DNA from: Archangium violaceum
GTDB lineage: Bacteria; Myxococcota; Myxococcia; Myxococcales; Myxococcaceae
Assembly (NCBI RefSeq): GCF_016859125.1
Contig: NZ_CP069338.1
Location: forward strand, 9,613,501-9,677,500
DNA: 64,000 nucleotides
Reading direction: 5' to 3'
Position 1 is the stretch's first letter. Each line of letters begins with the position of its first letter. The position numbers and the translations under genes are program-made. This document shows, piece by piece, positions 1-64,000 of the stretch. Under the pieces are notes generated by a model. It saw nothing but the letters and a program-made list of their open reading frames with translations, was not told the DNA's origin and ran no database searches.

Positions 1-1188
1 GAAGTCCGGCCGCCGGTACTCCTGCCACTCGGTGAGGAGCGCGAGGGCATCCGCGCCCTCGAGGGCCTCGTACATGTTCTCGCAGTACGTGATGCGGTCG
101 CCGAGGACCGCTCGCACGTTGTTCATGGCCTCCGGGTCGTGCGCGCGCACCTTCGCGCCGGCCTCGAGCAACTCGCGGATCAGCACGAGCGCGGGGGCCT
201 CGCGGATGTCGTCGGTCTGGGGCTTGAACGCGAGCCCCCACACCGCCACCGTCCGGCCCTCGAGCGCTCCGTCCAGGTGACGGCGGAGCTTCTCGAACAG
301 CAGCCGCTTCTGCCGCTTGTTCACGGACTCGACCGCGCGCACCACCTCGAGATCGTGCCCCGCCCCCTGCGCGATCTGGATCAGCGCGGAGATGTCCTTG
401 GGGAAGCACGAGCCGCCGAAGCCCGCGCCCGGGTACAGGAACCTGGGGCCGATGCGCGGATCCGCGCCCACGGCCTTGCGCACCCGTTCGATGTCCGCGC
501 CCAGCTTCTCGCTGAGCACGGCCAGGTCGTTCATGAACGAGATGCGCGTCGCGAGCATCGCGTTGGCCGCGTACTTGGTCAGCTCGGCCGAGCGCGCGTC
601 CATCTCGTGGATGTCTTCGCTCGTGCGGACCAGTGGGGTGTACAGGGTCCGCAGCACCTCGAGCGCTCGCGCGTTGTTCGAGCCGATCACCACGCGATCC
701 GGCTTCAGGAAGTCCTCGATCGCCGCGCCCTCCTTCAAGAACTCCGGGTTGGAGGCGACGCCGAAGGGCTGATCCGTGTGACGGCGGATGCGCTCCTCGA
801 TGCGATCGGCGGTGCCCACGGGCACGGTGCTCTTGGTGACCACCACCTTGAAGCCGTTCAGGTTCTTCCCGAGGGTCTCCGCGACCGCGAAGACGGCGGA
901 CAGATCCGCGGAGCCGTCCGCCGCGGGCGGCGTGCCCACGGCGATGATGACGACCTCGGCGGCGCGGATCGCGGTGGCGAGGTCCGTCGAGAAGGTCAGG
1001 CGCCCGGCCTTGACGTTGGTCTCGATGAGGGCGTCGAGCCCGGGCTCGTAGATGGGGACCTCGCCGCGCTTCAGGCGCGCGATCTTCGTCTCATCGACGT
1101 CCACGCAGACGACGTCATTCCCGATGTCCGCGAACCCCACACCGGCCACCAGGCCGACGTAACCCGTTCCAATGACTGCAAGTCGCAT
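1..1188 (-). CDS. ugd: UDP-glucose 6-dehydrogenase, C-terminus cut by window edge
   Basis: Oxidises UDP-glucose to UDP-glucuronate with two NAD+, feeding polysaccharide synthesis. The gene runs leftward from an ATG at 1188 and is still open at base 1, so 396 residues are visible of about 430-440 usual for the family. The N-terminal Rossmann motif GTGYVG is at residues 7-12, the TKSTVPVGT segment follows at 119-126, and the catalytic cysteine lies in GGSCFPKD (Cys261). It sits 72 nt downstream of the exporter gene on the same strand, with an 18-bp palindrome between them, so it may be read through from that operon or have its own promoter. Family assignment is secure; which polymer or acceptor uses the product cannot be told. 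Confidence 0.95.
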   Translation of the reverse strand, partial: MRLAVIGTGYVGLVAGVGFADIGNDVVCVDVDETKIARLKRGEVPIYEPGLDALIETNVKAGRLTFSTDLATAIRAAEVVIIAVGTPPAADGSADLSAVFAVAETLGKNLNGFKVVVTKSTVPVGTADRIEERIRRHTDQPFGVASNPEFLKEGAAIEDFLKPDRVVIGSNNARALEVLRTLYTPLVRTSEDIHEMDARSAELTKYAANAMLATRISFMNDLAVLSEKLGADIERVRKAVGADPRIGPRFLYPGAGFGGSCFPKDISALIQIAQGAGHDLEVVRAVESVNKRQKRLLFEKLRRHLDGALEGRTVAVWGLAFKPQTDDIREAPALVLIRELLEAGAKVRAHDPEAMNNVRAVLGDRITYCENMYEALEGADALALLTEWQEYRRPDF

Positions 1189-1216
1189 GTGTCTTCCCGT
1201 GGTGCTTGAAGCGTTC

Positions 1217-1234
1217 CGCTGACGACCGTCAGCG
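1217..1234. promoter_or_regulatory. 18-bp palindrome between exporter gene and ugd
   Basis: CGCTGACG-AC-CGTCAGCG is a perfect inverted repeat with 8-bp arms and a 2-nt centre, 28 nt upstream of the ugd start. The very short centre suits a protein-binding operator better than a terminator, and no T-run follows. Function is inferred. Confidence 0.35.
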
Positions 1235-1260
1235 TGTGATTGCGGAGAGGTGAGGGGGGC

Positions 1261-2997
1261 CTACTCGCTCGCCAACGAAGGCTCCGGAGCGGTGGCTTTG
1301 CGCAGTGGGATCTCGCGGGTGAACAAGGCGAGGAGCAGTGCGCACAGCCCCACGAGCAGTGCCCAATCATAGACGCGCGTCACGGCCTTGGTGAATGACA
1401 GGCGCACCGCCTGCTCGCCTGCGCGACCGAGCTCGAGCACCCGCGCTTCCTCCCGCGTGAGCGCTTCCTCGTTGGCGCCGGGCTCGCGTCGCAGGGTGTC
1501 GTAGTGCGCGCGGACCTCGTCCGCGATGCGCGCGCTGGCCGAGCCCTGACCTGCGCCAGGGCTCTCCTCCGACACTCCGCCTCTCTGGAGGCTCTCCGTA
1601 TCGAACCAGCGATCGAACCGCTCGTGCATGGCCACGGGCAGCTCCGCGCGCACGGGCCCGAGCGTGTCCGTGAGCGCATGAGCCAGCGACGTGGTGAGGA
1701 TGATGCCGAAGACCGCGCTGCCCAGGGCCTGTCCGAGCTGCTGGAAGAACTGCCGGCCCGCCGTGGCGGTACCCACCTGATGTGGCGGCACGGCGTTCTG
1801 GATGGACAGGGTGAGCATCGGGAGCACGGGGCCCATGCCGCAGCCGAAGACGAAGGTGCTCACGCCAATGTCCCAGAGGGTGCTCTCCGCCGTGAGCGTG
1901 CTCAGCAGGAACAGCCCCAGGCACAGCAGCACGAGGCCCACCACGATGACCCCCTTGTAGCGACCGGTGCGGCTCACCAGTCGCGCCGTCAGGAGCGAGG
2001 TCGGCACCACCGCGGCCGTGAGCGGCATCATCGCCATTCCCGCCTCCCTCGCCGTGGCTCCGAGCCCATTGACGGCGAAGATCGACAGGAAGAGCAGGGC
2101 GGCGAAGAACGCCGCGCCGGTGCACACCGACGTCAGGCACACCAGCACGAACACGCGGCTGCGGAACAGCGCGAACGGGATGATCGCGTGAGGCGTGCGT
2201 CGCTCGACGAGGATGAACAGCACCAACCCCACGAGCGACAGGGCGAGCATCCCGAGCACCCCGGGTGACAGCCACGCCTCGAGCGGCCGATTCCCCCGCA
2301 GCGTGAGCAGGAAGGGCACCGTCGCGATGATCAACAGCAGGGCGCCGAGCCAGTCCACCTTGCTGGCGAGGCCGCTGTGCAGCCGTGGCATCTTGCTCAC
2401 GATGAACGCGACCGCGATGGCGCCGAGCGGCAGGTTGATGAAGAAGACCCAGCGCCAGCCCACCGTGTCCGTGAGCGTGCCGCCCAGGACTGGACCGATG
2501 ATGCTGGAGACGGCGAACACCGTGCCGAAGATGCCCTGGTAGCGCGCTCGCTCGGCGGGGACGAACAGGTCCGCCGGCACGGCGAAGGCGGTGGAGGTGA
2601 TCGCCGCCGCGCCGAGCCCCTGGATCCCCCGGAAGATCACCAGCGCCAGCATGGAGCCCGCCAGGCCGCACAGCACCGAGCCCAGCAGGAAGATGCCGAT
2701 CCCCACGAGGATGACCGTCTTGCGGCCAAAGCTGTCCGAGAGCTTCCCGTAGATGGGCACCATGGTGGTGCTGGCGAGCAGGTACGACGTCGAGGTCCAC
2801 GCGAAGAGCTCCATGCCCTGGAGCTCGGCGACGATGCGTGGCAGGGCCGTGGCGACGATCGTCTGATCGAGCGCGGCCAGGAACAGGCCCATCATCACGC
2901 CGGCCAGGACGAGCGCCTTCGTGCGCGGCGAGAGTGTATTCGCGTAGTCGATGCGCTCGCCGGGCATCGTCGCGGGGGCGGTAACAGTCATTGTCAT
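1261..2997 (-). CDS. MFS drug exporter, DHA2 (EmrB/QacA) family
   Basis: Predicted inner-membrane proton-coupled multidrug exporter with 14 transmembrane segments and 578 residues. Visible family signatures are the TM1 motif LDQTIVATALP (near residue 44), motif A GKLSDSFGRK in the loop after TM2, and the motif C-like stretch VLGGTLTDTVGWRW. A long hydrophilic loop (about residues 455-540) precedes the last membrane segment. The start ATG at 2997 lies 19 nt after the stop of the glycosyltransferase gene, so the two are almost certainly cotranscribed. Inference: it exports a compound modified by that glycosyltransferase, under control of the divergent TetR protein. Confidence 0.92.
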   Translation of the reverse strand: MTMTVTAPATMPGERIDYANTLSPRTKALVLAGVMMGLFLAALDQTIVATALPRIVAELQGMELFAWTSTSYLLASTTMVPIYGKLSDSFGRKTVILVGIGIFLLGSVLCGLAGSMLALVIFRGIQGLGAAAITSTAFAVPADLFVPAERARYQGIFGTVFAVSSIIGPVLGGTLTDTVGWRWVFFINLPLGAIAVAFIVSKMPRLHSGLASKVDWLGALLLIIATVPFLLTLRGNRPLEAWLSPGVLGMLALSLVGLVLFILVERRTPHAIIPFALFRSRVFVLVCLTSVCTGAAFFAALLFLSIFAVNGLGATAREAGMAMMPLTAAVVPTSLLTARLVSRTGRYKGVIVVGLVLLCLGLFLLSTLTAESTLWDIGVSTFVFGCGMGPVLPMLTLSIQNAVPPHQVGTATAGRQFFQQLGQALGSAVFGIILTTSLAHALTDTLGPVRAELPVAMHERFDRWFDTESLQRGGVSEESPGAGQGSASARIADEVRAHYDTLRREPGANEEALTREEARVLELGRAGEQAVRLSFTKAVTRVYDWALLVGLCALLLALFTREIPLRKATAPEPSLASE

Positions 2998-3016
2998 GGT
3001 GATGTCCAGGCCGTTG

Positions 3017-4321
3017 TCAGGCCGCGGAGGCCCGGGTCGTGCCGCCCGCTCTCCGCTCGAAGGCGATCCGCTCGAGCGCTCGGGCGGCGACCTGCTCGTC
3101 CTTGAGTTGCTTGATCTCGGCGGCGGCGCGTTGGGCGCGGGCTCGGATTCCGTCGTCCGCCAGGAGCGCGTTCAGCTCGGCGCGGATCGCCTCGGGGGTC
3201 GCCTTCTTCAGGGGCAGGTAGCGCCCGAGCCCCGCTCGCTCCACCAGCGTCGCGTTCAGGATCTGATCGCCGAAGAGGGGGATGACCAGCATGGGCAGCC
3301 CGTACGTCAGGGCGCGTCCCACCGTTCCCCAGCCACCATGGGTGATCAGCGCCCGCGCCTGGGGAAACACCGCATCGTGCGGAACGTACTGCTCGATACG
3401 GATATGGGCGCCGAGCCCCGCGGGAATGTCCCGGGCACCCGCGGACGTGGCGAGGACGGGGACGTTCATCGGCGCGACGGCCTCCAACACCCTCCGGAAC
3501 AGGCCGTTGTCACCGGGAGTCGTCGTCGTGCTGATGATCACGGTCCCGGGATCGACCCGCAGCGCCTCTTCGCGGGCCTTGGCGGGGACGTTGAAGGCCG
3601 TCGGACCGGCGAACAGCTGGTTGTCTCGGAGCGGGATGTCACCGGCGAGGCCCCGGTGGGCCATGACGATGTGCAGCCTGGGCGAGATCATCGACTGCAC
3701 GAGCTCCGCCGTACGGCCGGTATGGGGAGGGAGGCCGAGCCTGGCTCGTGGCGCCCGCAGGGAGATGAACTGGTTGAAGAACGCGTGCGCCAGCGCGGGG
3801 ACCTTGCCGAGGTGCCGCAGCGGCGGCTGCACGTTGAACATCAAGGGCAGCTCATCGCGCGTGAGGGTGGTGCCCATGTTCCCGGCGCTCACCCAGGGGA
3901 TGCCGGCACGCTCCGCGGCCCAGGCCGCGCCAACCTCGAAGAAGTCGTAGACCACGCAGTCCACCTGCTCGCGCGTGAGGATGGGCTCGAGCTCGAGCGC
4001 GAGCTGGACATTGTTCGCATGCGCGAAGCCGCGGAACTGCGCGAGGAAGAACGGAACCCTCGGCATCCAGCGTGGCAGCTCGGAGTGTGCGCCGATTGTC
4101 GCGAGGTCCTGCAGATCCAGCTGGTGCTCGTAGGGGAGCAGCTCCGCGCCGGCGGCCTTCACCTCGGCCGCCTTGGTGGCCTTCGCCTTGAACAGCACCC
4201 GGTGTCCACGGGAGGTGAGCTGCTGCGCGAGATCGAGCACACGCAGGAAGTGTCCTGGCGCGGTCGAGCTCGTCAGCAAGAACGTGGCGGGCTTTCGGGA
4301 AGCATCGGAGATCGAGGGCAT
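3017..4321 (-). CDS. UDP-glycosyltransferase, macrolide (MGT) type, GT1 family
   Basis: Transfers a sugar from a UDP-sugar to a small lipophilic acceptor; bacterial relatives inactivate macrolides. GT-B fold: N-terminal TAPGHFLRV contains the likely catalytic His (residue 24 from this start), and the C-terminal donor-binding motif HGGWGT is at about 328-333, followed by PLFGDQ. I chose the ATG at 4321 (434 aa) because AGGA lies 8 nt upstream; a GTG at 4363 in the same frame has no visible ribosome site and would add 14 disordered residues. First gene of a glycosyltransferase-exporter pair. The acceptor is unknown; self-resistance to an endogenous metabolite or xenobiotic detoxification are both possible. 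Confidence 0.88.
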   Translation of the reverse strand: MPSISDASRKPATFLLTSSTAPGHFLRVLDLAQQLTSRGHRVLFKAKATKAAEVKAAGAELLPYEHQLDLQDLATIGAHSELPRWMPRVPFFLAQFRGFAHANNVQLALELEPILTREQVDCVVYDFFEVGAAWAAERAGIPWVSAGNMGTTLTRDELPLMFNVQPPLRHLGKVPALAHAFFNQFISLRAPRARLGLPPHTGRTAELVQSMISPRLHIVMAHRGLAGDIPLRDNQLFAGPTAFNVPAKAREEALRVDPGTVIISTTTTPGDNGLFRRVLEAVAPMNVPVLATSAGARDIPAGLGAHIRIEQYVPHDAVFPQARALITHGGWGTVGRALTYGLPMLVIPLFGDQILNATLVERAGLGRYLPLKKATPEAIRAELNALLADDGIRARAQRAAAEIKQLKDEQVAARALERIAFERRAGGTTRASAA

Positions 4322-4380
4322 GCTCGTGTCCTGCACGGGGGGAGTCGGGGGAGAGGGGCTCACGCATCCGCGTGAACGAC

Positions 4381-4397
4381 CGCAACAAGAAGTTGCG
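4381..4397. promoter_or_regulatory. TetR operator candidate O1
   Basis: CGCAAC-AAGAA-GTTGCG, a perfect 6-bp-arm inverted repeat in the divergent region between the glycosyltransferase and tetR genes. It shares its core CGCAAC-N5-GTTGCGATGC with the second site centred 44 bp away, i.e. about four helical turns, so bound dimers would lie on the same DNA face. Confidence 0.7.
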
Positions 4398-4420
4398 ATG
4401 CCTATAGATCCGTCGCGTCA

Positions 4421-4445
4421 GCATCGCAACGAGAAGTTGCGATGC
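4421..4445. promoter_or_regulatory. TetR operator candidate O2
   Basis: GCATCGCAAC-GAGAA-GTTGCGATGC is a perfect inverted repeat with 10-bp arms and 5-nt spacer, 55 nt upstream of the tetR start. Symmetry, length and position are those of a TetR-family dimer operator. It probably gives both autoregulation and repression of the glycosyltransferase-exporter operon. Confidence 0.75.
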
Positions 4446-4500
4446 TCGCCCGAGCGCCAGGGTTGCCGGCGTTGAGAGTGTGTGATGCAGTGGGAGCCAA

Positions 4501-5112
4501 GTGGGAGCGAAGCGGAAATCCTCATCCTCCAAGAAGCGAGTGCTCGTGCGCGGAGAGCCGGTGGTGCGAGGCGTACTCGAAGCCACGCTCGAGGAGCTCT
4601 CCATCATTGGCTATGGCGCCCTGCGAATCGACGACGTGGCCGCTCGCGCTGGGGTCAACAAGACCACCATCTACCGGCGCTGGCCGACGAAGCAGGAGCT
4701 GGTGGGAGCGGCGCTCCGGTCGGTCACGGTCGATTGGATCGTCCAGCCAGACACGGGCTCGCTCCGTGGCGATCTGCTCGAGGTCGGGCGCCACATGGCC
4801 GCCGCCATGAGCTCAGCGGGGGGACAGGCTCTCAGGCGCATCCTCATCGCCGAGGAGCGCAACCCGGAGTTCATGGCCATCGCCAGTCAGTTGCGTGAGT
4901 CAATGGACGCCCTGCCGCTCCCCGTCATCGACGCAGCCAGGGCACGCGGCGAGTTCGCTCCAGGTTTCGAGGCCGCGCGGCTCTTCCGCTTCCTCGCGGG
5001 CATCCTCCAGCACCGGCTCTTCATGGAGGGCCGGGACATCGACGACGACTTCCTCCACCAGGTGGTGGACCTGCTGCTCTTCGGGGCGTTGTCACCCGAC
5101 AAGCGGAAGTAG
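4501..5112 (+). CDS. TetR/AcrR-family transcriptional repressor
   Basis: Predicted dimeric ligand-responsive DNA-binding repressor of 203 residues. The N-terminal helix-turn-helix is clear: IDDVAARAGVNKTTIYRRWPTK (about residues 43-64) is the TetR recognition-helix signature. The C-terminal half is a helical ligand-binding and dimerisation domain of the type found beside drug-resistance operons. Start is a GTG with GGAG 4 nt upstream. It diverges from the glycosyltransferase-MFS operon, and the intergenic region holds two palindromes that are its likely operators. The inducer is unknown but is presumably a substrate of the glycosyltransferase or exporter. Confidence 0.93.
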   Translation: MGAKRKSSSSKKRVLVRGEPVVRGVLEATLEELSIIGYGALRIDDVAARAGVNKTTIYRRWPTKQELVGAALRSVTVDWIVQPDTGSLRGDLLEVGRHMAAAMSSAGGQALRRILIAEERNPEFMAIASQLRESMDALPLPVIDAARARGEFAPGFEAARLFRFLAGILQHRLFMEGRDIDDDFLHQVVDLLLFGALSPDKRK

Positions 5113-5273
5113 GGGAGGGAGTGGGGCTGGCGCGTCAACGAGTCCAGGTGACACGTCAAGCTGTGAGATCGACGCGTTGACGGACACGCGCACCCACGAA
5201 CCCTTCCTCTGAGCTCGTGCCTGTCCGCCCCCTGTCGGGTGTTGGCCGGGGATTTGAAGAGCGCGGCGCTACC

Positions 5274-7169
5274 ATGACCATCCTCAAGTCTCGTCTGTCG
5301 TCGCGCCTTCCCAAGGCGCTGATGCTGGCTTCCTGCCTCGGGCTCACCGCCTGCCCCTCGACGCCTCCGAAGGAGCCGGATCCGCCCGATACCTCCAAGA
5401 TCGTCCGGCCCGATGACGCCATCGAGGGCCAGTACCTCTTCCTCTTCGATGAAGCGGCCGTCACACCGGACAAGGCCCGGGCCACGGCCGAGGAGCTGCT
5501 CGCCCAACACGGGGGCTCCCTGCTGGACGTCTACGAGAGCAGCCTGGTGGGCTTCTCGGCCAACGGGCTCGATGACCTCAAGGCGCTCGCCATCGCCTCG
5601 GATTCCCGCGTGAAGACCGTCGGCCAGGATGGCCGGATCAAGCTGGAGAGCGTCCAGGACAGTGCCACCTGGGGCCTGGATCGCATCGATACGCGCACCC
5701 GGGCGCTCGACCAGCGCTACGTGCAGAGCACCACGGGCAAGGGCGTGCACGTCTACGTCATCGATACGGGCATTCGCACCTCCCACGTGGACTTCGCGGG
5801 GCGTATCGGTAACGGCGCGACGGCGATCAACGACGGCCGGGGCGCGGAGGACTGCGGTGGGCACGGAACCCACGTGGCTGGCACCATCGGAGGCTCCACC
5901 TGGGGCGTGGCCAAGGACGTCATCCTCCACCCGGTACGCGTGCTCGATTGCGAAGGGTCGGGGAGCCTCGGCGGAGTCATCGCGGGCATCGACTGGGTGA
6001 CCCGGAGCCGCCAGAAGCCCGCGGTGGCCAACATGAGCCTGGGTGGTGGTGCCCACCCGTTCATCGATGACGCGGTCCGCAAGTCCATCGCGGCGGGCGT
6101 GACGTACGTCGTCGCGGCGGGAAACAACGACGGGGATGCGTGCCAGAAGAGCCCGGCGCGCACCCCCGAGGCGTTGACCGTGGGGGCCACGTCCATCGAG
6201 GACAAGCGCGCCTGGTTCTCCAACTGGGGCTCCTGCGTGGACCTCTTCGCGCCGGGCCAGGACATCAAGTCCACCTGGTACACCGCGAACGATGCGACCC
6301 ACACCATCAGCGGCACCTCCATGGCCGCGCCGCACGTGGCTGGCGTGGCGGCGCTCTTCCTGGAGAAGAACCCCTCCGCGACTCCCGCCGCCGTGACGAA
6401 GGCCCTCCTCGATGGCAGCACCCCGGACGCCGTGCAGGACGTGAAGGGCTCTCCCAACCGGCTGCTCTACTCGCTCGTCATCCCCCTCCAGGGGGACTGG
6501 TCCGAGGTGGCGGCGCTTCCGGACGGGGCCACCATCAAGCAACTCTCCGTCGGGAGCGCGAACGCCATCTGGGCACTCGCCACCAATGGAAACCACTACA
6601 AGTGGAACGGGTCTGCCTGGGACCATCAGCGATGCTGCGTGACAGAGATCTCCGGCGCCGCGGATGGCACGCTGTGGGCCACCAACCCCCCCGATGACAT
6701 GCGCGTCCTCCGGTGGGCTGACACCGAGTGGGATGCGTTCTCCATTCCTTCGGGAATGAAGCAGGTCTCGGTCGTCAACGCGAACACCGTGTGGGGGTTG
6801 GACAACGAGGGCTGGTTGTTCCAGTGGAATGAGTCCGCATGGAACTGGGACAAGAAGGTCTGCTGTGTCGCGCAGATCTCCGCCGGTTCCGACGGTGTGC
6901 TGTGGGCCACCAATCCAGCGGACTCCCTGCGCGTCCTGAAGTGGAACGGCACCGAGTGGGCGTACGACATCCCCACGGGGATGACCTACGTGTCCGTCGG
7001 CAGCGCCGCCCACATCTGGGCGCTCGATGGCTCCGGCAACGTCTACAAGTGGAGTGGCTCGGCCTGGACGCAGATGCCCGGCATGCTGAAGCAGATCTCC
7101 GCGGCGTCCGACGGAACGGTGTGGGGCATCACGGTGAATGACGGCATCATCCGGTTCATCACGCCCTGA
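5274..7169 (+). CDS. Secreted subtilisin-like serine protease with C-terminal tectonin propeller
   Basis: Predicted lipoprotein protease of 631 residues. The signal peptide ends in lipobox LTAC (Cys27). An inhibitor I9-type propeptide spans about 50-125, then a proteinase-K-like S8 domain with the triad Asp164 (VIDTG), His197 (GHGTH) and Ser349 (SGTSMAAP) plus oxyanion Asn284. From about 405 to the end there are six tectonin-like units alternating NAxWAL...YKWNGSAW and DGxLWATNP...LRVLKW forms, expected to fold as a six-bladed beta-propeller that could bind glycans or cell-surface material. A GTG at 5217 is in frame, but the ATG at 5274 places the signal peptide at the N-terminus. Role in predation or development is inference. 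Confidence 0.93.
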   Translation: MTILKSRLSSRLPKALMLASCLGLTACPSTPPKEPDPPDTSKIVRPDDAIEGQYLFLFDEAAVTPDKARATAEELLAQHGGSLLDVYESSLVGFSANGLDDLKALAIASDSRVKTVGQDGRIKLESVQDSATWGLDRIDTRTRALDQRYVQSTTGKGVHVYVIDTGIRTSHVDFAGRIGNGATAINDGRGAEDCGGHGTHVAGTIGGSTWGVAKDVILHPVRVLDCEGSGSLGGVIAGIDWVTRSRQKPAVANMSLGGGAHPFIDDAVRKSIAAGVTYVVAAGNNDGDACQKSPARTPEALTVGATSIEDKRAWFSNWGSCVDLFAPGQDIKSTWYTANDATHTISGTSMAAPHVAGVAALFLEKNPSATPAAVTKALLDGSTPDAVQDVKGSPNRLLYSLVIPLQGDWSEVAALPDGATIKQLSVGSANAIWALATNGNHYKWNGSAWDHQRCCVTEISGAADGTLWATNPPDDMRVLRWADTEWDAFSIPSGMKQVSVVNANTVWGLDNEGWLFQWNESAWNWDKKVCCVAQISAGSDGVLWATNPADSLRVLKWNGTEWAYDIPTGMTYVSVGSAAHIWALDGSGNVYKWSGSAWTQMPGMLKQISAASDGTVWGITVNDGIIRFITP

Positions 7170-7198
7170 GGCACGGGGCTGAAGCGAGTCCTGACATC

Positions 7199-7235
7199 CA
7201 CCCGCCTTCGGAGGTGATTCCTCCGAAGGCGGGTG
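7199..7235. terminator. Bidirectional terminator hairpin
   Basis: Perfect 16-bp arms CACCCGCCTTCGGAGG / CCTCCGAAGGCGGGTG around a TGATT loop, placed between the convergent stops of the protease and kelch genes. No T-run, as is common in very GC-rich genomes. Confidence 0.85.
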
Positions 7236-7250
7236 AAGCCAGAGGCGATG

Positions 7251-9593
7251 TCAGGGGGTGTAGAGCACCGCCAGGTTCATGTTGTAGTTGGGGCCGCCCA
7301 CCACCAGCACCTGTCCGGAGGGCAGCAGCGTCGCGGTGTGGTCCGTACGCGCCTGGCCGGAATCCTCCGCGGGAGACCACGTGTCCGTCTCCGGGTCGTA
7401 CAGCTCCACGTCCTTGGCGATGGGCACATTGTAACCCCCCACCACCAGCACCTTGCCCGAGTTCAGCAACGTCGCCGTGTGCGAGCCACGGGCACTGGCC
7501 ATGTTGCTCACCGGCGTCCACGTGTCCGTCTCCGGGTCGTACAGCTCCGCGGTGGCCGTCAAGGCCGCGATGTCCGTGAATCCTCCTGTCACCAGCACCT
7601 TGCCCGAGGGCAGCAGCGTCGCCGTGTGCGAGCTACGGTCCTGGATCATGCTGCCCGTCAGCGTCCACGTGTTCGTCTCCGGGTCGTACAGCTCCGCCGA
7701 GGCCGTTCTGCCGCCTCCGGCCACCAGCACCTTGCCCGACTTCAGCATCGTCGCCGTGTGCCCGTTACGGGGCTCGGACGTGTTGCCCGACAGCGCCCAC
7801 GTGTCCGTCGCCGGATCGTACAGCTCCACCGTGGTCGTGGTCGATCTGCTGCCTCCGACCACCATCACCTTGCCCGAGGGCAGCAGGGTCGCCGTGTGCC
7901 CGTTGCGCGATTCGTTCATGGAGGCCACCCACCTCCACGTGTTCGTCTCCGGGTCGTACAGCTCCACCGGGGGATCGTCGAAGATGTAGGGTCTCCCTCC
8001 GGCCAGCAGCACCTTGCCCGAGGGCAACAGCGTCGCCGTAACCCCCCCCGTGTGCTCGAAAGTGTAGCCCCCGTACGCCCAGGTCCTCGTCGCCGGGTCG
8101 TACAGATCGGCTCGGTCCGTGCGGCCTCCGGCCACCAGCACCTTGCCCGAGGGCAACAGCGTCGCCGTGTGTTCGTGACGACCGGTGTACGAGACGGAGG
8201 AGGTGCTCTTCCAGGTGCCCTTCGCCGGGTCATACACCTCCGTGTTGAAGAGGTTGTAGCTGCTACCCAGGCCTCCGAGGAGCAGCACCTTGCCCGAGGG
8301 CAACAGCGTCGCCGAGGCCTGGCCCCGGCCCATGTACAGCGAGCCGGTGGCCGTCCAGGTTCCCGTTTCCGGATCGTACAGCTCCGTCTTGCTGTAAGCC
8401 GTCCACTGGTTCATTCCCGTGGCCACCAGCACCTTTCCCGATGCCAGCACCGTGGCCGCGAGCTTCTCACGCGGATGGGCCATGGCTCCCGTCGAGGTCC
8501 ACGTGCCCGTCGCCGGGTCATACACCTGCGCCGTCGCCAGCGTCGTGCTCGCGGTCTTCCCCCCCACCACCAGCACCTTGCCCGACTGCAGGAGCGCCGC
8601 CGCGTGCCAGGACCGGGCGTCATCCAGGGCCCCGGTGGTGCTCCACGCTCCCGTCTCGGGGTCGTACAGCTCCACCACCGTCGTCGCGCCTCCGGCCACC
8701 AGCACCTTGCCCGAGGGCAGCAGCGTCGCCGTGTGGGACTGGTGTGGCGCGGACAGGGTCCCCGCCGGGCTCCACGTGCCCGTCGCCGGATCGTACAGCT
8801 CCGCCGTCGCGTGGCTCACGCCATTGGCGTCACGGCCTCCCACCACCAGCACCTTGCCCGAGGGCAGCAGGGTCGCCGTGTGATCGGCACGGGCCACGGC
8901 CATGGAGCCCGTCGGGACCGACGTCCGCGTCTCCGGATCATACAGCTCCGCCGTCGCGTGGTCGCCCAAGCCCAGCATCTTGAGGCCTCCGGCCACCAGC
9001 ACCTTGCCCGAGGGCAGCAGCGTGGCGGTGTGGGACGCGCGGAACGTCACCAGCTGCCCGCCCAGGATGGACAGCTCCGTCTCCGGGTCGTACAGCTCCG
9101 TCATCCGGGCCGCGGACTCGGAGGACCACTGGTCTCCGCCAATCACCAGCACCTTGCCCGAGGGCAGCAGCGTCGCCGTATGGGGCTCATGGGCCCAGCT
9201 CAACCCGCCCGTCGAGGCCCACGAGCCGGAGGGCGGGCAACCCGGCGCTCCCCGGATGGTGAAGGCCTTGGACGTGGACAGCCCCAGCGCGTTGCTCACC
9301 GTGGCCGTGATGGACACGGGTTTCTCGCCGGGCACGCATTCGGGCACCGTCCAGGCGACCTCGCTCGTCGAGGTGGTGTTCGTGGGAGCGCCCAGCGTTC
9401 CCGTGCTCGCCTCCCACGTGAAGCCGAGCGCGGTGTTCTGCGGATCCTTCGCCTCCAGCCGCAGCGTCACGGTGCCGCTCTCCGGCACGGGGGAGGACTG
9501 GGAGGAACTCACCACCTCCGGCTGGCAACCCGAAACAATCATCATCCATGCAGCCACCAACCCTGGCAGCAGCATGCGCCCCCTCTGATTCAT
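7251..9593 (-). CDS. Kelch-repeat lipoprotein
   Basis: 780-residue predicted surface or periplasmic lipoprotein. The signal peptide ends in lipobox VSGC (Cys23); an Ig-like segment follows (about 35-110), then 14 kelch units, each with a HTATLLPSGKVLVAGG-type strand pair followed by AELYDPETGTWT. Fourteen units fit two seven-bladed propellers or one longer chain. The unit is about 50 residues and the coding DNA is highly repetitive, with the stretch reading CACCTTGCCCGAGGGCAGCA in the plus strand recurring almost unchanged in most units, suggesting recent duplication or gene conversion. GGAGG is 6 nt before the ATG. Likely role is protein or glycan binding; no catalytic motif is visible. Confidence 0.92.
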   Translation of the reverse strand: MNQRGRMLLPGLVAAWMMIVSGCQPEVVSSSQSSPVPESGTVTLRLEAKDPQNTALGFTWEASTGTLGAPTNTTSTSEVAWTVPECVPGEKPVSITATVSNALGLSTSKAFTIRGAPGCPPSGSWASTGGLSWAHEPHTATLLPSGKVLVIGGDQWSSESAARMTELYDPETELSILGGQLVTFRASHTATLLPSGKVLVAGGLKMLGLGDHATAELYDPETRTSVPTGSMAVARADHTATLLPSGKVLVVGGRDANGVSHATAELYDPATGTWSPAGTLSAPHQSHTATLLPSGKVLVAGGATTVVELYDPETGAWSTTGALDDARSWHAAALLQSGKVLVVGGKTASTTLATAQVYDPATGTWTSTGAMAHPREKLAATVLASGKVLVATGMNQWTAYSKTELYDPETGTWTATGSLYMGRGQASATLLPSGKVLLLGGLGSSYNLFNTEVYDPAKGTWKSTSSVSYTGRHEHTATLLPSGKVLVAGGRTDRADLYDPATRTWAYGGYTFEHTGGVTATLLPSGKVLLAGGRPYIFDDPPVELYDPETNTWRWVASMNESRNGHTATLLPSGKVMVVGGSRSTTTTVELYDPATDTWALSGNTSEPRNGHTATMLKSGKVLVAGGGRTASAELYDPETNTWTLTGSMIQDRSSHTATLLPSGKVLVTGGFTDIAALTATAELYDPETDTWTPVSNMASARGSHTATLLNSGKVLVVGGYNVPIAKDVELYDPETDTWSPAEDSGQARTDHTATLLPSGQVLVVGGPNYNMNLAVLYTP

Positions 9594-9728
9594 GTGTTCC
9601 TCCGTCGAAAAGTCGCACGTTCATCGCGCGACGCGCGGCACTGTATATCCGACGGTGGATTCCCATCGGACTGACGTATATGGCTCCGGGTCGAATACAG
9701 ACCCTGCTGTTCCGCATGAGGAATGGAC

Positions 9729-11498
9729 ATGCATCGCTCACCACGCCGGTTCCACCACCCGCTCATCACGGAGCTCGCTGCTCTTGGATTGTTGCTATCG
9801 AGTCTGACACTCGGGTCACGGCCCGCTCATGCGGCCATCACCTCGGTGGTGCTCGGCAACGACGCCACCTCCGTCTCGTACCAGTTCCAATACAGTGGGA
9901 CCCCGGCCTTCCGGCGCGCGTACATCGACGTCGACCGGAATCCCGCTACCGGATTCTCACAACAAGGAATTGGAGCGGACTACCTCCTCGAGAACGGCTC
10001 CCTGTACAAGCACCTGGGAGGTGGTTGGAGTTGGCAGTTCATCGAGGCGGTGACGCACACGGCCTCCGCGAGTGTTGCTCAGTGGACGGTTTCGCGAGCC
10101 TCCCTCGGAGAGAGCGCGACCCCGAATGACGCGGATCTCGTCTTCCAGGTCGAAACGCCGCTCGAGACGTCCCCCAAGTACACGCACGTCTACAGTGGGG
10201 GCACGGGCTCCGGCACGACGACGCAGTACACGGCGAGCAGCGCCACCCTCGCCAACCCGGAGCGCGGCTTCTATCACTACACCGGTGATTGCAACCAAAG
10301 CGACTTCGTCGAGTCCACGCTGAGGGCTTACAGAACCAACGAGAAGATCACCCAGATCTTCTGCATCTTCTATCTCTCAGAATTCAAGAACAGTCCCATC
10401 AGCCAGGCCCAGCTGGATCGCTTCCAACGGCAGGCGAACACGGTCCGGGCCGCGGGACTCAAGATGATCGTTCGCTTCGCCTATACCGCCTCGCCCGACG
10501 GGGACGACGCCCCCCTGAGCCGTGTCACCGCGCACCTGGATCAGCTGGCGCCGTATCTGAGCGCCAACAGCGATGTCATCTCCGTGGTGCAGGCCGGACT
10601 CATCGGTGCCTGGGGCGAGTGGTACTACACGCAGAACTTCGGGAACGCGGGGAACCTGTCGCAAACCGATTGGAACAACCGGAAGGCCGTGGTCGACAAG
10701 CTCCTGGCCGTCCTCCCGACCACCCGCATGGTCCAGCTGCGGACCCCCAAGTTCAAACGCACCCTGTACGGTTCGACGGCGCTCTCCGCCTCGCAGGCCT
10801 ACAACGGCACCGCGAACGCTCGCATCGGACACCACAACGACTGCTTCCTGGCCAGCCCCGATGACTGGGGGACCTACGAGAACACGACGGTCGAATACCC
10901 GTACCTGGCCGCCGAGACGAACTACCTCGCCATGGGTGGCGAGACCTGCAACCTCAACCCGCCGCGCTCGGCGTGCGCCTCCGCGTTGAACGAGATGGGG
11001 TTGTTCCACTACTCCTATCTGAACGCCGACTACGAGCCTTCCGTCATCAGCAGTTGGGACACCGGCGGGTGCAGGCCCGAGATCGACCGCCGGCTCGGGT
11101 ACAGGTTCGCCCTCGTGTCGGGCACCTTCCCGGAAACCGCCACCCGTGGCGCGGCGATGCCCATCGAGCTCACCCTCGAGAACGAGGGGTGGGCCGCTCC
11201 CTTCAATCCCCGGTCGGTGCAGCTGATCCTTCGCAACACCTCGAGCGGCGCCACCTACCGCCTGCCCCTGTCGGCGGATCCGCGTCGATGGATGCCGGGG
11301 ACGCGCGTGACGATCAGCCAGACCGTCACGATTCCGTCGACCCTTCCCGCCGGAAGCTACGCGCTGCTGCTGAACCTTCCGGATCCAGCGCCGTCACTGA
11401 GCACGCGTCCGGAGTACGCCATCCAGCTCGCGAACCAGAACGTCTGGGAGGCCTCCACCGGGTTCAATGATCTCCACCGGACCGTGACGGTGAACTGA
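9729..11498 (+). CDS. Secreted DUF4874/DUF4832-type protein
   Basis: About 589 residues with a Sec signal peptide ending near SRPAHA. A short beta-rich module (about 35-140) precedes a segment starting NPERGFYHYTGDCN, which matches my recollection of DUF4874, a TIM-barrel-like family (FYLSEFKNSPIS, GLKMIVRFAYT, GAWGEWYY), and then a C-terminal DUF4832-type region ending in a beta-sandwich. These domains occur together in secreted, putative carbohydrate-active proteins of unproven activity. The ATG at 9729 is chosen over 9723 because GAGGA (9718-9722) is 6 nt before it but touches the earlier one. It diverges from the kelch gene across about 135 bp. Glycoside hydrolase activity is a guess. Confidence 0.82.
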   Translation: MHRSPRRFHHPLITELAALGLLLSSLTLGSRPAHAAITSVVLGNDATSVSYQFQYSGTPAFRRAYIDVDRNPATGFSQQGIGADYLLENGSLYKHLGGGWSWQFIEAVTHTASASVAQWTVSRASLGESATPNDADLVFQVETPLETSPKYTHVYSGGTGSGTTTQYTASSATLANPERGFYHYTGDCNQSDFVESTLRAYRTNEKITQIFCIFYLSEFKNSPISQAQLDRFQRQANTVRAAGLKMIVRFAYTASPDGDDAPLSRVTAHLDQLAPYLSANSDVISVVQAGLIGAWGEWYYTQNFGNAGNLSQTDWNNRKAVVDKLLAVLPTTRMVQLRTPKFKRTLYGSTALSASQAYNGTANARIGHHNDCFLASPDDWGTYENTTVEYPYLAAETNYLAMGGETCNLNPPRSACASALNEMGLFHYSYLNADYEPSVISSWDTGGCRPEIDRRLGYRFALVSGTFPETATRGAAMPIELTLENEGWAAPFNPRSVQLILRNTSSGATYRLPLSADPRRWMPGTRVTISQTVTIPSTLPAGSYALLLNLPDPAPSLSTRPEYAIQLANQNVWEASTGFNDLHRTVTVN

Positions 11499-11567
11499 GG
11501 TCTCCAATGCGGACGGCGGTGGGGGAGCGGGCCTCGAGGCGAGGGCGCTCCCTCACTTGCCGGGTTG

Positions 11568-11861
11568 CTACCAGATCGGGCAGGCCAGCCCGTTCGGGCC
11601 ACAGGCATTCCGCTCGATGCAGTAGCCACCGTCGTTCGTCCTCCAGGCGTAGGCCTGGGGCTGTCCGGGGCCACAGTCGACGATCGAGCTGGACACCGGG
11701 CAATCATTGGGTCCGTCGCAGTCGCCCTCCCAGTACTCCGCTGCGTTCCGCGTGGAGCTCTGCTCGTCGGCGCCGGGCACGGAAGGCTCTTCCACTCCGG
11801 CACCACATCCAGCGAAGGCCATGCAGCTCGCGACGAGCAGCGGGCGGGTCCACGACTTCAC
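11568..11861 (-). CDS. Small Cys-rich lipoprotein, function unknown
   Basis: With a GTG start at 11861 the 97-residue product begins with KSWTRPLL, a hydrophobic stretch and lipobox FAGC, giving a compact lipoprotein signal. An upstream GTG at 11936 would add 25 residues before the signal and is less plausible; neither has a convincing ribosome site. The mature part has several Cys (GDCDGPNDCP, VDCGPGQ, YCIERNACG, LACPIW), likely disulphide-bonded outside the cytoplasm. Similar short Cys-rich lipoproteins are common in myxobacteria. It converges on the DUF4832-type gene and lies downstream of the PA14 lipoprotein gene. No family recognised. Confidence 0.65.
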   Translation of the reverse strand: MKSWTRPLLVASCMAFAGCGAGVEEPSVPGADEQSSTRNAAEYWEGDCDGPNDCPVSSSIVDCGPGQPQAYAWRTNDGGYCIERNACGPNGLACPIW

Positions 11862-11988
11862 GAGGTCAGCAAAGGGAGGGTCATCGGGGCTTCCTGGAGC
11901 GCTCCACGTCGGCGCTGAGTGGGTGGGGGGGTTCACTGCCAGAGGAATCCTAGATCACCGGGAAGGCCGCCCGCCAACGGCGTTCCGC

Positions 11989-13701
11989 TCACCGCGGGCT
12001 GCACACGGTGGCGCCTTCGTTCCAGATGGTGACGTTGCCCACCGGGTGCACGGAACAGAAGGCGCCGCAGCAGTCCGCGTCCGACCTGCACTGCGAGCCC
12101 AGCGGCCTGCAGGCGAAGAGGGACGGCGTGGTCAGGGCGGAGGTGAGGGTCTGCATGGGGAAGCCCGGGCCGGACCAGGCCAGCCGCGCCTGGGCATTGC
12201 CGTAGCCCTCGAAGTACTCCATCACCAGGTCGTGCCTGCTGCCGGCGGTCATGGACACGGTGGCGGCACGCGTCTGCCCACCCTCCGCCTCGAGCCATCT
12301 GTCGATCAGCAGCGCGCCATCGAGCCACAGGCGCACACCGTCCTCGGTGGTGGTCCACAGCGTGTACGTGCCGGTGGCCGGCGCGGTGAGCGTGGCCGAC
12401 CAGCGCGCGGACCAGCGGTCCGCCGGCACACCTGGCGCCGGAGCCGTGGCGCCCCACGAGCCGGAGACGGCGTCCTCACGGCGCACCGCGACGCGGTTGT
12501 AGAGGAACTCGGAGGAGAAGTACTCGGCCTTCACACCGGGCTCGCCCTCGGGCACCTCGGGGGCGCACACGGCATCGCCCTCGTTCCAGATGGTGACGTT
12601 GCCCACCGGGTACACGCTGCAGTTGCCCGAGCGGCACTCGGCGTCCTCCGAGCAGTGCGCCCCCAGCGGACGAGGAAGAACCTGTATCGGCGTCCGCAGG
12701 CGCGACACAGGGACGTCCTGGAGCGGCTGGCTGACGCTCGCCCACTGGAGCCGCAGCGAGGCGAGGTCCATCGCATCGAAGAACTCGACCACGACGCTGG
12801 CGGGGATGTCGGCCGCGAGCCGGATGCTTCCGGAATGCTGCTCGAGGTCGTGTTCGAACCAGTCATCCACCAGGAGCCGGCCATTCACCCACAGGCGCAC
12901 GCCGCCGCTCGCGGAGGTGCGGAAGGTGTACGTCTCCGAGTACTCGGGCGTCACGAAGCCCTCGAAGCGCACGCCAAAGAAGTCCGCCGGGATGCCGTCC
13001 ACGGGAGCTTCGAGGCCGGCGCTCAGGCTCATGTCGGGCAGGTAGCGCAGCACCGGGACGCCCCGCATCTGGAGGTTGGGGAAGAAGCGCGCCATCACCC
13101 CTGGGTAGGAAGTGGCGTACTGGATGACCACGGCGTACTGCGCGTTGGTGCCCTGCGCGGGCGGGGCCATTCCGCCCCCCAGGACGAGCGTCCCCGCCGG
13201 CACCGACTTCGCGTACACCTTCATGGGCGTGGACGGATTCGAGGAGGTGGCGGACTGATCATTGGTGGCGAAGATCTCGTTGGTGAGCGCCCAGGTGCCG
13301 TCCGCGAGCCACGCCGGCAGCACGGTGTTGCGGCGGTCCATGGCCACGAAGACGGTGGCCGCCGCGTTCAGGTCCAACCGCACCTGCTGCGTGCCGGTGT
13401 AGAGCTTGTCGTCATTGGCCGCCTGGAGCAGCACGCCGCCCTGGAGCCGCCAGGACAGGCCCGTGATGGTGTAGGCGCGGTCGATGTAGAGCTTCGTGCC
13501 CACCTCCGCCGTGGCGAAGGTGTAGGGCCTGCCGGTGGCCACGGACTCCAGCGTCACCAGTCCATTGGCGGAGGTCTGGGCCTGGGCGCTCGTGGCAGGG
13601 GCGGTGGGGGAGGGCGGCGGATCCTGAATGGGGCCGCAGGCCAGGAGGGTGGCGAGCGCGAGCGCGCCGGCCCTGGTGAGGGACGAGAGGAGATGTCGCA
13701 T
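11989..13701 (-). CDS. Double-PA14 domain lipoprotein
   Basis: 570 residues from the ATG at 13701, which has AAGGA 8 nt upstream; an in-frame start at 13758 would bury the signal peptide. Lipobox LLAC is at about residue 22. After an N-terminal beta-rich region (about 40-220) come two PA14 domains (about 225-360 and 410-520), each with the usual YTFRTSASGGVRLWVNG / YTLWTTTEDGVRLWLDG strands, a carbohydrate-binding beta-barrel fold. Each PA14 is followed by a duplicated Cys module containing GNVTIWNEG and ending VCxP. The module pair indicates internal duplication. Likely glycan binding at the cell surface; substrate unknown. Confidence 0.88.
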   Translation of the reverse strand: MRHLLSSLTRAGALALATLLACGPIQDPPPSPTAPATSAQAQTSANGLVTLESVATGRPYTFATAEVGTKLYIDRAYTITGLSWRLQGGVLLQAANDDKLYTGTQQVRLDLNAAATVFVAMDRRNTVLPAWLADGTWALTNEIFATNDQSATSSNPSTPMKVYAKSVPAGTLVLGGGMAPPAQGTNAQYAVVIQYATSYPGVMARFFPNLQMRGVPVLRYLPDMSLSAGLEAPVDGIPADFFGVRFEGFVTPEYSETYTFRTSASGGVRLWVNGRLLVDDWFEHDLEQHSGSIRLAADIPASVVVEFFDAMDLASLRLQWASVSQPLQDVPVSRLRTPIQVLPRPLGAHCSEDAECRSGNCSVYPVGNVTIWNEGDAVCAPEVPEGEPGVKAEYFSSEFLYNRVAVRREDAVSGSWGATAPAPGVPADRWSARWSATLTAPATGTYTLWTTTEDGVRLWLDGALLIDRWLEAEGGQTRAATVSMTAGSRHDLVMEYFEGYGNAQARLAWSGPGFPMQTLTSALTTPSLFACRPLGSQCRSDADCCGAFCSVHPVGNVTIWNEGATVCSPR

Positions 13702-13874
13702 CGGGCAGTTCCTTGATGGGGGGCGCCGACCTTCAATCACCAGGAGGGCCCGAGGCAACCGGCATCTCAGGATACTGCTGACAACACTTCATCACGTGGG
13801 GTGGAGCGGATCTGGTCTCCGCGGGGTCCCCGGCACGCGGGGGACGCGCTTCGCGGAGCGCATCCCCCCGTTCT

Positions 13875-14357
13875 TCAGTGCTCGTGGCCCGGGGCGTGGG
13901 CGTGGCCGTGCTCCAGCTCTTCCTTCGTGGCCGCGCGCACCTCCTTGACGGTCACCTCGAAGTGGAGCGTCTTGCCCGCCAGCGGGTGGTTGAAGTCCAC
14001 CACGACCGTCTTGGGACGCACCTCCTTGACGAGGAACTCCACATCATCCCCCTCGTCGTCCGTGGCGGTGACGATCCCTCCCGCCTCCAGCTCCATGTCC
14101 GGCGGGAAGTCCTCGCGCGGTACCTCCTCCACGCCATCCGGATCGTATTCCCCGTAGCCGTCCTCGGGAGAGACCTGCACCTTCAGGGACGCGCCCGGCG
14201 TCTTCCCCTCGAGTGCCTTCTCGAGCCCAGGCACGATCTCCTCGTACCCATGCAGGTAGACGAGCGGATCTCCCGGGTCGCTCTCGTCGATGATCTTCCC
14301 GTCTCCCAGGTGCAGTCGGTAGTCGATGGCGACGACGCTGTCCTTCGCGATTTCCAT
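13875..14357 (-). CDS. slyD: FKBP-type peptidyl-prolyl cis-trans isomerase, SlyD-like
   Basis: Cytosolic prolyl isomerase and chaperone of 160 residues. Typical SlyD order: FKBP strands (VVAIDYRLHLGDG), DESDPGDPLVYLHG, the motif IVPGLEKALEGKTPGA, the insert-in-flap chaperone domain (about 75-125), and DFNHPLAGKTLHFEVTVKEV. The C-terminus is short and His-rich (HGHAHAPGHEH), a likely metal-binding tail as in SlyD proteins that deliver nickel. The start at 14357 has GAGGAGG upstream; a longer in-frame start at 14408 lacks support. Divergent from the YaiI-like gene across about 220 bp in which no other gene is visible. Confidence 0.95.
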   Translation of the reverse strand: MEIAKDSVVAIDYRLHLGDGKIIDESDPGDPLVYLHGYEEIVPGLEKALEGKTPGASLKVQVSPEDGYGEYDPDGVEEVPREDFPPDMELEAGGIVTATDDEGDDVEFLVKEVRPKTVVVDFNHPLAGKTLHFEVTVKEVRAATKEELEHGHAHAPGHEH

Positions 14358-14580
14358 GGATGCCCTCCTCGGGCGTGGCAGCGAGGCATGCGCGGGGGCT
14401 CCTGCCACGCTCGGCTCATGATGGGGTTGGCTACGTTCTCTTGCAGCGAAGCTCGACGCTCACCTGCCCTGCCAGGCGAGTGCGTTGCCGTGCCGTCTAC
14501 CACAAGCGGGCTGGCTGTCCGCTTCTATCCGCGGAGATCGCGTGTCCTCCCTCCATCCCTCTGCCAGAATGCCCGGCCGC

Positions 14581-15036
14581 ATGAAGATCTGGGTCGATGC
14601 CGATGCGTGTCCGGGGCCGGTACGGGACATCCTCCTGCGAGCCGCGCAACGGCTCCGGGTGTCCACCGTCTTCGTGGCCAACAAGCGCCTGTCACTGCCC
14701 CTCTCGGAGTTCGTCTCCACGGTGCAGGTGGGCGCAGGGCTCGACGTGGCGGACGGTCACATCGCCGCCTCGGCCCAGACCGGAGATCTCGCCGTCACCC
14801 AGGACATCCCACTCGCCGCGCTGCTCGTCCCCAAGGGCGTGGTGGTGATCGATCCGCGCGGCGAGCTCTTCAGCGAGGAGAACATCGCCGAGCGCCTCTC
14901 CGTGCGGAACTTCATGCAGGAGCTGCGCGACAGTGGCGTGATGACCGGTGGCCCCGGGGGATTCTCCGCCCAGGATCGCCAGCAGTTCGCCGCCACCCTG
15001 GACCGGGAGCTCACCCGGCTGCTCAAGACCCGCTGA
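14581..15036 (+). CDS. YaiI/YqxD family (DUF188) protein
   Basis: 151 residues starting at the ATG at 14581 with MKIWVDADACPGPVRD, the DUF188 hallmark, followed by FVANKRLSLP, GLDVADGHIA and TGDLAVTQDIPLAA. The Asp-rich pattern is that of a PIN/NYN-like nuclease fold, but no activity is established for the family. Length matches relatives (about 150 aa). Earlier in-frame starts would only add an unconserved leader. It stands alone between divergent slyD and a convergent small gene. Confidence 0.93.
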   Translation: MKIWVDADACPGPVRDILLRAAQRLRVSTVFVANKRLSLPLSEFVSTVQVGAGLDVADGHIAASAQTGDLAVTQDIPLAALLVPKGVVVIDPRGELFSEENIAERLSVRNFMQELRDSGVMTGGPGGFSAQDRQQFAATLDRELTRLLKTR

Positions 15037-15213
15037 TCGCGCGGCGTTCCTCCGTCCGTCGAGGCGGCCTTCCAGGCAGCCCCGGAGGAGATGGTGGCGG
15101 AGATCCCCGACGGTGAGCTGTACCGCGGCCCGCGTCCAGCCCGACCACATGCCAACCCGAACCGTTCGAGGCCATCGCGCTCGAGCTGGCGCTCGTTCCG
15201 TCAGCAGGGCTGG

Positions 15214-15435
15214 CTACTTCATGTTGTTGAGCACCTGCATCGTCGTGTCGTTCTTCAGGACCTTGGAGATGAAGGCGACGGTCTCCTGCTGCTTCTGGAG
15301 CGAGAGCTGGGCCTCGGCCCTCGCCCGATCGGCTCCCGAGAGACCGGACAGCAGTTTCTTCTCCTCCGGGGAGAAGCCGGTGGAATGCTTCAACGCCGCA
15401 TGCGTGGCGTCATTCGCGGCGTGGCTCACGGACAT
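15214..15435 (-). CDS. Small helical protein, function unknown
   Basis: 73 residues beginning MSVSHAANDATH, predicted largely alpha-helical with a Lys/Gln-rich helix (RAEAQLSLQKQQETVAFISK) and ending VLNNMK; no Cys, signal peptide or membrane span. GGAGA is 7 nt before the ATG, supporting translation. It diverges from the graspetide precursor across 300 bp. The look is that of a small cytosolic or secreted helical-hairpin protein. No family recognised, and a link to the neighbouring peptide is only positional. Confidence 0.65.
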   Translation of the reverse strand: MSVSHAANDATHAALKHSTGFSPEEKKLLSGLSGADRARAEAQLSLQKQQETVAFISKVLKNDTTMQVLNNMK

Positions 15436-15493
15436 GACAGTCTCCAGATGCTCCAGATGAGGGTGGGCTGCGGAGGCTCGGACCCTGCCTCTC

Positions 15494-15508
15494 CCGCGAT
15501 TATCGCGG
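15494..15508. promoter_or_regulatory. 15-bp palindrome in the divergent region before the graspetide gene
   Basis: CCGCGAT-T-ATCGCGG, a perfect palindrome with one central base, lies 58 nt upstream of the small helical-protein gene and 226 nt upstream of the peptide precursor. Candidate operator. The rest of 15436-15734 shows no other gene. Confidence 0.35.
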
Positions 15509-15734
15509 TGCGTCCCGAAAGGTTGCTTCCGTATTTTGTCCGCACCCGGGCCGCCCGGGGGAAGCCCTTGATCTTCCTGGTTCTTTCCGTGGTGGGCGGG
15601 CAGGGGAGCGCGCCCGCGAAACGTGGGTCGTCACATCTGGCCCGTGCGGACTCGGTCCTATCGAGTCACTGGAGCGCCGCCCCCCCGAGCGATGCGGTGG
15701 CTCGTGCATCCCAAGGACCGACAGGAGATCCGAC

Positions 15735-15956
15735 ATGAAGAAGAACGCGAAGGACTCGGAGTCGAGGAAGGGAAAGAAGCCCTTCTTCGCGCGTTTGCTG
15801 GAGACGCAGGAGCTCGAACAGGTGGCGGGCGGCACCGGCACCGTGTCCAAGAAGTACCCCTCGGATTCGGACGAGTGCGGCGGAGGCGGAGGCGGAGGCG
15901 GGCCCATCGTCACCCTGAAGTTCCCCTCCGACGACGCGGATGTGTCCGGCTATTAG
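15735..15956 (+). CDS. Microviridin-type (graspetide) RiPP precursor with two core motifs
   Basis: 73-residue precursor peptide. The leader carries PFFARLL (residues 16-22), the helix recognised by microviridin ATP-grasp ligases (family form PFFARFL), then VAGG (30-33), a likely double-Gly cleavage site. Core 1, SKKYPSDSDE (38-47), fits the microviridin pattern T/S-x-K-x-P-S-D-x-D/E-D/E in full. Eight Gly (49-56) separate it from core 2, TLKFPSDDAD (60-69), which has Ala at the acceptor position normally used by the Ser ester. One Cys (48) follows core 1. AGGAG lies 7 nt before the ATG. No ATP-grasp ligase, acetyltransferase or exporter gene occurs in the window, so processing enzymes must be encoded elsewhere. 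Confidence 0.88.
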   Translation: MKKNAKDSESRKGKKPFFARLLETQELEQVAGGTGTVSKKYPSDSDECGGGGGGGGPIVTLKFPSDDADVSGY

Positions 15957-16036
15957 TGGCGTGGCCACGAAGCCCGTGGACAGAGCCGTGTCGCGCATGC
16001 ACCCTCACCGGGGCGCTCCAACGAACGAGGTGACCG

Positions 16037-17233
16037 GTGGCTTCAGAATGGGACGTGCGGACCCGGCTCGTGCAGGCCGATGCCGATGACGAGGAGGGGG
16101 CTCCGCTCAACACGCCCCTGGTGCTCTCCACCACCTTCCGCGCCCACCCCGAGGGGGTGGGGTTCTCCGCCGAGGACATGCAGGAGGAGTCGCCCTACTT
16201 CTACGCGCGTTGGTCGACTCCCACCGTGCGCACCCTGGAGCGGCGTCTGGCCGAGCTCGAGGGCGGAGAGGATGCCCTCTGCTTCGCCAGCGGAATGGCC
16301 GCCATCACCGGGCTCCTGCTGCACCTGCTCGCGCCCGGAGACCACCTCGTCATCAGTGACATCTGCTACGCGGGCGCGGCGGAGTTCGTCCGCGGGAAGC
16401 TGCGGCGCTTCGGCGTGGAGGTGAGCCTCGTCGATACCTCGGACCTCGACCAGGTGCGCGCCGCCCTGCGGCCGAACACGCGGCTCGTCTACATCGAGAC
16501 GCCGTGCAACCCCATCCTGAAGCTCACCGACGTGGCGGCGGTGGCCTCCCTCGCGCACGGCGCCGGGGCGCGCCTCGCCGTGGACTCGACGCTCGCGACA
16601 CCCATGGGCCTGCAGCCGCTCGCCCTCGGCGCCGACTTCGTCATCCACTCGTTGACCAAGTACATCGGGGGCCACGGTGACGTGCTGGGAGGTGTCGTCG
16701 TGGGGCGGCGGACGGACCTGGCCGCCCTGCGTCAGGACTCGCTCATCCACCTGGGCGCCGTGCTCAATCCCTTCCCCGCGTGGTTGATCCTCCGCAGCCT
16801 CGCCACCCTGCCTCAACGCATGGCCGCCCACGAGGCCTCGGCCCGGGCAGTGGCCTCGTTCCTCGAGTCCCACCCGCGCGTGCACCACGTCCTCCATCCC
16901 GGGCTCGATTCACATCCGCAGGCGGAGCTCGCGCGCGGGCAGCTGCGCAATACCTCGGGGATGATCGCCTTCCAGGCGGAGGACGGCCCGGCGGTGGCGC
17001 GTCGCCTCGCCGACAGGCTGAAGGTCATCAAGTACGCCGTCTCGCTCGGCAAGCCGCACAGCCTCGTCTTCTACCTGCCCACGGACGATCTGCAGCGGAC
17101 CTCCTTCCAGCTCCCGCCCGAGCTCCTGGCGCGCTACCGGACCTGGGCGGGAGACGGCATCTTCCGCCTGTCGATCGGACTGGAGGCCCCGGCGGACCTC
17201 ATCCGCGACCTCGAGCAGGCCCTGTCCCCCTGA
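16037..17233 (+). CDS. Cys/Met metabolism PLP-dependent enzyme (cystathionine gamma-synthase/lyase family)
   Basis: 398-residue fold-type I PLP enzyme acting on sulfur amino acids by gamma- or beta-elimination/replacement. PLP Lys208 sits in HSLTKYIGGHGDVLGG; Asp183 (AVDST) should pair with the pyridine nitrogen; SGMAAI (85-90) contributes to the phosphate site. The family motif YSRxxNPT appears as YARWSTPT (56-63), a deviation in the substrate-facing loop, so the exact reaction (synthase, lyase or methionine gamma-lyase) cannot be assigned. GTG start with GAGG 6 nt upstream. It lies 80 nt after the graspetide precursor on the same strand, so cotranscription is possible, and its stop is 1 nt from the stop of the convergent pseudokinase gene. 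Confidence 0.9.
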   Translation: MASEWDVRTRLVQADADDEEGAPLNTPLVLSTTFRAHPEGVGFSAEDMQEESPYFYARWSTPTVRTLERRLAELEGGEDALCFASGMAAITGLLLHLLAPGDHLVISDICYAGAAEFVRGKLRRFGVEVSLVDTSDLDQVRAALRPNTRLVYIETPCNPILKLTDVAAVASLAHGAGARLAVDSTLATPMGLQPLALGADFVIHSLTKYIGGHGDVLGGVVVGRRTDLAALRQDSLIHLGAVLNPFPAWLILRSLATLPQRMAAHEASARAVASFLESHPRVHHVLHPGLDSHPQAELARGQLRNTSGMIAFQAEDGPAVARRLADRLKVIKYAVSLGKPHSLVFYLPTDDLQRTSFQLPPELLARYRTWAGDGIFRLSIGLEAPADLIRDLEQALSP

Positions 17234-17234
17234 G

Positions 17235-19013
17235 TCACTCGGACTCGAGGTCGGCGTCGAAGACCAGGCGCTGATCTCCCTGCAGGACGAAGGCCTTCTC
17301 CCAGACCGCGTCCTTCTGGGTGACCCGGAGGGTGTGCTCGCCCTCGAACAGCGTCCTCTCGGCGATCGGCGCCGTCCCCAGGTCCTGGCCATCCAGGGAC
17401 ACCCGGGCCCCCGACGGCGCGTGGAGCAGCACCGAGCCCATGCCCAGGCGGATGGTGAAGGACACCGTGTCCGTCGTGGCGCGCACGTCGATCAGCCGGG
17501 CCGTCTTCAGGCCCTTCGACTCGTCGGTGAAGGTGAGCAGGTGGCGTCCGGGCGTCAGCGGAACCGTCAGGGGCGACACGCCGGCCGCCCGGCCGTCGAT
17601 GGCCACGGCCACACTGGGGCTCACGGAGAGCGAGACCATCGTGCGCGCGACGCCAGGCGTGGGGGTGGCCTTCTGGATCATCCCGGCATCCGGGGGCTCG
17701 GCCTCGAGCAGCACGGGGGGCTCGAAGCTCACGGTGGCATTGCCCGTGTCCTCGGGGATCGAGAGATCCGCCTTCTTCCGGGTGCTCCAGACGGTGCCCA
17801 CCGCGCTCACGAGCAGCAGCGCGCCCACACCCACGACGAGCGGCACGGCCGAGCGATGGGGACGCGCGGGCGCGGCACCCGGCGGCGCGACCGGGGGAAT
17901 GGCGGCGACGGGGGCCTCGGGCCCGGCGGGGGAGGGCGTACTCGGAGCGGGAGGGGCCGCCGGCGCGATCACGGGCATGGGCGCCGTGATGGTGGGCGCG
18001 GAGCCCGAGATGGGCGGGGGGGTGTAGGCGGGCGCGGCGCCGCGGATGATGGGCGTGGACGCGGTGATGGGCGCCGCCGCGCGGCTCGCCACCGCGGCGA
18101 TGCCCTCCTCGATCATCTTCTTCCGGGCGACCCGGGCCTCGCCGTTGGCGGGGATCACCTTCGTGAGGTACTCCGCGAACGCCGCGGAGGAGGACAGATC
18201 GCCCGCGACCTCCACCAGCGCATCGCGGAAGGCGAGGGCGCTCGGGTAGCGATCGCCGGAGCGCTTCGCCGTGGCGCGTCGTACCACCTCGTTGAAGCGC
18301 AGCGGCACCTCGGCCGGCAGCGGCGGCAGCGGCCGGTTGAGGATGGCCTTGTCCTGGTCGATCGAGTCCTGGAACGGCTTGCGCCCCGAGAGGCACTCGT
18401 ACAGCAACAGGCCCAGGAGGAACACGTCCGTCAGGACGGAGGAGGCCTCACGGCCGCCCATGAGCTGCTCGGGGGCGCTGTACAGGCGCCGGTTGCGCAC
18501 CCGGCGGCCATTGCGCTCCCGCGGCGCCACCCCGAGCGCCCCGTACCCCGACAGCTTGCAGACACCATTGAAGGAGACCATGACGGTCTCCGGGCGGATA
18601 TCTCCGTGGATCAGCGGCGTTCCATCATCGTTGCCCGCCACGTGGGCGTAGTGCACGCCCTTGGCCACATCCGCGGCGATCAGCGCGGCGAATGGCAACG
18701 GCAGGCGTTGGCCCGCCTCCAGCACTTGGCGCAGGGATTCTCCATCGGCGAATTCCGTCACCCGGGCGACGCGGCCATCCAGTGTCACCAGGCCGTGCAC
18801 GCGCAGGATGTTGGGGTGCTCGAAGACGACGGCGCGTTCCGTCTCCCGCCGCAGCCGGCTCAGCATGGCCGCGTCCTGCACCACGTCGGCGGGGGCCCAC
18901 ACCAGCACCACGGGCCGCGGTGGAGCGCCGTCCTCGAGGGCCAGCGCGAGAGATGGGCGGGAGCCCTCGCCAGGGATGAGGGGACCGAGTATTTCGTAAC
19001 GAACCTGGCTCAT
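17235..19013 (-). CDS. Membrane-anchored pseudokinase with PEGA domains
   Basis: 592 residues. Protein-kinase-like domain (about 5-280) with lost key residues: no Lys where VAIK should be (VVLVWAP, 35-41), HGDIRPET instead of HRDLKPEN (Thr replaces the Mg-binding Asn), and SGYG (155-158) instead of DFG. APEQ is retained. A Pro/Ala-rich linker (320-388), one transmembrane helix (about 389-410) and two PEGA beta-domains (about 458-518 and 523-590) follow, the latter outside the cytoplasm. This suggests a signalling scaffold rather than an active kinase. ATG at 19013 chosen; an in-frame start at 19061 adds a Gly/Arg-rich leader. Neither has a strong ribosome site. Confidence 0.88.
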   Translation of the reverse strand: MSQVRYEILGPLIPGEGSRPSLALALEDGAPPRPVVLVWAPADVVQDAAMLSRLRRETERAVVFEHPNILRVHGLVTLDGRVARVTEFADGESLRQVLEAGQRLPLPFAALIAADVAKGVHYAHVAGNDDGTPLIHGDIRPETVMVSFNGVCKLSGYGALGVAPRERNGRRVRNRRLYSAPEQLMGGREASSVLTDVFLLGLLLYECLSGRKPFQDSIDQDKAILNRPLPPLPAEVPLRFNEVVRRATAKRSGDRYPSALAFRDALVEVAGDLSSSAAFAEYLTKVIPANGEARVARKKMIEEGIAAVASRAAAPITASTPIIRGAAPAYTPPPISGSAPTITAPMPVIAPAAPPAPSTPSPAGPEAPVAAIPPVAPPGAAPARPHRSAVPLVVGVGALLLVSAVGTVWSTRKKADLSIPEDTGNATVSFEPPVLLEAEPPDAGMIQKATPTPGVARTMVSLSVSPSVAVAIDGRAAGVSPLTVPLTPGRHLLTFTDESKGLKTARLIDVRATTDTVSFTIRLGMGSVLLHAPSGARVSLDGQDLGTAPIAERTLFEGEHTLRVTQKDAVWEKAFVLQGDQRLVFDADLESE

Positions 19014-19166
19014 GAGTTCCGTAGTTTTACGACCTCCCCGCCTTCCACCGCCAGTGAGCAACTGGGAACTTGTGTGGAATCTGCCCCATACGGGGAACCC
19101 CTGGGGTTACTTCGACCTCAAGATCATCAAAAGTCCTCGTAATCCATTACTCCTGGAAAAACTTTC

Positions 19167-19196
19167 TTCACCTACTCTGAAAAAGAGGCTAATAAT
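19167..19196 (+). promoter_or_regulatory. Candidate promoter for the acyltransferase-kinase pair
   Basis: TTCACC (19167-19172), an 18-nt spacer and AATAAT (19191-19196) lie in an unusually AT-rich patch of the divergent region 19014-19308. The AATAAT is 5/6 to the -10 consensus, the -35 only 4/6. The same region holds palindrome AACCCC-T-GGGGTT (19096-19108) and hairpin ACCCGCC/GGCGGGT (19233-19253). No gene is seen here. Confidence 0.35.
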
Positions 19197-19308
19197 CCAC
19201 CCAGGCTGAATTGATTCTGTGGGGCTGTTTTGACCCGCCTTCTCAGGGCGGGTGGGCACCCCTTGGCGAGGGGAGTGGAGCATGCGTTGGAGCTCCAAGG
19301 AGTCCCTG

Positions 19309-20373
19309 ATGAGGCACGAGGAGCCGACGGGCCGTGAGCTGGAGCGTCGCCGGCCGGTTTTCGTGTTTTCCGGTCAGGGCTCGCAGTGGACGGGAATGGG
19401 ACGGGCCCTGCTGGAGCTCTCGACGGTCTTCGGGATGGTGCTCAAGGCCTGTGATGTCCACGTCCAGCGGTTCATGGGCTGGTCGCTGATGGAGGCGCTG
19501 ACGGCGGAGAACGCGCGCCTGGGCGACATCGAGGTGAGCTGTCCGGCCATCGTGTCGATGGAGATCGCCCTGGCGGCGCTGTGGCGCTCGTGGGGGATCG
19601 AACCGGCGGCGGTGGTGGGGCACAGCATCGGCGAGGTGGCGGCGGCGTACGTGGCGGGTGTGCTGACGCTGGAAGAGGCGATGCGGGTCATCTGCCACCA
19701 GGGCCGCACCATCGGGATGCTCCGGGGGAAGGGGGCCATGGCGATGGTGGGGTTGCCCTGGGAGCGGGCCGTCGAGGCGCTGCCCGAGTTCACGGGCCGG
19801 GTGTGGCGCGTCATCCACGCGAGCCCGGAATGGACGGTGCTGGCCGCGGAGCCGCCGGTGCTGGAGCAGGTGCTGGTGGCGCTGAGGAGCAGGGGCGTGC
19901 CAGCTCGCCGGATCGACTCGGAGGTGGCGGCGCACTGCCCCCAGGTGGAGCCGCTGCGCGAGGATCTGCGCGGCAGGCTCGAGGGACTCCGTCCGCGGCC
20001 GGAATTGCTGCCCATCATCTCCACGGTGACGGGCGGAGGGCTCGCGGGGCGGCACTTCGACGCGGACTACTGGGTGCGCAACCTGGCCGAGCCGGTGCTG
20101 TTCCGCGAGGCGGTGGACACGCTGCTGGGTGACGGGCACGACACCTTCCTGGAGGTCAGCCCGCATCCGTTGGTGAAGCACTCGCTGGAGTCGTGCCTGG
20201 AGCGGGCGGGGCGGCGCGGGTCGCTGTTCGTGTCGATGCGGCGGGGGAAGGAGCCGGCACGGGATCTGCTGGGGACGCTGCGGCGCCTGTCGTCGGAGCC
20301 CGGCTCGCGACGCAAGCAGGAGGAGTCCTCCTCCTCCGAGTCCGGGGAGCCTCCCCTGGCCAACGTGGCCTGA
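19309..20373 (+). CDS. Free-standing PKS-type acyltransferase (malonyl-CoA:ACP transacylase fold)
   Basis: 354 residues from the ATG at 19309, which has AAGGAG 6 nt upstream (in-frame starts at 19252 and 19282 are less supported). It has the acyltransferase signatures GQGSQW (22-27), GHSIGE with nucleophile Ser106 in the middle, catalytic His209 (AAHCPQVEP) and EVSPHPL. These resemble polyketide synthase AT domains more than housekeeping FabD. The specificity-loop residues read VAAH, neither the usual malonyl (HAFH) nor methylmalonyl (YASH) form. No ACP, KS or other PKS gene is in the window, so it acts in trans or on a non-PKS acceptor. A kinase-ATPase fusion gene follows 92 nt downstream. 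Confidence 0.9.
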   Translation: MRHEEPTGRELERRRPVFVFSGQGSQWTGMGRALLELSTVFGMVLKACDVHVQRFMGWSLMEALTAENARLGDIEVSCPAIVSMEIALAALWRSWGIEPAAVVGHSIGEVAAAYVAGVLTLEEAMRVICHQGRTIGMLRGKGAMAMVGLPWERAVEALPEFTGRVWRVIHASPEWTVLAAEPPVLEQVLVALRSRGVPARRIDSEVAAHCPQVEPLREDLRGRLEGLRPRPELLPIISTVTGGGLAGRHFDADYWVRNLAEPVLFREAVDTLLGDGHDTFLEVSPHPLVKHSLESCLERAGRRGSLFVSMRRGKEPARDLLGTLRRLSSEPGSRRKQEESSSSESGEPPLANVA

Positions 20374-20465
20374 AACGGAGGGGCTTGTCCGAGCGGCCGA
20401 GCGGGACGGTGGCGGGGGATGCCATCCGCGCCGGGCTCTCTCCATCGTACCCGCTGGGGGAGAGC

Positions 20466-23400
20466 ATGACCCGGCGCGACGAGGACGGCCACGAGAGCGG
20501 AGAGGGTTCTTCGGACTTCGGCGACTCCTTCCTACGGGAGATCGTCGAATTCTCGCCCGTCCCTTCGCCTCCTGAACCCGGAACGCGGCTCGGGGGGCGG
20601 GATGGCGGGCGGTTCGAGATCCTCGGGAGGCTCGGCAAGGGGGGCATGGGGCTGGTCGTCCGGGCCCGGGACGAGGTGCTGCGGCGTGTCGTGGCGCTCA
20701 AGTTCATCTCCCCGGGCCGGGAATTCAACCGGGAGACGCTGGACCGGCTGCTCCAGGAAGAGGCCCGGCTGGTCGCCCAGCTGGATCACGAGAACATCGT
20801 CCGCATCTTCGATGTCTCCGAGTGGAAGGGCGCTCCCTTCATCATCATGGAGTGCCTGTCGGGACAGCCGCTGGAGGACCTCGTGCGGCGCGGCCCCCTG
20901 GAACTGCAACGCGCGCTGCGCATCCTGAGCGACATCACGGCCGGGCTGGCGCATGCCCACTCGCGGGGGATCATCCACAGGGATCTCAAACCCAGCAACG
21001 TATTCATCCTCCCGGACGGGAAGGTGAAGCTGCTCGACTTCGGCCTGGCGCGGCTCGCCTCCTCGCTGGGGGTGGACCTGGTCCGCTCGGGGACGCCCGC
21101 CTTCATGGCACCGGAGCAGTGGCGGGGTCAGCCCCAGGACATGCGCACCGACACCTGGGCCGCCGGGCTTCTGCTGTACGAGATGCTCACCGGAGAGCTC
21201 CCCCAGCCCTCGGGGAACCTGAAGGAGCTCCGCGCCTGGGTGCTGTCGGACGAGCCCGTCGCGTCGGTGCGCACGCGCCGCCCGGATCTCCCCGAGCAGG
21301 TGGACCGCTTCCTGACACGGGCGCTGGCCAAGGAGCCGGCGCGGCGCTTCCAGAGCGCGCTCGAGATGCACGAGCGGCTGCGGGTGCTGGAGTGGAGCCT
21401 GGTTCCCTCCGCCGAGGCGCCGCCCTCGCGCTTCATCCCCCACCGCCGCCAGGTGACGCTGGTGTGCTGCCGGTTCTCGGGGAACCTGGGCTCCTTCGAC
21501 GCCGAGGACCTGAGTGAGCTCCAGGCGGCGTTCCATCAGGCCTGCGCGCGAGTCATCGAGCGGTACGGGGGCTGGGTGGCGGTCCGCATGGGCGACGAGG
21601 TACTGGGGTGTTTCGGCTATCCGCTGGCCCGGGAGGATGACGTGCTGGACGCGGTGCGGGCCGCGCTCGCGCTGACGCGGCTGGCGGAGGAGCTACCGCG
21701 GGCGGCCCAGACGGAGCTCGCGGTGCATGTGGGGGTGCATACGGATCTGGTGGTGCTGGACATGTCCCCTTCGTCCGGGACGAAGGGGCTCTCGCCCTCC
21801 ATCCAGGGAGAGGCGCCCCGCCTGGCGACATGGCTGGCGGAGCGGGCGGCACCCGACACGGCGCTCCTCAGCGACAACACCTGGCAGGGAGCACGGGGGA
21901 ACTTCGTCACGACGTCGCTGGGCCCGCGGACCTTCTACTCCTCGCTGGGCGCGGTGGCGGTGAACGTCCACCAGTTGGTGAGCGAGCGGCCCGAGACGAT
22001 CCGCTTCGAGCGGGCGCGGGTACGGGGTCTCACGCCGCTGGTGGATCGGACCCTCGAGCTGCGCCAGCTCCTCGCGCTGTGGGTGGGTGCTCGCCAGGGA
22101 CGTGGGGTGATGGTGCTGCTCCGCGGCGAGGCGGGGATCGGCAAGTCCCGGCTCGTCCAGGAGTTGTGTGCGCATGCGCTCCGGGAAGGGGCGCCCTGCG
22201 TGTCCTGCCAGTGCTGGCCCCAGTTCAGCCGCAGCGCCTTCCACCCGGTGCTCGGGTGGGTGGTGCAGCTGCTCGGGTTGGATCCGGACGCTCCGGCCGA
22301 GGCGCGGTGGACCCGTCTGGAGGAGGCGCTGAAGGCGTTCGACATGTCCACGCCGGAAGAATCGCAACTGCTCGGGCAGCTGCTGGATCTGCCCGCTCGC
22401 GAGGGACTGCCCCCGCTGCTGCTCTCACCCGAGCAACAACGCGAGCGCACCCTGGAGACACTGGTCTCGCTCCTGCTGAGACTTCCCGCGAGGCTCCCGC
22501 GAGCGGGTGGCTCGGGAGCGCTGCTGCTCGTGATGGAGGACCTGCACTGGGCGGACCCGTCCACCCTGCGGCTGCTCACGCTCCTGGCGGAGCGCATCGA
22601 GATGACGAAGCTGTGCGTGGTGACGAGCACGCGTCCCGAGCTGCGGCACCCGTGGCCCCACCATCCCGGCTTCTTCCAGATCATGCTCGAGCGGCTCGGG
22701 GCGGACGAGACCACCGAGATGGTGCGCAGGCTCACCGGTCACGGGCCCGGCCTGACGGACGAGACGCTCGCGTTGCTGGTGAGACAGACGGAGGGCATCC
22801 CCCTCTTCGTCGAGGAGATGACCCGCATGGTGCTCACCCGGGCCCGGCCCGATGGCGCGGCGCCCACGGTGGGCTCGCTTCCCGTCACCTTGCAGGAGCT
22901 GCTCACGGCCCTGTTGGATCCTCTTCCGCAGGAGCAGAAGGAGCTGGCGTGGATGGGGGCGGTGATCGGCCGGAGCTTCACGCTGGAGCAACTGGCCGTC
23001 CTGTCGGGGCGCGAGGGCCCCACGTTGAAGAGGGATCTCGAGGAGCTGGTCGAGGAGGGGCTGCTGCTGCACAGCGGGGATGAGCCGGAGCCTGGCTACG
23101 CGTTCCGGCATGCCCTCATCCAGGAGGCGGCCTACGAGTCCCTGCTCAAACCCCGGAGGCGGCGGTACCACCATCAAATCGCCCGCCTTCTGGAACACCC
23201 GCGCCAGGGCACCACCACCGCGCCTCCCGAGCTGATCGCCCACCACTACACGCAGGCCGGGGAGCTGGAACCGGCCATCCGGTTCTGGACGCGCGCCGGG
23301 GAGTTGGCGCTGCATCGCTCGGCCTTCGAGGAGTCCGGGGGCCACCTGGAGCAGGCGCTCCAGCTCCTCGGACGCCTGCCGGAAACGCCCCGACGGGCCG

Positions 23401-24665
23401 AGGAGGAGCTCCGGCTGCTGGTGCTCCTCGGACAAGCCTTGAGCGCGGCCCGGAACTACTCGGCACCCGAGGTGAAGCGGATCTACGCGCGTGTCACGCG
23501 GATCTTCCATGACGTGAGGAACACCCCGATCCTCGTCGCCGCCAGCCGGGGGCTCTTCAACCAGAACATGATGCGGTTGAACTTCCCGCTGGCCCTGGCG
23601 CTGGCAGAGCAGATCGTCTCCCTGGGCGAACGCGTTCACGAGCCCCAGCTCCTGGTGGTCGGCCGGTTGATGGCGGGTATGAGTCAGCTCGTGCAGGGAC
23701 ACGTGGTGGAGGCCCGGAAACAGTTCAGCGAAGCCGTGGCCCGGGGGACGGAGGGAGGGGAGCGGGAGCCACCAGCGCTGGGGGTGCTCGAGCCGGATCC
23801 GCTGGCGATGGCGCAGGCCTATGAGGCCCTGACGCTGACCATTCGTTGCCATCAACAGCAAGGGCAGCGGCTGATCGACGCCGCGCTGCGGCGCGCGGAG
23901 CGGCTGGCTCATCCCTACACCCTCATCCTGATCTGCCATGCGGCCAGCACCCTCTACCAGGCGAGGTTCGACGCGCGGCGGGTGCTGGAGATGACGGATC
24001 GGGAGAATGCCCTCTTCGAGCGGTATCCGCTCCTGCGCGTGGAGTGGTGGACGCCCGTGAAACGGGGCTGGGCGCTCGTGTGGCTCGGGCAGAAGGAGGA
24101 GGGCCATGCCCTGTTGATGGACGGGCTCGACAGACTGCGGAAGGTGAATGCGGAGACGGGCTGGCCCTACTTCCTCTGCATGCTCGCGGATGCCCGCTTG
24201 CGGCTGGGGATGATCTCCGAGGGACTGGAGGCGGTCGCGGAGGGCCTGGCCTGGGGACACCGGACGGGCCAGCACCTCGAGGACGCGGAGCTGTACCGGC
24301 TACGGGGCGAGCTGTTGCTGCGCCAGGGCGACGTCGCCAGGGCCAGGAGTGAGTTCCTCCACTCGCTCCAGCGCGCCCGGGAGATGGGTGCCCGCTGTCT
24401 CGAGCTGCGGACCGTCCTCAACCTGTGCCACCTGCTGGAGGAGCAGGGGCGGAGCAGGGAGGCACAGCAGCTCCTGACGGAGCACCTCGACCCCCTGCCG
24501 CCCGGCCTCGACTCGCCCGAGCTCCGGGTGGCCCGCCTGGTGCGTGCCAGGATCCAGGAGGCACACGCCGGGGAACCCGACATCGACGGGCTCCTGGCCG
24601 CCGCGCCCTGGGAGGCCGGTCACATCTACCCGACGCCTACTCCCACTTTCTTGGAACCGCCCTGA
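20466..24665 (+). CDS. Ser/Thr kinase - cyclase-like - AAA ATPase - TPR fusion regulator
   Basis: 1399 residues, cytosolic. Active-looking kinase (about 50-310): GKGGMG loop (57-62), Lys79, HRDLKPSN (Asp173), DFG (Asp191). A class III cyclase-like domain (328-500) has lost the first metal Asp (VTLVCCRFSGN where FADI-type sequence is expected) but keeps GDEVLGCFG, so it is probably non-catalytic. An AAA-type ATPase follows with Walker A GEAGIGKS (554-561) and a Walker-B-like VMEDLHWAD, then helical TPR-like repeats to the end (about 900-1380). Similar kinase/cyclase fusions accompany secondary-metabolite loci. ATG at 20466 has GGGGAG upstream; the frame stays open further 5' only because it overlaps the acyltransferase gene. 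Confidence 0.9.
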   Translation: MTRRDEDGHESGEGSSDFGDSFLREIVEFSPVPSPPEPGTRLGGRDGGRFEILGRLGKGGMGLVVRARDEVLRRVVALKFISPGREFNRETLDRLLQEEARLVAQLDHENIVRIFDVSEWKGAPFIIMECLSGQPLEDLVRRGPLELQRALRILSDITAGLAHAHSRGIIHRDLKPSNVFILPDGKVKLLDFGLARLASSLGVDLVRSGTPAFMAPEQWRGQPQDMRTDTWAAGLLLYEMLTGELPQPSGNLKELRAWVLSDEPVASVRTRRPDLPEQVDRFLTRALAKEPARRFQSALEMHERLRVLEWSLVPSAEAPPSRFIPHRRQVTLVCCRFSGNLGSFDAEDLSELQAAFHQACARVIERYGGWVAVRMGDEVLGCFGYPLAREDDVLDAVRAALALTRLAEELPRAAQTELAVHVGVHTDLVVLDMSPSSGTKGLSPSIQGEAPRLATWLAERAAPDTALLSDNTWQGARGNFVTTSLGPRTFYSSLGAVAVNVHQLVSERPETIRFERARVRGLTPLVDRTLELRQLLALWVGARQGRGVMVLLRGEAGIGKSRLVQELCAHALREGAPCVSCQCWPQFSRSAFHPVLGWVVQLLGLDPDAPAEARWTRLEEALKAFDMSTPEESQLLGQLLDLPAREGLPPLLLSPEQQRERTLETLVSLLLRLPARLPRAGGSGALLLVMEDLHWADPSTLRLLTLLAERIEMTKLCVVTSTRPELRHPWPHHPGFFQIMLERLGADETTEMVRRLTGHGPGLTDETLALLVRQTEGIPLFVEEMTRMVLTRARPDGAAPTVGSLPVTLQELLTALLDPLPQEQKELAWMGAVIGRSFTLEQLAVLSGREGPTLKRDLEELVEEGLLLHSGDEPEPGYAFRHALIQEAAYESLLKPRRRRYHHQIARLLEHPRQGTTTAPPELIAHHYTQAGELEPAIRFWTRAGELALHRSAFEESGGHLEQALQLLGRLPETPRRAEEELRLLVLLGQALSAARNYSAPEVKRIYARVTRIFHDVRNTPILVAASRGLFNQNMMRLNFPLALALAEQIVSLGERVHEPQLLVVGRLMAGMSQLVQGHVVEARKQFSEAVARGTEGGEREPPALGVLEPDPLAMAQAYEALTLTIRCHQQQGQRLIDAALRRAERLAHPYTLILICHAASTLYQARFDARRVLEMTDRENALFERYPLLRVEWWTPVKRGWALVWLGQKEEGHALLMDGLDRLRKVNAETGWPYFLCMLADARLRLGMISEGLEAVAEGLAWGHRTGQHLEDAELYRLRGELLLRQGDVARARSEFLHSLQRAREMGARCLELRTVLNLCHLLEEQGRSREAQQLLTEHLDPLPPGLDSPELRVARLVRARIQEAHAGEPDIDGLLAAAPWEAGHIYPTPTPTFLEPP

Positions 24666-24753
24666 GGTTCGTGCCGGGTTCCTGGCGCGATGCCTCGGGC
24701 GCTCGAGCCTCCGCCTGCGCGGGGGCTCGACTACTTCTCAGGTGGAGCCAGGA

Positions 24754-27051
24754 ATGCGTGTAGACGAAGGACCGTCCTCCCTCGAATCCCCTCGTACATC
24801 CAAGACCTCGTCCGTCCCGCTTGTGATGCGGCCCGAGCGCGCGGTGGCCTCCGCTGGCACGCTAGACGTCGAGGAGGCGGAGTGGCGGGCGCTAGGGAAG
24901 AAGATTCGCTTCTACGGGTGGCTCACCCTGGCGGCGTCGGTCCTGGCGAGCGGGGTTCTCGCGCACCCGAAGCCGTTCTTCGTCACTTCGTTCACCACGT
25001 GCGAGGGCGCCGCGTGCGTCTGGGCCTTCCATTTCATCGAGGTGCCCCTCATCGCCATCATCACCTTCGCGGCGATCCAGGCGCTGCTCCGGTCCTCCCG
25101 CGCCCAGCTCCGCCGGTTGGGGCTGATCATCGGCTTCGCCACCGTGGCGGAGCTGGTGTTCTTCGCCATCGAGAGTGTGCACCTCATTGGCGCCATCCAG
25201 CGGGATGCGCCCACGCGCGAGACGCTCATCTATGTCGCCGGGGCCTCCCTGTTGTTGGTGGGCGCGAGCCTGGGCCTCCGGCTCCAGCTGCGCGTGAACG
25301 ATTACCTCCACCCGCCCGTGGATCCGCGCTTCGAACATCCCCGGACGGAGGAGGAGCTCCTCCTGCTCGTGAAGAAGGCCCGGGCGCTGGGAGTCCAGAT
25401 CCGGGTGCGCGGCTCCGAGCACTGCAAGCCCCGCCGCGCCATCTACACCGATAGGGGGAGACAGCACATCAACGTGCAGCTCGACCGGTACAACCGGCTC
25501 ATCGAATGGGACGAGGAGCGGATGCGTGTCACCGTCCAGGGCGGGTGCCACCTGGGGGTGGATCCGAATGATCCCCTGTCGACGAAGGAGAACAGCCTTC
25601 TGTGGCAGCTCGACAAGAAGGGCTGGGCCCTGCCGGACCTTGGAGGCATCTCCCACCAGACGGTGGCCGGCTTCCTCTCGACGGGCTCGATGGGAGGCAC
25701 CCTCCATCACGACCTGGGCGGGGCTGTCATCGGCCTGCGCATCATCGACGGCACCGGCAGGGTGCACGACCTGGCGCCCAACCCCGACGACCCGAACGAC
25801 GAGCAGAACAATCCGCTCTACGCCGTGGGCGTGTCCATGGGACTGCTGGGCATCATCTCCACCGTCACCTTCCAGTGCGAGCCTCGCTACGACGTCGTGG
25901 GCAGGCAGGTCACCAGCGCGTCCGGCAAGTGCGCCATCAAGCTGTTCGAGGCGGGAATGGTGGGGTTGAAGAGCTACTACGAGAAGAACGAAGGAGGGGA
26001 CACCTACACCCGGTTGCTCTGGTGGCCCCAGAAGGGCGTCGACAAGGTGGAGCTCTGGTCGGCACATCGCGACGGGGAGGCGCACGAGCCGCCGCTGCAC
26101 CGCCGCAAGCGCTTCACGCGCAGGCCCTTCGTCTCGGTCCCTCGCGTCTTCCAGTGGCTCATCATCAATCCGTTCTACAACTTCCTCGCGGATGACGGAC
26201 TGCCCTATGCGCCGTCCACCGAGAGGCTGGTGCGCAGGGTCCTGAGGCTCTTCCTGCGCGAGGGGGAGAAGCCGTTCCGGGACGCCTGGCACAGGGCGCT
26301 GCCAATGGACGATCAGATCTCCGACAAGCACATGCCCACGGACTTCACCGAGCTGTTCATCGACCTCGGCCAGGCCGACAAGGTGATGACGGTCCTCGAG
26401 GCGTATTTCAATCCCAGGTCCGACGACATCGAGGCCTCGAAGGACGCGGAGGGCATGGGCCGCACCGGCGCATATGCCTTCGAGATCTACCCCGGGCGCA
26501 AGAGCCGCTTCTGGATGAGCCCCAGCCACGGGAGGCATTCCCTCCGACTGGACGTGTTCTGGTTCCGTACGGGCGCGGACCGCTGGGAGCGGGAGGCGTT
26601 CTTCGAACGGTTCTGGTGTCTGCTGCGAGAGAAGGACATCGACTTCCGCCTGCACTGGGGCAAGTACCTGCCCTCGCCGGGCTCCCACGCGGATGCCAGG
26701 TATCTGCGCACGCAATACCCCATGTGGGAGCGGTTCATGCAGCTCCGGCGGTTCATGGATCCGGATGACCTCTTCCTGAGCACGTATTGGAAGGAGCACC
26801 TCGGCCTGGATGAGCCGGAGGCGCGGTCCGAGCCCGAGTGCGAAGTGCGGAGAATCGGGGCGCGGCAGCGGGCCACCCCCAGCCGCATCAAGGCCGTCGC
26901 CCGGCGAGGCGTACGACGCGGCCGGCTGTATCTCTCGATCGTCGTCCTGAAGGTGTTCTTCGGGGTGAGCGATCTGTTCCGCGGCCGCTCGGATGAGGCC
27001 GAAGACACCTCGGCCAGGCAGGGACCGCGCGATCTGCTCCCGACGGGGTGA
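24754..27051 (+). CDS. Membrane-tethered FAD-linked oxidase (aldonolactone oxidase type)
   Basis: 765 residues. Residues about 45-190 contain roughly four hydrophobic segments (starting FYGWLTLAASVLASGVL), then comes a PCMH/FAD_binding_4 domain with IRVRGSEHCKPRR, TVQGGCHLG and GGISHQTVAGFLSTGSMGG, and a C-terminal region resembling D-arabinono-1,4-lactone oxidase ending HWGKYLP...FMDPDDLFLSTYW. It should oxidise a sugar lactone, alditol or similar hydroxyl compound and reduce O2 or another acceptor. A membrane domain at the N-terminus is not usual for the family. ATG at 24754 has GGAG 7 nt upstream. It follows the kinase fusion by 88 nt. A basic tail (RRGVRRGRLYLS) precedes the C-terminus. 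Confidence 0.85.
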   Translation: MRVDEGPSSLESPRTSKTSSVPLVMRPERAVASAGTLDVEEAEWRALGKKIRFYGWLTLAASVLASGVLAHPKPFFVTSFTTCEGAACVWAFHFIEVPLIAIITFAAIQALLRSSRAQLRRLGLIIGFATVAELVFFAIESVHLIGAIQRDAPTRETLIYVAGASLLLVGASLGLRLQLRVNDYLHPPVDPRFEHPRTEEELLLLVKKARALGVQIRVRGSEHCKPRRAIYTDRGRQHINVQLDRYNRLIEWDEERMRVTVQGGCHLGVDPNDPLSTKENSLLWQLDKKGWALPDLGGISHQTVAGFLSTGSMGGTLHHDLGGAVIGLRIIDGTGRVHDLAPNPDDPNDEQNNPLYAVGVSMGLLGIISTVTFQCEPRYDVVGRQVTSASGKCAIKLFEAGMVGLKSYYEKNEGGDTYTRLLWWPQKGVDKVELWSAHRDGEAHEPPLHRRKRFTRRPFVSVPRVFQWLIINPFYNFLADDGLPYAPSTERLVRRVLRLFLREGEKPFRDAWHRALPMDDQISDKHMPTDFTELFIDLGQADKVMTVLEAYFNPRSDDIEASKDAEGMGRTGAYAFEIYPGRKSRFWMSPSHGRHSLRLDVFWFRTGADRWEREAFFERFWCLLREKDIDFRLHWGKYLPSPGSHADARYLRTQYPMWERFMQLRRFMDPDDLFLSTYWKEHLGLDEPEARSEPECEVRRIGARQRATPSRIKAVARRGVRRGRLYLSIVVLKVFFGVSDLFRGRSDEAEDTSARQGPRDLLPTG

Positions 27052-27070
27052 GTCCGGGGCTTTCAACGAA

Positions 27071-27110
27071 GGCTCCGCCCCGGGTCGCGTGACGGCCCAC
27101 GGGCGGAGCC
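27071..27110. terminator. Terminator hairpin between FAD oxidase and doxX-like gene
   Basis: Perfect 10-bp arms GGCTCCGCCC / GGGCGGAGCC with a 20-nt loop between two convergent genes. Confidence 0.65.
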
Positions 27111-27118
27111 CTCCGGAG

Positions 27119-27628
27119 CTACGCGAGCAGCGGGGCGAACCGGCCGATCGGGCTGACGCGCTGGCGACGCAGCAGGCCCAGGAGGCCCCCGCGGCGCACC
27201 CGGGGCTGGACGGCGTGGTGGACCGACAGGTTGCCGGGTCCACCCAGCAGCAACCCGAGTGCGCCGGCGATCAGGGTCAGGTTGAACTCGTACCCACCCG
27301 CCTGGTTGTTGAAGCCCTTGGGGCCGTGCACCTTCGCGATGGCCATGGCCTGCGTCACGAGGATGGAGACGGCGGCCACGCGGGTGCCGATGCCCAGGAA
27401 GGTGAGCACGCCAGCTACCGCCTCCGTCCAGCCCGTCGCGAGCGCCCACGTCCGGCCGGGCTTGATGCCGATGTTCTCGAAGAATTGCGCCGTCTGCTCC
27501 AGGCCCTCGGGCTTCAGCTTGGAGATGCCGTGGTAGAGCATCGTCGAGCCGAGCGTGGCTCGAAGTGGCAGCACCGAGTGGTTCGCTAGCCGCGCCTCCA
27601 GGCTCGTCAGGGTCATTGCCGTGGCCAT
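27119..27628 (-). CDS. DoxX family membrane protein
   Basis: 169 residues with about four transmembrane helices; PLRATLGSTMLYHGISKLKP and the FFENIGIKPG-type segment are characteristic of DoxX/SURF4-like proteins, which act with thiol or respiratory redox systems. The ATG at 27628 has GGAGG shortly upstream; an earlier in-frame start (27736) has none. The C-terminus ends in a basic stretch (RVRRGGLLGLLRRQRV). Convergent with the FAD oxidase; no partner is visible. Region 27629-27915 holds only its promoter side and the tail of glgB, with no gene seen. Confidence 0.88.
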   Translation of the reverse strand: MATAMTLTSLEARLANHSVLPLRATLGSTMLYHGISKLKPEGLEQTAQFFENIGIKPGRTWALATGWTEAVAGVLTFLGIGTRVAAVSILVTQAMAIAKVHGPKGFNNQAGGYEFNLTLIAGALGLLLGGPGNLSVHHAVQPRVRRGGLLGLLRRQRVSPIGRFAPLLA

Positions 27629-27915
27629 GCGTGTTCCTCCTTCACGGTACGTTTCAGACACCGTTCGCATCCGCACTCCGAGTGGCAATGAATCCCCGGG
27701 CGGGGGAGCGAGCGCCCGTGCGTCCTGGCGGGCCACTGACGTGTCAGATGTCAGGGTGGGGCCGCGAGGCCGTGGTCGGGCGCGTGGTGCGGGTCCATCC
27801 CCGCTGAGAAGGGCCTGGTGCTCGCGCTCCTGCCCCTCCCCACGCGGCCCACGCTGGAGCGGGAGGGGAGGGGGCCCACCTGGTGTGAGCCGCGCCTCCC
27901 TCCTTCAGGGTGGGC

Positions 27916-30114
27916 TCACCCCGGGGTGAACCACAGCACCGACAGCGGAGGCAGCGTCAGCTGGACCGAGGCCTCCTGTCCGTCCCACCCGAAGGCATCG
28001 GTGTGGATGCGCCCCAGGTTGCCGATGCCCGAGCCGCCGTAGTCCCGGGCGTCCGTGTTCATCAGCTCCACGTAGCTGCCGTGCCGGGGGAAGCCGACGC
28101 GGTAGCCCTCGCGGGGCACGGGCGACAGGTTGGCGATGCACACCACGTGGCCTCCCGGCTGGCGCGAGCGCCGCACGAAGGCGAACACATTGGCCGCCGC
28201 CGAGTCCGGCTGCAGCCACTGGAAGCCCAGCGGCTCGTTGTCCGCGTCGTAGAGCGCCGGGTGGCTCCGGTAGAGCCTGTTCAGGTCCGACACCATCGCG
28301 TGGATGCCGGCATGGCCGGGATCTCCCAACAGGTGCCAGTCCAGGCTCCGGTCGTTGTTCCACTCGGAGGGCTGGCCGAACTCGCCGCCCATGAAGAGCA
28401 GCTTCTTGCCCGGGTGCGCCCACATCCACGCGAGCAGGGCCCGGAGGTTGGCGCGCTTCTGCCAGTCGTCTCCCGGCATCTTCCCGAGCAGCGAGCCCTT
28501 GCCGTGCACCACCTCGTCATGGCTCAGCGGCAGCATGAAGTGCTCGCTGAAGGCGTAGAGCAGGCCGAAGGTGAGCTGGTTGTGGTGGTGCTGGCGGTAG
28601 ATGGGATCCTTCGAGAAGTACGTCAGCGTGTCGTGCATCCAGCCCATGTTCCACTTGAAGTGGAAGCCGAGCCCGCCCTCGTGGGTGGGCTGGCTCACCT
28701 TGGGCCACGCCGTGGACTCCTCGGCGATCATCACCGCGCCGGGGAACTTGCGGCGCACGCTGTCGTTGAGCTCACGCAGGAAGGAGATGGCCTCCTCGTT
28801 CTCGCGGCCACCCCAGCGGTTTGGAATCCACTCGCCGTGCTTGCGGCTGTAGTCGAGGTAGAGCATGGACGCCACGGCGTCCACGCGCAGTCCGTCGATG
28901 TGGTACTCCTCGAGCCAGAAGAGCGCGTTGGCGATGAGGAAGTTGCGCACCTCGTTGCGGCCGAAGTTGAAGACGTAGGTGCCCCAGTCCGGCTGCGTGC
29001 CCTGGCGCGGGTCCGCGTGCTCGTAGAGGGCGGTGCCGTCGAACTGGCCGAGCGCGTGCGCGTCCCGCGGGAAGTGCCCGGGCACCCAGTCCAGCAGCAC
29101 GCCGATGCCCTGCTCGTGCAGGTAGTTGACCAGGTAGCGGAAGTCATCCGGGTGGCCGAAGCGCGCGGTGGGCGCGTAGTAGTTGCCCACCTGATAGCCC
29201 CAGGAGCCGCCGAAGGGGTGCTCGGACACGGGCATCAGCTCCACGTGGGTGAAGCCCGTCTTCTTCACGTACTCCGCGAGCGCGGGGGCCATCTCCCGGT
29301 AGGAGAGGGACCTGTCCCCGTCCTCCACCACGCGCCGCCACGACGCCAGGTGCACCTCGTAGACGGACCAGGGCGAGTGGTCCACGTCGCGCGTGGCCCG
29401 CTCCGTCATCCACTTCTCGTCCGTCCACTGGAAGTGCTTCAGGTCGTGCACCACCGAGGCCGTGGCCGGCGGCACCTCGGTGCGGAAGGCGAACGGATCC
29501 GCCTTGAGCAGGCGGCCGCCGCCGCCCGGGCGGATCTCGAACTTGTAGCGCGTGCCCTCGCCGACCTCGGGGATGAACAGCTCCCAGATGCCCGAGGAGC
29601 CCATGCGCCGCATGGGGTGCAGCCGGCCATCCCAGCTGTTGAAGTCACCCACCACGGACACGCTCGCGGCCGTGGGCGCCCACACCGCGAAGGCCACGCC
29701 GCTGATGCCGTTGTGGTGGATGGGGTGGGCCCCCATGCGCTTCCACAGCTGCTCGTGCCGGCCCTCGCCCGCGAAGTACAGGTCCATGTCGCCCAGCGTG
29801 GGCAGGAAGCTGTACGGATCCCTCAGGGTGAACGTCTTGTTGCCGGGGTACTCCACCTCCAGCAGGTAGTTGAAGGCGTCCCCCTTGCCGTTGATCCGGG
29901 CCTCGAAGACGCCTCCCATCCGGTGCGTCATGGGAATGCGCCCACCGAACTCCGGGAGCACGTGGATGGAGACCGCCTCCGGGCGGTAGGCCCGCACCAC
30001 CGTGCCGTCCCCATCCGGGTGGATGCCCAGCACGCGGTGCGGTTCGGGGTGCCTCAGCTCCACCATCTGCTGCAGCTCCGCATCCACCTGCAGCCGATCC
30101 ATCGGCTTCTTCAC
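27916..30114 (-). CDS. glgB: 1,4-alpha-glucan branching enzyme
   Basis: Cuts alpha-1,4-glucan and rejoins it as alpha-1,6 branches. 732 residues: N-terminal modules including CBM48 (VAFAVWAPTAASVSVVGDFN, about 140-160), GH13 barrel, C-terminal beta domain. Catalytic nucleophile Asp412 (DGLRVDAVASM) and acid Glu465 (AEEST) have the 53-residue spacing of E. coli GlgB; LSHDEVVHG is the third conserved region. Start is a GTG overlapping the mak stop as GTGA, indicating translational coupling. Last gene of glgE-treS-mak-glgB, where it would branch the chains extended by GlgE. Confidence 0.97.
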   Translation of the reverse strand: MKKPMDRLQVDAELQQMVELRHPEPHRVLGIHPDGDGTVVRAYRPEAVSIHVLPEFGGRIPMTHRMGGVFEARINGKGDAFNYLLEVEYPGNKTFTLRDPYSFLPTLGDMDLYFAGEGRHEQLWKRMGAHPIHHNGISGVAFAVWAPTAASVSVVGDFNSWDGRLHPMRRMGSSGIWELFIPEVGEGTRYKFEIRPGGGGRLLKADPFAFRTEVPPATASVVHDLKHFQWTDEKWMTERATRDVDHSPWSVYEVHLASWRRVVEDGDRSLSYREMAPALAEYVKKTGFTHVELMPVSEHPFGGSWGYQVGNYYAPTARFGHPDDFRYLVNYLHEQGIGVLLDWVPGHFPRDAHALGQFDGTALYEHADPRQGTQPDWGTYVFNFGRNEVRNFLIANALFWLEEYHIDGLRVDAVASMLYLDYSRKHGEWIPNRWGGRENEEAISFLRELNDSVRRKFPGAVMIAEESTAWPKVSQPTHEGGLGFHFKWNMGWMHDTLTYFSKDPIYRQHHHNQLTFGLLYAFSEHFMLPLSHDEVVHGKGSLLGKMPGDDWQKRANLRALLAWMWAHPGKKLLFMGGEFGQPSEWNNDRSLDWHLLGDPGHAGIHAMVSDLNRLYRSHPALYDADNEPLGFQWLQPDSAAANVFAFVRRSRQPGGHVVCIANLSPVPREGYRVGFPRHGSYVELMNTDARDYGGSGIGNLGRIHTDAFGWDGQEASVQLTLPPLSVLWFTPG

Positions 30115-31444
30115 TTGCGAACCTCCATCCTCATGAGTGCCTGGACGGGGATGCGCACCCAGTCCGGCCGGTTCTGTAGCTCGTAACGCACTTCGTAGAG
30201 CATCTTCTCCAGCTCGAACGCGTCAAGCATCGCGTCGAAGCTCGCGTCGTCCTGGGGAAGGAAGGGCGCCCCTCGCGTGGTGGAGCGGTAGCCCTCCAGG
30301 AAGGCCCCGCGTGCCGGTGCCACGCGCTCGCCGGCGGCCAGGCCCTCCAGTTGCACCGTGGCCTCCGCGTAGTCGAAGGAACGCAACATCCCCGCGATAT
30401 CCCGCAGCGCCGAGTACTTCTCCCGCCGCTGGGCGAAGCTGCGCCCCGGCTCTCCCTCGAAGTCGAAGAGGAGCCAGTCCCCCTCCGTCCGGAGCACCTG
30501 TCCGAGGTGCAGATCTCCGTGAATGCGGATCTTCTGCCCCGAGGGGGAGACCTGCGCCAGTTGCTTCGCGCGGCCCATGAGGCCCTCGCGGCGGCCCTCC
30601 AGCTCGGGGAAGTGGCGCATGGCGTCGTTGAGGGTGACGCCCAGCTCGCCCACCATGGAGGCGCTCCAGCGCTGGAGATCCTCCGCGAGGAGGGGCTCCG
30701 GGGTGAAGCCCGGCTCGTCGGTGCTGGAGGCGAGTGCCTTGTGCAGCTCGCCCAACCGCTGGCCCAGCACCCGCAGCTCCCCGAGGAAGGTGTCGGACAG
30801 CCGGGCCGAGCGGCGGAAGTTGTCCAGCGTGTAGCGCCAGCCGTCGGTGACGTTGGGGATGTAGCGGTGCACCACGGCGAGGGTGGCGCCCGCGGGGCCC
30901 TCGGACTGCAACGCGCCGAGCAGGGTGGGCGTGGCCCGGAAGGACGTCTTCGTCGCCAGGAAGCGGCCCACCTCGTACTCGGGGTTGATGCCGGCCTCCA
31001 GCTTGCGGATGACCTTGAAGATGACCTGCTCGGCGACCACCACCGAGGTGTTGCTCTGCTCCACCTGCAGCCGCCGCACCGGCACGGGCGAGGGGAGGGC
31101 CATCAGGCCCTCGGGGGTGTCCAGCCACTCGCCCACGAACCGGCCCGAGGCACTCGGGAGCGTCTGCTTCTCGCGGATGACCTGGAAGAGGGCACGCAGC
31201 GCCTCCACGTCATCCAGGGCGTCCTGGATGCCCTCGCTCGAGGGGAGCACGGGTAGCAGGTAGCGGTCCGGGTGGCCGAGCTCGTAGATGACCTCCACCA
31301 CGGCGAGGGTGAAGTCACGCCCGCCGGGCAGTGGCACGGTGGCATGGTCCACCGTGGACACCGACTTGATGGGCCAGGCCTTGCCCGCGAACCAGCGCTG
31401 GTTGCGCAGGTAGTCTGGCAGCTTCGTCAGATCGATGGGCGTCG

Positions 31445-31448
<4 letters not shown>
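30111..31448 (-). CDS. mak: Maltokinase
   Basis: ATP-dependent phosphorylation of maltose to alpha-maltose-1-phosphate. 445 residues starting [22 protein letters not shown], the N-terminal cap typical of Mak/Pep2; the aminoglycoside-kinase-like lobe has [10 protein letters not shown] (catalytic Asp) and LFDFEGEPG (Mg-binding Asp). GTG start at 31448 with AGAGGA 6 nt upstream and a GTGA overlap with the treS stop. In many actinobacteria mak is fused to treS; here it is a separate gene. It supplies the GlgE donor. Confidence 0.95.
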
Positions 31449-33106
<1,658 letters not shown>

Positions 33107-33122
33107 AAAGTGGTGGGGTGTC

Positions 33123-35123
33123 TCATTCGTAGTAGTCGAACGCCTGCTCACTGCGGCGGAAGCGGTACACGGCCCAGATGGCAGCGGGCTGCTCGGGCGT
33201 GAGCCGCACGTGCGCGGTGGATCCCTGCCACAGGCTCCGCTCGTCCGTCATCAGTTCGTGGACCTGGTACGTCTCGTCCGGTTGGATGCCCAGCTCGGCC
33301 AGGGGCACGTGGAGCACGGACTCCTGGGCGTGGAAGGGATCGAAGCTCACCGCCACCAGCACCTGGCTGGAGCCGTCCGGCGTGCGCTTCAGGTAGAACA
33401 TCACCTGGTCGTTGTCCGACTTGAAGAAGCGCAGGTTGGAGTAGAGCTGGAAGGCGCGGTGCTCGCGGCGGATGGTGTTGAGCCGCGAGATGTAGTCGCG
33501 GATGTTGCCCGGCCGGTCCAGGTCCCACGCCTTGAGCTCGTACTTCTCCGAGTCGAGGTACTCCTCCTTGCCGGGCTTGACGGGCGTGCCCTCGCACAGC
33601 TCGTAGCCGCAGTACATGCCCCAGGAGCTGGAGAGCGTGGCGGCCATGGCGGCGCGCAGCCGGAAGCCACCGGGTCCGCTCCGCTGGAGGAACTCGGGGA
33701 GGATGTCCGGCGTATTCGGCCAGAGGTTGCCGAGCATGTAGTCGGACACGGGCTCGGAGGTGATCTCCTCCAGGTACTCCTCCATCTCCTGCTTGAAGTT
33801 GCGCCAGGTGAAGTAGGTGTACGACTGCTGGAAGCCCACCTTGGCCAGGTGCTTCATCACCTTGGGACGGGTGAAGGCCTCGGAGAGGAAGACGATGTCG
33901 GGCCGGACGGTCTGCACCTCGCGGATGAGCCAGGCCCAGAACTGCAGGGGCTTGGTGTGCGGGTTGTCCACGCGGAAGATGCGCACGCCCTGTTCCACCC
34001 AGTGCATCACCACCGACTTGAGCTCGGGCCAGAGCGTGGCGCGTCCGGGGCCCAGCCAGTCGAAGTTGACGATGTCCTCGTAGCGCTTGGGCGGGTTCTC
34101 GGCCGTCTTGATGGTGCCGTCCGGCCGGTGTTGGAACCACTCCGGGTGTTCCTTCACGTAGGGGTGGTCCGGCGAGCACTGGAAGGCGATGTCCAGGGCG
34201 ATCTCGATGCCCAGGTCGTTGGCGGCCTTCACGAAGCCGCGGAAGTCCTCCAGCGTGCCGAGCTTGGGATTCACGGCCTTGTGACCGCCCTCGGCGGCGC
34301 CGATGGCCCAGGGGCTGCCCACGTCCTCGGGGCCCGCGGTGAGGCTGTTGTTCTTGCCCTTGCGCGCCGTGCGCCCGATGGGGTGGATGGGCGGCAGGTA
34401 GATGATGTCGAAGCCCAGGGACTGCACGTACGGCAGCCACTTTTCCGCGTCCTTGAAGGTGGCGTGCGTGCGGCCGTCGCGCAGCGCCGAGCGCGGGAAG
34501 AACTCGTACCAGGAGCCGAAGCGCGCCTTCTCGCGGTTGACGAACACCTCGAGCACGCGGTCGTACCGGGAGGCGATGGAGCGGTCCGCGTGCTTCGACG
34601 CGATGAGCGCGAGCCCCGGATCCATCGCCGTGGCGATGGCGTTGGGGGAGACGCCCTTGCGGAAGGACTGGGCGGCCTCGGTCAGACGCCTGGCGTCCTC
34701 GGGCTCCTTGGCCTGGGTGGCCCGGGCGGCGGCGCCCTCGAGCAACGCGGCGCCCTCGAGCAGCTCGCTGCGCACGTCGCGGCCCACGTCGACCTTGCGC
34801 TTGAGCTCGGACACCCAGGTGGCGAAGAGGTCCGGCCAGGCCTCGACCGTGAACTCGTAGCGGCCGTTGCGCGCCAGGGGGAAGGAGGCTTCCCACAGGT
34901 CGTTGCCCTTGGCCTCCATGGGCGTCTCGGTCCACTCCGTCGCCTGTTCCTTCGGCGCGGATTGCCTCCAACGCACCACGGCCACCAGGACGTCGTGGCC
35001 CTCCTTGAAGATGTCGGCCTTGACCGTGAGGGATTCACCCTCGACGCGCTTCACTGCCCATCGGCCGGCGTCCAGCTGTGGCCGGACATTCTCGATGACC
35101 GTGCTTCCGATTCGCTCGCTCAT
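33123..35123 (-). CDS. glgE: Alpha-1,4-glucan:maltose-1-phosphate maltosyltransferase
   Basis: Elongates alpha-1,4-glucan by two glucose units from maltose-1-phosphate, releasing phosphate. 666 residues, the usual GlgE length. N-terminal beta domain and helical insert (about 1-205), then the GH13 barrel with WYEFFPRS, the long phosphate-binding insertion ([21 protein letters not shown]), nucleophile Asp386 (RVDNPHTKP) and Glu415 (FLSEAFTRP), matching the Streptomyces enzyme spacing. Start ATG at 35123, no Shine-Dalgarno visible. First gene of the operon. Confidence 0.97.
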
Positions 35124-35445
35124 AAAGTGCAGGCGGCCCCTTATAGGTCCCTGCGCCGCGATGCTCCGGCGCTGTTTTTCACCATGCGTCGATGTTGGAC
35201 GCTCCAGGCGTCCGTCACGTCGGCCCGTGAACATTAGGAATGGCCCCCCAAGGTGCACACCCGCTGCCCGGACTGTTCTCATGGCCGGTTTCCCCGCCGC
35301 GCGAGCGGGCAGGCTGGGGAGGTCCGGCTACCCGCCATCCGGGCTGGCGAGCGGGCGAGTACCGTTACCGGGACTTTTCAAACTGGGAGGTCCGCGGTGC
35401 TACGGGCGAGCAAATATGTCGCGCCGAGTTCGGACCGCCTCGGCA
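35124..35445 (-). promoter_or_regulatory. Upstream region of the glgE operon
   Basis: No gene seen. On the minus strand a -10-like TATAAG lies at 35145-35140, only about 16 nt before the glgE ATG, with no good -35 partner. If used, the mRNA leader would be about 10 nt, which would explain the missing ribosome site. Weak evidence. Confidence 0.35.
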
Positions 35446-35766
35446 CTAGGAGCCCTCGCTGGGCGGCTCTCCTGCTCTGGGCGTGACATCAGAGTTCTCC
35501 TCGAAGAACCTCCGCACGAGCGTCATCGCATTCATGAGCGCATCAACAGGACCAACCCCCATGACGCACTTGATGCCGGGGAGGTAGCCTTCGATGGAGA
35601 GCGGGCAGTACCAGGCTCTATCCGCCTCGCCAGGAAGAGGCTGCGGACGGCCGACGACGATCCTGCAGACCTTTGTTTCTCCCTGTTGGGTGGTGAGAGA
35701 CCATCGATCGTCTGCAATCGGGTCATCGATGGTGGTGAGTCGAGGGCGCCAGTCTTGATTGCTCAT
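35446..35766 (-). CDS. Small protein of unknown function downstream of the NACHT gene
   Basis: 106 residues starting MSNQDWRPRL, no signal peptide or membrane span. Core features are GETKVCRIVVGRPQPLPG, RAWYCPLSIEGYLPG and GVGPVDALMNAMTLVRRFFEEN, a pattern I associate with small myxobacterial proteins of the DUF6968/immunity-like type, without certainty. It starts 36 nt after the NACHT stop on the same strand, so the two are probably cotranscribed. It could be a regulator, sensor partner or cargo of the NACHT protein; none of this is proven. Confidence 0.7.
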   Translation of the reverse strand: MSNQDWRPRLTTIDDPIADDRWSLTTQQGETKVCRIVVGRPQPLPGEADRAWYCPLSIEGYLPGIKCVMGVGPVDALMNAMTLVRRFFEENSDVTPRAGEPPSEGS

Positions 35767-35802
35767 AGCGATTGACAGGGCTGGAGGTTTGGTTTCGGGC
35801 CT

Positions 35803-38800
35803 CTACCGGCGCTCGACAGGTGCCGCGATGAGGCGCAACGCGGCCTGGTAGGCAGTGTCGCAAACGTCTTCCTCATCGTCTTCCTGCAGGAGTCGGAGCA
35901 ATCGCTGGAGCACGCGCTCGTTGCGATGGGTTGGCTCCAACCGTCCGAGGAGCTCCGCGGCCCTGCTGCGCACCTGCCCGGTGAGCTCGCCGTCGTGCCA
36001 GGGCTGGATGCCGTAATCGAGTGCGCTCATCGCACAGTCGATGGCCTTCTTGCTCGCTTCCCGGTCACGCGCATTGAGCAGGCTCTCGGCCATGTCCAGG
36101 CGTTCACTCCAAGCCCCTTCATCACGAAGATCGTCGAGCAGGCCAAGCAGGGCCGGCTTCGCGTGGGGCGGCGGTCCTCCGGGAATGGCCATCAGTGCCA
36201 TCGCGGCGCCCTGGCGCGTCTCCCACTCCGGGTGACGCACCCACTCCAACAAACGCCTCAACAAATGTTCATCGTGGTGAGCTTCGAGGGCGACAACCCG
36301 GGCGACGGAGCGACGAACCTGCTCAGGCAGATCTTCTTGGGATGAGTAGCCGACAGCTCCCAGCCAGGGAATGAAGGATTCTACTGGAACATCCTCCGCA
36401 CGACTCTTCTCCGAGAGAGTCATCACCGTTGCAGCTCGCACCGTCCAGACCTTGTCGTTGAGTCGAGCGAGGAGGGCCTCTCGTACGGCTCCGTCGCTGC
36501 CCACCACGGCTCCCAATGCCCGGACCGCCGCTGCACGCACCCACTCGTTATTGTCGTCGAGTTGAGCGAGGAGGGCCTTTCGTACGGATCCGTCACTGTC
36601 AACCACGGCCCCCAGCGCCTCGGCTGCCGCTCGACGCAAAAACCCGTGCTCGTCGGCGAGCCGAGCGAGGAGGACCTGACGCACGGACCCGTCACTGCCC
36701 GCAGCGGTGCCCAGTACCTCGACTGCCACTTGAATCACACCGAGCTCCCTCTCGTCGAGCAAAGCGAAAAGGGCCTGCTGCACGGCCTTGTCGCTGCCCG
36801 CCACGGCTTCCAGCGCCTTGGCTGCCGCTTGACGCACAAACCCGTCCTCGTCGTTGAGCCGGGAGAGGAGGGCCTGACGCACGGCTCCGTCGCTGCCCAC
36901 CACGGCTCCCAGCGCCTGGACTGCCGCTCTCCTCACCTTCTCGTGCTTGTCGGTGAGTCGAGCAAGGAGGGCCTGACGCACGGTTCCATCGCTGCCCGCC
37001 ACGGCTGCTTCCAGCGCCTTGGCTGCCGCGCTACGCACGTCGGAGGTCTCGTCATCGAGTCGAGCAAGGAGGGCTTCCCGTACGGCTCCGTCGCTGCCCG
37101 CCACGGCTCCCAGCGCCTCGGCCGCCACTTCACGCATCCACCAGTGCTCGTCGGCGAGTCGATCGAGGAGGGCCTGACGTATGGCGCCGTCGCTGCCCAC
37201 CACGGCTCCCAACGCCTCGACCGCCGCTTCACACACATCGGGGTCCTCGTCGTCGAGCCGCTCGAGGAGGGCCTGACGCACGGCTCCGTCGCTGCCCACC
37301 ACGGCTCCCAACGCCTCGACCGCCGCTTCACGTATCTGCCAGTGCTCATCGTCGAGCCGCTCGAGGAGGGCCTGGCGCACGGATCCGTCGCTGCCTACCA
37401 TGGCACCCAGCACCCGAACCGACGCGCTACGCACCTCCCAGCGCTCGCCGCCAAGCCGGGAGAGGAGTGCCTGTCGCACGGCTTCGTCGCTTCCCACCTG
37501 GGTTCCCAACGTCTCGGACACCGCGCGACGCACCTCTCCCTGCTCATCGTCGAGCACAGAGAGAAGGGCCTGACGCACGGCTCCGTCGCTGCCCGCCACG
37601 GCTCCCAGCGCCTCGGCCGCCACTCGACGCACACCGTAGTTCTCGTCATCGAGCATAGAGAGGAGGGCTTGCCGCACGGCTTCGTCGCTGCCCACCGCAG
37701 TGCTCAGCGCCAGGGCCGCCACTTCACGCACATGAGGGACCTCGTCGTCGAGCCGAGCGAGGAGGGCTTGCCGCACGGCTTCGCTGCTGCCCGCCACGGC
37801 GCCCAGCGCCTCGGCCGCCGCTCTACGCACGAGCCAGTCCTCGTCGGTGAGCCGGGAGAGGAGGGCATCCCGCACGGATTCGTCGTTGCCCACACTGGCA
37901 CTCAGCGCATCGACCACTGCTTCACGCACATCGGAGTCCTCGTCAGCGAGCCGGGCGAGGAGGGCCTGTCGCACGAATTCGTCGCTGCCCGCCATGGCCC
38001 CCAGCGCACAGGCTGCTGAGCTGCGCACCGGCCAGTTCTCGTCAGTGAGTCGGGAGAGGAGGGCCTGCCGCACGGACTCATCGCGGTCCGCCAGGGCCCC
38101 CAGGGCCTCGGCCGCTGCTTCACGCACATGAGGGAGCTCATCGGCGAGCCGAGAAAAGAAGGCCTGACGCACGGCTTCGTCGCTGCTCACCATGGCGCTC
38201 AGCGCCTGGATCATCGCGCTCCCCACATCGAATTCCTTGTCGGCGAGCCGAGCGAGAAAGGCATCCCGCACGGCTTCGCTGCTGCCCGCCACGCGTCCCA
38301 GCGCCCAGACCACGGATGGAGGCCCGCCCGGGCTGTCGTCATCGATCCGGGGGAGGAGAGCCTGCAGCACGGCTTCGTCGCTGCCCGCCATGGGACCCAG
38401 CACATCCACCGCCACGATCCACTTCCTGCCGCCCTCTCTCTCCAGCCACTCGAGCAGCTTTCCGCGAAGCTCCGCGGGAATCTCTCCGGGGGGCACCTTC
38501 GCCAGTGCTCGAGAGGTTTCCGATGTATGTGCTTGCTCCTCAATCCAGGCGAGGAACGCCTCCTTTGCCGGTTCATGTCCCAGCCGCATCAACTGAGCCA
38601 TTCCCGCCAGTGCTCGTTGGCGGACCGAAGGCACCCGAGCCATTCGCAAGGGCTCGAGTCGAGCCATCATGTCGCTCAGCCTCTTCTTGGAGCGCGTGAC
38701 GTCCTCCTCGAGCACCGCTATCGCCAGGAACAAATCCCGGTGGAGCACCTCCTCGTGCTCACTGCCCGCTCCCAGGATTCTCCCCAGCAGGTCATCGACC

Positions 38801-40239
38801 TCTTCTTCCCGGCCCTCGATGACTCCCAACTGGCCCGCACACAGCAAGAGCGGCTCATGCCAGCGCGGGTCATGCAGGTGGGGCCGGAGGAGCTCCCACC
38901 GGTTCTCCGGGGACTCACGCGCCAGGGCCCGCCCCACGAAGTACTCCTGGAAGGTGAGGTGCAGGAAGCCATGGGCATCGTGGCCCCTCTCTCCGAGCAG
39001 GCCGGCGATATCCCGCATCTCCTGGTGACGCAGTACCTTCACCAGGTCGCTCTGTCGCGCCGTCCCGCTGGGCCGGTGGCGCTGAAGCCACAGCGCCAGG
39101 TCCATCAAGTGCTGGTGGGCCACATCGGGTTGGACGCGCTCGGCCCAATGCTCCAGCAGCATGCGCACGTAGCGCGCGTAGAGCTCTATCCGCCGGGCCG
39201 GCAACCGACCCTCCTGCCGCCGCAACTGTGCCAGCATCGTCAGGAGGAGGGGATTGGAGGCCAGGTGCGCCACGCCTGGCTTCTCCTGCACGTCCTCCAG
39301 CAAGGCCTGCGCTTCCTGTCGCGCACGTTGCAGCACCCCCTCCGAGCGCTCGCCACCCGAGGCCAGCACCTCGAAAGCCTCGCACCACCTGTGCGCGAAC
39401 CGCTCTATCTCCTCCGGCCCGAAATCCAGCACCATGTAGTGCGGCACTCCGCCCGGAAGCCGGACCTCCCGGTACCCGATGAATCGGCTGGTGAGCACGA
39501 AGCGGTTACCTCGGCCCTCCCACTTTTGAAGCAGGCCGCTGACTTGTTGGGCCACGCGCCGCCGCGTCGTCAGCTCCAGCACCTCGTCCAAGCCATCGAG
39601 CAGGACCAGGGCCCGGCCTTCCTCCAGGGCCTGGTGGAACAGCGGCTCCAGGCCACGCAGGTGGCTCCAGCGCGCCCAGTAGATAGCGAGGAACTGCTCG
39701 AGCGTGGCGGTGTCGTCCGTGCGTCTGAGGTGCTCGTCATACGCGGCGAGCGGGACGAAGAGGGGGAGGCGTCCCTTCCGCGTCCCACCCGTCTGCTCCG
39801 GCCCGATGGCGCGCAGGGCCAGGTAATGGAGGAGCGTCGTCTTGCCAGAGCCCGGGTCTCCCAGCAGGACCATGACGGGCTCGGCCAGCTCCACCTGCGT
39901 GGCATCGAGGCTCCGGCGTTGGAGGCGTGTCTGTTCGCCGCGTGCCTCTTCCCGCCAGCGCCGGTAGCGCAAGCTGTCCAGCTCCCGGTCCTGCTCCTCT
40001 TCCAGGCGTCCCTGCAGCTTTGCTTCGTGAAGGAGCCTGCGCTCGGCGGCGCTGAGGTCATCCACCACCTCGGGAACCTCGGCCAGGACCTTCAGCCCGA
40101 CGTACACTTCCTCGAGCGGCAGGCTCACGGGCTGGCCTGTATGCGTGAGACCCTTGAAGGTCAGGTGCTCGAACGCACCCCTCACCGTCTTCCGGTAGAG
40201 CGCTTCCACTTCCGCCAGCCCCGCCTCGGAGTTCGCCAT
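35803..40239 (-). CDS. NACHT NTPase with C-terminal HEAT-like repeat array (NLR-like)
   Basis: 1478 residues, STAND-class P-loop NTPase. A short N-terminal helical region (1-115) has no recognisable effector. NACHT domain: Walker A GDPGSGKTT (127-135), Walker B LVLLDGLDEVL (211-221), sensor-like FVLTSRFIGYREV, and a helical part ending FLHLTFQEYFVGRALA. After an intermediate helical region (about 440-610) come twenty HEAT-like units of 33 residues (one of 34), then about 260 further helical residues. Bacterial NACHT proteins with sensor repeats can be anti-phage; that role is inferred by family. The ATG at 40239 is chosen over an in-frame start at 40305; neither has a strong ribosome site. 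Confidence 0.92.
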   Translation of the reverse strand: MANSEAGLAEVEALYRKTVRGAFEHLTFKGLTHTGQPVSLPLEEVYVGLKVLAEVPEVVDDLSAAERRLLHEAKLQGRLEEEQDRELDSLRYRRWREEARGEQTRLQRRSLDATQVELAEPVMVLLGDPGSGKTTLLHYLALRAIGPEQTGGTRKGRLPLFVPLAAYDEHLRRTDDTATLEQFLAIYWARWSHLRGLEPLFHQALEEGRALVLLDGLDEVLELTTRRRVAQQVSGLLQKWEGRGNRFVLTSRFIGYREVRLPGGVPHYMVLDFGPEEIERFAHRWCEAFEVLASGGERSEGVLQRARQEAQALLEDVQEKPGVAHLASNPLLLTMLAQLRRQEGRLPARRIELYARYVRMLLEHWAERVQPDVAHQHLMDLALWLQRHRPSGTARQSDLVKVLRHQEMRDIAGLLGERGHDAHGFLHLTFQEYFVGRALARESPENRWELLRPHLHDPRWHEPLLLCAGQLGVIEGREEEVDDLLGRILGAGSEHEEVLHRDLFLAIAVLEEDVTRSKKRLSDMMARLEPLRMARVPSVRQRALAGMAQLMRLGHEPAKEAFLAWIEEQAHTSETSRALAKVPPGEIPAELRGKLLEWLEREGGRKWIVAVDVLGPMAGSDEAVLQALLPRIDDDSPGGPPSVVWALGRVAGSSEAVRDAFLARLADKEFDVGSAMIQALSAMVSSDEAVRQAFFSRLADELPHVREAAAEALGALADRDESVRQALLSRLTDENWPVRSSAACALGAMAGSDEFVRQALLARLADEDSDVREAVVDALSASVGNDESVRDALLSRLTDEDWLVRRAAAEALGAVAGSSEAVRQALLARLDDEVPHVREVAALALSTAVGSDEAVRQALLSMLDDENYGVRRVAAEALGAVAGSDGAVRQALLSVLDDEQGEVRRAVSETLGTQVGSDEAVRQALLSRLGGERWEVRSASVRVLGAMVGSDGSVRQALLERLDDEHWQIREAAVEALGAVVGSDGAVRQALLERLDDEDPDVCEAAVEALGAVVGSDGAIRQALLDRLADEHWWMREVAAEALGAVAGSDGAVREALLARLDDETSDVRSAAAKALEAAVAGSDGTVRQALLARLTDKHEKVRRAAVQALGAVVGSDGAVRQALLSRLNDEDGFVRQAAAKALEAVAGSDKAVQQALFALLDERELGVIQVAVEVLGTAAGSDGSVRQVLLARLADEHGFLRRAAAEALGAVVDSDGSVRKALLAQLDDNNEWVRAAAVRALGAVVGSDGAVREALLARLNDKVWTVRAATVMTLSEKSRAEDVPVESFIPWLGAVGYSSQEDLPEQVRRSVARVVALEAHHDEHLLRRLLEWVRHPEWETRQGAAMALMAIPGGPPPHAKPALLGLLDDLRDEGAWSERLDMAESLLNARDREASKKAIDCAMSALDYGIQPWHDGELTGQVRSRAAELLGRLEPTHRNERVLQRLLRLLQEDDEEDVCDTAYQAALRLIAAPVERR
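36403..38385 (-). repeat. Twenty tandem 33-codon HEAT-like repeats
   Basis: Each unit follows GSDxxVRQALLxRLxDExxxVRxAAxEALGAVx. The framework is nearly constant while unit residues 17-20 vary strongly (NWP, DSD, DWL, VPH, NYG, QGE, RWE, HWQ, DPD, HWW, TSD, HEK, DGF and others). Unit 14 has one extra Ala. At DNA level it is a 99-bp tandem array, prone to recombination. Confidence 0.92.
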
Positions 40240-40489
40240 GGCCGCGGACTCTAGTCGCCGGGGCGAATCGTGCGGACGCCATCCGCGCCGTTGGCGTGTG
40301 AACATCTCCAGGCGCTCGGCGGGGAATAGGGCAGGGGACCCGGCGGTCTCGCGGATGAAGGGACCGCGTTACGGACCGACCGAGGGGCTGTCCGGCAAAA
40401 GGGGAGATGAGGCGCGCTCGACGTCGGGCCTGGGGGAGAGCCGACGGAGCCGCGCCTGGCTGGGGGTGATCCGCGAGGAACGGATCAGG

Positions 40490-40681
40490 CTACGGCTGCG
40501 ACTTGTGCTTGTAGAAGAGGACCAGCGTGTAGCAGTGGAACTCGTTGTCGCTGGACTGGCACACGACCCGGTCGACGATCTCCAGATCCGAGTTGCTCCT
40601 GATCCAGCGGGTCACGTTCTCACCCAGCTCTTCCCGCTCCTTCGCCTTCGTCGCGGAGAACACCTTCACGCCCGTGAACAT
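40490..40681 (-). CDS. Small protein, function unknown
   Basis: 63 residues beginning MFTGVKVFSATKAKER, alpha/beta in appearance: a strand, a charged helix (REELGENVTRWIRSN), then two strands (LEIVDRVVCQSS, HCYTLVLFY). No signal peptide. AAGGAG sits 6 nt before the ATG, so it is very likely translated. The fold pattern resembles small dodecin- or RHH-sized proteins, but I recognise no family. It lies upstream of, and on the same strand as, the NACHT gene, 250 nt away; a functional link is not shown. Confidence 0.7.
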   Translation of the reverse strand: MFTGVKVFSATKAKEREELGENVTRWIRSNSDLEIVDRVVCQSSDNEFHCYTLVLFYKHKSQP

Positions 40682-40744
40682 CTGCCACTCCTTGCGCTGT
40701 GTTTTTTTCGTACTGAGTGTGAGGAAGGTTATCGCGCGCTATTC

Positions 40745-40769
40745 ACAGGTGTCAAAAAAGCTTACCTGT
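40745..40769. promoter_or_regulatory. Inverted repeat in the divergent region between two small genes
   Basis: ACAGGT (40745-40750) and ACCTGT (40764-40769) flank an A-rich centre (TCAAAAAAGCTT). It lies between the divergent starts at 40681 and 40884 and may be a shared operator. Confidence 0.35.
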
Positions 40770-40883
40770 AGGCGCCAGGGAGGGGCCGGGGCTTCCCGCC
40801 CGGGGGGGCGTGCCTAGATTTCAGAGGTCGCTGGATCTGGCGCCCGGGGGAGGGGCCCTCGGGGTGGGGATGGGCGAAGGGGG

Positions 40884-41165
40884 ATGGCCGTGGACGTGAA
40901 GACCAAAAAGGACCTGGCGGTGGACTTCATCAACGAGATCCGGACGATGGATCCCGCCGCGCTGAACGCGCTGATCGTCAAGGAAGCGGGCGAGGACCTG
41001 GCCCAGTTCTTCCTCAACTACAGCGCCAACCTCATCTCCAAGGATCCGTCCCGGGTGCTGGAGAACACCTCGTCGCTGATGCTGATGGGCTACCTCATCC
41101 GCACCCACGAGGAGAAGAACACCCAGACGAAGCAGACGGGCCTCCAGGGGTACGCGTTCGCCTGA
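40884..41165 (+). CDS. Small helical protein, function unknown
   Basis: 93 residues starting MAVDVKTKKDLAVDFINEIR, predicted all-alpha: helices around DPAALNALIVKEAGEDLAQFF and SRVLENTSSLMLMGYLIRTHEE. No membrane span or Cys. GAAGGGGG directly precedes the ATG; a GTG six bases later is an alternative. It is followed 65 nt downstream by the PHP-domain gene on the same strand, so the two may form an operon. No family recognised. Confidence 0.7.
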   Translation: MAVDVKTKKDLAVDFINEIRTMDPAALNALIVKEAGEDLAQFFLNYSANLISKDPSRVLENTSSLMLMGYLIRTHEEKNTQTKQTGLQGYAFA

Positions 41166-41230
41166 TTGTGGGCGGGGTGGTGCGCCGAGACTCGACAGCT
41201 CCCACGGGAGCCTGTTAGGGAGCGGCGCAC

Positions 41231-41983
41231 ATGCTCATCGATCTGCACGCGCATTCCTACCTCTCGAAGGATTGCGACCTGGATCCGCGCGCGGTCCTGG
41301 ACCGTGCCGCGCTGTTCGGTCTGGACGGCGTGGCCTTCACCGAAACCAATACCCAGGACGGCTGTGACGAACTCTTCGAGATCGGCGCGAAGTCCAAGGT
41401 GAAGGTCTTCGTCGGTCTGGAGCTCATCACCGACCGGGGACAGTACCTGTGCTTCTTCCCGAAGCCGGAGCTGGCGCCCGAGCCGGTGCAGATGTGGGGC
41501 AGCAACCGCGAGAAGCCCTGGAGCGCCGCCGAGTGCCTGCCGAAGGTGCGCTCACTGGGCGCGGCCATCGTGGCGGCGCGCCCGTACGATCGGGACACGC
41601 CCAACCCGGCCATGGACTATGTCCGCACGCTGGGCGGGGTGCTGTGCGCCGTCGAGGGCTACAACGCCCGGGTGAAGCAGACGTCGAACGACCTGGCCGT
41701 GGAGGCCGCGGAGGCGCTCAAGCTGCCGTGCACCGGTGGCAGCGACGCCCGGGGCTCCCTGGACGAGGTGGGCTATGGCGCCACCTTCTTCAAGAATCCC
41801 ATCCAGACGCAGGCGCAGTTGGTGGCCGCGCTGCTGGCCGGGGACTTCTACCCCGTCATGGCCGGCGAGCTGCCCCGGCTCACCCGTCCGGGCGAGGCCC
41901 AGGCCGCTCGCGGGGGTGGTGGCAAGCGCCGCGGGGGTGGTGGCGGCGGTGGTGGCGGCGGTGGTGGACGGCGCCGCCGCTAG
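41231..41983 (+). CDS. PHP-domain metal-dependent phosphoesterase-like protein
   Basis: 250 residues. The PHP metal site is visible: DLHAHSYLS (His6, His8), FTETNTQDG, VGLEL (Glu near 64), and GGSDAR near the end of the domain; the family hydrolyses phosphoesters such as histidinol phosphate or nucleotides. After about residue 220 a tail of Gly and Arg/Lys follows (RGGGGKRRG, then twelve Gly and RRRR), resembling RNA-binding RGG tails and not part of the PHP fold. AGGGAG lies 8 nt before the ATG. Substrate unknown. Confidence 0.88.
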   Translation: MLIDLHAHSYLSKDCDLDPRAVLDRAALFGLDGVAFTETNTQDGCDELFEIGAKSKVKVFVGLELITDRGQYLCFFPKPELAPEPVQMWGSNREKPWSAAECLPKVRSLGAAIVAARPYDRDTPNPAMDYVRTLGGVLCAVEGYNARVKQTSNDLAVEAAEALKLPCTGGSDARGSLDEVGYGATFFKNPIQTQAQLVAALLAGDFYPVMAGELPRLTRPGEAQAARGGGGKRRGGGGGGGGGGGGRRRR

Positions 41984-41990
41984 AGGCCGA

Positions 41991-42014
41991 CCCTCTCCCG
42001 CGAGGGGAGAGGGG
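41991..42014. repeat. CCCTCTCCC-type intergenic hairpin repeat, copy A
   Basis: CCCTCTCCC-GCG-AGGGGAGAGGG between convergent stops of the PHP and lipoprotein genes. Shares its stem with copies at 48943-48977 and 52515-52546; here it probably also serves as a terminator. Confidence 0.65.
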
Positions 42015-42027
42015 ACCTTCGTGTTTC

Positions 42028-42768
42028 CTACTTCGACTCGGCGGGCGTGCCTTCGTCGACCCGGGTCACCAGTCCGTCGGTGATGAACACCCGGCGCTTG
42101 CCGCCCGGGTACACCCACTCCTGGTGGACCTGCTGCCCGTCCAGCGTGCGGCGGATGCTCTCCGGCGCGCCCCAGGACATCTCCACCGCCGCCTCCGGCA
42201 TGTACTCCAGCACCTTCTTCTGCCGGAGGGCGTCCTGGAAACGCGACTGGAACTTGGAGATCCGCGGCGCCGGATCCTGCGTCAGCAGGTGCCGATCCAG
42301 CTCGGTCAGCACCTCCTCCTTCGTCTTGAGCTGCGGCGGGAGCACGAGGATCACCGGAGGCCCCGGCGGCGCGCCCTTCACGTCCAGGTACACCCAGGGC
42401 TGAGTGCGCGGGGAGTACAGCACCCGCTCCGCCATCACCCACGCGGTGGGGAACTCCACCTTCAGCACGCGCACCTTCGTGCCCGCGGGCATCAGCGCCT
42501 GCACCGGGCCGGGGTTGATGGGGTTGCCCTTGGTGTCGTTGAGCAGCCGCACCTCCTCCGGCGGGTAGGGCGTCAGCAGCCGCTTCGACGAGTCCCCGAA
42601 GAACGGGGTGATGTAGCTGGAGGCCTTCAGGTAGCGCTCCGAGGACGGGCCGGTGGTCAGATCATGCTGGAGCTTCGTCCGATCCTCCGCGCTGAGCAGG
42701 GTCTGGCTCGCGCAGCCGGTGGCCAGGGCCAGGGGGACGAGGGCGAGCAGGGCGAGTAGTCGTTTCAC
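42028..42768 (-). CDS. Lipoprotein, function unknown
   Basis: 246 residues from the GTG at 42768 (GAGG 5 nt upstream), starting KRLLALLALVPL with lipobox ATGC. The open frame extends further 5' only as an overlap with the next gene. The mature protein has PPEEVRLLNDTKGNPINPG, TKVRVLKVEFPTAWVMAERV and EWVYPGGKRRVFITDG; the last part resembles small SmpA/OmlA-like C-terminal beta motifs. Last gene of a five-gene minus-strand cluster, 11 nt after the membrane-protein gene. Envelope role inferred; no family recognised. Confidence 0.85.
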   Translation of the reverse strand: MKRLLALLALVPLALATGCASQTLLSAEDRTKLQHDLTTGPSSERYLKASSYITPFFGDSSKRLLTPYPPEEVRLLNDTKGNPINPGPVQALMPAGTKVRVLKVEFPTAWVMAERVLYSPRTQPWVYLDVKGAPPGPPVILVLPPQLKTKEEVLTELDRHLLTQDPAPRISKFQSRFQDALRQKKVLEYMPEAAVEMSWGAPESIRRTLDGQQVHQEWVYPGGKRRVFITDGLVTRVDEGTPAESK

Positions 42769-42779
42769 GGAAACCTCGA

Positions 42780-43370
42780 TCAGAAGGTGAAGGCGAAGGC
42801 GCGGGTGGTGGTGGGCGGGGCGTCGCGTCCGCGCGAGACGTCCGCCACCTCCACCGCCCTCTGGCGTGTCTGCTCCACGAGGCGCGGCCCACCCGCCTTG
42901 CCCAGCGCGTCGATGCCCTGGATGACGTGCGAGACGAGCAGCGCGAGGCCTCCCAGCCCCCAGAACCAACCGCCCACGGCGAACCTGAAGACGCTGCTGA
43001 CGACGATGATGGCCAGGTCCACCACCAGGAACAGGATGAAGCCGTCGCGATCCCTCGCGATCAGGTGGCCCGTGCCGAAGCCGATGATCAGCCCCAGCAC
43101 GAGCGCGAGGACCTGGCGCGTCTCCGCGTCCACGCCGCCGCCGGTGTCCAGGGGCAGGGGAGCGTCCATGAGGCCGAAGCGCATCGCGTCCGTGAGGCGG
43201 AGCGGTGGCGTCTCGGAGGGCTTGAAGGTGGCCGCCAGGTCCAGCCCCTCGAGCAGCCGCGCGTGGCGGCCTTCCATGGAGCGGGCGAAGGACACCGTCG
43301 GATCGGCGGCGGGGGCCGACTCGACGGGGGTGACGGCGAACAATGACGCGAGCAGCAGGGGAACCAACAT
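42780..43370 (-). CDS. Membrane protein, function unknown
   Basis: 196 residues with an N-terminal signal-like helix (LVPLLLASLFAVTP) and a hydrophobic core of two or three further spans (VLALVLGLIIGFGTGHLIA, FILFLVVDLAIIVVSSVF, WGLGGLALLVSHVIQGID). Arg/Thr-rich C-terminus. It precedes the lipoprotein gene by 11 nt, so both likely serve the same envelope function. No conserved family recognised. Confidence 0.8.
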   Translation of the reverse strand: MLVPLLLASLFAVTPVESAPAADPTVSFARSMEGRHARLLEGLDLAATFKPSETPPLRLTDAMRFGLMDAPLPLDTGGGVDAETRQVLALVLGLIIGFGTGHLIARDRDGFILFLVVDLAIIVVSSVFRFAVGGWFWGLGGLALLVSHVIQGIDALGKAGGPRLVEQTRQRAVEVADVSRGRDAPPTTTRAFAFTF

Positions 43371-43416
43371 GCGGGCACACCTCGGCTTGACTACGCGGGA
43401 GGGGCCCTTCCTTAGC

Positions 43417-43620
43417 TCAGCGGGGGCTCGGCGTCAGCGGTGCGTTGTCGCGTTCACGCTGCCTCTGCACGCCACAGCCCTTCAATGGCGGACAGATGGG
43501 ACCCCGGCCTTCGGGATCCGGAACGAGCAGGAAACGGCCCAGGCCCCGGGCGTCGATCAGCTCCGGATGGCCACAGAGCACGCAATGGCGAGGTGGGCGC
43601 TTGGAGGGAGGGAATGGCAC
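43417..43620 (-). CDS. Putative small zinc-ribbon-like protein
   Basis: 67 residues with HCVLCGHPELID near the start and ICPPLKGCG later, a Cys-x2-Cys ... Cys-x6-Cys arrangement that could bind zinc. GTG start at 43620 without a clear ribosome site. Position in line with the fmdB-like and membrane-protein genes (gaps of 48 and 46 nt) supports it as part of the same transcript. Reality of the gene is moderately supported only. Confidence 0.5.
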   Translation of the reverse strand: MPFPPSKRPPRHCVLCGHPELIDARGLGRFLLVPDPEGRGPICPPLKGCGVQRQRERDNAPLTPSPR

Positions 43621-43668
43621 GGAGGCCAGTTTCCCCCCGCTCCAGGGTCCACGCGACTTTTCAGCCGC

Positions 43669-43998
43669 TCAGCTCTTGGCGCCGGAGGCGGCCGCCGCCG
43701 GGGCGCTCGACGTGCTGGAGGCGCTCGACCCCGAGTCCGACGAGCTACTGCTGGAACTGGAAGAGGAAGAAGAGGAGGACGAGCTGCTGCTGGAGGAGCT
43801 CCCGTCCTTCTTCGTCGAGCTGTACAGGTCCGAATACCAGCCGCCGCCCTTGAGGACGAAGCTGGAGCGGCTGACGACCTTGCTGAGCGAGCCCTGGGCG
43901 CCGCACGCGGTGCAGGCCTCCGGCGTCGGGTCGCTCACCTTCTGCAGGACATCGATCATCTTTCCACAGGACTTGCAGGCGTACTCGTAGATGGGCAT
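43669..43998 (-). CDS. FmdB-family zinc-ribbon protein with poly-Ser tail
   Basis: 109 residues. The first 50 are a classic FmdB/CxxC_CXXC_SSSS ribbon: MPIYEYACKSCGKMID ... CTACGAQG, four Cys binding one zinc, followed by SKVVSRSSFVLKGGGWY. The rest is a low-complexity tail with a run of 21 Ser and then Ser/Ala. FmdB proteins are putative regulators of amidase/formamidase genes, but in most bacteria their role is unknown. Starts 17 nt after the 44016 gene. Confidence 0.92.
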   Translation of the reverse strand: MPIYEYACKSCGKMIDVLQKVSDPTPEACTACGAQGSLSKVVSRSSFVLKGGGWYSDLYSSTKKDGSSSSSSSSSSSSSSSSSSSSSDSGSSASSTSSAPAAAASGAKS

Positions 43999-44015
43999 GG
44001 CTGAGCCTCTTCCTT

Positions 44016-45239
44016 CTAAGGCGTGGAGTGAGGGGAGTCGTCCGAGGTCCGCTTGCGCAGCCCCTCGGCCACTCCCAGGCGCTCGAGAGCGCGGAGCACC
44101 AGCTCCGACGGGGCTCCCTGCTTGCGGGCCACCGTCTCGGCGAGCTGGGCAAGGGTCTTCGCCCCCGGGAGCTCGTCGCGCACCAGCACCTCGAGCTCCC
44201 TGCGGAGCATGTCCGTGAAACGCTTCTTGATTCCCAGATCCGCCAGGTATTTCTCGCGCCCGAGCAGATCCAACCGCTGGGTGAGGTTGCGCGCGGTGAG
44301 GGCCTCGCGGCGGAAGCGCTCGCGCAGCTCCTCGACCTCCCGGGAGATGCCGAGCTTCGCCTCGAGCTGGTTGAGCTCGGAGGGGCTGAGCCCCAGGGCC
44401 CAGCTGACCCGGCCGGCGGCGCCGCGCTGATCCGTGAAGGCGGCGAGGATGGCCGTGCGCTCGCGGGTTTCCATGGCCTCCATCAACCCGTGAGCCCTCA
44501 GGACTCCTTCCAGCTCCACCAGCGACAGCTCGCCCCGGGCGCCATTGTACTGCTGGGCGAAGGACTTGAGCAGGGCGAAGCGGTGCTCGTGGGACTCCAG
44601 CGCCGCCTCCAGCGCCTCCTTGCCGGAGGCGCGCGTCAGCTCCTGAAGGCTCGTCCTGGGGGCGTCCAGGCGGGTGAAGCGTCCGCGGGGCTTCGGCAGA
44701 TCGCGCTTGAGGAAGCTCGGCGCCTCGGACTCGTCGTAGTCCGACTCCGGCGGGGCGAGCTCCGGCGCGGCGCGCTTCCGGGGGGCGATCCGCTGCTGGA
44801 GCGTCTCTCCGGCCGTCCTGGGCGCCTTCTCGGGCTTCGCGGGCACGGGGGCTGGTATGCCGGCCCTGGGCGCGGGCGTGGCGAAGGAGGGGATTTCCGG
44901 GGCGGGAGCGGGGGCGGGCGGCCGCTTCTCCTCATGGAGGCGGGCCAGCGCCTGCACCACGTCGTAATAGCCGCACCCCTGCCGCACCGCGGCGAGCGAG
45001 GGGTCGGTCCCCTGGAGCACGTCCACCACCGCGAAGGGGCCGAGCGGCGTGGCCGCCGGTTCGCCATCCGTCAAGGTCCGTACACGGAAGTCGTCGGCCT
45101 CGGACAGCAGGGCGAGCGCCTCGCGCACCTCGGTGGGGGTTGCAGGCGACTTCGCTCTCCGACAGAAGTCGGAGACCGCCACCGCCACCGGGGTGGGTAC
45201 GTCATCGGGTTGCCGCTGTCTCTGCCAGTGACTGTTCAT
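44016..45239 (-). CDS. Conserved-looking helical protein, function unknown
   Basis: 407 residues from the ATG at 45239; no Shine-Dalgarno is visible. Residues about 1-95 look globular (SPATPTEVREALALLSEAD, FAVVDVLQGTDPSLAAVRQG), 96-190 are a Pro/Ala-rich linker, and 200-407 are strongly helical and charged (LEAKLGISREVEELRERFRREA, GREKYLADLGIKKRFTDMLRRELEVL). No membrane span or catalytic motif. First gene of the minus-strand cluster running through FmdB to the lipoprotein at 42028, and divergent from fur. No family recognised. Confidence 0.75.
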   Translation of the reverse strand: MNSHWQRQRQPDDVPTPVAVAVSDFCRRAKSPATPTEVREALALLSEADDFRVRTLTDGEPAATPLGPFAVVDVLQGTDPSLAAVRQGCGYYDVVQALARLHEEKRPPAPAPAPEIPSFATPAPRAGIPAPVPAKPEKAPRTAGETLQQRIAPRKRAAPELAPPESDYDESEAPSFLKRDLPKPRGRFTRLDAPRTSLQELTRASGKEALEAALESHEHRFALLKSFAQQYNGARGELSLVELEGVLRAHGLMEAMETRERTAILAAFTDQRGAAGRVSWALGLSPSELNQLEAKLGISREVEELRERFRREALTARNLTQRLDLLGREKYLADLGIKKRFTDMLRRELEVLVRDELPGAKTLAQLAETVARKQGAPSELVLRALERLGVAEGLRKRTSDDSPHSTP

Positions 45240-45365
45240 GAAAGTTGCGGAAAAATGCTCGTTTACAAGGCCGGGTGCCTCTATCTTTGCTGGCAGACGG
45301 GTGTCAATGAATCCGACGGGCCCCAATCTAAACAGCCAGAAGAAGGTGCAAGTCGGTGTTACACC

Positions 45366-45392
45366 CGAACGGGGGTGCATGCATCCCGTTCG
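45366..45392. promoter_or_regulatory. 27-bp palindrome upstream of fur
   Basis: CGAACGGG-GG-TGCATGCA-T-CCCGTTCG: 8-bp perfect outer arms around an inner 8-bp palindrome, 64 nt before the fur start in the 216-bp divergent region. A good candidate operator; it does not resemble the AT-rich classical Fur box. Confidence 0.5.
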
Positions 45393-45455
45393 TTCGGCCG
45401 GTGGACATTCGATGAGACCTGGGGCCACCGTGGTGGGTCGGGAGGCAGGCGAGCC

Positions 45456-45911
45456 GTGAATCATCAGGACATGGACGAGGTCCTTCAGCGCTACATGGCC
45501 CAGCACGGGCTGAAGAGCACGCGTCAGCGGAGCCTCATCATCGACACCTTCTTCTCCGTGGGCGGTCACCTGTCCGTGGAGGAGCTGTGGAACAAGGTGC
45601 GAGAACAGGACGCCAAGGTGTCGGTGGCCACGGTGTACCGCACCATGAAGCTGCTCAACGAGTGCGGCCTGGCGCACGCGCGCAACTTCGGTGACGGGCA
45701 GACGCGCTACGAGGCGGCCGCCGGGCGCGACCACCACGATCACCTCATCTGCACCCACTGCGGCACCATCGTCGAGTTCGAGGACGACCGCATCGAGCAC
45801 ATGCAGGACGCGGTGGCGGCCAAGCACGGCTTCAAGGTGACGTCGCACAAGATGGAGCTGTACGGGGTGTGCCGGAACTGCCAGCGAGCCGCCGCCAAGA
45901 GCGAGGCATGA
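45456..45911 (+). CDS. fur: Fur-family metal-responsive regulator
   Basis: 151 residues. Winged helix with TRQRSLIIDTFFSVGGHLSVEEL and VATVYRTMKLLNECGLA; metal site HHDHLIC (93-99); structural zinc Cys99, Cys102 (CTHCG) and Cys139, Cys142 (CRNCQ). This fits Fur better than PerR or Zur, though metal specificity cannot be read from sequence alone. Start is a GTG with GGAGG 10 nt upstream. The open frame extends far 5' only by chance on the opposite strand of the 44016 gene. The stop overlaps the next gene as ATGA. Confidence 0.92.
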   Translation: MNHQDMDEVLQRYMAQHGLKSTRQRSLIIDTFFSVGGHLSVEELWNKVREQDAKVSVATVYRTMKLLNECGLAHARNFGDGQTRYEAAAGRDHHDHLICTHCGTIVEFEDDRIEHMQDAVAAKHGFKVTSHKMELYGVCRNCQRAAAKSEA

Positions 45912-46429
45912 GGCGCTCGGTCCTGGCGGTGGGCTGTGCGCTGGTGCTGGCCCTGGCCGGGTGCCGCCGGGTGCCCGAGACGCCCGGTGCGACCCTGGGG
46001 CCCTCGCCGTACCTGCGGGAGTTGGCGCTGCCCTATGTGGGCCCCACGCCGCATGACTGGCGCCGGCTGTCCGGGCGCGTGGTGATGGTGGCCTTCTTCG
46101 CCACCTGGTGCTTCCCGTGCGTGGCGGAGCTGCCCACGCTGGAGGCGCTCCAGAAGGAGTACGGTCCCCAGGGCTTCCAGGTGGTCCTGGTGGGCCTGGA
46201 TCTGGATGGGGCGAAGACGCTGGCGCCCTTCGCGGAGCAGTACGCGCTCAACTTCCCGGTGCTGGTGTCCGACGAGCGCATACAGCAGGGCCGGAGCGCC
46301 TTCGGGCTCATTCCCGCGCTGCCCGCCACCTTCCTGCTCGACAAGGAGGGCCAGGTGGCCGGCGCGTGGCAGGGCGTGGCCAGCCACGAGGACACCTCAC
46401 GAGCGGTGGAAAAACTGCTGCGCCGCTGA
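45908..46429 (+). CDS. TlpA/ResA-like thioredoxin lipoprotein
   Basis: 173 residues. Lipobox ALAGC (Cys19); thioredoxin fold with WCFPC (Cys68, Cys71), YGPQGFQVVLVGLDLD and cis-Pro region IPALPATFLLDKEGQV. Membrane-anchored thiol-disulphide reductase of the ResA/TlpA group, used in cytochrome c maturation or general periplasmic thiol reduction. The ATG overlaps the fur stop by 4 nt, so translation is coupled and it probably shares fur regulation. Confidence 0.93.
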   Translation: MRRSVLAVGCALVLALAGCRRVPETPGATLGPSPYLRELALPYVGPTPHDWRRLSGRVVMVAFFATWCFPCVAELPTLEALQKEYGPQGFQVVLVGLDLDGAKTLAPFAEQYALNFPVLVSDERIQQGRSAFGLIPALPATFLLDKEGQVAGAWQGVASHEDTSRAVEKLLRR

Positions 46430-46495
46430 AGCCCGCTACAGGCCTGGAGCGGATTTCTTGCCGGGGGAGTCGCCACTGGTACCTTCCGCCCACTC

Positions 46496-46771
46496 ATGAC
46501 GGTGCGGCGAAAGCTTCTGGGCATAGCGGCGTGTGTGGCCGCGCTCCTCACGCTGGTTTCGGTGGTGGACGCGAAGGGCTTCCGCCGCTACCTGCTCCTG
46601 CGCCAGGACGTCGAGGCCATCCAGGAGCGCAACCGCATCTTGTCCGAACAGAACGACGTTCTCCGCCGCGAGATCAACGCGCTGCGCAACGACCCCACCG
46701 CCCTCGAGCGCGCCGCGCGAGAGGAGCTCGGCTACATCAAGCCGGGCGAGATCGTCTTCCACCTGGAGTAA
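46496..46771 (+). CDS. ftsB: FtsB/DivIC-type cell-division protein
   Basis: 91 residues: short cytoplasmic N-terminus, one transmembrane helix (about 6-26), a coiled coil with Gln/Asn/Leu heptads (RQDVEAIQERNRILSEQND) and the family ending NDPTALERAAREELGYIKPGE. Septum-formation initiator that binds FtsL and FtsQ. It ends 2 nt before the diguanylate cyclase gene. Confidence 0.92.
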   Translation: MTVRRKLLGIAACVAALLTLVSVVDAKGFRRYLLLRQDVEAIQERNRILSEQNDVLRREINALRNDPTALERAAREELGYIKPGEIVFHLE

Positions 46772-46773
46772 TC

Positions 46774-48939
46774 ATGTCCGCGCTCTCGGTCATCCCTCCA
46801 GTCTCCAAGTTCCTGCGCTTCGCGGTGCGCTCCGTGCCCGCCGCGGCCGTGCTGGCCTGCTTCGTCCACATGGCCCGCGGTGGCTTCCGCGGGCTGCAGA
46901 CCCTCGGTTGGACGGAGGCCTCCATCGTCCTCTTCCTGCTCGCCGCGCTGGCGGTGATGGGGTGGAGGCGCTTCACCCGGGGCGCCGTGGGCGCGCCGCT
47001 CTTCCTGCGTGATGACCTGGAGCTGGGCGCAGTGCTCATCGCGTCGGCCTTCATCGTGGTGGCCATCGCCGGGGGCGCGGTGTTCCCCCTCATCTACCTG
47101 CTCATGGCCTTCCTGGTGGCGTTCCTGCCGCGCAACGCGGGCCTGGCGCTGCTCGGTGTGGCGCTCGCGTTCGACGCGCTCGTCACCCTGGGAGGGCAGG
47201 AGCGCAACCTCACCGCCTTCTTCACGCACTCGCTCTTCCTCTCGCTCTTCGCGGGCCTGTACCAGCTGGTGCTCGCCTCGCGCATCGCCGCCGCCCGCCG
47301 CGCGGAGAGTTCCGCGGTGGAGAAGCGCATCAAGGAGGTCGAGGAGCGCGCCCGCACCTTCCGGCTCGTCAGCTCCGGCTCCCACGACAACCCGCCCGAC
47401 GTGAAGGACGAGGAGAAGTGGGTGCTGGCGTCCGTGAAGGAGATTGAAGGCGCGGTGGGCGCGGGGCTGGAGATCGCCGAGACGGCCCTGAAGACGCACA
47501 CCTGCGCGGCCTTCCTGCTCTCCTCGGACGACAAGGGCCTGAAGTTGTACGACTGCCGCAGCATGTCGGACCGGGTGCAGCGCGAGACGTTCAACGCGGG
47601 CGAGGGCATGCTGGGCGGGGTGCTCAAGCGCCGGGCTCCGGTGCGGATGCACTCGGTGCATGGGCTCAAGGGCATCACCTGGTACGACGGGGGCGCCCCC
47701 GAGCTGAAGGCCGTGCTGGCCGTGCCCATCATCGAGGGCAGCGGGCTGGTGCGCGGCGTGCTGGTGGCGGATCGGCTGACGCACAACCCGTTCTCGGATG
47801 ACGACGAGAAGCTCTTCACCACCATCGCGGCGGAGGTGCTGCGCTCCATCGAGGTGGAGCGGGTGATGACGTACATCCGCAAGACGCGCGACGAGAAGGA
47901 CCGGTTCTTCCGTGCCATCGAGGAGCTCAACCGCGCCGGCAGCCCGGAGCAGGTGTTCCTGGCGGTGCTGGAGAGCGCGCGGCAGCTGGCGGGGCTGGAC
48001 TTCTGCGCCGTCACCATCGTGAGCGAGGTGGAGGGCAAGCGCGTCCACAAGGTGGCGCGGATGCTCGGCGTCACGGCGCAGGGCAGCAAGGCGCTCGAGG
48101 GCCGCTCCTTCCCGGATAACAATGGGCTGGTGGCCAACGTGGTGCGCTACGGCGCGCCGCTGCCCGGGCGCGACATCAAGGCCATGGACCGGCAGGTCAT
48201 CTTCGACGAGGAGACGCAGGTGCGTGGCCTCGGGGCGCTGAAGATCTTCCCGCTCACGGCGGGAGACCGGATCCTCGGGACGCTGGTGGCGGGCTCGCGC
48301 CGCAAGTCCGCGCTGGACCATGACGTGCTGCGGATGTTGGAGGTCATCGCCATCCAGGCGGCGCAGGCGGTGCTGCGCGCCCAGTTGTACGAGGCCATGG
48401 AGCGGATGGCCACGACGGACGGCATGACGGGCCTGTACAACAACCGCACCTTCCAGGCGAAGGCGGACGAGATGCTGGCGCACTCGCGGCGCTACGGGCG
48501 CAAGTGCTCGCTCATCCTCACGGACGTGGATCACTTCAAGAGCGTGAACGACACCTACGGCCACCTGACGGGAGACCAGGTGCTCAAGGGCGTGGCGCGC
48601 ATCCTGAAGCAGCAGGCGCGGGACACGGACATCGTCGCGCGCTACGGCGGCGAGGAGTTCGCCATCCTCATGCCGGAGACGGACGCCAAGGGCGCGAAGG
48701 TGATCGCCGAGCGGATCCGCGAGGCCATCAAGGCCGAGGTGTTCCAGACGGAGATGGGGCCGCTGAAGGTGACGTTGTCACTGGGCATCGCGACGGCGCC
48801 GGACCACGGCACGGACAAGCTGGTGCTGGTGGAGCAGGCGGACCAGTGCCTGTACTACGCGAAGCGGCACGGCCGGAACCAGTCGGTGACGGTGGCCGAG
48901 GCGCAGGGCGGAAGGAAGCTGCAGGCTGTCGAGGGTTGA
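46774..48939 (+). CDS. Membrane GAF-GGDEF diguanylate cyclase
   Basis: 721 residues. N-terminal membrane part (about 10-165, five or six hydrophobic segments), coiled linker, GAF domain (about 215-375), second GAF-like domain (about 390-540) and C-terminal GGDEF. The active-site motif is GGEEF (625-629) and the inhibitory RxxD I-site is present as RDTD (616-619), five residues before it, so an active, feedback-inhibited c-di-GMP synthase is expected. DVDHFKSVNDTYGH is the substrate-binding stretch. GGAG lies 6 nt before the ATG. Confidence 0.95.
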   Translation: MSALSVIPPVSKFLRFAVRSVPAAAVLACFVHMARGGFRGLQTLGWTEASIVLFLLAALAVMGWRRFTRGAVGAPLFLRDDLELGAVLIASAFIVVAIAGGAVFPLIYLLMAFLVAFLPRNAGLALLGVALAFDALVTLGGQERNLTAFFTHSLFLSLFAGLYQLVLASRIAAARRAESSAVEKRIKEVEERARTFRLVSSGSHDNPPDVKDEEKWVLASVKEIEGAVGAGLEIAETALKTHTCAAFLLSSDDKGLKLYDCRSMSDRVQRETFNAGEGMLGGVLKRRAPVRMHSVHGLKGITWYDGGAPELKAVLAVPIIEGSGLVRGVLVADRLTHNPFSDDDEKLFTTIAAEVLRSIEVERVMTYIRKTRDEKDRFFRAIEELNRAGSPEQVFLAVLESARQLAGLDFCAVTIVSEVEGKRVHKVARMLGVTAQGSKALEGRSFPDNNGLVANVVRYGAPLPGRDIKAMDRQVIFDEETQVRGLGALKIFPLTAGDRILGTLVAGSRRKSALDHDVLRMLEVIAIQAAQAVLRAQLYEAMERMATTDGMTGLYNNRTFQAKADEMLAHSRRYGRKCSLILTDVDHFKSVNDTYGHLTGDQVLKGVARILKQQARDTDIVARYGGEEFAILMPETDAKGAKVIAERIREAIKAEVFQTEMGPLKVTLSLGIATAPDHGTDKLVLVEQADQCLYYAKRHGRNQSVTVAEAQGGRKLQAVEG

Positions 48940-48942
48940 GAG

Positions 48943-48977
48943 CCCCCTCTCCCCCTGGGAGAGGGTGGGGGTGAGGG
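48943..48977. repeat. CCCTCTCCC-type intergenic repeat, copy B
   Basis: CCCCCTCTCCCCCTGGGAGA followed by GGGTGGGGGTGAGGG. Stem plus trailing GGGGTGAGGG match copy C at 52515-52546. Confidence 0.75.
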
Positions 48978-48979
48978 TC

Positions 48980-49786
48980 GTGAAAGAGCGGAGCCGTGTC
49001 CCCCTGGCGGTGACGACGAGCGGAAAGCCGGAGGACTCGCTGAGCGCACGGGCCCGAGAGGCGGCGCGCCAGTGGGGCCTGCCGTTCATCCCCCGGCGCA
49101 GGAAGGAGCCGATCGGCCCGCTGCTGGAGTCCGCGGCGGAGGCCTTCATCGTCTTCGAGCGCGAGGGCGTGTCGCTCTGGGACAAGGAAGGCTCCTTCAG
49201 CTTCAATCCGGGCATGGCGCACCTGCGCCGGCTGCGGATCCTCTCGGGGCAGACAGGCGGAGATGACGCCCTCGTGCGCGTGGCCGAGCTGCGCGCGGGA
49301 GACCACTTCCTCGACTGCACCCTCGGGCTCGGACAGGACGCGCTGGTGGCGGCGCTGGTGGTGGGGCCTTCCGGGAGGGTGGTGGGCCTGGAGAAGAGCC
49401 TCGCGCTCCACGCCGTCGTGTCCGAGGGCCTGAAGGCCTACGACTACGGCCCGGACTCGTGCCGCGTGGAGACGGTGCACGCCGACGCGCAGATGTACCT
49501 GCGCTCGCTGCACTCGGGCTCGTTCGACGTCGTCTTCTTCGATCCGATGTTCGAGAAGCCCAGGAAGTCCCAGCCTGCGTTCGAGATGCTCCGCCGCTTC
49601 GCCGAGCACGCTCCGCTCACGCCCGAGACGCTCGAGGAGGCGCGGCGCGTGGCGCGGCGATGGGTGGTGGTGAAGGGCTCGAAGTACTCGGACGATCTGA
49701 AGAAGCTGGGCATCGAGGCCGAGCCCGGCTCCCGTTACACGTCCGTCATCTGGGGTCGTGTTCCGGCGGCCTCGTCCAACGATTGA
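48980..49786 (+). CDS. RsmJ-like SAM-dependent methyltransferase
   Basis: 268 residues. SAM site DCTLGLGQDALVAA, acidic loop VVGLEKS, and FFDPMFEKPRKSQPAF, which matches the DPMF/P-H-K motif of RsmJ (16S rRNA guanine-N2 methyltransferase) and related DUF548 proteins. The N-terminal 60 residues (REAARQWGLPFIPRRRKEPI) are longer than in RsmJ, as in Bacillus YpiP-type relatives. The GTG at 48980 is chosen because upstream in-frame starts (48965, 48971) lie inside repeat copy B. RNA as substrate is inferred. Confidence 0.82.
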   Translation: MKERSRVPLAVTTSGKPEDSLSARAREAARQWGLPFIPRRRKEPIGPLLESAAEAFIVFEREGVSLWDKEGSFSFNPGMAHLRRLRILSGQTGGDDALVRVAELRAGDHFLDCTLGLGQDALVAALVVGPSGRVVGLEKSLALHAVVSEGLKAYDYGPDSCRVETVHADAQMYLRSLHSGSFDVVFFDPMFEKPRKSQPAFEMLRRFAEHAPLTPETLEEARRVARRWVVVKGSKYSDDLKKLGIEAEPGSRYTSVIWGRVPAASSND

Positions 49787-49845
49787 GCTTCTGCTCAATC
49801 CCCCCGGAATCCAGCTACGGTCGCGCGCGCAAGGGAGGAAGTCAC

Positions 49846-50649
49846 ATGATGCGTCACACGATGCAGTGGCTGTCCGTAGTGGGGGGGTTGTCCTTGTCGT
49901 GGGCCCTGCCGGCGATGGCGGAGGGCACTCCGGTCGACTGTGGGACCGTCGAGTGCGAGGGCATCCGGGAAGTGAAGGCGCTGTACCAGGCCGAGCTGTC
50001 CTTCTTGCAGGAGAGGGATCGGTACTCGCTGGACCTGGCGGAGGTGGGCTTCGCGCCGGCGGCGTGCGCCGATGGCACGCGCGCGCCCGTGCCGGGAGCG
50101 GGCTGGGTCGCCGGCTGCCACTTCGCCTACAGGGTGACGGCCATGACGGGTTTTCCGAATTCGTCCTACACCGCCATTGCGCAGGGGGCCGCGGGCACGC
50201 CGGCCGAGGGCATCACGCTGCGGATCGGCGCGCCCTCATTCAACAAGATCAACCTCACGCTGGAGCGTGACGGTGTCAGCCGCTACGTGGGCTGGGACGA
50301 GTGCCTGCCGGCCGCCTCCTTCATGTGCTCGGCCCAGCAGCGCGAGGGCCTCCGGGACATCCGGCACCTCTTCACCGCCGAGCGGGCCTTCCTGCAGGAG
50401 AAGGACCGGTACTCGAGCGACATCGCGGAGGTCGGCTTCGCGCCCCTGAGCTGCACGGATGGCACGAACGCTCCGGTCCCGGACAGCACGTGGGTCGGCG
50501 GGTGCCGCTTCATCTACCACGTCGACCTCACGCCCTCCGGCTTCATCGCCACGGCGCGCGCCGTGTCCGGCGTCATCGCGGGCACCACGATGAAGATCGA
50601 CGAGACCGGTTCGGTTTCGATCTCGTCCATCCCCTTCGAGTGCCAGTGA
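49846..50649 (+). CDS. Secreted protein with duplicated pilin-like (GspG/PilA-type) domain
   Basis: 267 residues; signal peptide ending ALPAMAEG. Two similar halves (about 35-145 and 160-267) each read helix LYQAELSFLQERDRYS / LFTAERAFLQEKDRYS, then DxAEVGFAP, CxDGTxAPVPxxxWVxGC and a beta sheet. This helix-plus-sheet plan, with YxxDLxxVGF, is that of the globular part of major type IV pilins and GspG. The hydrophobic pilin N-terminus and prepilin cleavage site are absent, so it is not assembled as a normal pilin. GGGAGGAAGTCAC precedes the ATG. Confidence 0.78.
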   Translation: MMRHTMQWLSVVGGLSLSWALPAMAEGTPVDCGTVECEGIREVKALYQAELSFLQERDRYSLDLAEVGFAPAACADGTRAPVPGAGWVAGCHFAYRVTAMTGFPNSSYTAIAQGAAGTPAEGITLRIGAPSFNKINLTLERDGVSRYVGWDECLPAASFMCSAQQREGLRDIRHLFTAERAFLQEKDRYSSDIAEVGFAPLSCTDGTNAPVPDSTWVGGCRFIYHVDLTPSGFIATARAVSGVIAGTTMKIDETGSVSISSIPFECQ

Positions 50650-50661
50650 GCCCATAAAAGA

Positions 50662-50707
50662 CTTGCCCCAGGGCTCGGAGGAAAGTTTCTCCGGGCCCCG
50701 GGGCAAG
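50662..50707. terminator. Terminator-like hairpin
   Basis: CTTGCCCC(A)GGGC(T)CGGAG pairs with CTCCG(G)GCCC(C)GGGGCAAG over an 8-nt loop, 13 nt after the pilin-like gene; two mismatched positions only. A second hairpin follows at once. Confidence 0.75.
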
Positions 50708-50712
50708 GGGCG

Positions 50713-50740
50713 CGCCAGGGAGAGGGGGAAAACCCTGGCG
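50713..50740. terminator. Second tandem hairpin
   Basis: CGCCAGGG / CCCTGGCG with a 12-nt purine loop (AGAGGGGGAAAA), 5 nt after the first hairpin. Confidence 0.55.
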
Positions 50741-51317
50741 GCACGTCATTGATAACCAGAGGCGAAGGATTGCGCATCACTCCTTCGTGCATGTCGCGCA
50801 CGATTTCCAGGAGTCAACACTGCGCCGCCCTTCACCCGACGCTCACAACCCACTTCGGGACGAGCCATTCCCGGCCCGAGTCATTTCTCTCCAGCACTCC
50901 GTGCCGGGACGCTCGGGATTGGTACCGAACTCTCATCAATTGAGAGCAGTGACCTGGTGACCGACGCTGTTCACGAGTCACCACCCGACGCGCCTTCTCG
51001 CGCGCCTCGAGCTCCAGCCGGAGTGCTTCCTGGGTCTGGGTCGAAGCTTGTGAGCTGGATGCGCATGGGGAAGGGCTCCTGCCGTGCGAGGGGACGCGAC
51101 GCCCCCGAGGGAGCTGACATCGGCCCGAGCGCATGACGCATCGTGTTAGCGCCGGGTGATTCCGCCCTTTCCTCGGAGCGAGAAGAACATCTCTCGTTTT
51201 AGTGGACGATGCGCCTCCAGGGCGGGCAAGGGAGCTTGACCCTCTCACAAGGCGTGGTGATAAGGGCGCTCCCGACGGTTATCCCAAGTTGTCTTCAGCA
51301 CCCCAAGGAGGCAGTTC
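50741..51317. other. Long intergenic region
   Basis: About 580 bp. Open frames on either strand have no ribosome site and implausible composition. Apart from the promoter at 51236-51264 and the AAGGAGG ribosome site before the thiolase, only GGTGAC...GTCACC near 50956-50982 stands out. It could carry an untranslated RNA, but nothing proves it. Confidence 0.4.
51236..51264 (+). promoter_or_regulatory. Sigma-70-type promoter for the thiolase operon
   Basis: TTGACC (51236-51241), 17-nt spacer, GATAAG (51259-51264); the -35 is 5/6 and the -10 4/6 to consensus, about 54 nt before the thiolase ATG. Confidence 0.55.
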
Positions 51318-52496
<1,179 letters not shown>

Positions 52497-52514
52497 ACCA
52501 ACGGGACGCATACT

Positions 52515-52546
52515 CCCTCTCCCTTGGGAGAGGGGCGGGGTGAGGG
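52515..52546. repeat. CCCTCTCCC-type intergenic repeat, copy C
   Basis: CCCTCTCCC-TT-GGGAGAGGG followed by GCGGGGTGAGGG, inserted between thiolase and CoA-transferase A inside the operon. Same layout and orientation as copy B. Confidence 0.75.
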
Positions 52547-52586
52547 TCCACGAGAAGGCCCTCGCCCCGTTCTCGTAGGAGGGGTC

Positions 52587-53285
52587 ATGAACAAGATCAT
52601 CGCGAGCGCGGACGAGGCCGTCCGCGACATCCCGGATGGCGCCACGCTGATGAGCGGCGGCTTCGGGCTGTGCGGCAATCCGGAGAACCTCATCGCGGCG
52701 CTGCACCGCAAGGGGACGAAGGATTTGACCATCATCTCCAACAACTGCGGCACCACCGAGCTGGGCCTGGGGATTCTCCTCAAGGCCAACCAGGTGAAGA
52801 AGATCGTCGCCAGCTACGTGGGCGAGAACAAGGTCTTCGAGCAGCAGATGCTCTCCGGGAAGCTGGAGGTCGAGCTCAACCCGCAGGGCACGTTGGCCGA
52901 GCGCATCCGCGCGGGTGGCTGTGGCATCGGCGGCTTCTTCACGCCGTCGGGCGCGGGCACCGAGCTCTCCAAGGGCAAGGAGACGCGGATGATCGACGGG
53001 CGGCTGCACGTGCTGGAGACGCCGCTCAAGGCGGACTTCACCATCGTGCGCGCCTGGAAGGCGGACACCTGGGGCAACCTGGTGTTCCGCAAGACGGCCC
53101 GCAACTTCTCGCCGATGATGTGCATGGCGGGAAAGGTCACCATCGTCGAGGCCGAGCACATCGTGGCCGCCGGCGAGATCGACCCGGACCAGGTGCACCT
53201 GCCCGGCATCTTCGTGCACCGCATCGTCCAGTCGAAGAATCTCGAGAAGTGGATTGAGCGCCGCACCGTGCAGAAGAAGGCTTGA
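52587..53285 (+). CDS. scoA: 3-oxoacid CoA-transferase subunit A
   Basis: 232 residues. Alpha subunit of succinyl-CoA:3-oxoacid (acetoacetate) CoA-transferase. Signatures GGFGLCGNPENLI, ISNNCGTTELGLG and GCGIGGFFTPSGAGT (oxyanion region). GTAGGAGGGG precedes the ATG at 52587. Paired with subunit B 9 nt downstream. The family also includes acetate-CoA transferases; the full motif set favours acetoacetate activation. Confidence 0.95.
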   Translation: MNKIIASADEAVRDIPDGATLMSGGFGLCGNPENLIAALHRKGTKDLTIISNNCGTTELGLGILLKANQVKKIVASYVGENKVFEQQMLSGKLEVELNPQGTLAERIRAGGCGIGGFFTPSGAGTELSKGKETRMIDGRLHVLETPLKADFTIVRAWKADTWGNLVFRKTARNFSPMMCMAGKVTIVEAEHIVAAGEIDPDQVHLPGIFVHRIVQSKNLEKWIERRTVQKKA

Positions 53286-53294
53286 GAGGACGCC

Positions 53295-53951
53295 ATGCCC
53301 CTGACCCGTGAGCAGATTGCCCAGCGCATCGCCCAGGAGCTGCGCGACGGCTATTACGTGAACCTCGGAATCGGCATCCCCACGCTGGTCGCCAACTACA
53401 TTCCGAAGGGCATCGACATCATGTTCCAGTCCGAGAACGGCATCCTCGGCATGGGACCCTGGCCCATGGAGGGCGAGGAGGATCCGGATCTCATCAACGC
53501 CGGCAAGGAGACGGTGACGGTGGTGAAGGGCGCCGCCTTCTTCGACTCGGCGCTGTCCTTCGGGATGATCCGCGGCGGCCACGTGGACCTGGCCGTACTC
53601 GGCGCCATGGAGGTGAGCGAGCAGGGGGACCTGGCCAACTGGATGATCCCCGGCAAGATGGTGAAGGGCCCGGGCGGCGCCATGGATCTCGCGGTGGGCG
53701 CCAAGCGCGTCTTCGTGACCATGGAGCACGTCAACAAGGAGGGGAAGCCGAAGATCCTCAAGAAGTGCTCGCTCCCCATCACCGGCCTCAAGTGCATCAA
53801 CCACATCGTCACCGAGTACGCCCTCATCGACGTGACGCCCGAGGGCCTCGTGCTGCGCGAGCTGGCCCCCGGCGTGACGGTGGAGCAGGTCCAGGCCATC
53901 ACCGAGCCCAAGCTCAAGATCGCCCCGGACGTGCGTGAGATGAAGATCTGA
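53295..53951 (+). CDS. scoB: 3-oxoacid CoA-transferase subunit B
   Basis: 218 residues. Beta subunit carrying the catalytic glutamate (Glu47 in [10 protein letters not shown]) that forms the glutamyl-CoA thioester. [13 protein letters not shown] and [15 protein letters not shown] are typical. Together with subunit A and the thiolase it forms the acetoacetate-to-acetyl-CoA route. Confidence 0.96.
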
Positions 53952-54042
53952 ACCGGACCTCCGGTTCTCCCGTCGTGCCGCCGCGGTCCCGTCTTCCGGG
54001 GCCGCGGCGGAATACCCAGGCCGGAGCGGAGGTCGAATAAGG

Positions 54043-55368
54043 ATGGCACCCCGAGCGGGTGCCAGTTCCCCGTTTCCCATGCTTCCGGATACCCCCATTG
54101 AATTGACCATCGAGCGCCTCGGGCAGCTCGGAGAGGGCGTGGCCTCCCACGAGGGCCGCACCGTCTTCGTGCCCGGTGCCTTCCCCGGCGAGCGTGTCCG
54201 CGTGCGTCTGGAGCAGGAGGGCAAGGTGGTGCGCGGGCACCTGCTCGGCGATGTGCTGGCCACGAGCCCGGATCGGCGCCCCTCGCCCTGTGCCCTGAGC
54301 GCCCGGTGTGGCGGGTGCGACTGGCTGGAGCTGGCCGAGCCCGCCCAGCGCTCCGCGAAGCAGGAGATCGTCCTCTCCGCGCTGGAGCACCTGGGCCGGT
54401 TGAAGCGGGACACCTTCACGGTGCGGCCCCTGCTGGTGGCACCGAGGGACTTTGGCTACCGGCGGCGCTCGGTGCTGCACTTCCTCAAGGACGAGCTGTC
54501 GTACTTCGGCCGGCGGAGCCATGACCGGGTGCCGGTGAGCGAATGTCCCGCGCTGGTGCCGGTGCTCTCGGGGCTGCCGGGGAAGCTGGCGCCGCTGCTC
54601 AAGCCGGTGTCCCGGGACGCGGAGGAGGTGCACCTGCTGGCCGAGGGCGCCAAGGCGTCCTTCGCGGTGCTGCTGAAGGGACAGGCGACGCCCCGTCACG
54701 TGGAGGCATGCGAGACGGCGGTGCGCTCGTTGCGGCTGGAGGGCGCGGTGCTGGTGCCCAAGGAGGGCTCGCCGCGCGTCATTGGGAAGCCGGCGCTGCG
54801 CTCGGTGTCGCCGCTGCGGCCGGAGGTGCCGCTGTACCTGCGTCCGGATGCCTTCGCCCAGGCCCATGCCGAGGCCAATGTGGGGCTGGTGACGTCGGCC
54901 CTGTACGAGCTGGCTCCGCGCGAAACGGACTCGGTGCTGGAGCTGTATTCGGGCAACGGCAACTTCACGTTCCCGCTGGCGGCGAGCGCGGCCTCGGTGC
55001 TGGGGGTGGAGTCCTCCCCCGCGTCGGTGGAGCTGGCTCAGCGCAGCGCACGGGAGGGTGGGGTGGCCAACGTGCGCTTCGTCCAGGGAGATGCCCGGAA
55101 GGTGTGCGAGGGCCTCATGCGCGAGGGAAGGCGCTTCGACCTGGCGTTGGCGGATCCTCCTCGGACCGGGGCCCCGGGACTCGCCCGATGGTTCAAGACG
55201 TTGGGCGTGAAGCGGGCGGTGTACGTGGCGTGCGATCCGGGCTCGCTGGCACGGGACGCGGCGGGCCTGGTGGAGGCCGGTTACAAGCCGCTGGCACTTC
55301 AGGTAGTGGACATGTTCCCCCAGACGCATCACGTGGAATCCGTGATGTCCTTCGAGCTGCCCGGGTAG
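54043..55368 (+). CDS. RlmD-like 23S rRNA (uracil-C5) methyltransferase
   Basis: 441 residues. TRAM domain (about 15-75), then [4Fe-4S] cysteines Cys83, Cys89, Cys92 ([10 protein letters not shown]) and Cys168 (SECPAL), then the SAM domain with [22 protein letters not shown] and the catalytic-Cys motif [10 protein letters not shown]. The iron-sulphur pattern is that of RlmD/RumA rather than TrmA; exact target uracil is inferred. ATG at 54043 is used; 54079 is a possible alternative. Its stop lies 26 nt before queD. Confidence 0.92.
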
Positions 55369-55394
55369 GCTCCCGCGGCACACAGGAGCCCGTT

Positions 55395-55757
55395 TTGGAA
55401 ATCTTCAAGGAGTTCACCTTCGAGGCGGCCCATCGCCTCCCGAATGTCCCCCCGGGTCACAAGTGCGCCCGGCTGCACGGCCACTCGTACCGGGTGACCC
55501 TGCACGTCCAGGGCACGATGGATGCGAACACGGGGTGGGTGATGGACTTCGCGGACATCACCGAGGCCTTCAAGCCGATCCAGGCCCAGCTCGATCACTA
55601 CTACCTCAACGAGATCGAGGGACTGTCCAACCCCACCAGCGAGAACCTGGCGCGGTGGATCTGGCAGCGGGTCCGGCCTCGGCTCCCGCAGCTCACCCAG
55701 GTGATGGTGCGCGAGACCTGCACCTCGGGCTGCATCTACCGCGGCGAGCACGACTGA
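55395..55757 (+). CDS. queD: 6-carboxy-tetrahydropterin synthase / PTPS family
   Basis: 120 residues. Converts 7,8-dihydroneopterin triphosphate to 6-carboxytetrahydropterin (queuosine/7-deazapurine path) or, in related enzymes, to 6-pyruvoyltetrahydropterin. Zn ligands His13, His28, His30; catalytic Cys24 in CARLHGHSY, the C-x3-HGH form that distinguishes QueD from PTPS-III. The start is a TTG at 55395 with AGGAG exactly 6 nt upstream; there is no ATG that keeps the N-terminal [12 protein letters not shown] strand. It converges on the SDR gene with 3 nt between stops. Confidence 0.92.
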
Positions 55758-55760
55758 GCT

Positions 55761-56549
55761 TCACTCGCGCAGCAGCAGTCCTCCATCGATGACCAGCTCG
55801 CTGCCGGTCGTCCACGGTGCCGAGAGCAGGTGCACCACCGCGTCGGCCACCTCCTCGGCCTTCCCGAGTCGTCCCAGTGGGTGGAGCGCCCCCAGCGTGG
55901 ACAACTGGGCGGAGATCCGCCGCTGGAGTTCCTCGCCCTCGGGGATCGGCTCACCGGGATTCAAGCGCGGGGCCCGGACCATCTCCGTGTCCACCACGCC
56001 CGGGCAGACGGCGTTGGCCCGGACCCGCCGCGCGGCCCCCGCGAGGGCCAGGGAGCGCATGGCCGCCAGCAACCCCGCCTTGGCCGCGCTGTAGACGGCA
56101 CTCGTGGGCAACGGCCGCACGGCCAGGGTGGAGGCGATGAACACCATGCCCCCACCGTCCTCCAGGACCGATAGCGCCTCCTCGCCCAGGCGCAGGGGGG
56201 CCACCAGGTTGATTTCGAGCTGGGCCCGCAGGGCGTCCTCGGAAATGAGGCCAGGGAGTTGGTGCTCCACCACCCCCGCCGAGTGGACCAGTCCATCCAG
56301 TCCGCCCAGTGCCTCTCGTGCCCGAGTCAGCAGTCCCACACGCTCGGAAGGGGAGGCGAGATCGCAGGGGAGGGCGACCGCCTGACCCGGCCAGGCTCGC
56401 GCCACCGCCTCCAGCCGCTCCGCCCGCCGCCCACTCACCGCCACCTGGCCTCCCGCCCGCAGCAGCGCCTCGGCCACCGCGAGGCCCATGCCACTTCCCC
56501 CGCCGGTCACCAGCACCTTCCGGGTGCCCACGGGCCGTGTGCTCACCAT
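55761..56549 (-). CDS. SDR-family oxidoreductase
   Basis: 262 residues, classical short-chain dehydrogenase: cofactor loop GGGSGMG near the N-terminus, Arg-rich GRRAERL suggesting NADPH, Ser and YSAAKAG active site, and VCPGVVDTEM. It overlaps the FolB-cupin gene by 7 nt and ends the pterin operon, so a pteridine-type substrate is possible (for example a sepiapterin-like side-chain carbonyl), but the substrate cannot be read from sequence. Confidence 0.88.
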   Translation of the reverse strand: MVSTRPVGTRKVLVTGGGSGMGLAVAEALLRAGGQVAVSGRRAERLEAVARAWPGQAVALPCDLASPSERVGLLTRAREALGGLDGLVHSAGVVEHQLPGLISEDALRAQLEINLVAPLRLGEEALSVLEDGGGMVFIASTLAVRPLPTSAVYSAAKAGLLAAMRSLALAGAARRVRANAVCPGVVDTEMVRAPRLNPGEPIPEGEELQRRISAQLSTLGALHPLGRLGKAEEVADAVVHLLSAPWTTGSELVIDGGLLLRE

Positions 56550-57379
56550 CGCTCGCCCTCTGCCTCCGGAGCGCTCGCCGCCGCCGGGTAGTAGGGGCGC
56601 CCCTCCACCGGAACCAGTCCGCCCGGAGGTTCTGGGACCTCCACCTCGTCATGGGGGATGAAGGCCGGGCGGTCCACGCACAGCACCGTCTGTTCGATGG
56701 GCCTCGGGTTGTCGTAGCGGTGCGGCAAATGCCGTGGCCACCGGAAACCCGTGCCCGCCGGCACGGGCTTGCCCTGGAGCAGCAGCCCGTGGCCCAGCAC
56801 CAACTCGGCCTCGTTCATCACCCGGTGCTCGTGGGTGGGGATGGTGCGGCCCGGCGCGATGCGCAGCCGGTAGATGCCGACGTGCGCGTCCTGGAAGAGG
56901 ATGTCCACCCGGCCAAAGGGCTTCTCCTCCAACTCGAAGCGGTACTCGTCCGCCGTGCGGTGCACCTGCAGCGATGCGAGGCCGACGCGTCCCAGGGCCT
57001 CCGGCTTCGTCAGTCGCAGGGTGACGGCCCGCACGGGGGCTCGCGCCGAGTCCGCGGTGGGCGGGGCCAGGATGTAGCGGCAGAGGGCCTCGGCGGCCGT
57101 CTCCAGCATGCGGAAGTCGGCCGTCTCCAGCAGGAAGCGCAGCTCCCCGGTCAGTCGCGCATAGTCCACCGTGTCACGGAGACTGCCCTCCGCGGCGGCC
57201 TTCCGGGTGTCCAGGTACAGGGCCACGTCGAGCTCCAGCGGCTGCGGCGTGCCGCGCTCGGCGGGATACACCCCGACGATGCACTGGACGGTGAGGTGAC
57301 GCAGTTCGATGACATCAAACGGGCGGCCCTGCTCGTCACGAGGGGCGGGCGCGAAGGTGTCGGAGAGGGAACGGTTCAT
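56543..57379 (-). CDS. folB: Dihydroneopterin aldolase fused to a cupin domain
   Basis: 278 residues. N-terminal FolB/FolX-type domain (about 20-140): FDVIELRHLTVQCIVGVYPAER with the conserved Glu, and VTLRLTKPEAL with the catalytic Lys. The C-terminal half (about 150-245) is a cupin: LRIAPGRTIPTHEHRVMNE ... GFRWPRHLPHRYDNP, with three His that could bind metal. Fusion of aldolase/epimerase and cupin is not usual and hints at an extra step in pterin processing. ATGA overlap with the folM-like gene. Confidence 0.88.
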   Translation of the reverse strand: MNRSLSDTFAPAPRDEQGRPFDVIELRHLTVQCIVGVYPAERGTPQPLELDVALYLDTRKAAAEGSLRDTVDYARLTGELRFLLETADFRMLETAAEALCRYILAPPTADSARAPVRAVTLRLTKPEALGRVGLASLQVHRTADEYRFELEEKPFGRVDILFQDAHVGIYRLRIAPGRTIPTHEHRVMNEAELVLGHGLLLQGKPVPAGTGFRWPRHLPHRYDNPRPIEQTVLCVDRPAFIPHDEVEVPEPPGGLVPVEGRPYYPAAASAPEAEGERW

Positions 57380-58101
57380 AGCTGGGCGCTCCGGGCTCCA
57401 TCCACGGCGATCACCTGTCCGGAGATATAGGGGGCCTCGCGGGCCAGGAAGACTACCACCCGGGCCACATCCTCGGCCGAGCCTTCCCTTCCGAGGGGGA
57501 TGCGGGCGAGGAGGGCCTGCCGTGCGGCCTCATCGAAGTTCTCCGGGAAGACGACCGTACCCGGAGAGACGGCGTTCACCCGCACCCGGGGCGCGAGTTC
57601 CACCGCCAATGCCCGGGTGAGCATGATCAGCCCGGCCTTGCTGACGGAGTAGTGGGCGTAGTGGCTCTCCGGCCGCTCGCCGCCAATGTCGGTGATGTTC
57701 ACCACCAGCGGCTGGGGGGCGGTCCGCAGCGCCGGGAGCAACGCCTGGGTGAGGAAGAAGGGCGCCTCCAGGTTGACCCCCAGCATCCGGTGGTACTGCT
57801 CCCGGGTGATGTCCTCGAAGGCCACCCGCTCGTAGAGGCCCGCGTTGTTCACCAGGACGTCGATGGCGGGGTGGGCCTCACGCAGGGTGACCGCCAGCGA
57901 CTCCACCTCCCGGGGCGAGCCCAGGTCGGCGCGGTACACCGTGGCGGTGCGGCCCAGGGCGCGAGCCTTCCTGGCGACCTCCTCGGCTCCCTCGGTCGAG
58001 CGGTGGACGTGCAGGGCCAGGTCGTAACCCGCCTCGGCCAGGGCCAGGGCGATGGCCTTGCCGAGCCGGACGCCGGCTCCGGTGACGACTGCTGTGGGCA
58101 T
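57376..58101 (-). CDS. FolM-like dihydromonapterin/pteridine reductase (SDR)
   Basis: 241 residues. The cofactor motif TGAGVRLGKAIAL (TGxxxR type) is the mark of pteridine reductase/FolM rather than general SDRs. NNAG, YSVSKAG and the C-terminal PYISGQVIAVDGA complete the fold. Expected NADPH-dependent reduction of dihydropterin or dihydrofolate to the tetrahydro form. First gene of a three-gene pterin operon. Confidence 0.88.
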   Translation of the reverse strand: MPTAVVTGAGVRLGKAIALALAEAGYDLALHVHRSTEGAEEVARKARALGRTATVYRADLGSPREVESLAVTLREAHPAIDVLVNNAGLYERVAFEDITREQYHRMLGVNLEAPFFLTQALLPALRTAPQPLVVNITDIGGERPESHYAHYSVSKAGLIMLTRALAVELAPRVRVNAVSPGTVVFPENFDEAARQALLARIPLGREGSAEDVARVVVFLAREAPYISGQVIAVDGARSAQL

Positions 58102-58203
58102 GAATGACTCCGTCGGGTTTGCCTGGCGGCCGGGTATACAGGATCACATCGCGGGCCCGGGGCTGTTAGAACGTCTGCACGGATTCGAGGGGCCTATAAC
58201 CAC

Positions 58204-59601
58204 ATGGACGCACGCATCGTCGAGTTCGCCGAGGTCCTCCGCCAGAACGGGGTGCGTGTCAGCACGTCCGAGGTCTCGGACGCCAGCCGGGCGGCCTCCG
58301 AGGTGGGCCTCCAGGACAGGTCCATCTTCCGTTCGGTGCTGCGGACCACGATGGTCAAGCGCCAGCAGGACGTGGACGTCTTCAATCGTGCCTTCGACTT
58401 CTTCTTCTCGGGGGCGGCGAAGACGTTCGAGGCGCTCGACAAGTCGCTCGCCCAGCAGATCCAGGAGCAGGGGCTCATCGAGGGCGACAACCTGACGATG
58501 CTGCTCTACCAGATGAACCAGCTCTTCCCCGAGCTGTCCCCGCTGGCCCAGGCGGCGCTCATGGGGGATCGGGCGAGGCTGGCGCAGATCTTCCGCTCGG
58601 CCACGCTGCAGCTGGATCTGTCGCAGATGCAGAGCTCGATGCAGACGGGCTTCTTCTCGCGGCGGCTGATGGTGGCGGCGGGCATTGAGCGGGCGCGCTC
58701 GGAGCTCAAGGCGCTCGAGGACGAGCTGCGCAAGCGGGGCCTGCCATCGGAGGGCGTGGAGATCGTCTCGCGCCACGTGGCCGAGGCCATGCGCAAGGTG
58801 GAGGACGCGGCGCGGCGCGAGGTGAAGCGTCAGGCCGAGGCCCGCATCCGCAAGCCCACGGGCGGCGTGGTGGACAAGCCCCTGCACCAGCTCAGCCAGG
58901 CCGAGGTGAACCAGATGGAGGCGGCGGTGAAGACGCTGGCGGAGAAGCTGAAGGCCCGGCTCATCCGCAAGCAGCGCTCGAAGCGGCGGGGGACGCTGAA
59001 CGTGCGCCGCACGCTGCGCCGCAACCTGCCGTGGGGTGGGGTGCCCATGGTGCCCGTGTTCCGCGCCCGCCGCCCCGAGCGCCCCGAGGTCGTCGTCCTC
59101 TGTGACGTCTCGGACTCGGTGCGCAACGCCTCGAGGATGATGCTGCTCTTCACCTACACGCTGCAGTCGCTCTTCGTGCGCGTGCGCTCGTTCGTCTTCG
59201 TGTCGGACGTGGGCGAGGTGACGCAGTACTTCAAGGAGCAGGACGTGGACCGCGCGATCGATCTGGCCACCATGGGGGAGGCCGTCTCGCTCACCGCCAA
59301 CTCCAACTACGGCCGGGCGCTGGCCGCCTTCTCGCGCGACTACCTCGGCAGCATCACGCGCCGTACCACGGTGATGATCATCGGGGACGGCCGCAACAAC
59401 TACAACGCCAACAACGCCTGGGCACTCAAGGACCTGAAGCAGAAGTGCAAGCGGCTCCTGTGGATCTGCCCCGAGGACCGCCCCAACTGGGGCTTCGGGG
59501 ACAGCGAGATGCTCACCTATTCGAAACAGTGCCACCAGACCGTGGTGGTGAATTCCGTGGCCGATCTGTCCCGCATCGCGGAGCAGCTCGTCCCCGCCTG
59601 A
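58204..59601 (+). CDS. VWA-domain protein, CoxE type
   Basis: 465 residues. N-terminal helical region (about 1-210) with FFFSGAAKTFEALDK, then a basic stretch and a von Willebrand A domain with MIDAS DVSDSV (Asp301) followed by TANSNYGRAL and MIIGDGRNNYN. CoxE-like proteins normally work with a MoxR AAA ATPase in metal-cofactor insertion or stress complexes; no MoxR gene lies in the window. Followed by a small gene 13 nt downstream. Confidence 0.9.
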   Translation: MDARIVEFAEVLRQNGVRVSTSEVSDASRAASEVGLQDRSIFRSVLRTTMVKRQQDVDVFNRAFDFFFSGAAKTFEALDKSLAQQIQEQGLIEGDNLTMLLYQMNQLFPELSPLAQAALMGDRARLAQIFRSATLQLDLSQMQSSMQTGFFSRRLMVAAGIERARSELKALEDELRKRGLPSEGVEIVSRHVAEAMRKVEDAARREVKRQAEARIRKPTGGVVDKPLHQLSQAEVNQMEAAVKTLAEKLKARLIRKQRSKRRGTLNVRRTLRRNLPWGGVPMVPVFRARRPERPEVVVLCDVSDSVRNASRMMLLFTYTLQSLFVRVRSFVFVSDVGEVTQYFKEQDVDRAIDLATMGEAVSLTANSNYGRALAAFSRDYLGSITRRTTVMIIGDGRNNYNANNAWALKDLKQKCKRLLWICPEDRPNWGFGDSEMLTYSKQCHQTVVVNSVADLSRIAEQLVPA

Positions 59602-59613
59602 GAGGCACACCCT

Positions 59614-60117
59614 ATGTCCCGTTCCATGTTCGATGACATCGATGGCGCGCCGGCCGGACTCATGGAGGCGGCCGACTCGCGCACGTTGCGGCTCTCCGCC
59701 CACCCCCTCACCCCCGCCGAGCTGGAGGGCCTCTTCCGCTACCAGGAGGCCTTCCTCGCCCACATGGAGCAGGCCGCGGTGGCGCACGATGCCTTCGCCA
59801 CGGCGCATCAGCTGGGCCTCCAGGCGTCCGGGCTGGCGGTGAAGGTGGTGGAGCTGGGTAACGCCCTGCTGCGCGCCTACTCCGGCCAGCGCTGGACGGC
59901 GCGAAAGGTGCGCAGCCGGCTGGCGGAGCTGGAGAAGCAGACCGATGCCGTGTCCGTCGAGAAGGCCCGCAAGGCCCGCGACGAGCTGCACCGGATCGAG
60001 GACCTGGAGCCCCTGGCCCGGCGCTACGGACAGGAGGCGATCGATCTGTTGAACCAGCACGAGGATCGCCTGGTCGCCCTCCATACCCGGATGCAGAAGG
60101 CCCTGACCCGGCCCTGA
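59614..60117 (+). CDS. Helical protein, function unknown
   Basis: 167 residues, predicted mostly alpha-helix with a long charged coil (RKVRSRLAELEKQTDAVSVEKARKARDEL). GAGAGG precedes the ATG. Directly downstream of the VWA gene, so it is a candidate partner in the same complex. No family recognised. Confidence 0.8.
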   Translation: MSRSMFDDIDGAPAGLMEAADSRTLRLSAHPLTPAELEGLFRYQEAFLAHMEQAAVAHDAFATAHQLGLQASGLAVKVVELGNALLRAYSGQRWTARKVRSRLAELEKQTDAVSVEKARKARDELHRIEDLEPLARRYGQEAIDLLNQHEDRLVALHTRMQKALTRP

Positions 60118-60209
60118 GGCGCCCGCCCGCCTGCCCGCCGGTCCCCCGCAACCGTTGCAATCCGCCGGGGGCCATCGCATAAGAGCCCGTTCTCCGTACG
60201 GAAAGACAC

Positions 60210-61592
60210 ATGAAGCGCTACTTCATCCACACCTTCGGCTGCCAGATGAACGTCAACGACTCGCTCCGCATGAGCGAGGTGCTCGGCAAGCTGGAGTACC
60301 GGCCCACGCCGGTTCCGGAGGAGGCGGACCTCATCATCCTCAACACCTGCTCCATCCGGGAGAAGGCCGAGGACAAGATGCTCTCCGCCCTGGGCCGCTA
60401 TCGCACGGTGAAGCTGGCCCGCGGCACGCTGCTGGGCGTGGGCGGGTGCGTGGCCCAGCAGGAGAAGGACAAGCTCCTCAAGAAGGTGCCCTACCTGGAC
60501 TTCGTCTTCGGCCCGGACTCCATCGCGAAGCTGCCGGAGATCATCGGCCGCGTGCAGGGCGAGCGCGAGCGGGTGGTGGAGACGGCCTGGGTGGACTCCG
60601 AGGAGTACGTCTTCCCGCGCGCGGACCCCGAGACGAGCCGCGGCAAGGTGACCGAGTTCGTCACGGTGATGAAGGGCTGTGACAACGTCTGCTCCTTCTG
60701 CGTGGTGCCGCACACCCGTGGCCGCGAGGTGAGCCGGCCCTTCCCGGACGTGCTCGCGGAGGTGGCGGACCTGGCCCGGGTGGGCGTGCGCGAGGTGACG
60801 CTCATCGGGCAGAACGTGAACTCGTACCGGGGCGGCATCAGCTTCGCGCAGCTGCTCCTGCGGACCGCGGAGGTGCCGGGCATCGAGCGCGTGCGCTTCA
60901 CCACGAGCCACCCGCACGATCTGTCGGACGAGCTCATCGAGGCCTTCCGGACGCAGCCGAAGATCATGCCGCACTTCCACCTGCCGGTGCAGAGCGGCTC
61001 CAACCCGGTGCTCAAGCGGATGCGGCGCGACTACACCGTGGCCCAGTACCTGGAGCGGCTGGAGAAGCTGCGCGCGGCGCGTCCGGGCATCGCGATGACC
61101 ACGGACATCATCGTGGGCTTCCCCGGCGAGACGGAGGAGGACTTCGCGCTCACGCTCGAGCTCACGGAGAAGGTCCGCTACGACAACCAGTTCTCGTTCA
61201 TCTACAGCCCCCGGCCGAAGACGGGCGCGGCGCTGAAGGAGGACGAGTGGGGTCCGGTGCCGCACGAGGTGAAGATCGAGCGGCTGGAGCGCCTGCAGAA
61301 GATCCAGCGGCGCATCAGCGCCGAGGTGACCGCGGCGCTGGTGGGGCAGGAGGTGGAGGTGCTGGTGGAGGGGCCCTCGCGCTACAACCCGCTCAAGCGC
61401 TTCGGGCGCACGCCGGAGAACCGCACGGTGAACTTCGAGGGCGACGCGCCGGCCGGGTCCTTCGTGAAGGTGCTGGTGGAGAGCGCCACGCCCAACCAGC
61501 TCGCCGGGAAGCAGACGGCGATGCTGAGCCCGCCCACGGTGATGCCCGCCGCCGAGGCCCCTCAACCCGAGCTCTCCTGCGTCGTCGCCTGA
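60210..61592 (+). CDS. miaB: tRNA-2-methylthio-N6-dimethylallyladenosine synthase
   Basis: 460 residues, radical-SAM methylthiotransferase. N-terminal UPF0004 domain with Cys11, NTCSIREKAEDK and GCVAQQE; radical-SAM CxxxCxxC at Cys157, Cys161, Cys164 (GCDNVCSFC); C-terminal TRAM. Adds the 2-methylthio group to A37 of tRNAs that read UNN codons. Full-length and typical. Confidence 0.96.
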   Translation: MKRYFIHTFGCQMNVNDSLRMSEVLGKLEYRPTPVPEEADLIILNTCSIREKAEDKMLSALGRYRTVKLARGTLLGVGGCVAQQEKDKLLKKVPYLDFVFGPDSIAKLPEIIGRVQGERERVVETAWVDSEEYVFPRADPETSRGKVTEFVTVMKGCDNVCSFCVVPHTRGREVSRPFPDVLAEVADLARVGVREVTLIGQNVNSYRGGISFAQLLLRTAEVPGIERVRFTTSHPHDLSDELIEAFRTQPKIMPHFHLPVQSGSNPVLKRMRRDYTVAQYLERLEKLRAARPGIAMTTDIIVGFPGETEEDFALTLELTEKVRYDNQFSFIYSPRPKTGAALKEDEWGPVPHEVKIERLERLQKIQRRISAEVTAALVGQEVEVLVEGPSRYNPLKRFGRTPENRTVNFEGDAPAGSFVKVLVESATPNQLAGKQTAMLSPPTVMPAAEAPQPELSCVVA

Positions 61593-61602
61593 GCCCAAAC
61601 CC

Positions 61603-62118
61603 ATGGCCCTGAGACGTTTCAAGGACAAGACCCCGCGCGTCCACCCGAGCTGCTTCATCGAGGACTCGGCCCAGGTGATCGGAGACGTGGAGCTGGGGGA
61701 GGACTCCTCGGTGTGGTTCAACTCGGTGCTGCGGGGGGACGTGAATCCCATCCGCATCGGCCAGCGGACCAACATCCAGGATCTCACGATGATCCACGTC
61801 ACCAGCAACCGGTACGCGACACACATCGGTGACGACGTGACGGTGGGGCACCACGTGGTGCTGCACGGGTGCACGGTGGGCAACCGCGTGCTGGTGGGCA
61901 TGGGCGCCATCGTCATGGACGGCGTGGAGATCGGCGACGACTGCATCATCGGCGCCGGCACGTTGCTCACCCCGGGGACGAAGATTCCTCCGGGCTCGCT
62001 GGTGGTGGGCTCTCCGGGCAAGGTGAAGCGGACCCTCACCGACGAGGAGCGCGCCTTCCTTCTCGAGTCCGCGAAGCACTACGTCCACACGGCCGCCGAC
62101 CACCGCGCCAGCCGTTAA
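61603..62118 (+). CDS. Gamma carbonic anhydrase family protein
   Basis: 171 residues, left-handed beta-helix hexapeptide repeats. Metal His are present in HVTSNRYATHIGDDVTVGHHVVLHGC, and VGMGAIVMDG and PPGSLVVGSPGKVKR are characteristic of the YrdA/PaaY group. Likely Zn/Fe-dependent; CO2 hydration is not proven for all members. Starts 10 nt after miaB. Confidence 0.92.
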   Translation: MALRRFKDKTPRVHPSCFIEDSAQVIGDVELGEDSSVWFNSVLRGDVNPIRIGQRTNIQDLTMIHVTSNRYATHIGDDVTVGHHVVLHGCTVGNRVLVGMGAIVMDGVEIGDDCIIGAGTLLTPGTKIPPGSLVVGSPGKVKRTLTDEERAFLLESAKHYVHTAADHRASR

Positions 62119-62156
62119 CGTGACGCACGCCAGCGTGCGTGTTAGGACCACACCGC

Positions 62157-62612
62157 ATGGAGGTCGCAGCCGCACTCAAGGCGAGCCCGCTCTTCAAGGA
62201 CTTCACCGATGTCGGCATCCAGATCTTCGCCGCCATCGGGATGGCCCGGGCCTTCCCCAAGGGCTCGGCGCTCTTCCTGGAGAACCGTCCGGGAGAGTCC
62301 CTCTTCATCGTGGGAGATGGCACCGTCCGCCTGAGTGCGAGGAACACCGCGGGCGAGGAGGTGACGCTCGGGGATGTAGGCACGGGTGAGCCCCTGGGTG
62401 AACTGTCGCTCATCCAGAAGGGCGAGCGGCTGTGCACCGCCATCGCCGTCACGGATGTGACCGCCGTGGAGATCCGTCACGCGGATTTCCAGAAGCTGAC
62501 CGCCCAGAAGCCCCAGGCCTGCATGAAGCTGCTGATGGGCATCGTCACCCACTTCGGCCAGAAGGTCCGCGACAACCGCGAGGCCATGAAGTCGCTCGTC
62601 GGCAAGACGTGA
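62157..62612 (+). CDS. Cyclic-nucleotide-binding-domain protein
   Basis: 151 residues from the ATG at 62157: one cNMP-binding beta-roll (FPKGSALFLENRPGESLFIVGDG, GEPLGELSLIQKGER) followed by a helical tail; no DNA-binding domain or effector. The phosphate-cassette sequence departs from CRP (ERLCTAIA), so nucleotide binding may be weak or altered. Single-domain sensors of this type occur in myxobacteria. Confidence 0.87.
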   Translation: MEVAAALKASPLFKDFTDVGIQIFAAIGMARAFPKGSALFLENRPGESLFIVGDGTVRLSARNTAGEEVTLGDVGTGEPLGELSLIQKGERLCTAIAVTDVTAVEIRHADFQKLTAQKPQACMKLLMGIVTHFGQKVRDNREAMKSLVGKT

Positions 62613-62931
62613 CGTTGTAACGATGTACCCCTTGCACCTCGTGCTACCTTCCCCGTGAACGATACGAGGGATGTTCGCGCGTGCTCCTACCCATGTCTAC
62701 CCGCACATACCCATTGGGGGTGACGAGGAGGGCATGCGGCCATGGAGGCGCGTGGTTAAGGCTGCTCGGACTCCAAGAGGAGAACAGGTCGACGGGAGAT
62801 GATGGGGCAGCCAGCCGTGGGGGGTACACTGGCCCATGGCATGTGGCTCGGAGTTTTGACGAGGCGCCCCTGGTTGATGCGGGGGCGCTGGAAGCCAGGG
62901 TCCGGGTGACGCCCGCCTGGCCTCCACGGAC
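62613..62931. other. Intergenic region before the DedA gene
   Basis: About 320 bp with no convincing gene. An 84-codon open frame (62681-62935) lacks a ribosome site and has a composition unlike the neighbouring genes. No strong promoter or hairpin is visible. Confidence 0.4.
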
Positions 62932-63702
62932 GTGAAGAGAGACGAGACGAGCGTGCAAGAATTCCTCACCAACCTGCTGGGTAGTACCCACGGCTTCCTC
63001 GCCTATGCCACCGTCTTCGGCATCCTGGTGGCCTGCGGGCTGGGCGTGCCCCTGCCCGAGGACATCTCGCTCATCCTGGGCGGGTTCCTCGCTCACAAGG
63101 GCGCGGCCAGCCTGCCCATGATGATGCTGATCGGCTTCGGAGGCATCCTGGTGGGCGACAGCCTCATCTTCCTCGCCGGGCGCCGTCTGGGGACGCAGGT
63201 GGGCCGCTCACCCACGGGCTTCCTGGCCCGGGTCGTCACTCCCGAGAAGCGTGCCAGGGTGGAGGGGCTGTTCGCCCTGCACGGGCAGAAGATCGTGATG
63301 ATCGCCCGCTTCCTGCCCGGGGTGCGCGCGGTGACGTACTTCACCGCCGGCTCCGCGGGCATGTCCTACTGGCGCTTCATCTTCTGGGACGGCCTGGCGG
63401 CGCTCCTGTCCGCGCCGTTCTTCGTGTGGCTCGGCTTCCACTTCGGTGACAAGCTCGACTACGCCATCGACCGGATGAAGGAAGGCCAGCTGGTGGTGGT
63501 GGGCGTGCTCGCGGTGGTGGGCCTGGTCGCCTTCGTGTGGCGCAAGCGGATCGCCGCCCTGCGCAGCGCGGCGCTCAAGGCCGCCGTGAAGGCCTCGCCG
63601 GTGCCCGCGCACCTGCTGGCCGGCGCTCCCGAGGCCCAGTCGGCCGCGGCGCCCGTCTTCGAGAAGCCCTCCAGCACCGAGCGCCTGCAAGTCCGCGACT
63701 GA
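62932..63702 (+). CDS. DedA/SNARE-associated family membrane protein
   Basis: 256 residues with about five transmembrane segments. GLGVPLPEDISLILGGFLA and the E-x-R...ARFLPGVRAVTYFTAGSAGM motif are the DedA signature; the family moves or flips phospholipids and supports envelope and proton-motive-force homeostasis. A second GTG at 62953 would shorten it by seven residues. The C-terminal 50 residues are a soluble Ala/Pro tail. Confidence 0.92.
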   Translation: MKRDETSVQEFLTNLLGSTHGFLAYATVFGILVACGLGVPLPEDISLILGGFLAHKGAASLPMMMLIGFGGILVGDSLIFLAGRRLGTQVGRSPTGFLARVVTPEKRARVEGLFALHGQKIVMIARFLPGVRAVTYFTAGSAGMSYWRFIFWDGLAALLSAPFFVWLGFHFGDKLDYAIDRMKEGQLVVVGVLAVVGLVAFVWRKRIAALRSAALKAAVKASPVPAHLLAGAPEAQSAAAPVFEKPSSTERLQVRD

Positions 63703-63714
63703 CGTCCTCCCCCC

Positions 63715-63764
63715 GAGCCGGAAGGGAAGGGCCCCGGGAGATTCGGGCCCCTGCTTTCCGGCTC
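63715..63764. terminator. Bidirectional terminator hairpin
   Basis: Outer arms GAGCCGGAA / TTCCGGCTC and inner GGGCCCCG / CGGGGCCC-type pairing, between the convergent DedA and 63763 genes; it overlaps the stop of the latter. Confidence 0.75.
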
Positions 63765-63996
63765 ACGTGCGTCCGAGGATCCGCTTCAACCAGCCCACGA
63801 GGCCCCCCGGGGCCACGTCTCGCGCCGTCGCGGCCATGGCGATGGGCAGCGGGACCGGCGGAGCCGCCGTGGGCTTGTACACCGGGGTGGCACCCGCTCC
63901 CGTCTGCGTCCGTGCCGGCGACGAGGTGTGCGGGTGGTGGAGCCCCAGCTTCGCCTTCACCTCTTCCGGGGTGTCGCGCGTGCTGAAGATGCTCAT
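63763..63996 (-). CDS. Small protein, function unknown
   Basis: 77 residues starting MSIFSTRDTPEEVKAKLGL, with a Pro/Ala/Thr-rich middle and a short hydrophobic C-terminus (GGLVGWLKRILGRT) that could be an amphipathic membrane anchor. The start is 4 nt inside the window edge, so the ribosome site cannot be seen. No family recognised. Confidence 0.6.
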   Translation of the reverse strand: MSIFSTRDTPEEVKAKLGLHHPHTSSPARTQTGAGATPVYKPTAAPPVPLPIAMAATARDVAPGGLVGWLKRILGRT

Positions 63997-64000
63997 GACC

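Follow-up and report, generated by a model that had tools for sequence, protein, structure and literature searches.

The open reading frame at positions 15,735-15,956 of the analysed DNA, a stretch of 64 kb here called the window (positions 9,613,501-9,677,500 of a genome that consists of one contig of 12,677,854 bases), encodes a class II microviridin precursor. It is quite likely that its maturation is genetically split, the precursor being modified in trans by a pair of ATP-grasp ligases whose genes lie at 275-277 kb in this genome. The computed basis for this reading consists of the family assignment, the open ligase pair, the missing adjacent precursor at the ligase locus, synteny, and conservation of the ring residues. 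The host bacterium is probably a soil predator, and the peptide is probably stapled into two rigid protease-blocking heads.

The features of the precursor locus are the following (coordinates of the window):

15735-15956, plus strand: two-core microviridin-type graspetide precursor, 73 aa, ATG at 15735, stop codon at 15954-15956

15780-15800, plus strand: leader helix PFFARLL, residues 16-22

15822-15833, plus strand: double-glycine processing site VAGG, residues 30-33, read from the translation

15846-15875, plus strand: core 1, SKKYPSDSDE, residues 38-47, with predicted S38-D44 and S43-D46 esters and a predicted K40-E47 amide

15876-15911, plus strand: linker CGGGGGGGGPIV, residues 48-59, including a run of eight glycines (Gly8)

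15912-15941, plus strand: core 2, TLKFPSDDAD, residues 60-69, with a predicted T60-D66 ester and a predicted K62-D69 amide

16037-17233, plus strand: PLP enzyme of Cys/Met metabolism, not a maturation gene, 80 bp downstream of the precursor

The sequence encoded by the precursor gene, MKKNAKDSESRKGKKPFFARLLETQELEQVAGGTGTVSKKYPSDSDECGGGGGGGGPIVTLKFPSDDADVSGY, matches two curated models of the microviridin/marinostatin precursor family above their cut-offs, NF033738 of NCBIfam (42.1 bits, E 1.2e-10; cut-off 26) and PF12559 (37 bits; cut-off 21). This bears out the original prediction of a microviridin-type precursor with two cores; PFFARLL, VAGG, both cores and the Gly8 linker are all seen in the translation, and the numbers that it gave to T60, K62, D66, D67, A68 and D69 are correct. 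The two-core layout turned out to be the usual one in this precursor family and not a special feature. In the whole genome of 12.68 Mb the precursor is the single match of NF033738 (E up to 10) and the only over-cut-off place for PF12559, the two further PF12559 matches scoring about 12 bits each, below the cut-off. A genome-wide scan with the microviridin-type leader pattern gave one occurrence, and the reversed pattern, used as a control, gave none. By the two family models and the leader pattern, this is the sole microviridin-type precursor found in the genome. It carries two cores behind one leader and a double-glycine site, which agrees with the definition of class II microviridins (at least two cores behind one leader plus a double-glycine site) in the relevant sections of PMC13039773 and PMC7823629. 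The leader helix corresponds to the PFFARxL-like motif bound by microviridin ATP-grasp ligases, as described in PMC7823629. The family is a known one, and the peculiarities of this member are small.

The peculiarities were assessed in 154 cores from 43 distinct precursors, including those of Sorangium, Nostoc and Calothrix relatives, with the leader pattern visible in 42 of the 43 within the stretch kept. The core patterns require S or T at position 4 and K or R at position 6 (K, R or A in the tally of Lys6 and acid13), and cores with other residues at these positions fall outside the tallies. The ring rule behind the predicted rings of both cores is that given in part of PMC7823629. Compared with the pattern of six ring residues T-x-K-x-P-S-D-x-E/D-E/D, core 1 has a conservative substitution, Ser38 at the first-ester donor position (position 4), where Thr stands otherwise (1/154 cores). 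Core 2 has Ala68 at the Ser-ester acceptor position, so that the usual ring is impossible there; alanine at this position is unique among the 154 cores. A non-acid Ser-ester acceptor is found in three cores altogether, the other two having His (G046, in the linked precursor of a member of the same genus) and Ile (a Calothrix relative). The amide donor Lys6 and the amide acceptor acid13 are intact in both cores. The absence of a Ser-ester acceptor in core 2 had been predicted and is confirmed. The claim that core 1 can form three rings stands if Ser38 serves as donor, but the canonical first donor itself is lacking, this residue being Ser and not Thr.

Two syntenic orthologues (in G043 and G044) have linkers of eight residues of mixed sequence, without the Gly8 run. 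In the leaders of these orthologues (loci L072 and L074) Arg is replaced by His or Gln (PFFAHLL, PFFAQLL); the linked precursors of the same genomes keep Arg.

No maturation genes were recognised near the precursor, where an FKBP-type isomerase gene, a DUF188 gene, the PLP enzyme gene and an ORF of 73 aa were examined. The next ORF beyond these reads as a protein kinase, judging from its sequence. The 73-aa ORF lies just upstream of the precursor (15214-15435, minus strand) and has no NCBIfam or Pfam match (E up to 10). The FKBP-type isomerase was considered as a partner protein, a role that a PpiC-type isomerase has in group 21 graspetides according to part of PMC13097080. This candidate was rejected: the two isomerase families are different, and the FKBP gene also occurs in G046, which has no precursor at this site. 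A sigma-70 scan of positions 15400-16100 gave no promoter-like site (chance expectation 0.1) and one terminator-like site upstream, at 15559-15578 (0.4 expected). In a myxobacterium such a result is of little significance.

The window contains no homologue of MvdC or MvdD, the best tblastn match with both ligases of the genome having E 3.8, and the original prediction was right in finding no ATP-grasp ligase there. It had expected a ligase acting in trans, and the search of the complete genome for graspetide-type ligases indeed yielded an adjacent, open MvdC-like/MvdD-like pair at 275,203-277,157 on the minus strand (ligase locus L007), far from the precursor. The upstream ligase of the pair is nearest to AMdnB (7m4s) and then to 5ig8, which we take to be MdnB; it is of the amide-forming (MvdC-like) type and scores 380 bits against TIGR04185. 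The downstream ligase is nearest to 5ig9, named as MdnC in PMC5934393, is of the ester-forming (MvdD-like) type, and scores 420 bits against TIGR04184. Both are below the TIGRFAM equivalog cut-offs, as are all matches in the order. Cognate ligases of the MvdC and MvdD types are present in the genome in the form of this pair. The layout with precursor and ligases in one cluster, which is usual but does not define the chemistry, is not found here: the distance from the precursor to the pair is 9.35 Mb along the contig and about 3.3 Mb the other way round, if the chromosome is circular, as assumed.

The MvdC-like ligase (L007 8178-9203, minus strand) carries an insertion of one residue (DDLEEGL), which the 16 other copies in the alignment lack and which is presumably situated near the region that contacts the leader in MdnC. 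Directly downstream of the MvdD-like gene there is an ORF of 76 aa (L007 6868-7098, minus strand), which is found with 87-90% identity at the same place in six of the 16 relatives' ligase loci (tblastn). The genome also has a second graspetide system at 7.70 Mb (locus L008), where an ATP-grasp gene with a RimK-like domain (4305-5598; 79 bits to TIGR04187) is accompanied by an ORF of 53 aa with LARIEGG and a TTLACGEE core. This core presumably resembles the plesiocin pattern TTxxxxEE.

The pairwise omega of the two ligases against those of relatives is 0.28-0.34; these and the dN/dS values below are Nei-Gojobori estimates on high-GC sequence and are indicative only. For the MvdD-like ligase, lineage-specific amino acid changes are more numerous in the genome under study (G000) than in the relative in all four comparisons (28 vs 10, 27 vs 16 and 33 vs 14 with G072 as the outgroup; 27 vs 17 with G045). 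For the MvdC-like ligase they are fewer in three comparisons (13 vs 23, 14 vs 18 and 16 vs 31 with G072) and more numerous in one (30 vs 13 with G045). For the G000 MvdD-like gene the branch ratio is 0.70 (whole tree, 0.41), a value that other branches also reach. Some relaxation of the MvdD-like gene is conceivable given these counts; as the relative-rate counts and branch ratios are mixed, we make no claim of relaxed selection on the ligases.

The ligase locus was compared with those of five other members of the genus, G043, G044, G045, G046 and G047. It aligns on both sides with the loci of G043, G044 and G046, and on the upstream side with those of G045 and G047. In all five relatives a precursor is situated between a conserved upstream block and the start of the ligase genes. 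The corresponding stretch of G000 contains a DUF4123 gene, weakly similar to the chaperone Tla1, and a gene of 172 aa without family, and the ORF search for a precursor at this locus gave no candidate. In G000 and G043 the upstream block includes tRNA-like stretches and a gene whose sequence is of the HNH type. A further gene, which we take to encode a P1-type peptidase, is present in the block of G043 and also in those of G044 and G046, which align with it there without gaps. Since five of five relatives have a precursor at this place and G000 has unrelated genes, the linked precursor is missing in G000, most simply by loss. The presence of a precursor beside the pair in relatives and of unrelated genes here suggests that the precursor in the window is probably the sole remaining substrate of the pair, matured in trans.

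At the precursor locus itself, a precursor is present in three of the six genus members. In G043 and G044 the syntenic precursor lies between the FKBP gene and kinase-like and acyltransferase-like genes. No precursor was found at the matching site in the 19-kb stretches of G045, G046 and G047, where the kinase and acyltransferase neighbours are kept in all three, the FKBP gene only in G046 and the PLP enzyme gene only in G047. The PLP enzyme gene is at the matching place in G044, too, 1.3 kb from its precursor.

Over-cut-off precursors were found in 22 of the 145 genomes of the order, and MvdD-like ligases of at least 367 bits in the same 22 genomes; a ligase match was obtained in 34 genomes altogether, and in the other 12 no match exceeds 202 bits. 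The precursor loci, counted by hand from the search rows, number 34, with 23 beside a ligase and 10 unlinked. The last one, from the draft genome G133, has precursor and ligase on different contigs and was left out of the linked/unlinked split; its 12 cores are included in the core count for genomes with two ligases. The unlinked loci belong to eight genomes, two each in G044 and G074 and one each in G000, G043, G045, G047, G072 and G073, all within two genera, probably Archangium (g1) and Cystobacter (g6). When both G000 ligases were compared by tblastn with the ten unlinked stretches (the window and nine 19-kb loci), nothing was observed at E below 1 in nine of them. The tenth, L080 of G074, contains broken MvdD-like pieces (9267-9653) beside an intact two-core precursor. 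This remnant matches the copy of G073 at 95% over 60 aa, and G073 has an open pair (L088). No MvdC-like remnant is recognisable in L080, the weaker MvdC-like matches overlapping the same bases as the MvdD-like ones. This locus looks like a case of unlinking by ligase decay.

The unlinked precursors shared by three genomes of g6 (L077, L078, L079) have no double-glycine site following the leader. Some precursors from other genera of the family (L020, L028, L030 and L032) are very long and have 12-16 cores. Among five outgroup genomes, precursors are beside ligases in four. In the Nostoc sp. S13 MAG (G147, L106) the precursor and the ligase pair are on different contigs, which may be due to a break between contigs or to a further unlinked precursor; G149, one of the other four, also has a second ligase pair, with no NF033738 match at 1e-5 on its contig. 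No reports of unlinked microviridin precursors were found by title or beginning of abstract in the open-licence literature. The novelty lies in the split layout, in which the linked precursor is missing, as part of a broader pattern of unlinked precursors across two genera.

The amide-forming residues of the unlinked precursors are well conserved: Lys6 and acid13 are kept in all 20 cores of the ten precursors, and acid12 in 19. In genomes with both ligases (unlinked cores included) Lys6 is present in 105/108 cores and acid13 in 108/108. The respective counts are 0/22 and 6/22 in G050, G051 and G128, which at a threshold of 1e-30 have only the MvdD-like ligase. Since these residues are kept in two-ligase genomes and in unlinked cores and are lost (Lys6) or mostly lost (acid13) in genomes with only the MvdD-like ligase, their retention goes with the presence of an amide-forming ligase, whether or not it is linked. 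The replacement of Lys6 is mostly Arg at L031 (G051), L034 (G050) and L035 (G128), and acid13 is mostly lost in two of these three genomes. In all seven pairs of unlinked orthologues (three groups; small counts) omega is lower in the leader plus cores than in the rest (0.08-0.51 and 0.27-1.70, respectively), the division being defined by the conserved motifs themselves. For the precursor of the window and its orthologues, the leader-plus-cores value is 0.19-0.23.

Modification in trans, the pattern of rings, processing and inhibitor function are predictions from sequence, and the pathway may be as follows. The precursor would be translated at its own locus, and its leader helix would recruit the MvdD-like ligase first, with formation of the ester rings; the MvdC-like ligase would then form the amide ring on each core. 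This order and the role of the leader are taken from microviridin work, as described in parts of PMC5934393 and PMC7823629; the former also describes distributive processing of a multi-core precursor and an enzyme that can be activated by the leader in trans. Core 1 would acquire up to three rings, provided Ser38 acts as donor, and core 2 would acquire two, or three only if Asp67 replaces the absent acceptor. The esters may be fewer than predicted, because Ser38 and Ala68 touch ester positions and the enzymes are inflexible at the conserved cyclisation residues (PMC7823629, in the part concerned). A C39-type peptidase/transporter encoded elsewhere would cut at VAGG and export the product, so that a single two-headed peptide is released. 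The genome encodes four C39 peptidase domains that score over the cut-off, none of them within the window; a C39-type transporter often goes with precursors of classes II and III, according to part of PMC13039773. By analogy with the family, the product most likely inhibits serine proteases.

One alternative is that the precursor is a decaying leftover, whose peptide has stayed unmodified after the loss of linkage, with Ser38, Ala68 and the glycine run as early decay. Indeed, among the 154 cores each of the two substitutions has a single occurrence, in this precursor in both cases, the Gly run is not found in the syntenic orthologues, and in all five relatives the ligases have a precursor beside them. 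However, the ORF and the leader PFFARLL are intact, whereas His or Gln replaces the Arg in the two syntenic orthologues; Lys6 and acid13 are kept in both cores, the omega of leader plus cores is low, and the ligases are still open though the linked precursor is gone. We regard such decay as improbable. It is very improbable that the 275 kb pair has another, unrecognised substrate and that the peptide is served by a different ATP-grasp enzyme, for instance the one at 7.70 Mb, or by none. The models could miss an unrecognised precursor, and there is a third graspetide-type ATP-grasp at 7,701,713-7,702,555 (57 bits). On the other hand, that enzyme has its own adjacent candidate precursor, whose leader is different and whose core is of the TTxxxxEE type; the microviridin-type leader pattern is single in the genome, no ORF at the ligase locus is a precursor candidate, and strong MvdD-like ligases co-occur with over-cut-off NF033738 precursors in the same 22 of 145 genomes.

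Modification of the distant precursor by the pair is compatible with a variant in which the cores are separated by a cut within the Gly8 linker, yielding two small peptides. C39-type sites normally need a helical stretch preceding GG; here such a stretch is present only ahead of VAGG, and the linkers of the two syntenic orthologues contain no GG. However, glycine makes up most of the linker, and double-glycine sites may occur between the cores of class II precursors, as noted in part of PMC7823629. We regard this variant as rather unlikely.

A more general, tentative reading is one in which ATP-grasp ligases of the two genera provide a genome-wide maturation service and precursors repeatedly become unlinked from them. 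The unlinking could proceed in two ways, through decay of the ligase next to a precursor (G074) or through disappearance of the precursor next to a ligase (G000). The G000 pair would be kept for one distant precursor whose ester chemistry is changing (Ser38, Ala68), giving an unequal two-headed peptide. Cluster mining anchored on ligases would miss this peptide and score the ligase locus as precursor-less. The genome is a natural experiment: as the only recognisable substrate is distant, modification of the precursor, if true, would prove in-trans maturation of graspetides in nature. Core 2 is a natural test of whether a microviridin ligase uses an adjacent Asp or skips the ring.

Many prochlorosin precursors are located away from their enzyme. 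This system (ProcM/SyncM), in which one promiscuous RiPP enzyme acts on many precursors, is described in part of PMC10783134. Prochlorosins are lanthipeptides with tens of precursors, whereas here an ATP-grasp pair is combined with one to four precursor loci per genome (in genomes with unlinked ones). Conserved microviridin-type clusters of Archangium, Cystobacter and Sorangium, of the antiSMASH type, are listed in Table 5 of PMC12766979, which gives cluster types only, with no mention of unlinked precursors in the part concerned; the lineage is probably the same. The marinostatin-type graspetides without MdnB/MvdC, described in part of PMC7823629, have fewer rings than full microviridins, as would be the case here; unlike them, the present system has an MvdC-like ligase and amide residues in both cores, and it is the Ser ester that core 2 loses. 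A close analogue in architecture is the class II system AMdnA/AMdnC of Anabaena sp. PCC 7120 (PMC5934393), where one leader likewise precedes several microviridin-like cores. However, AMdnA, as presented there, has three cores and belongs to one gene cluster, whereas the precursor considered here has two cores, a Gly8 linker, unlinked enzymes, and one core without a ring acceptor.
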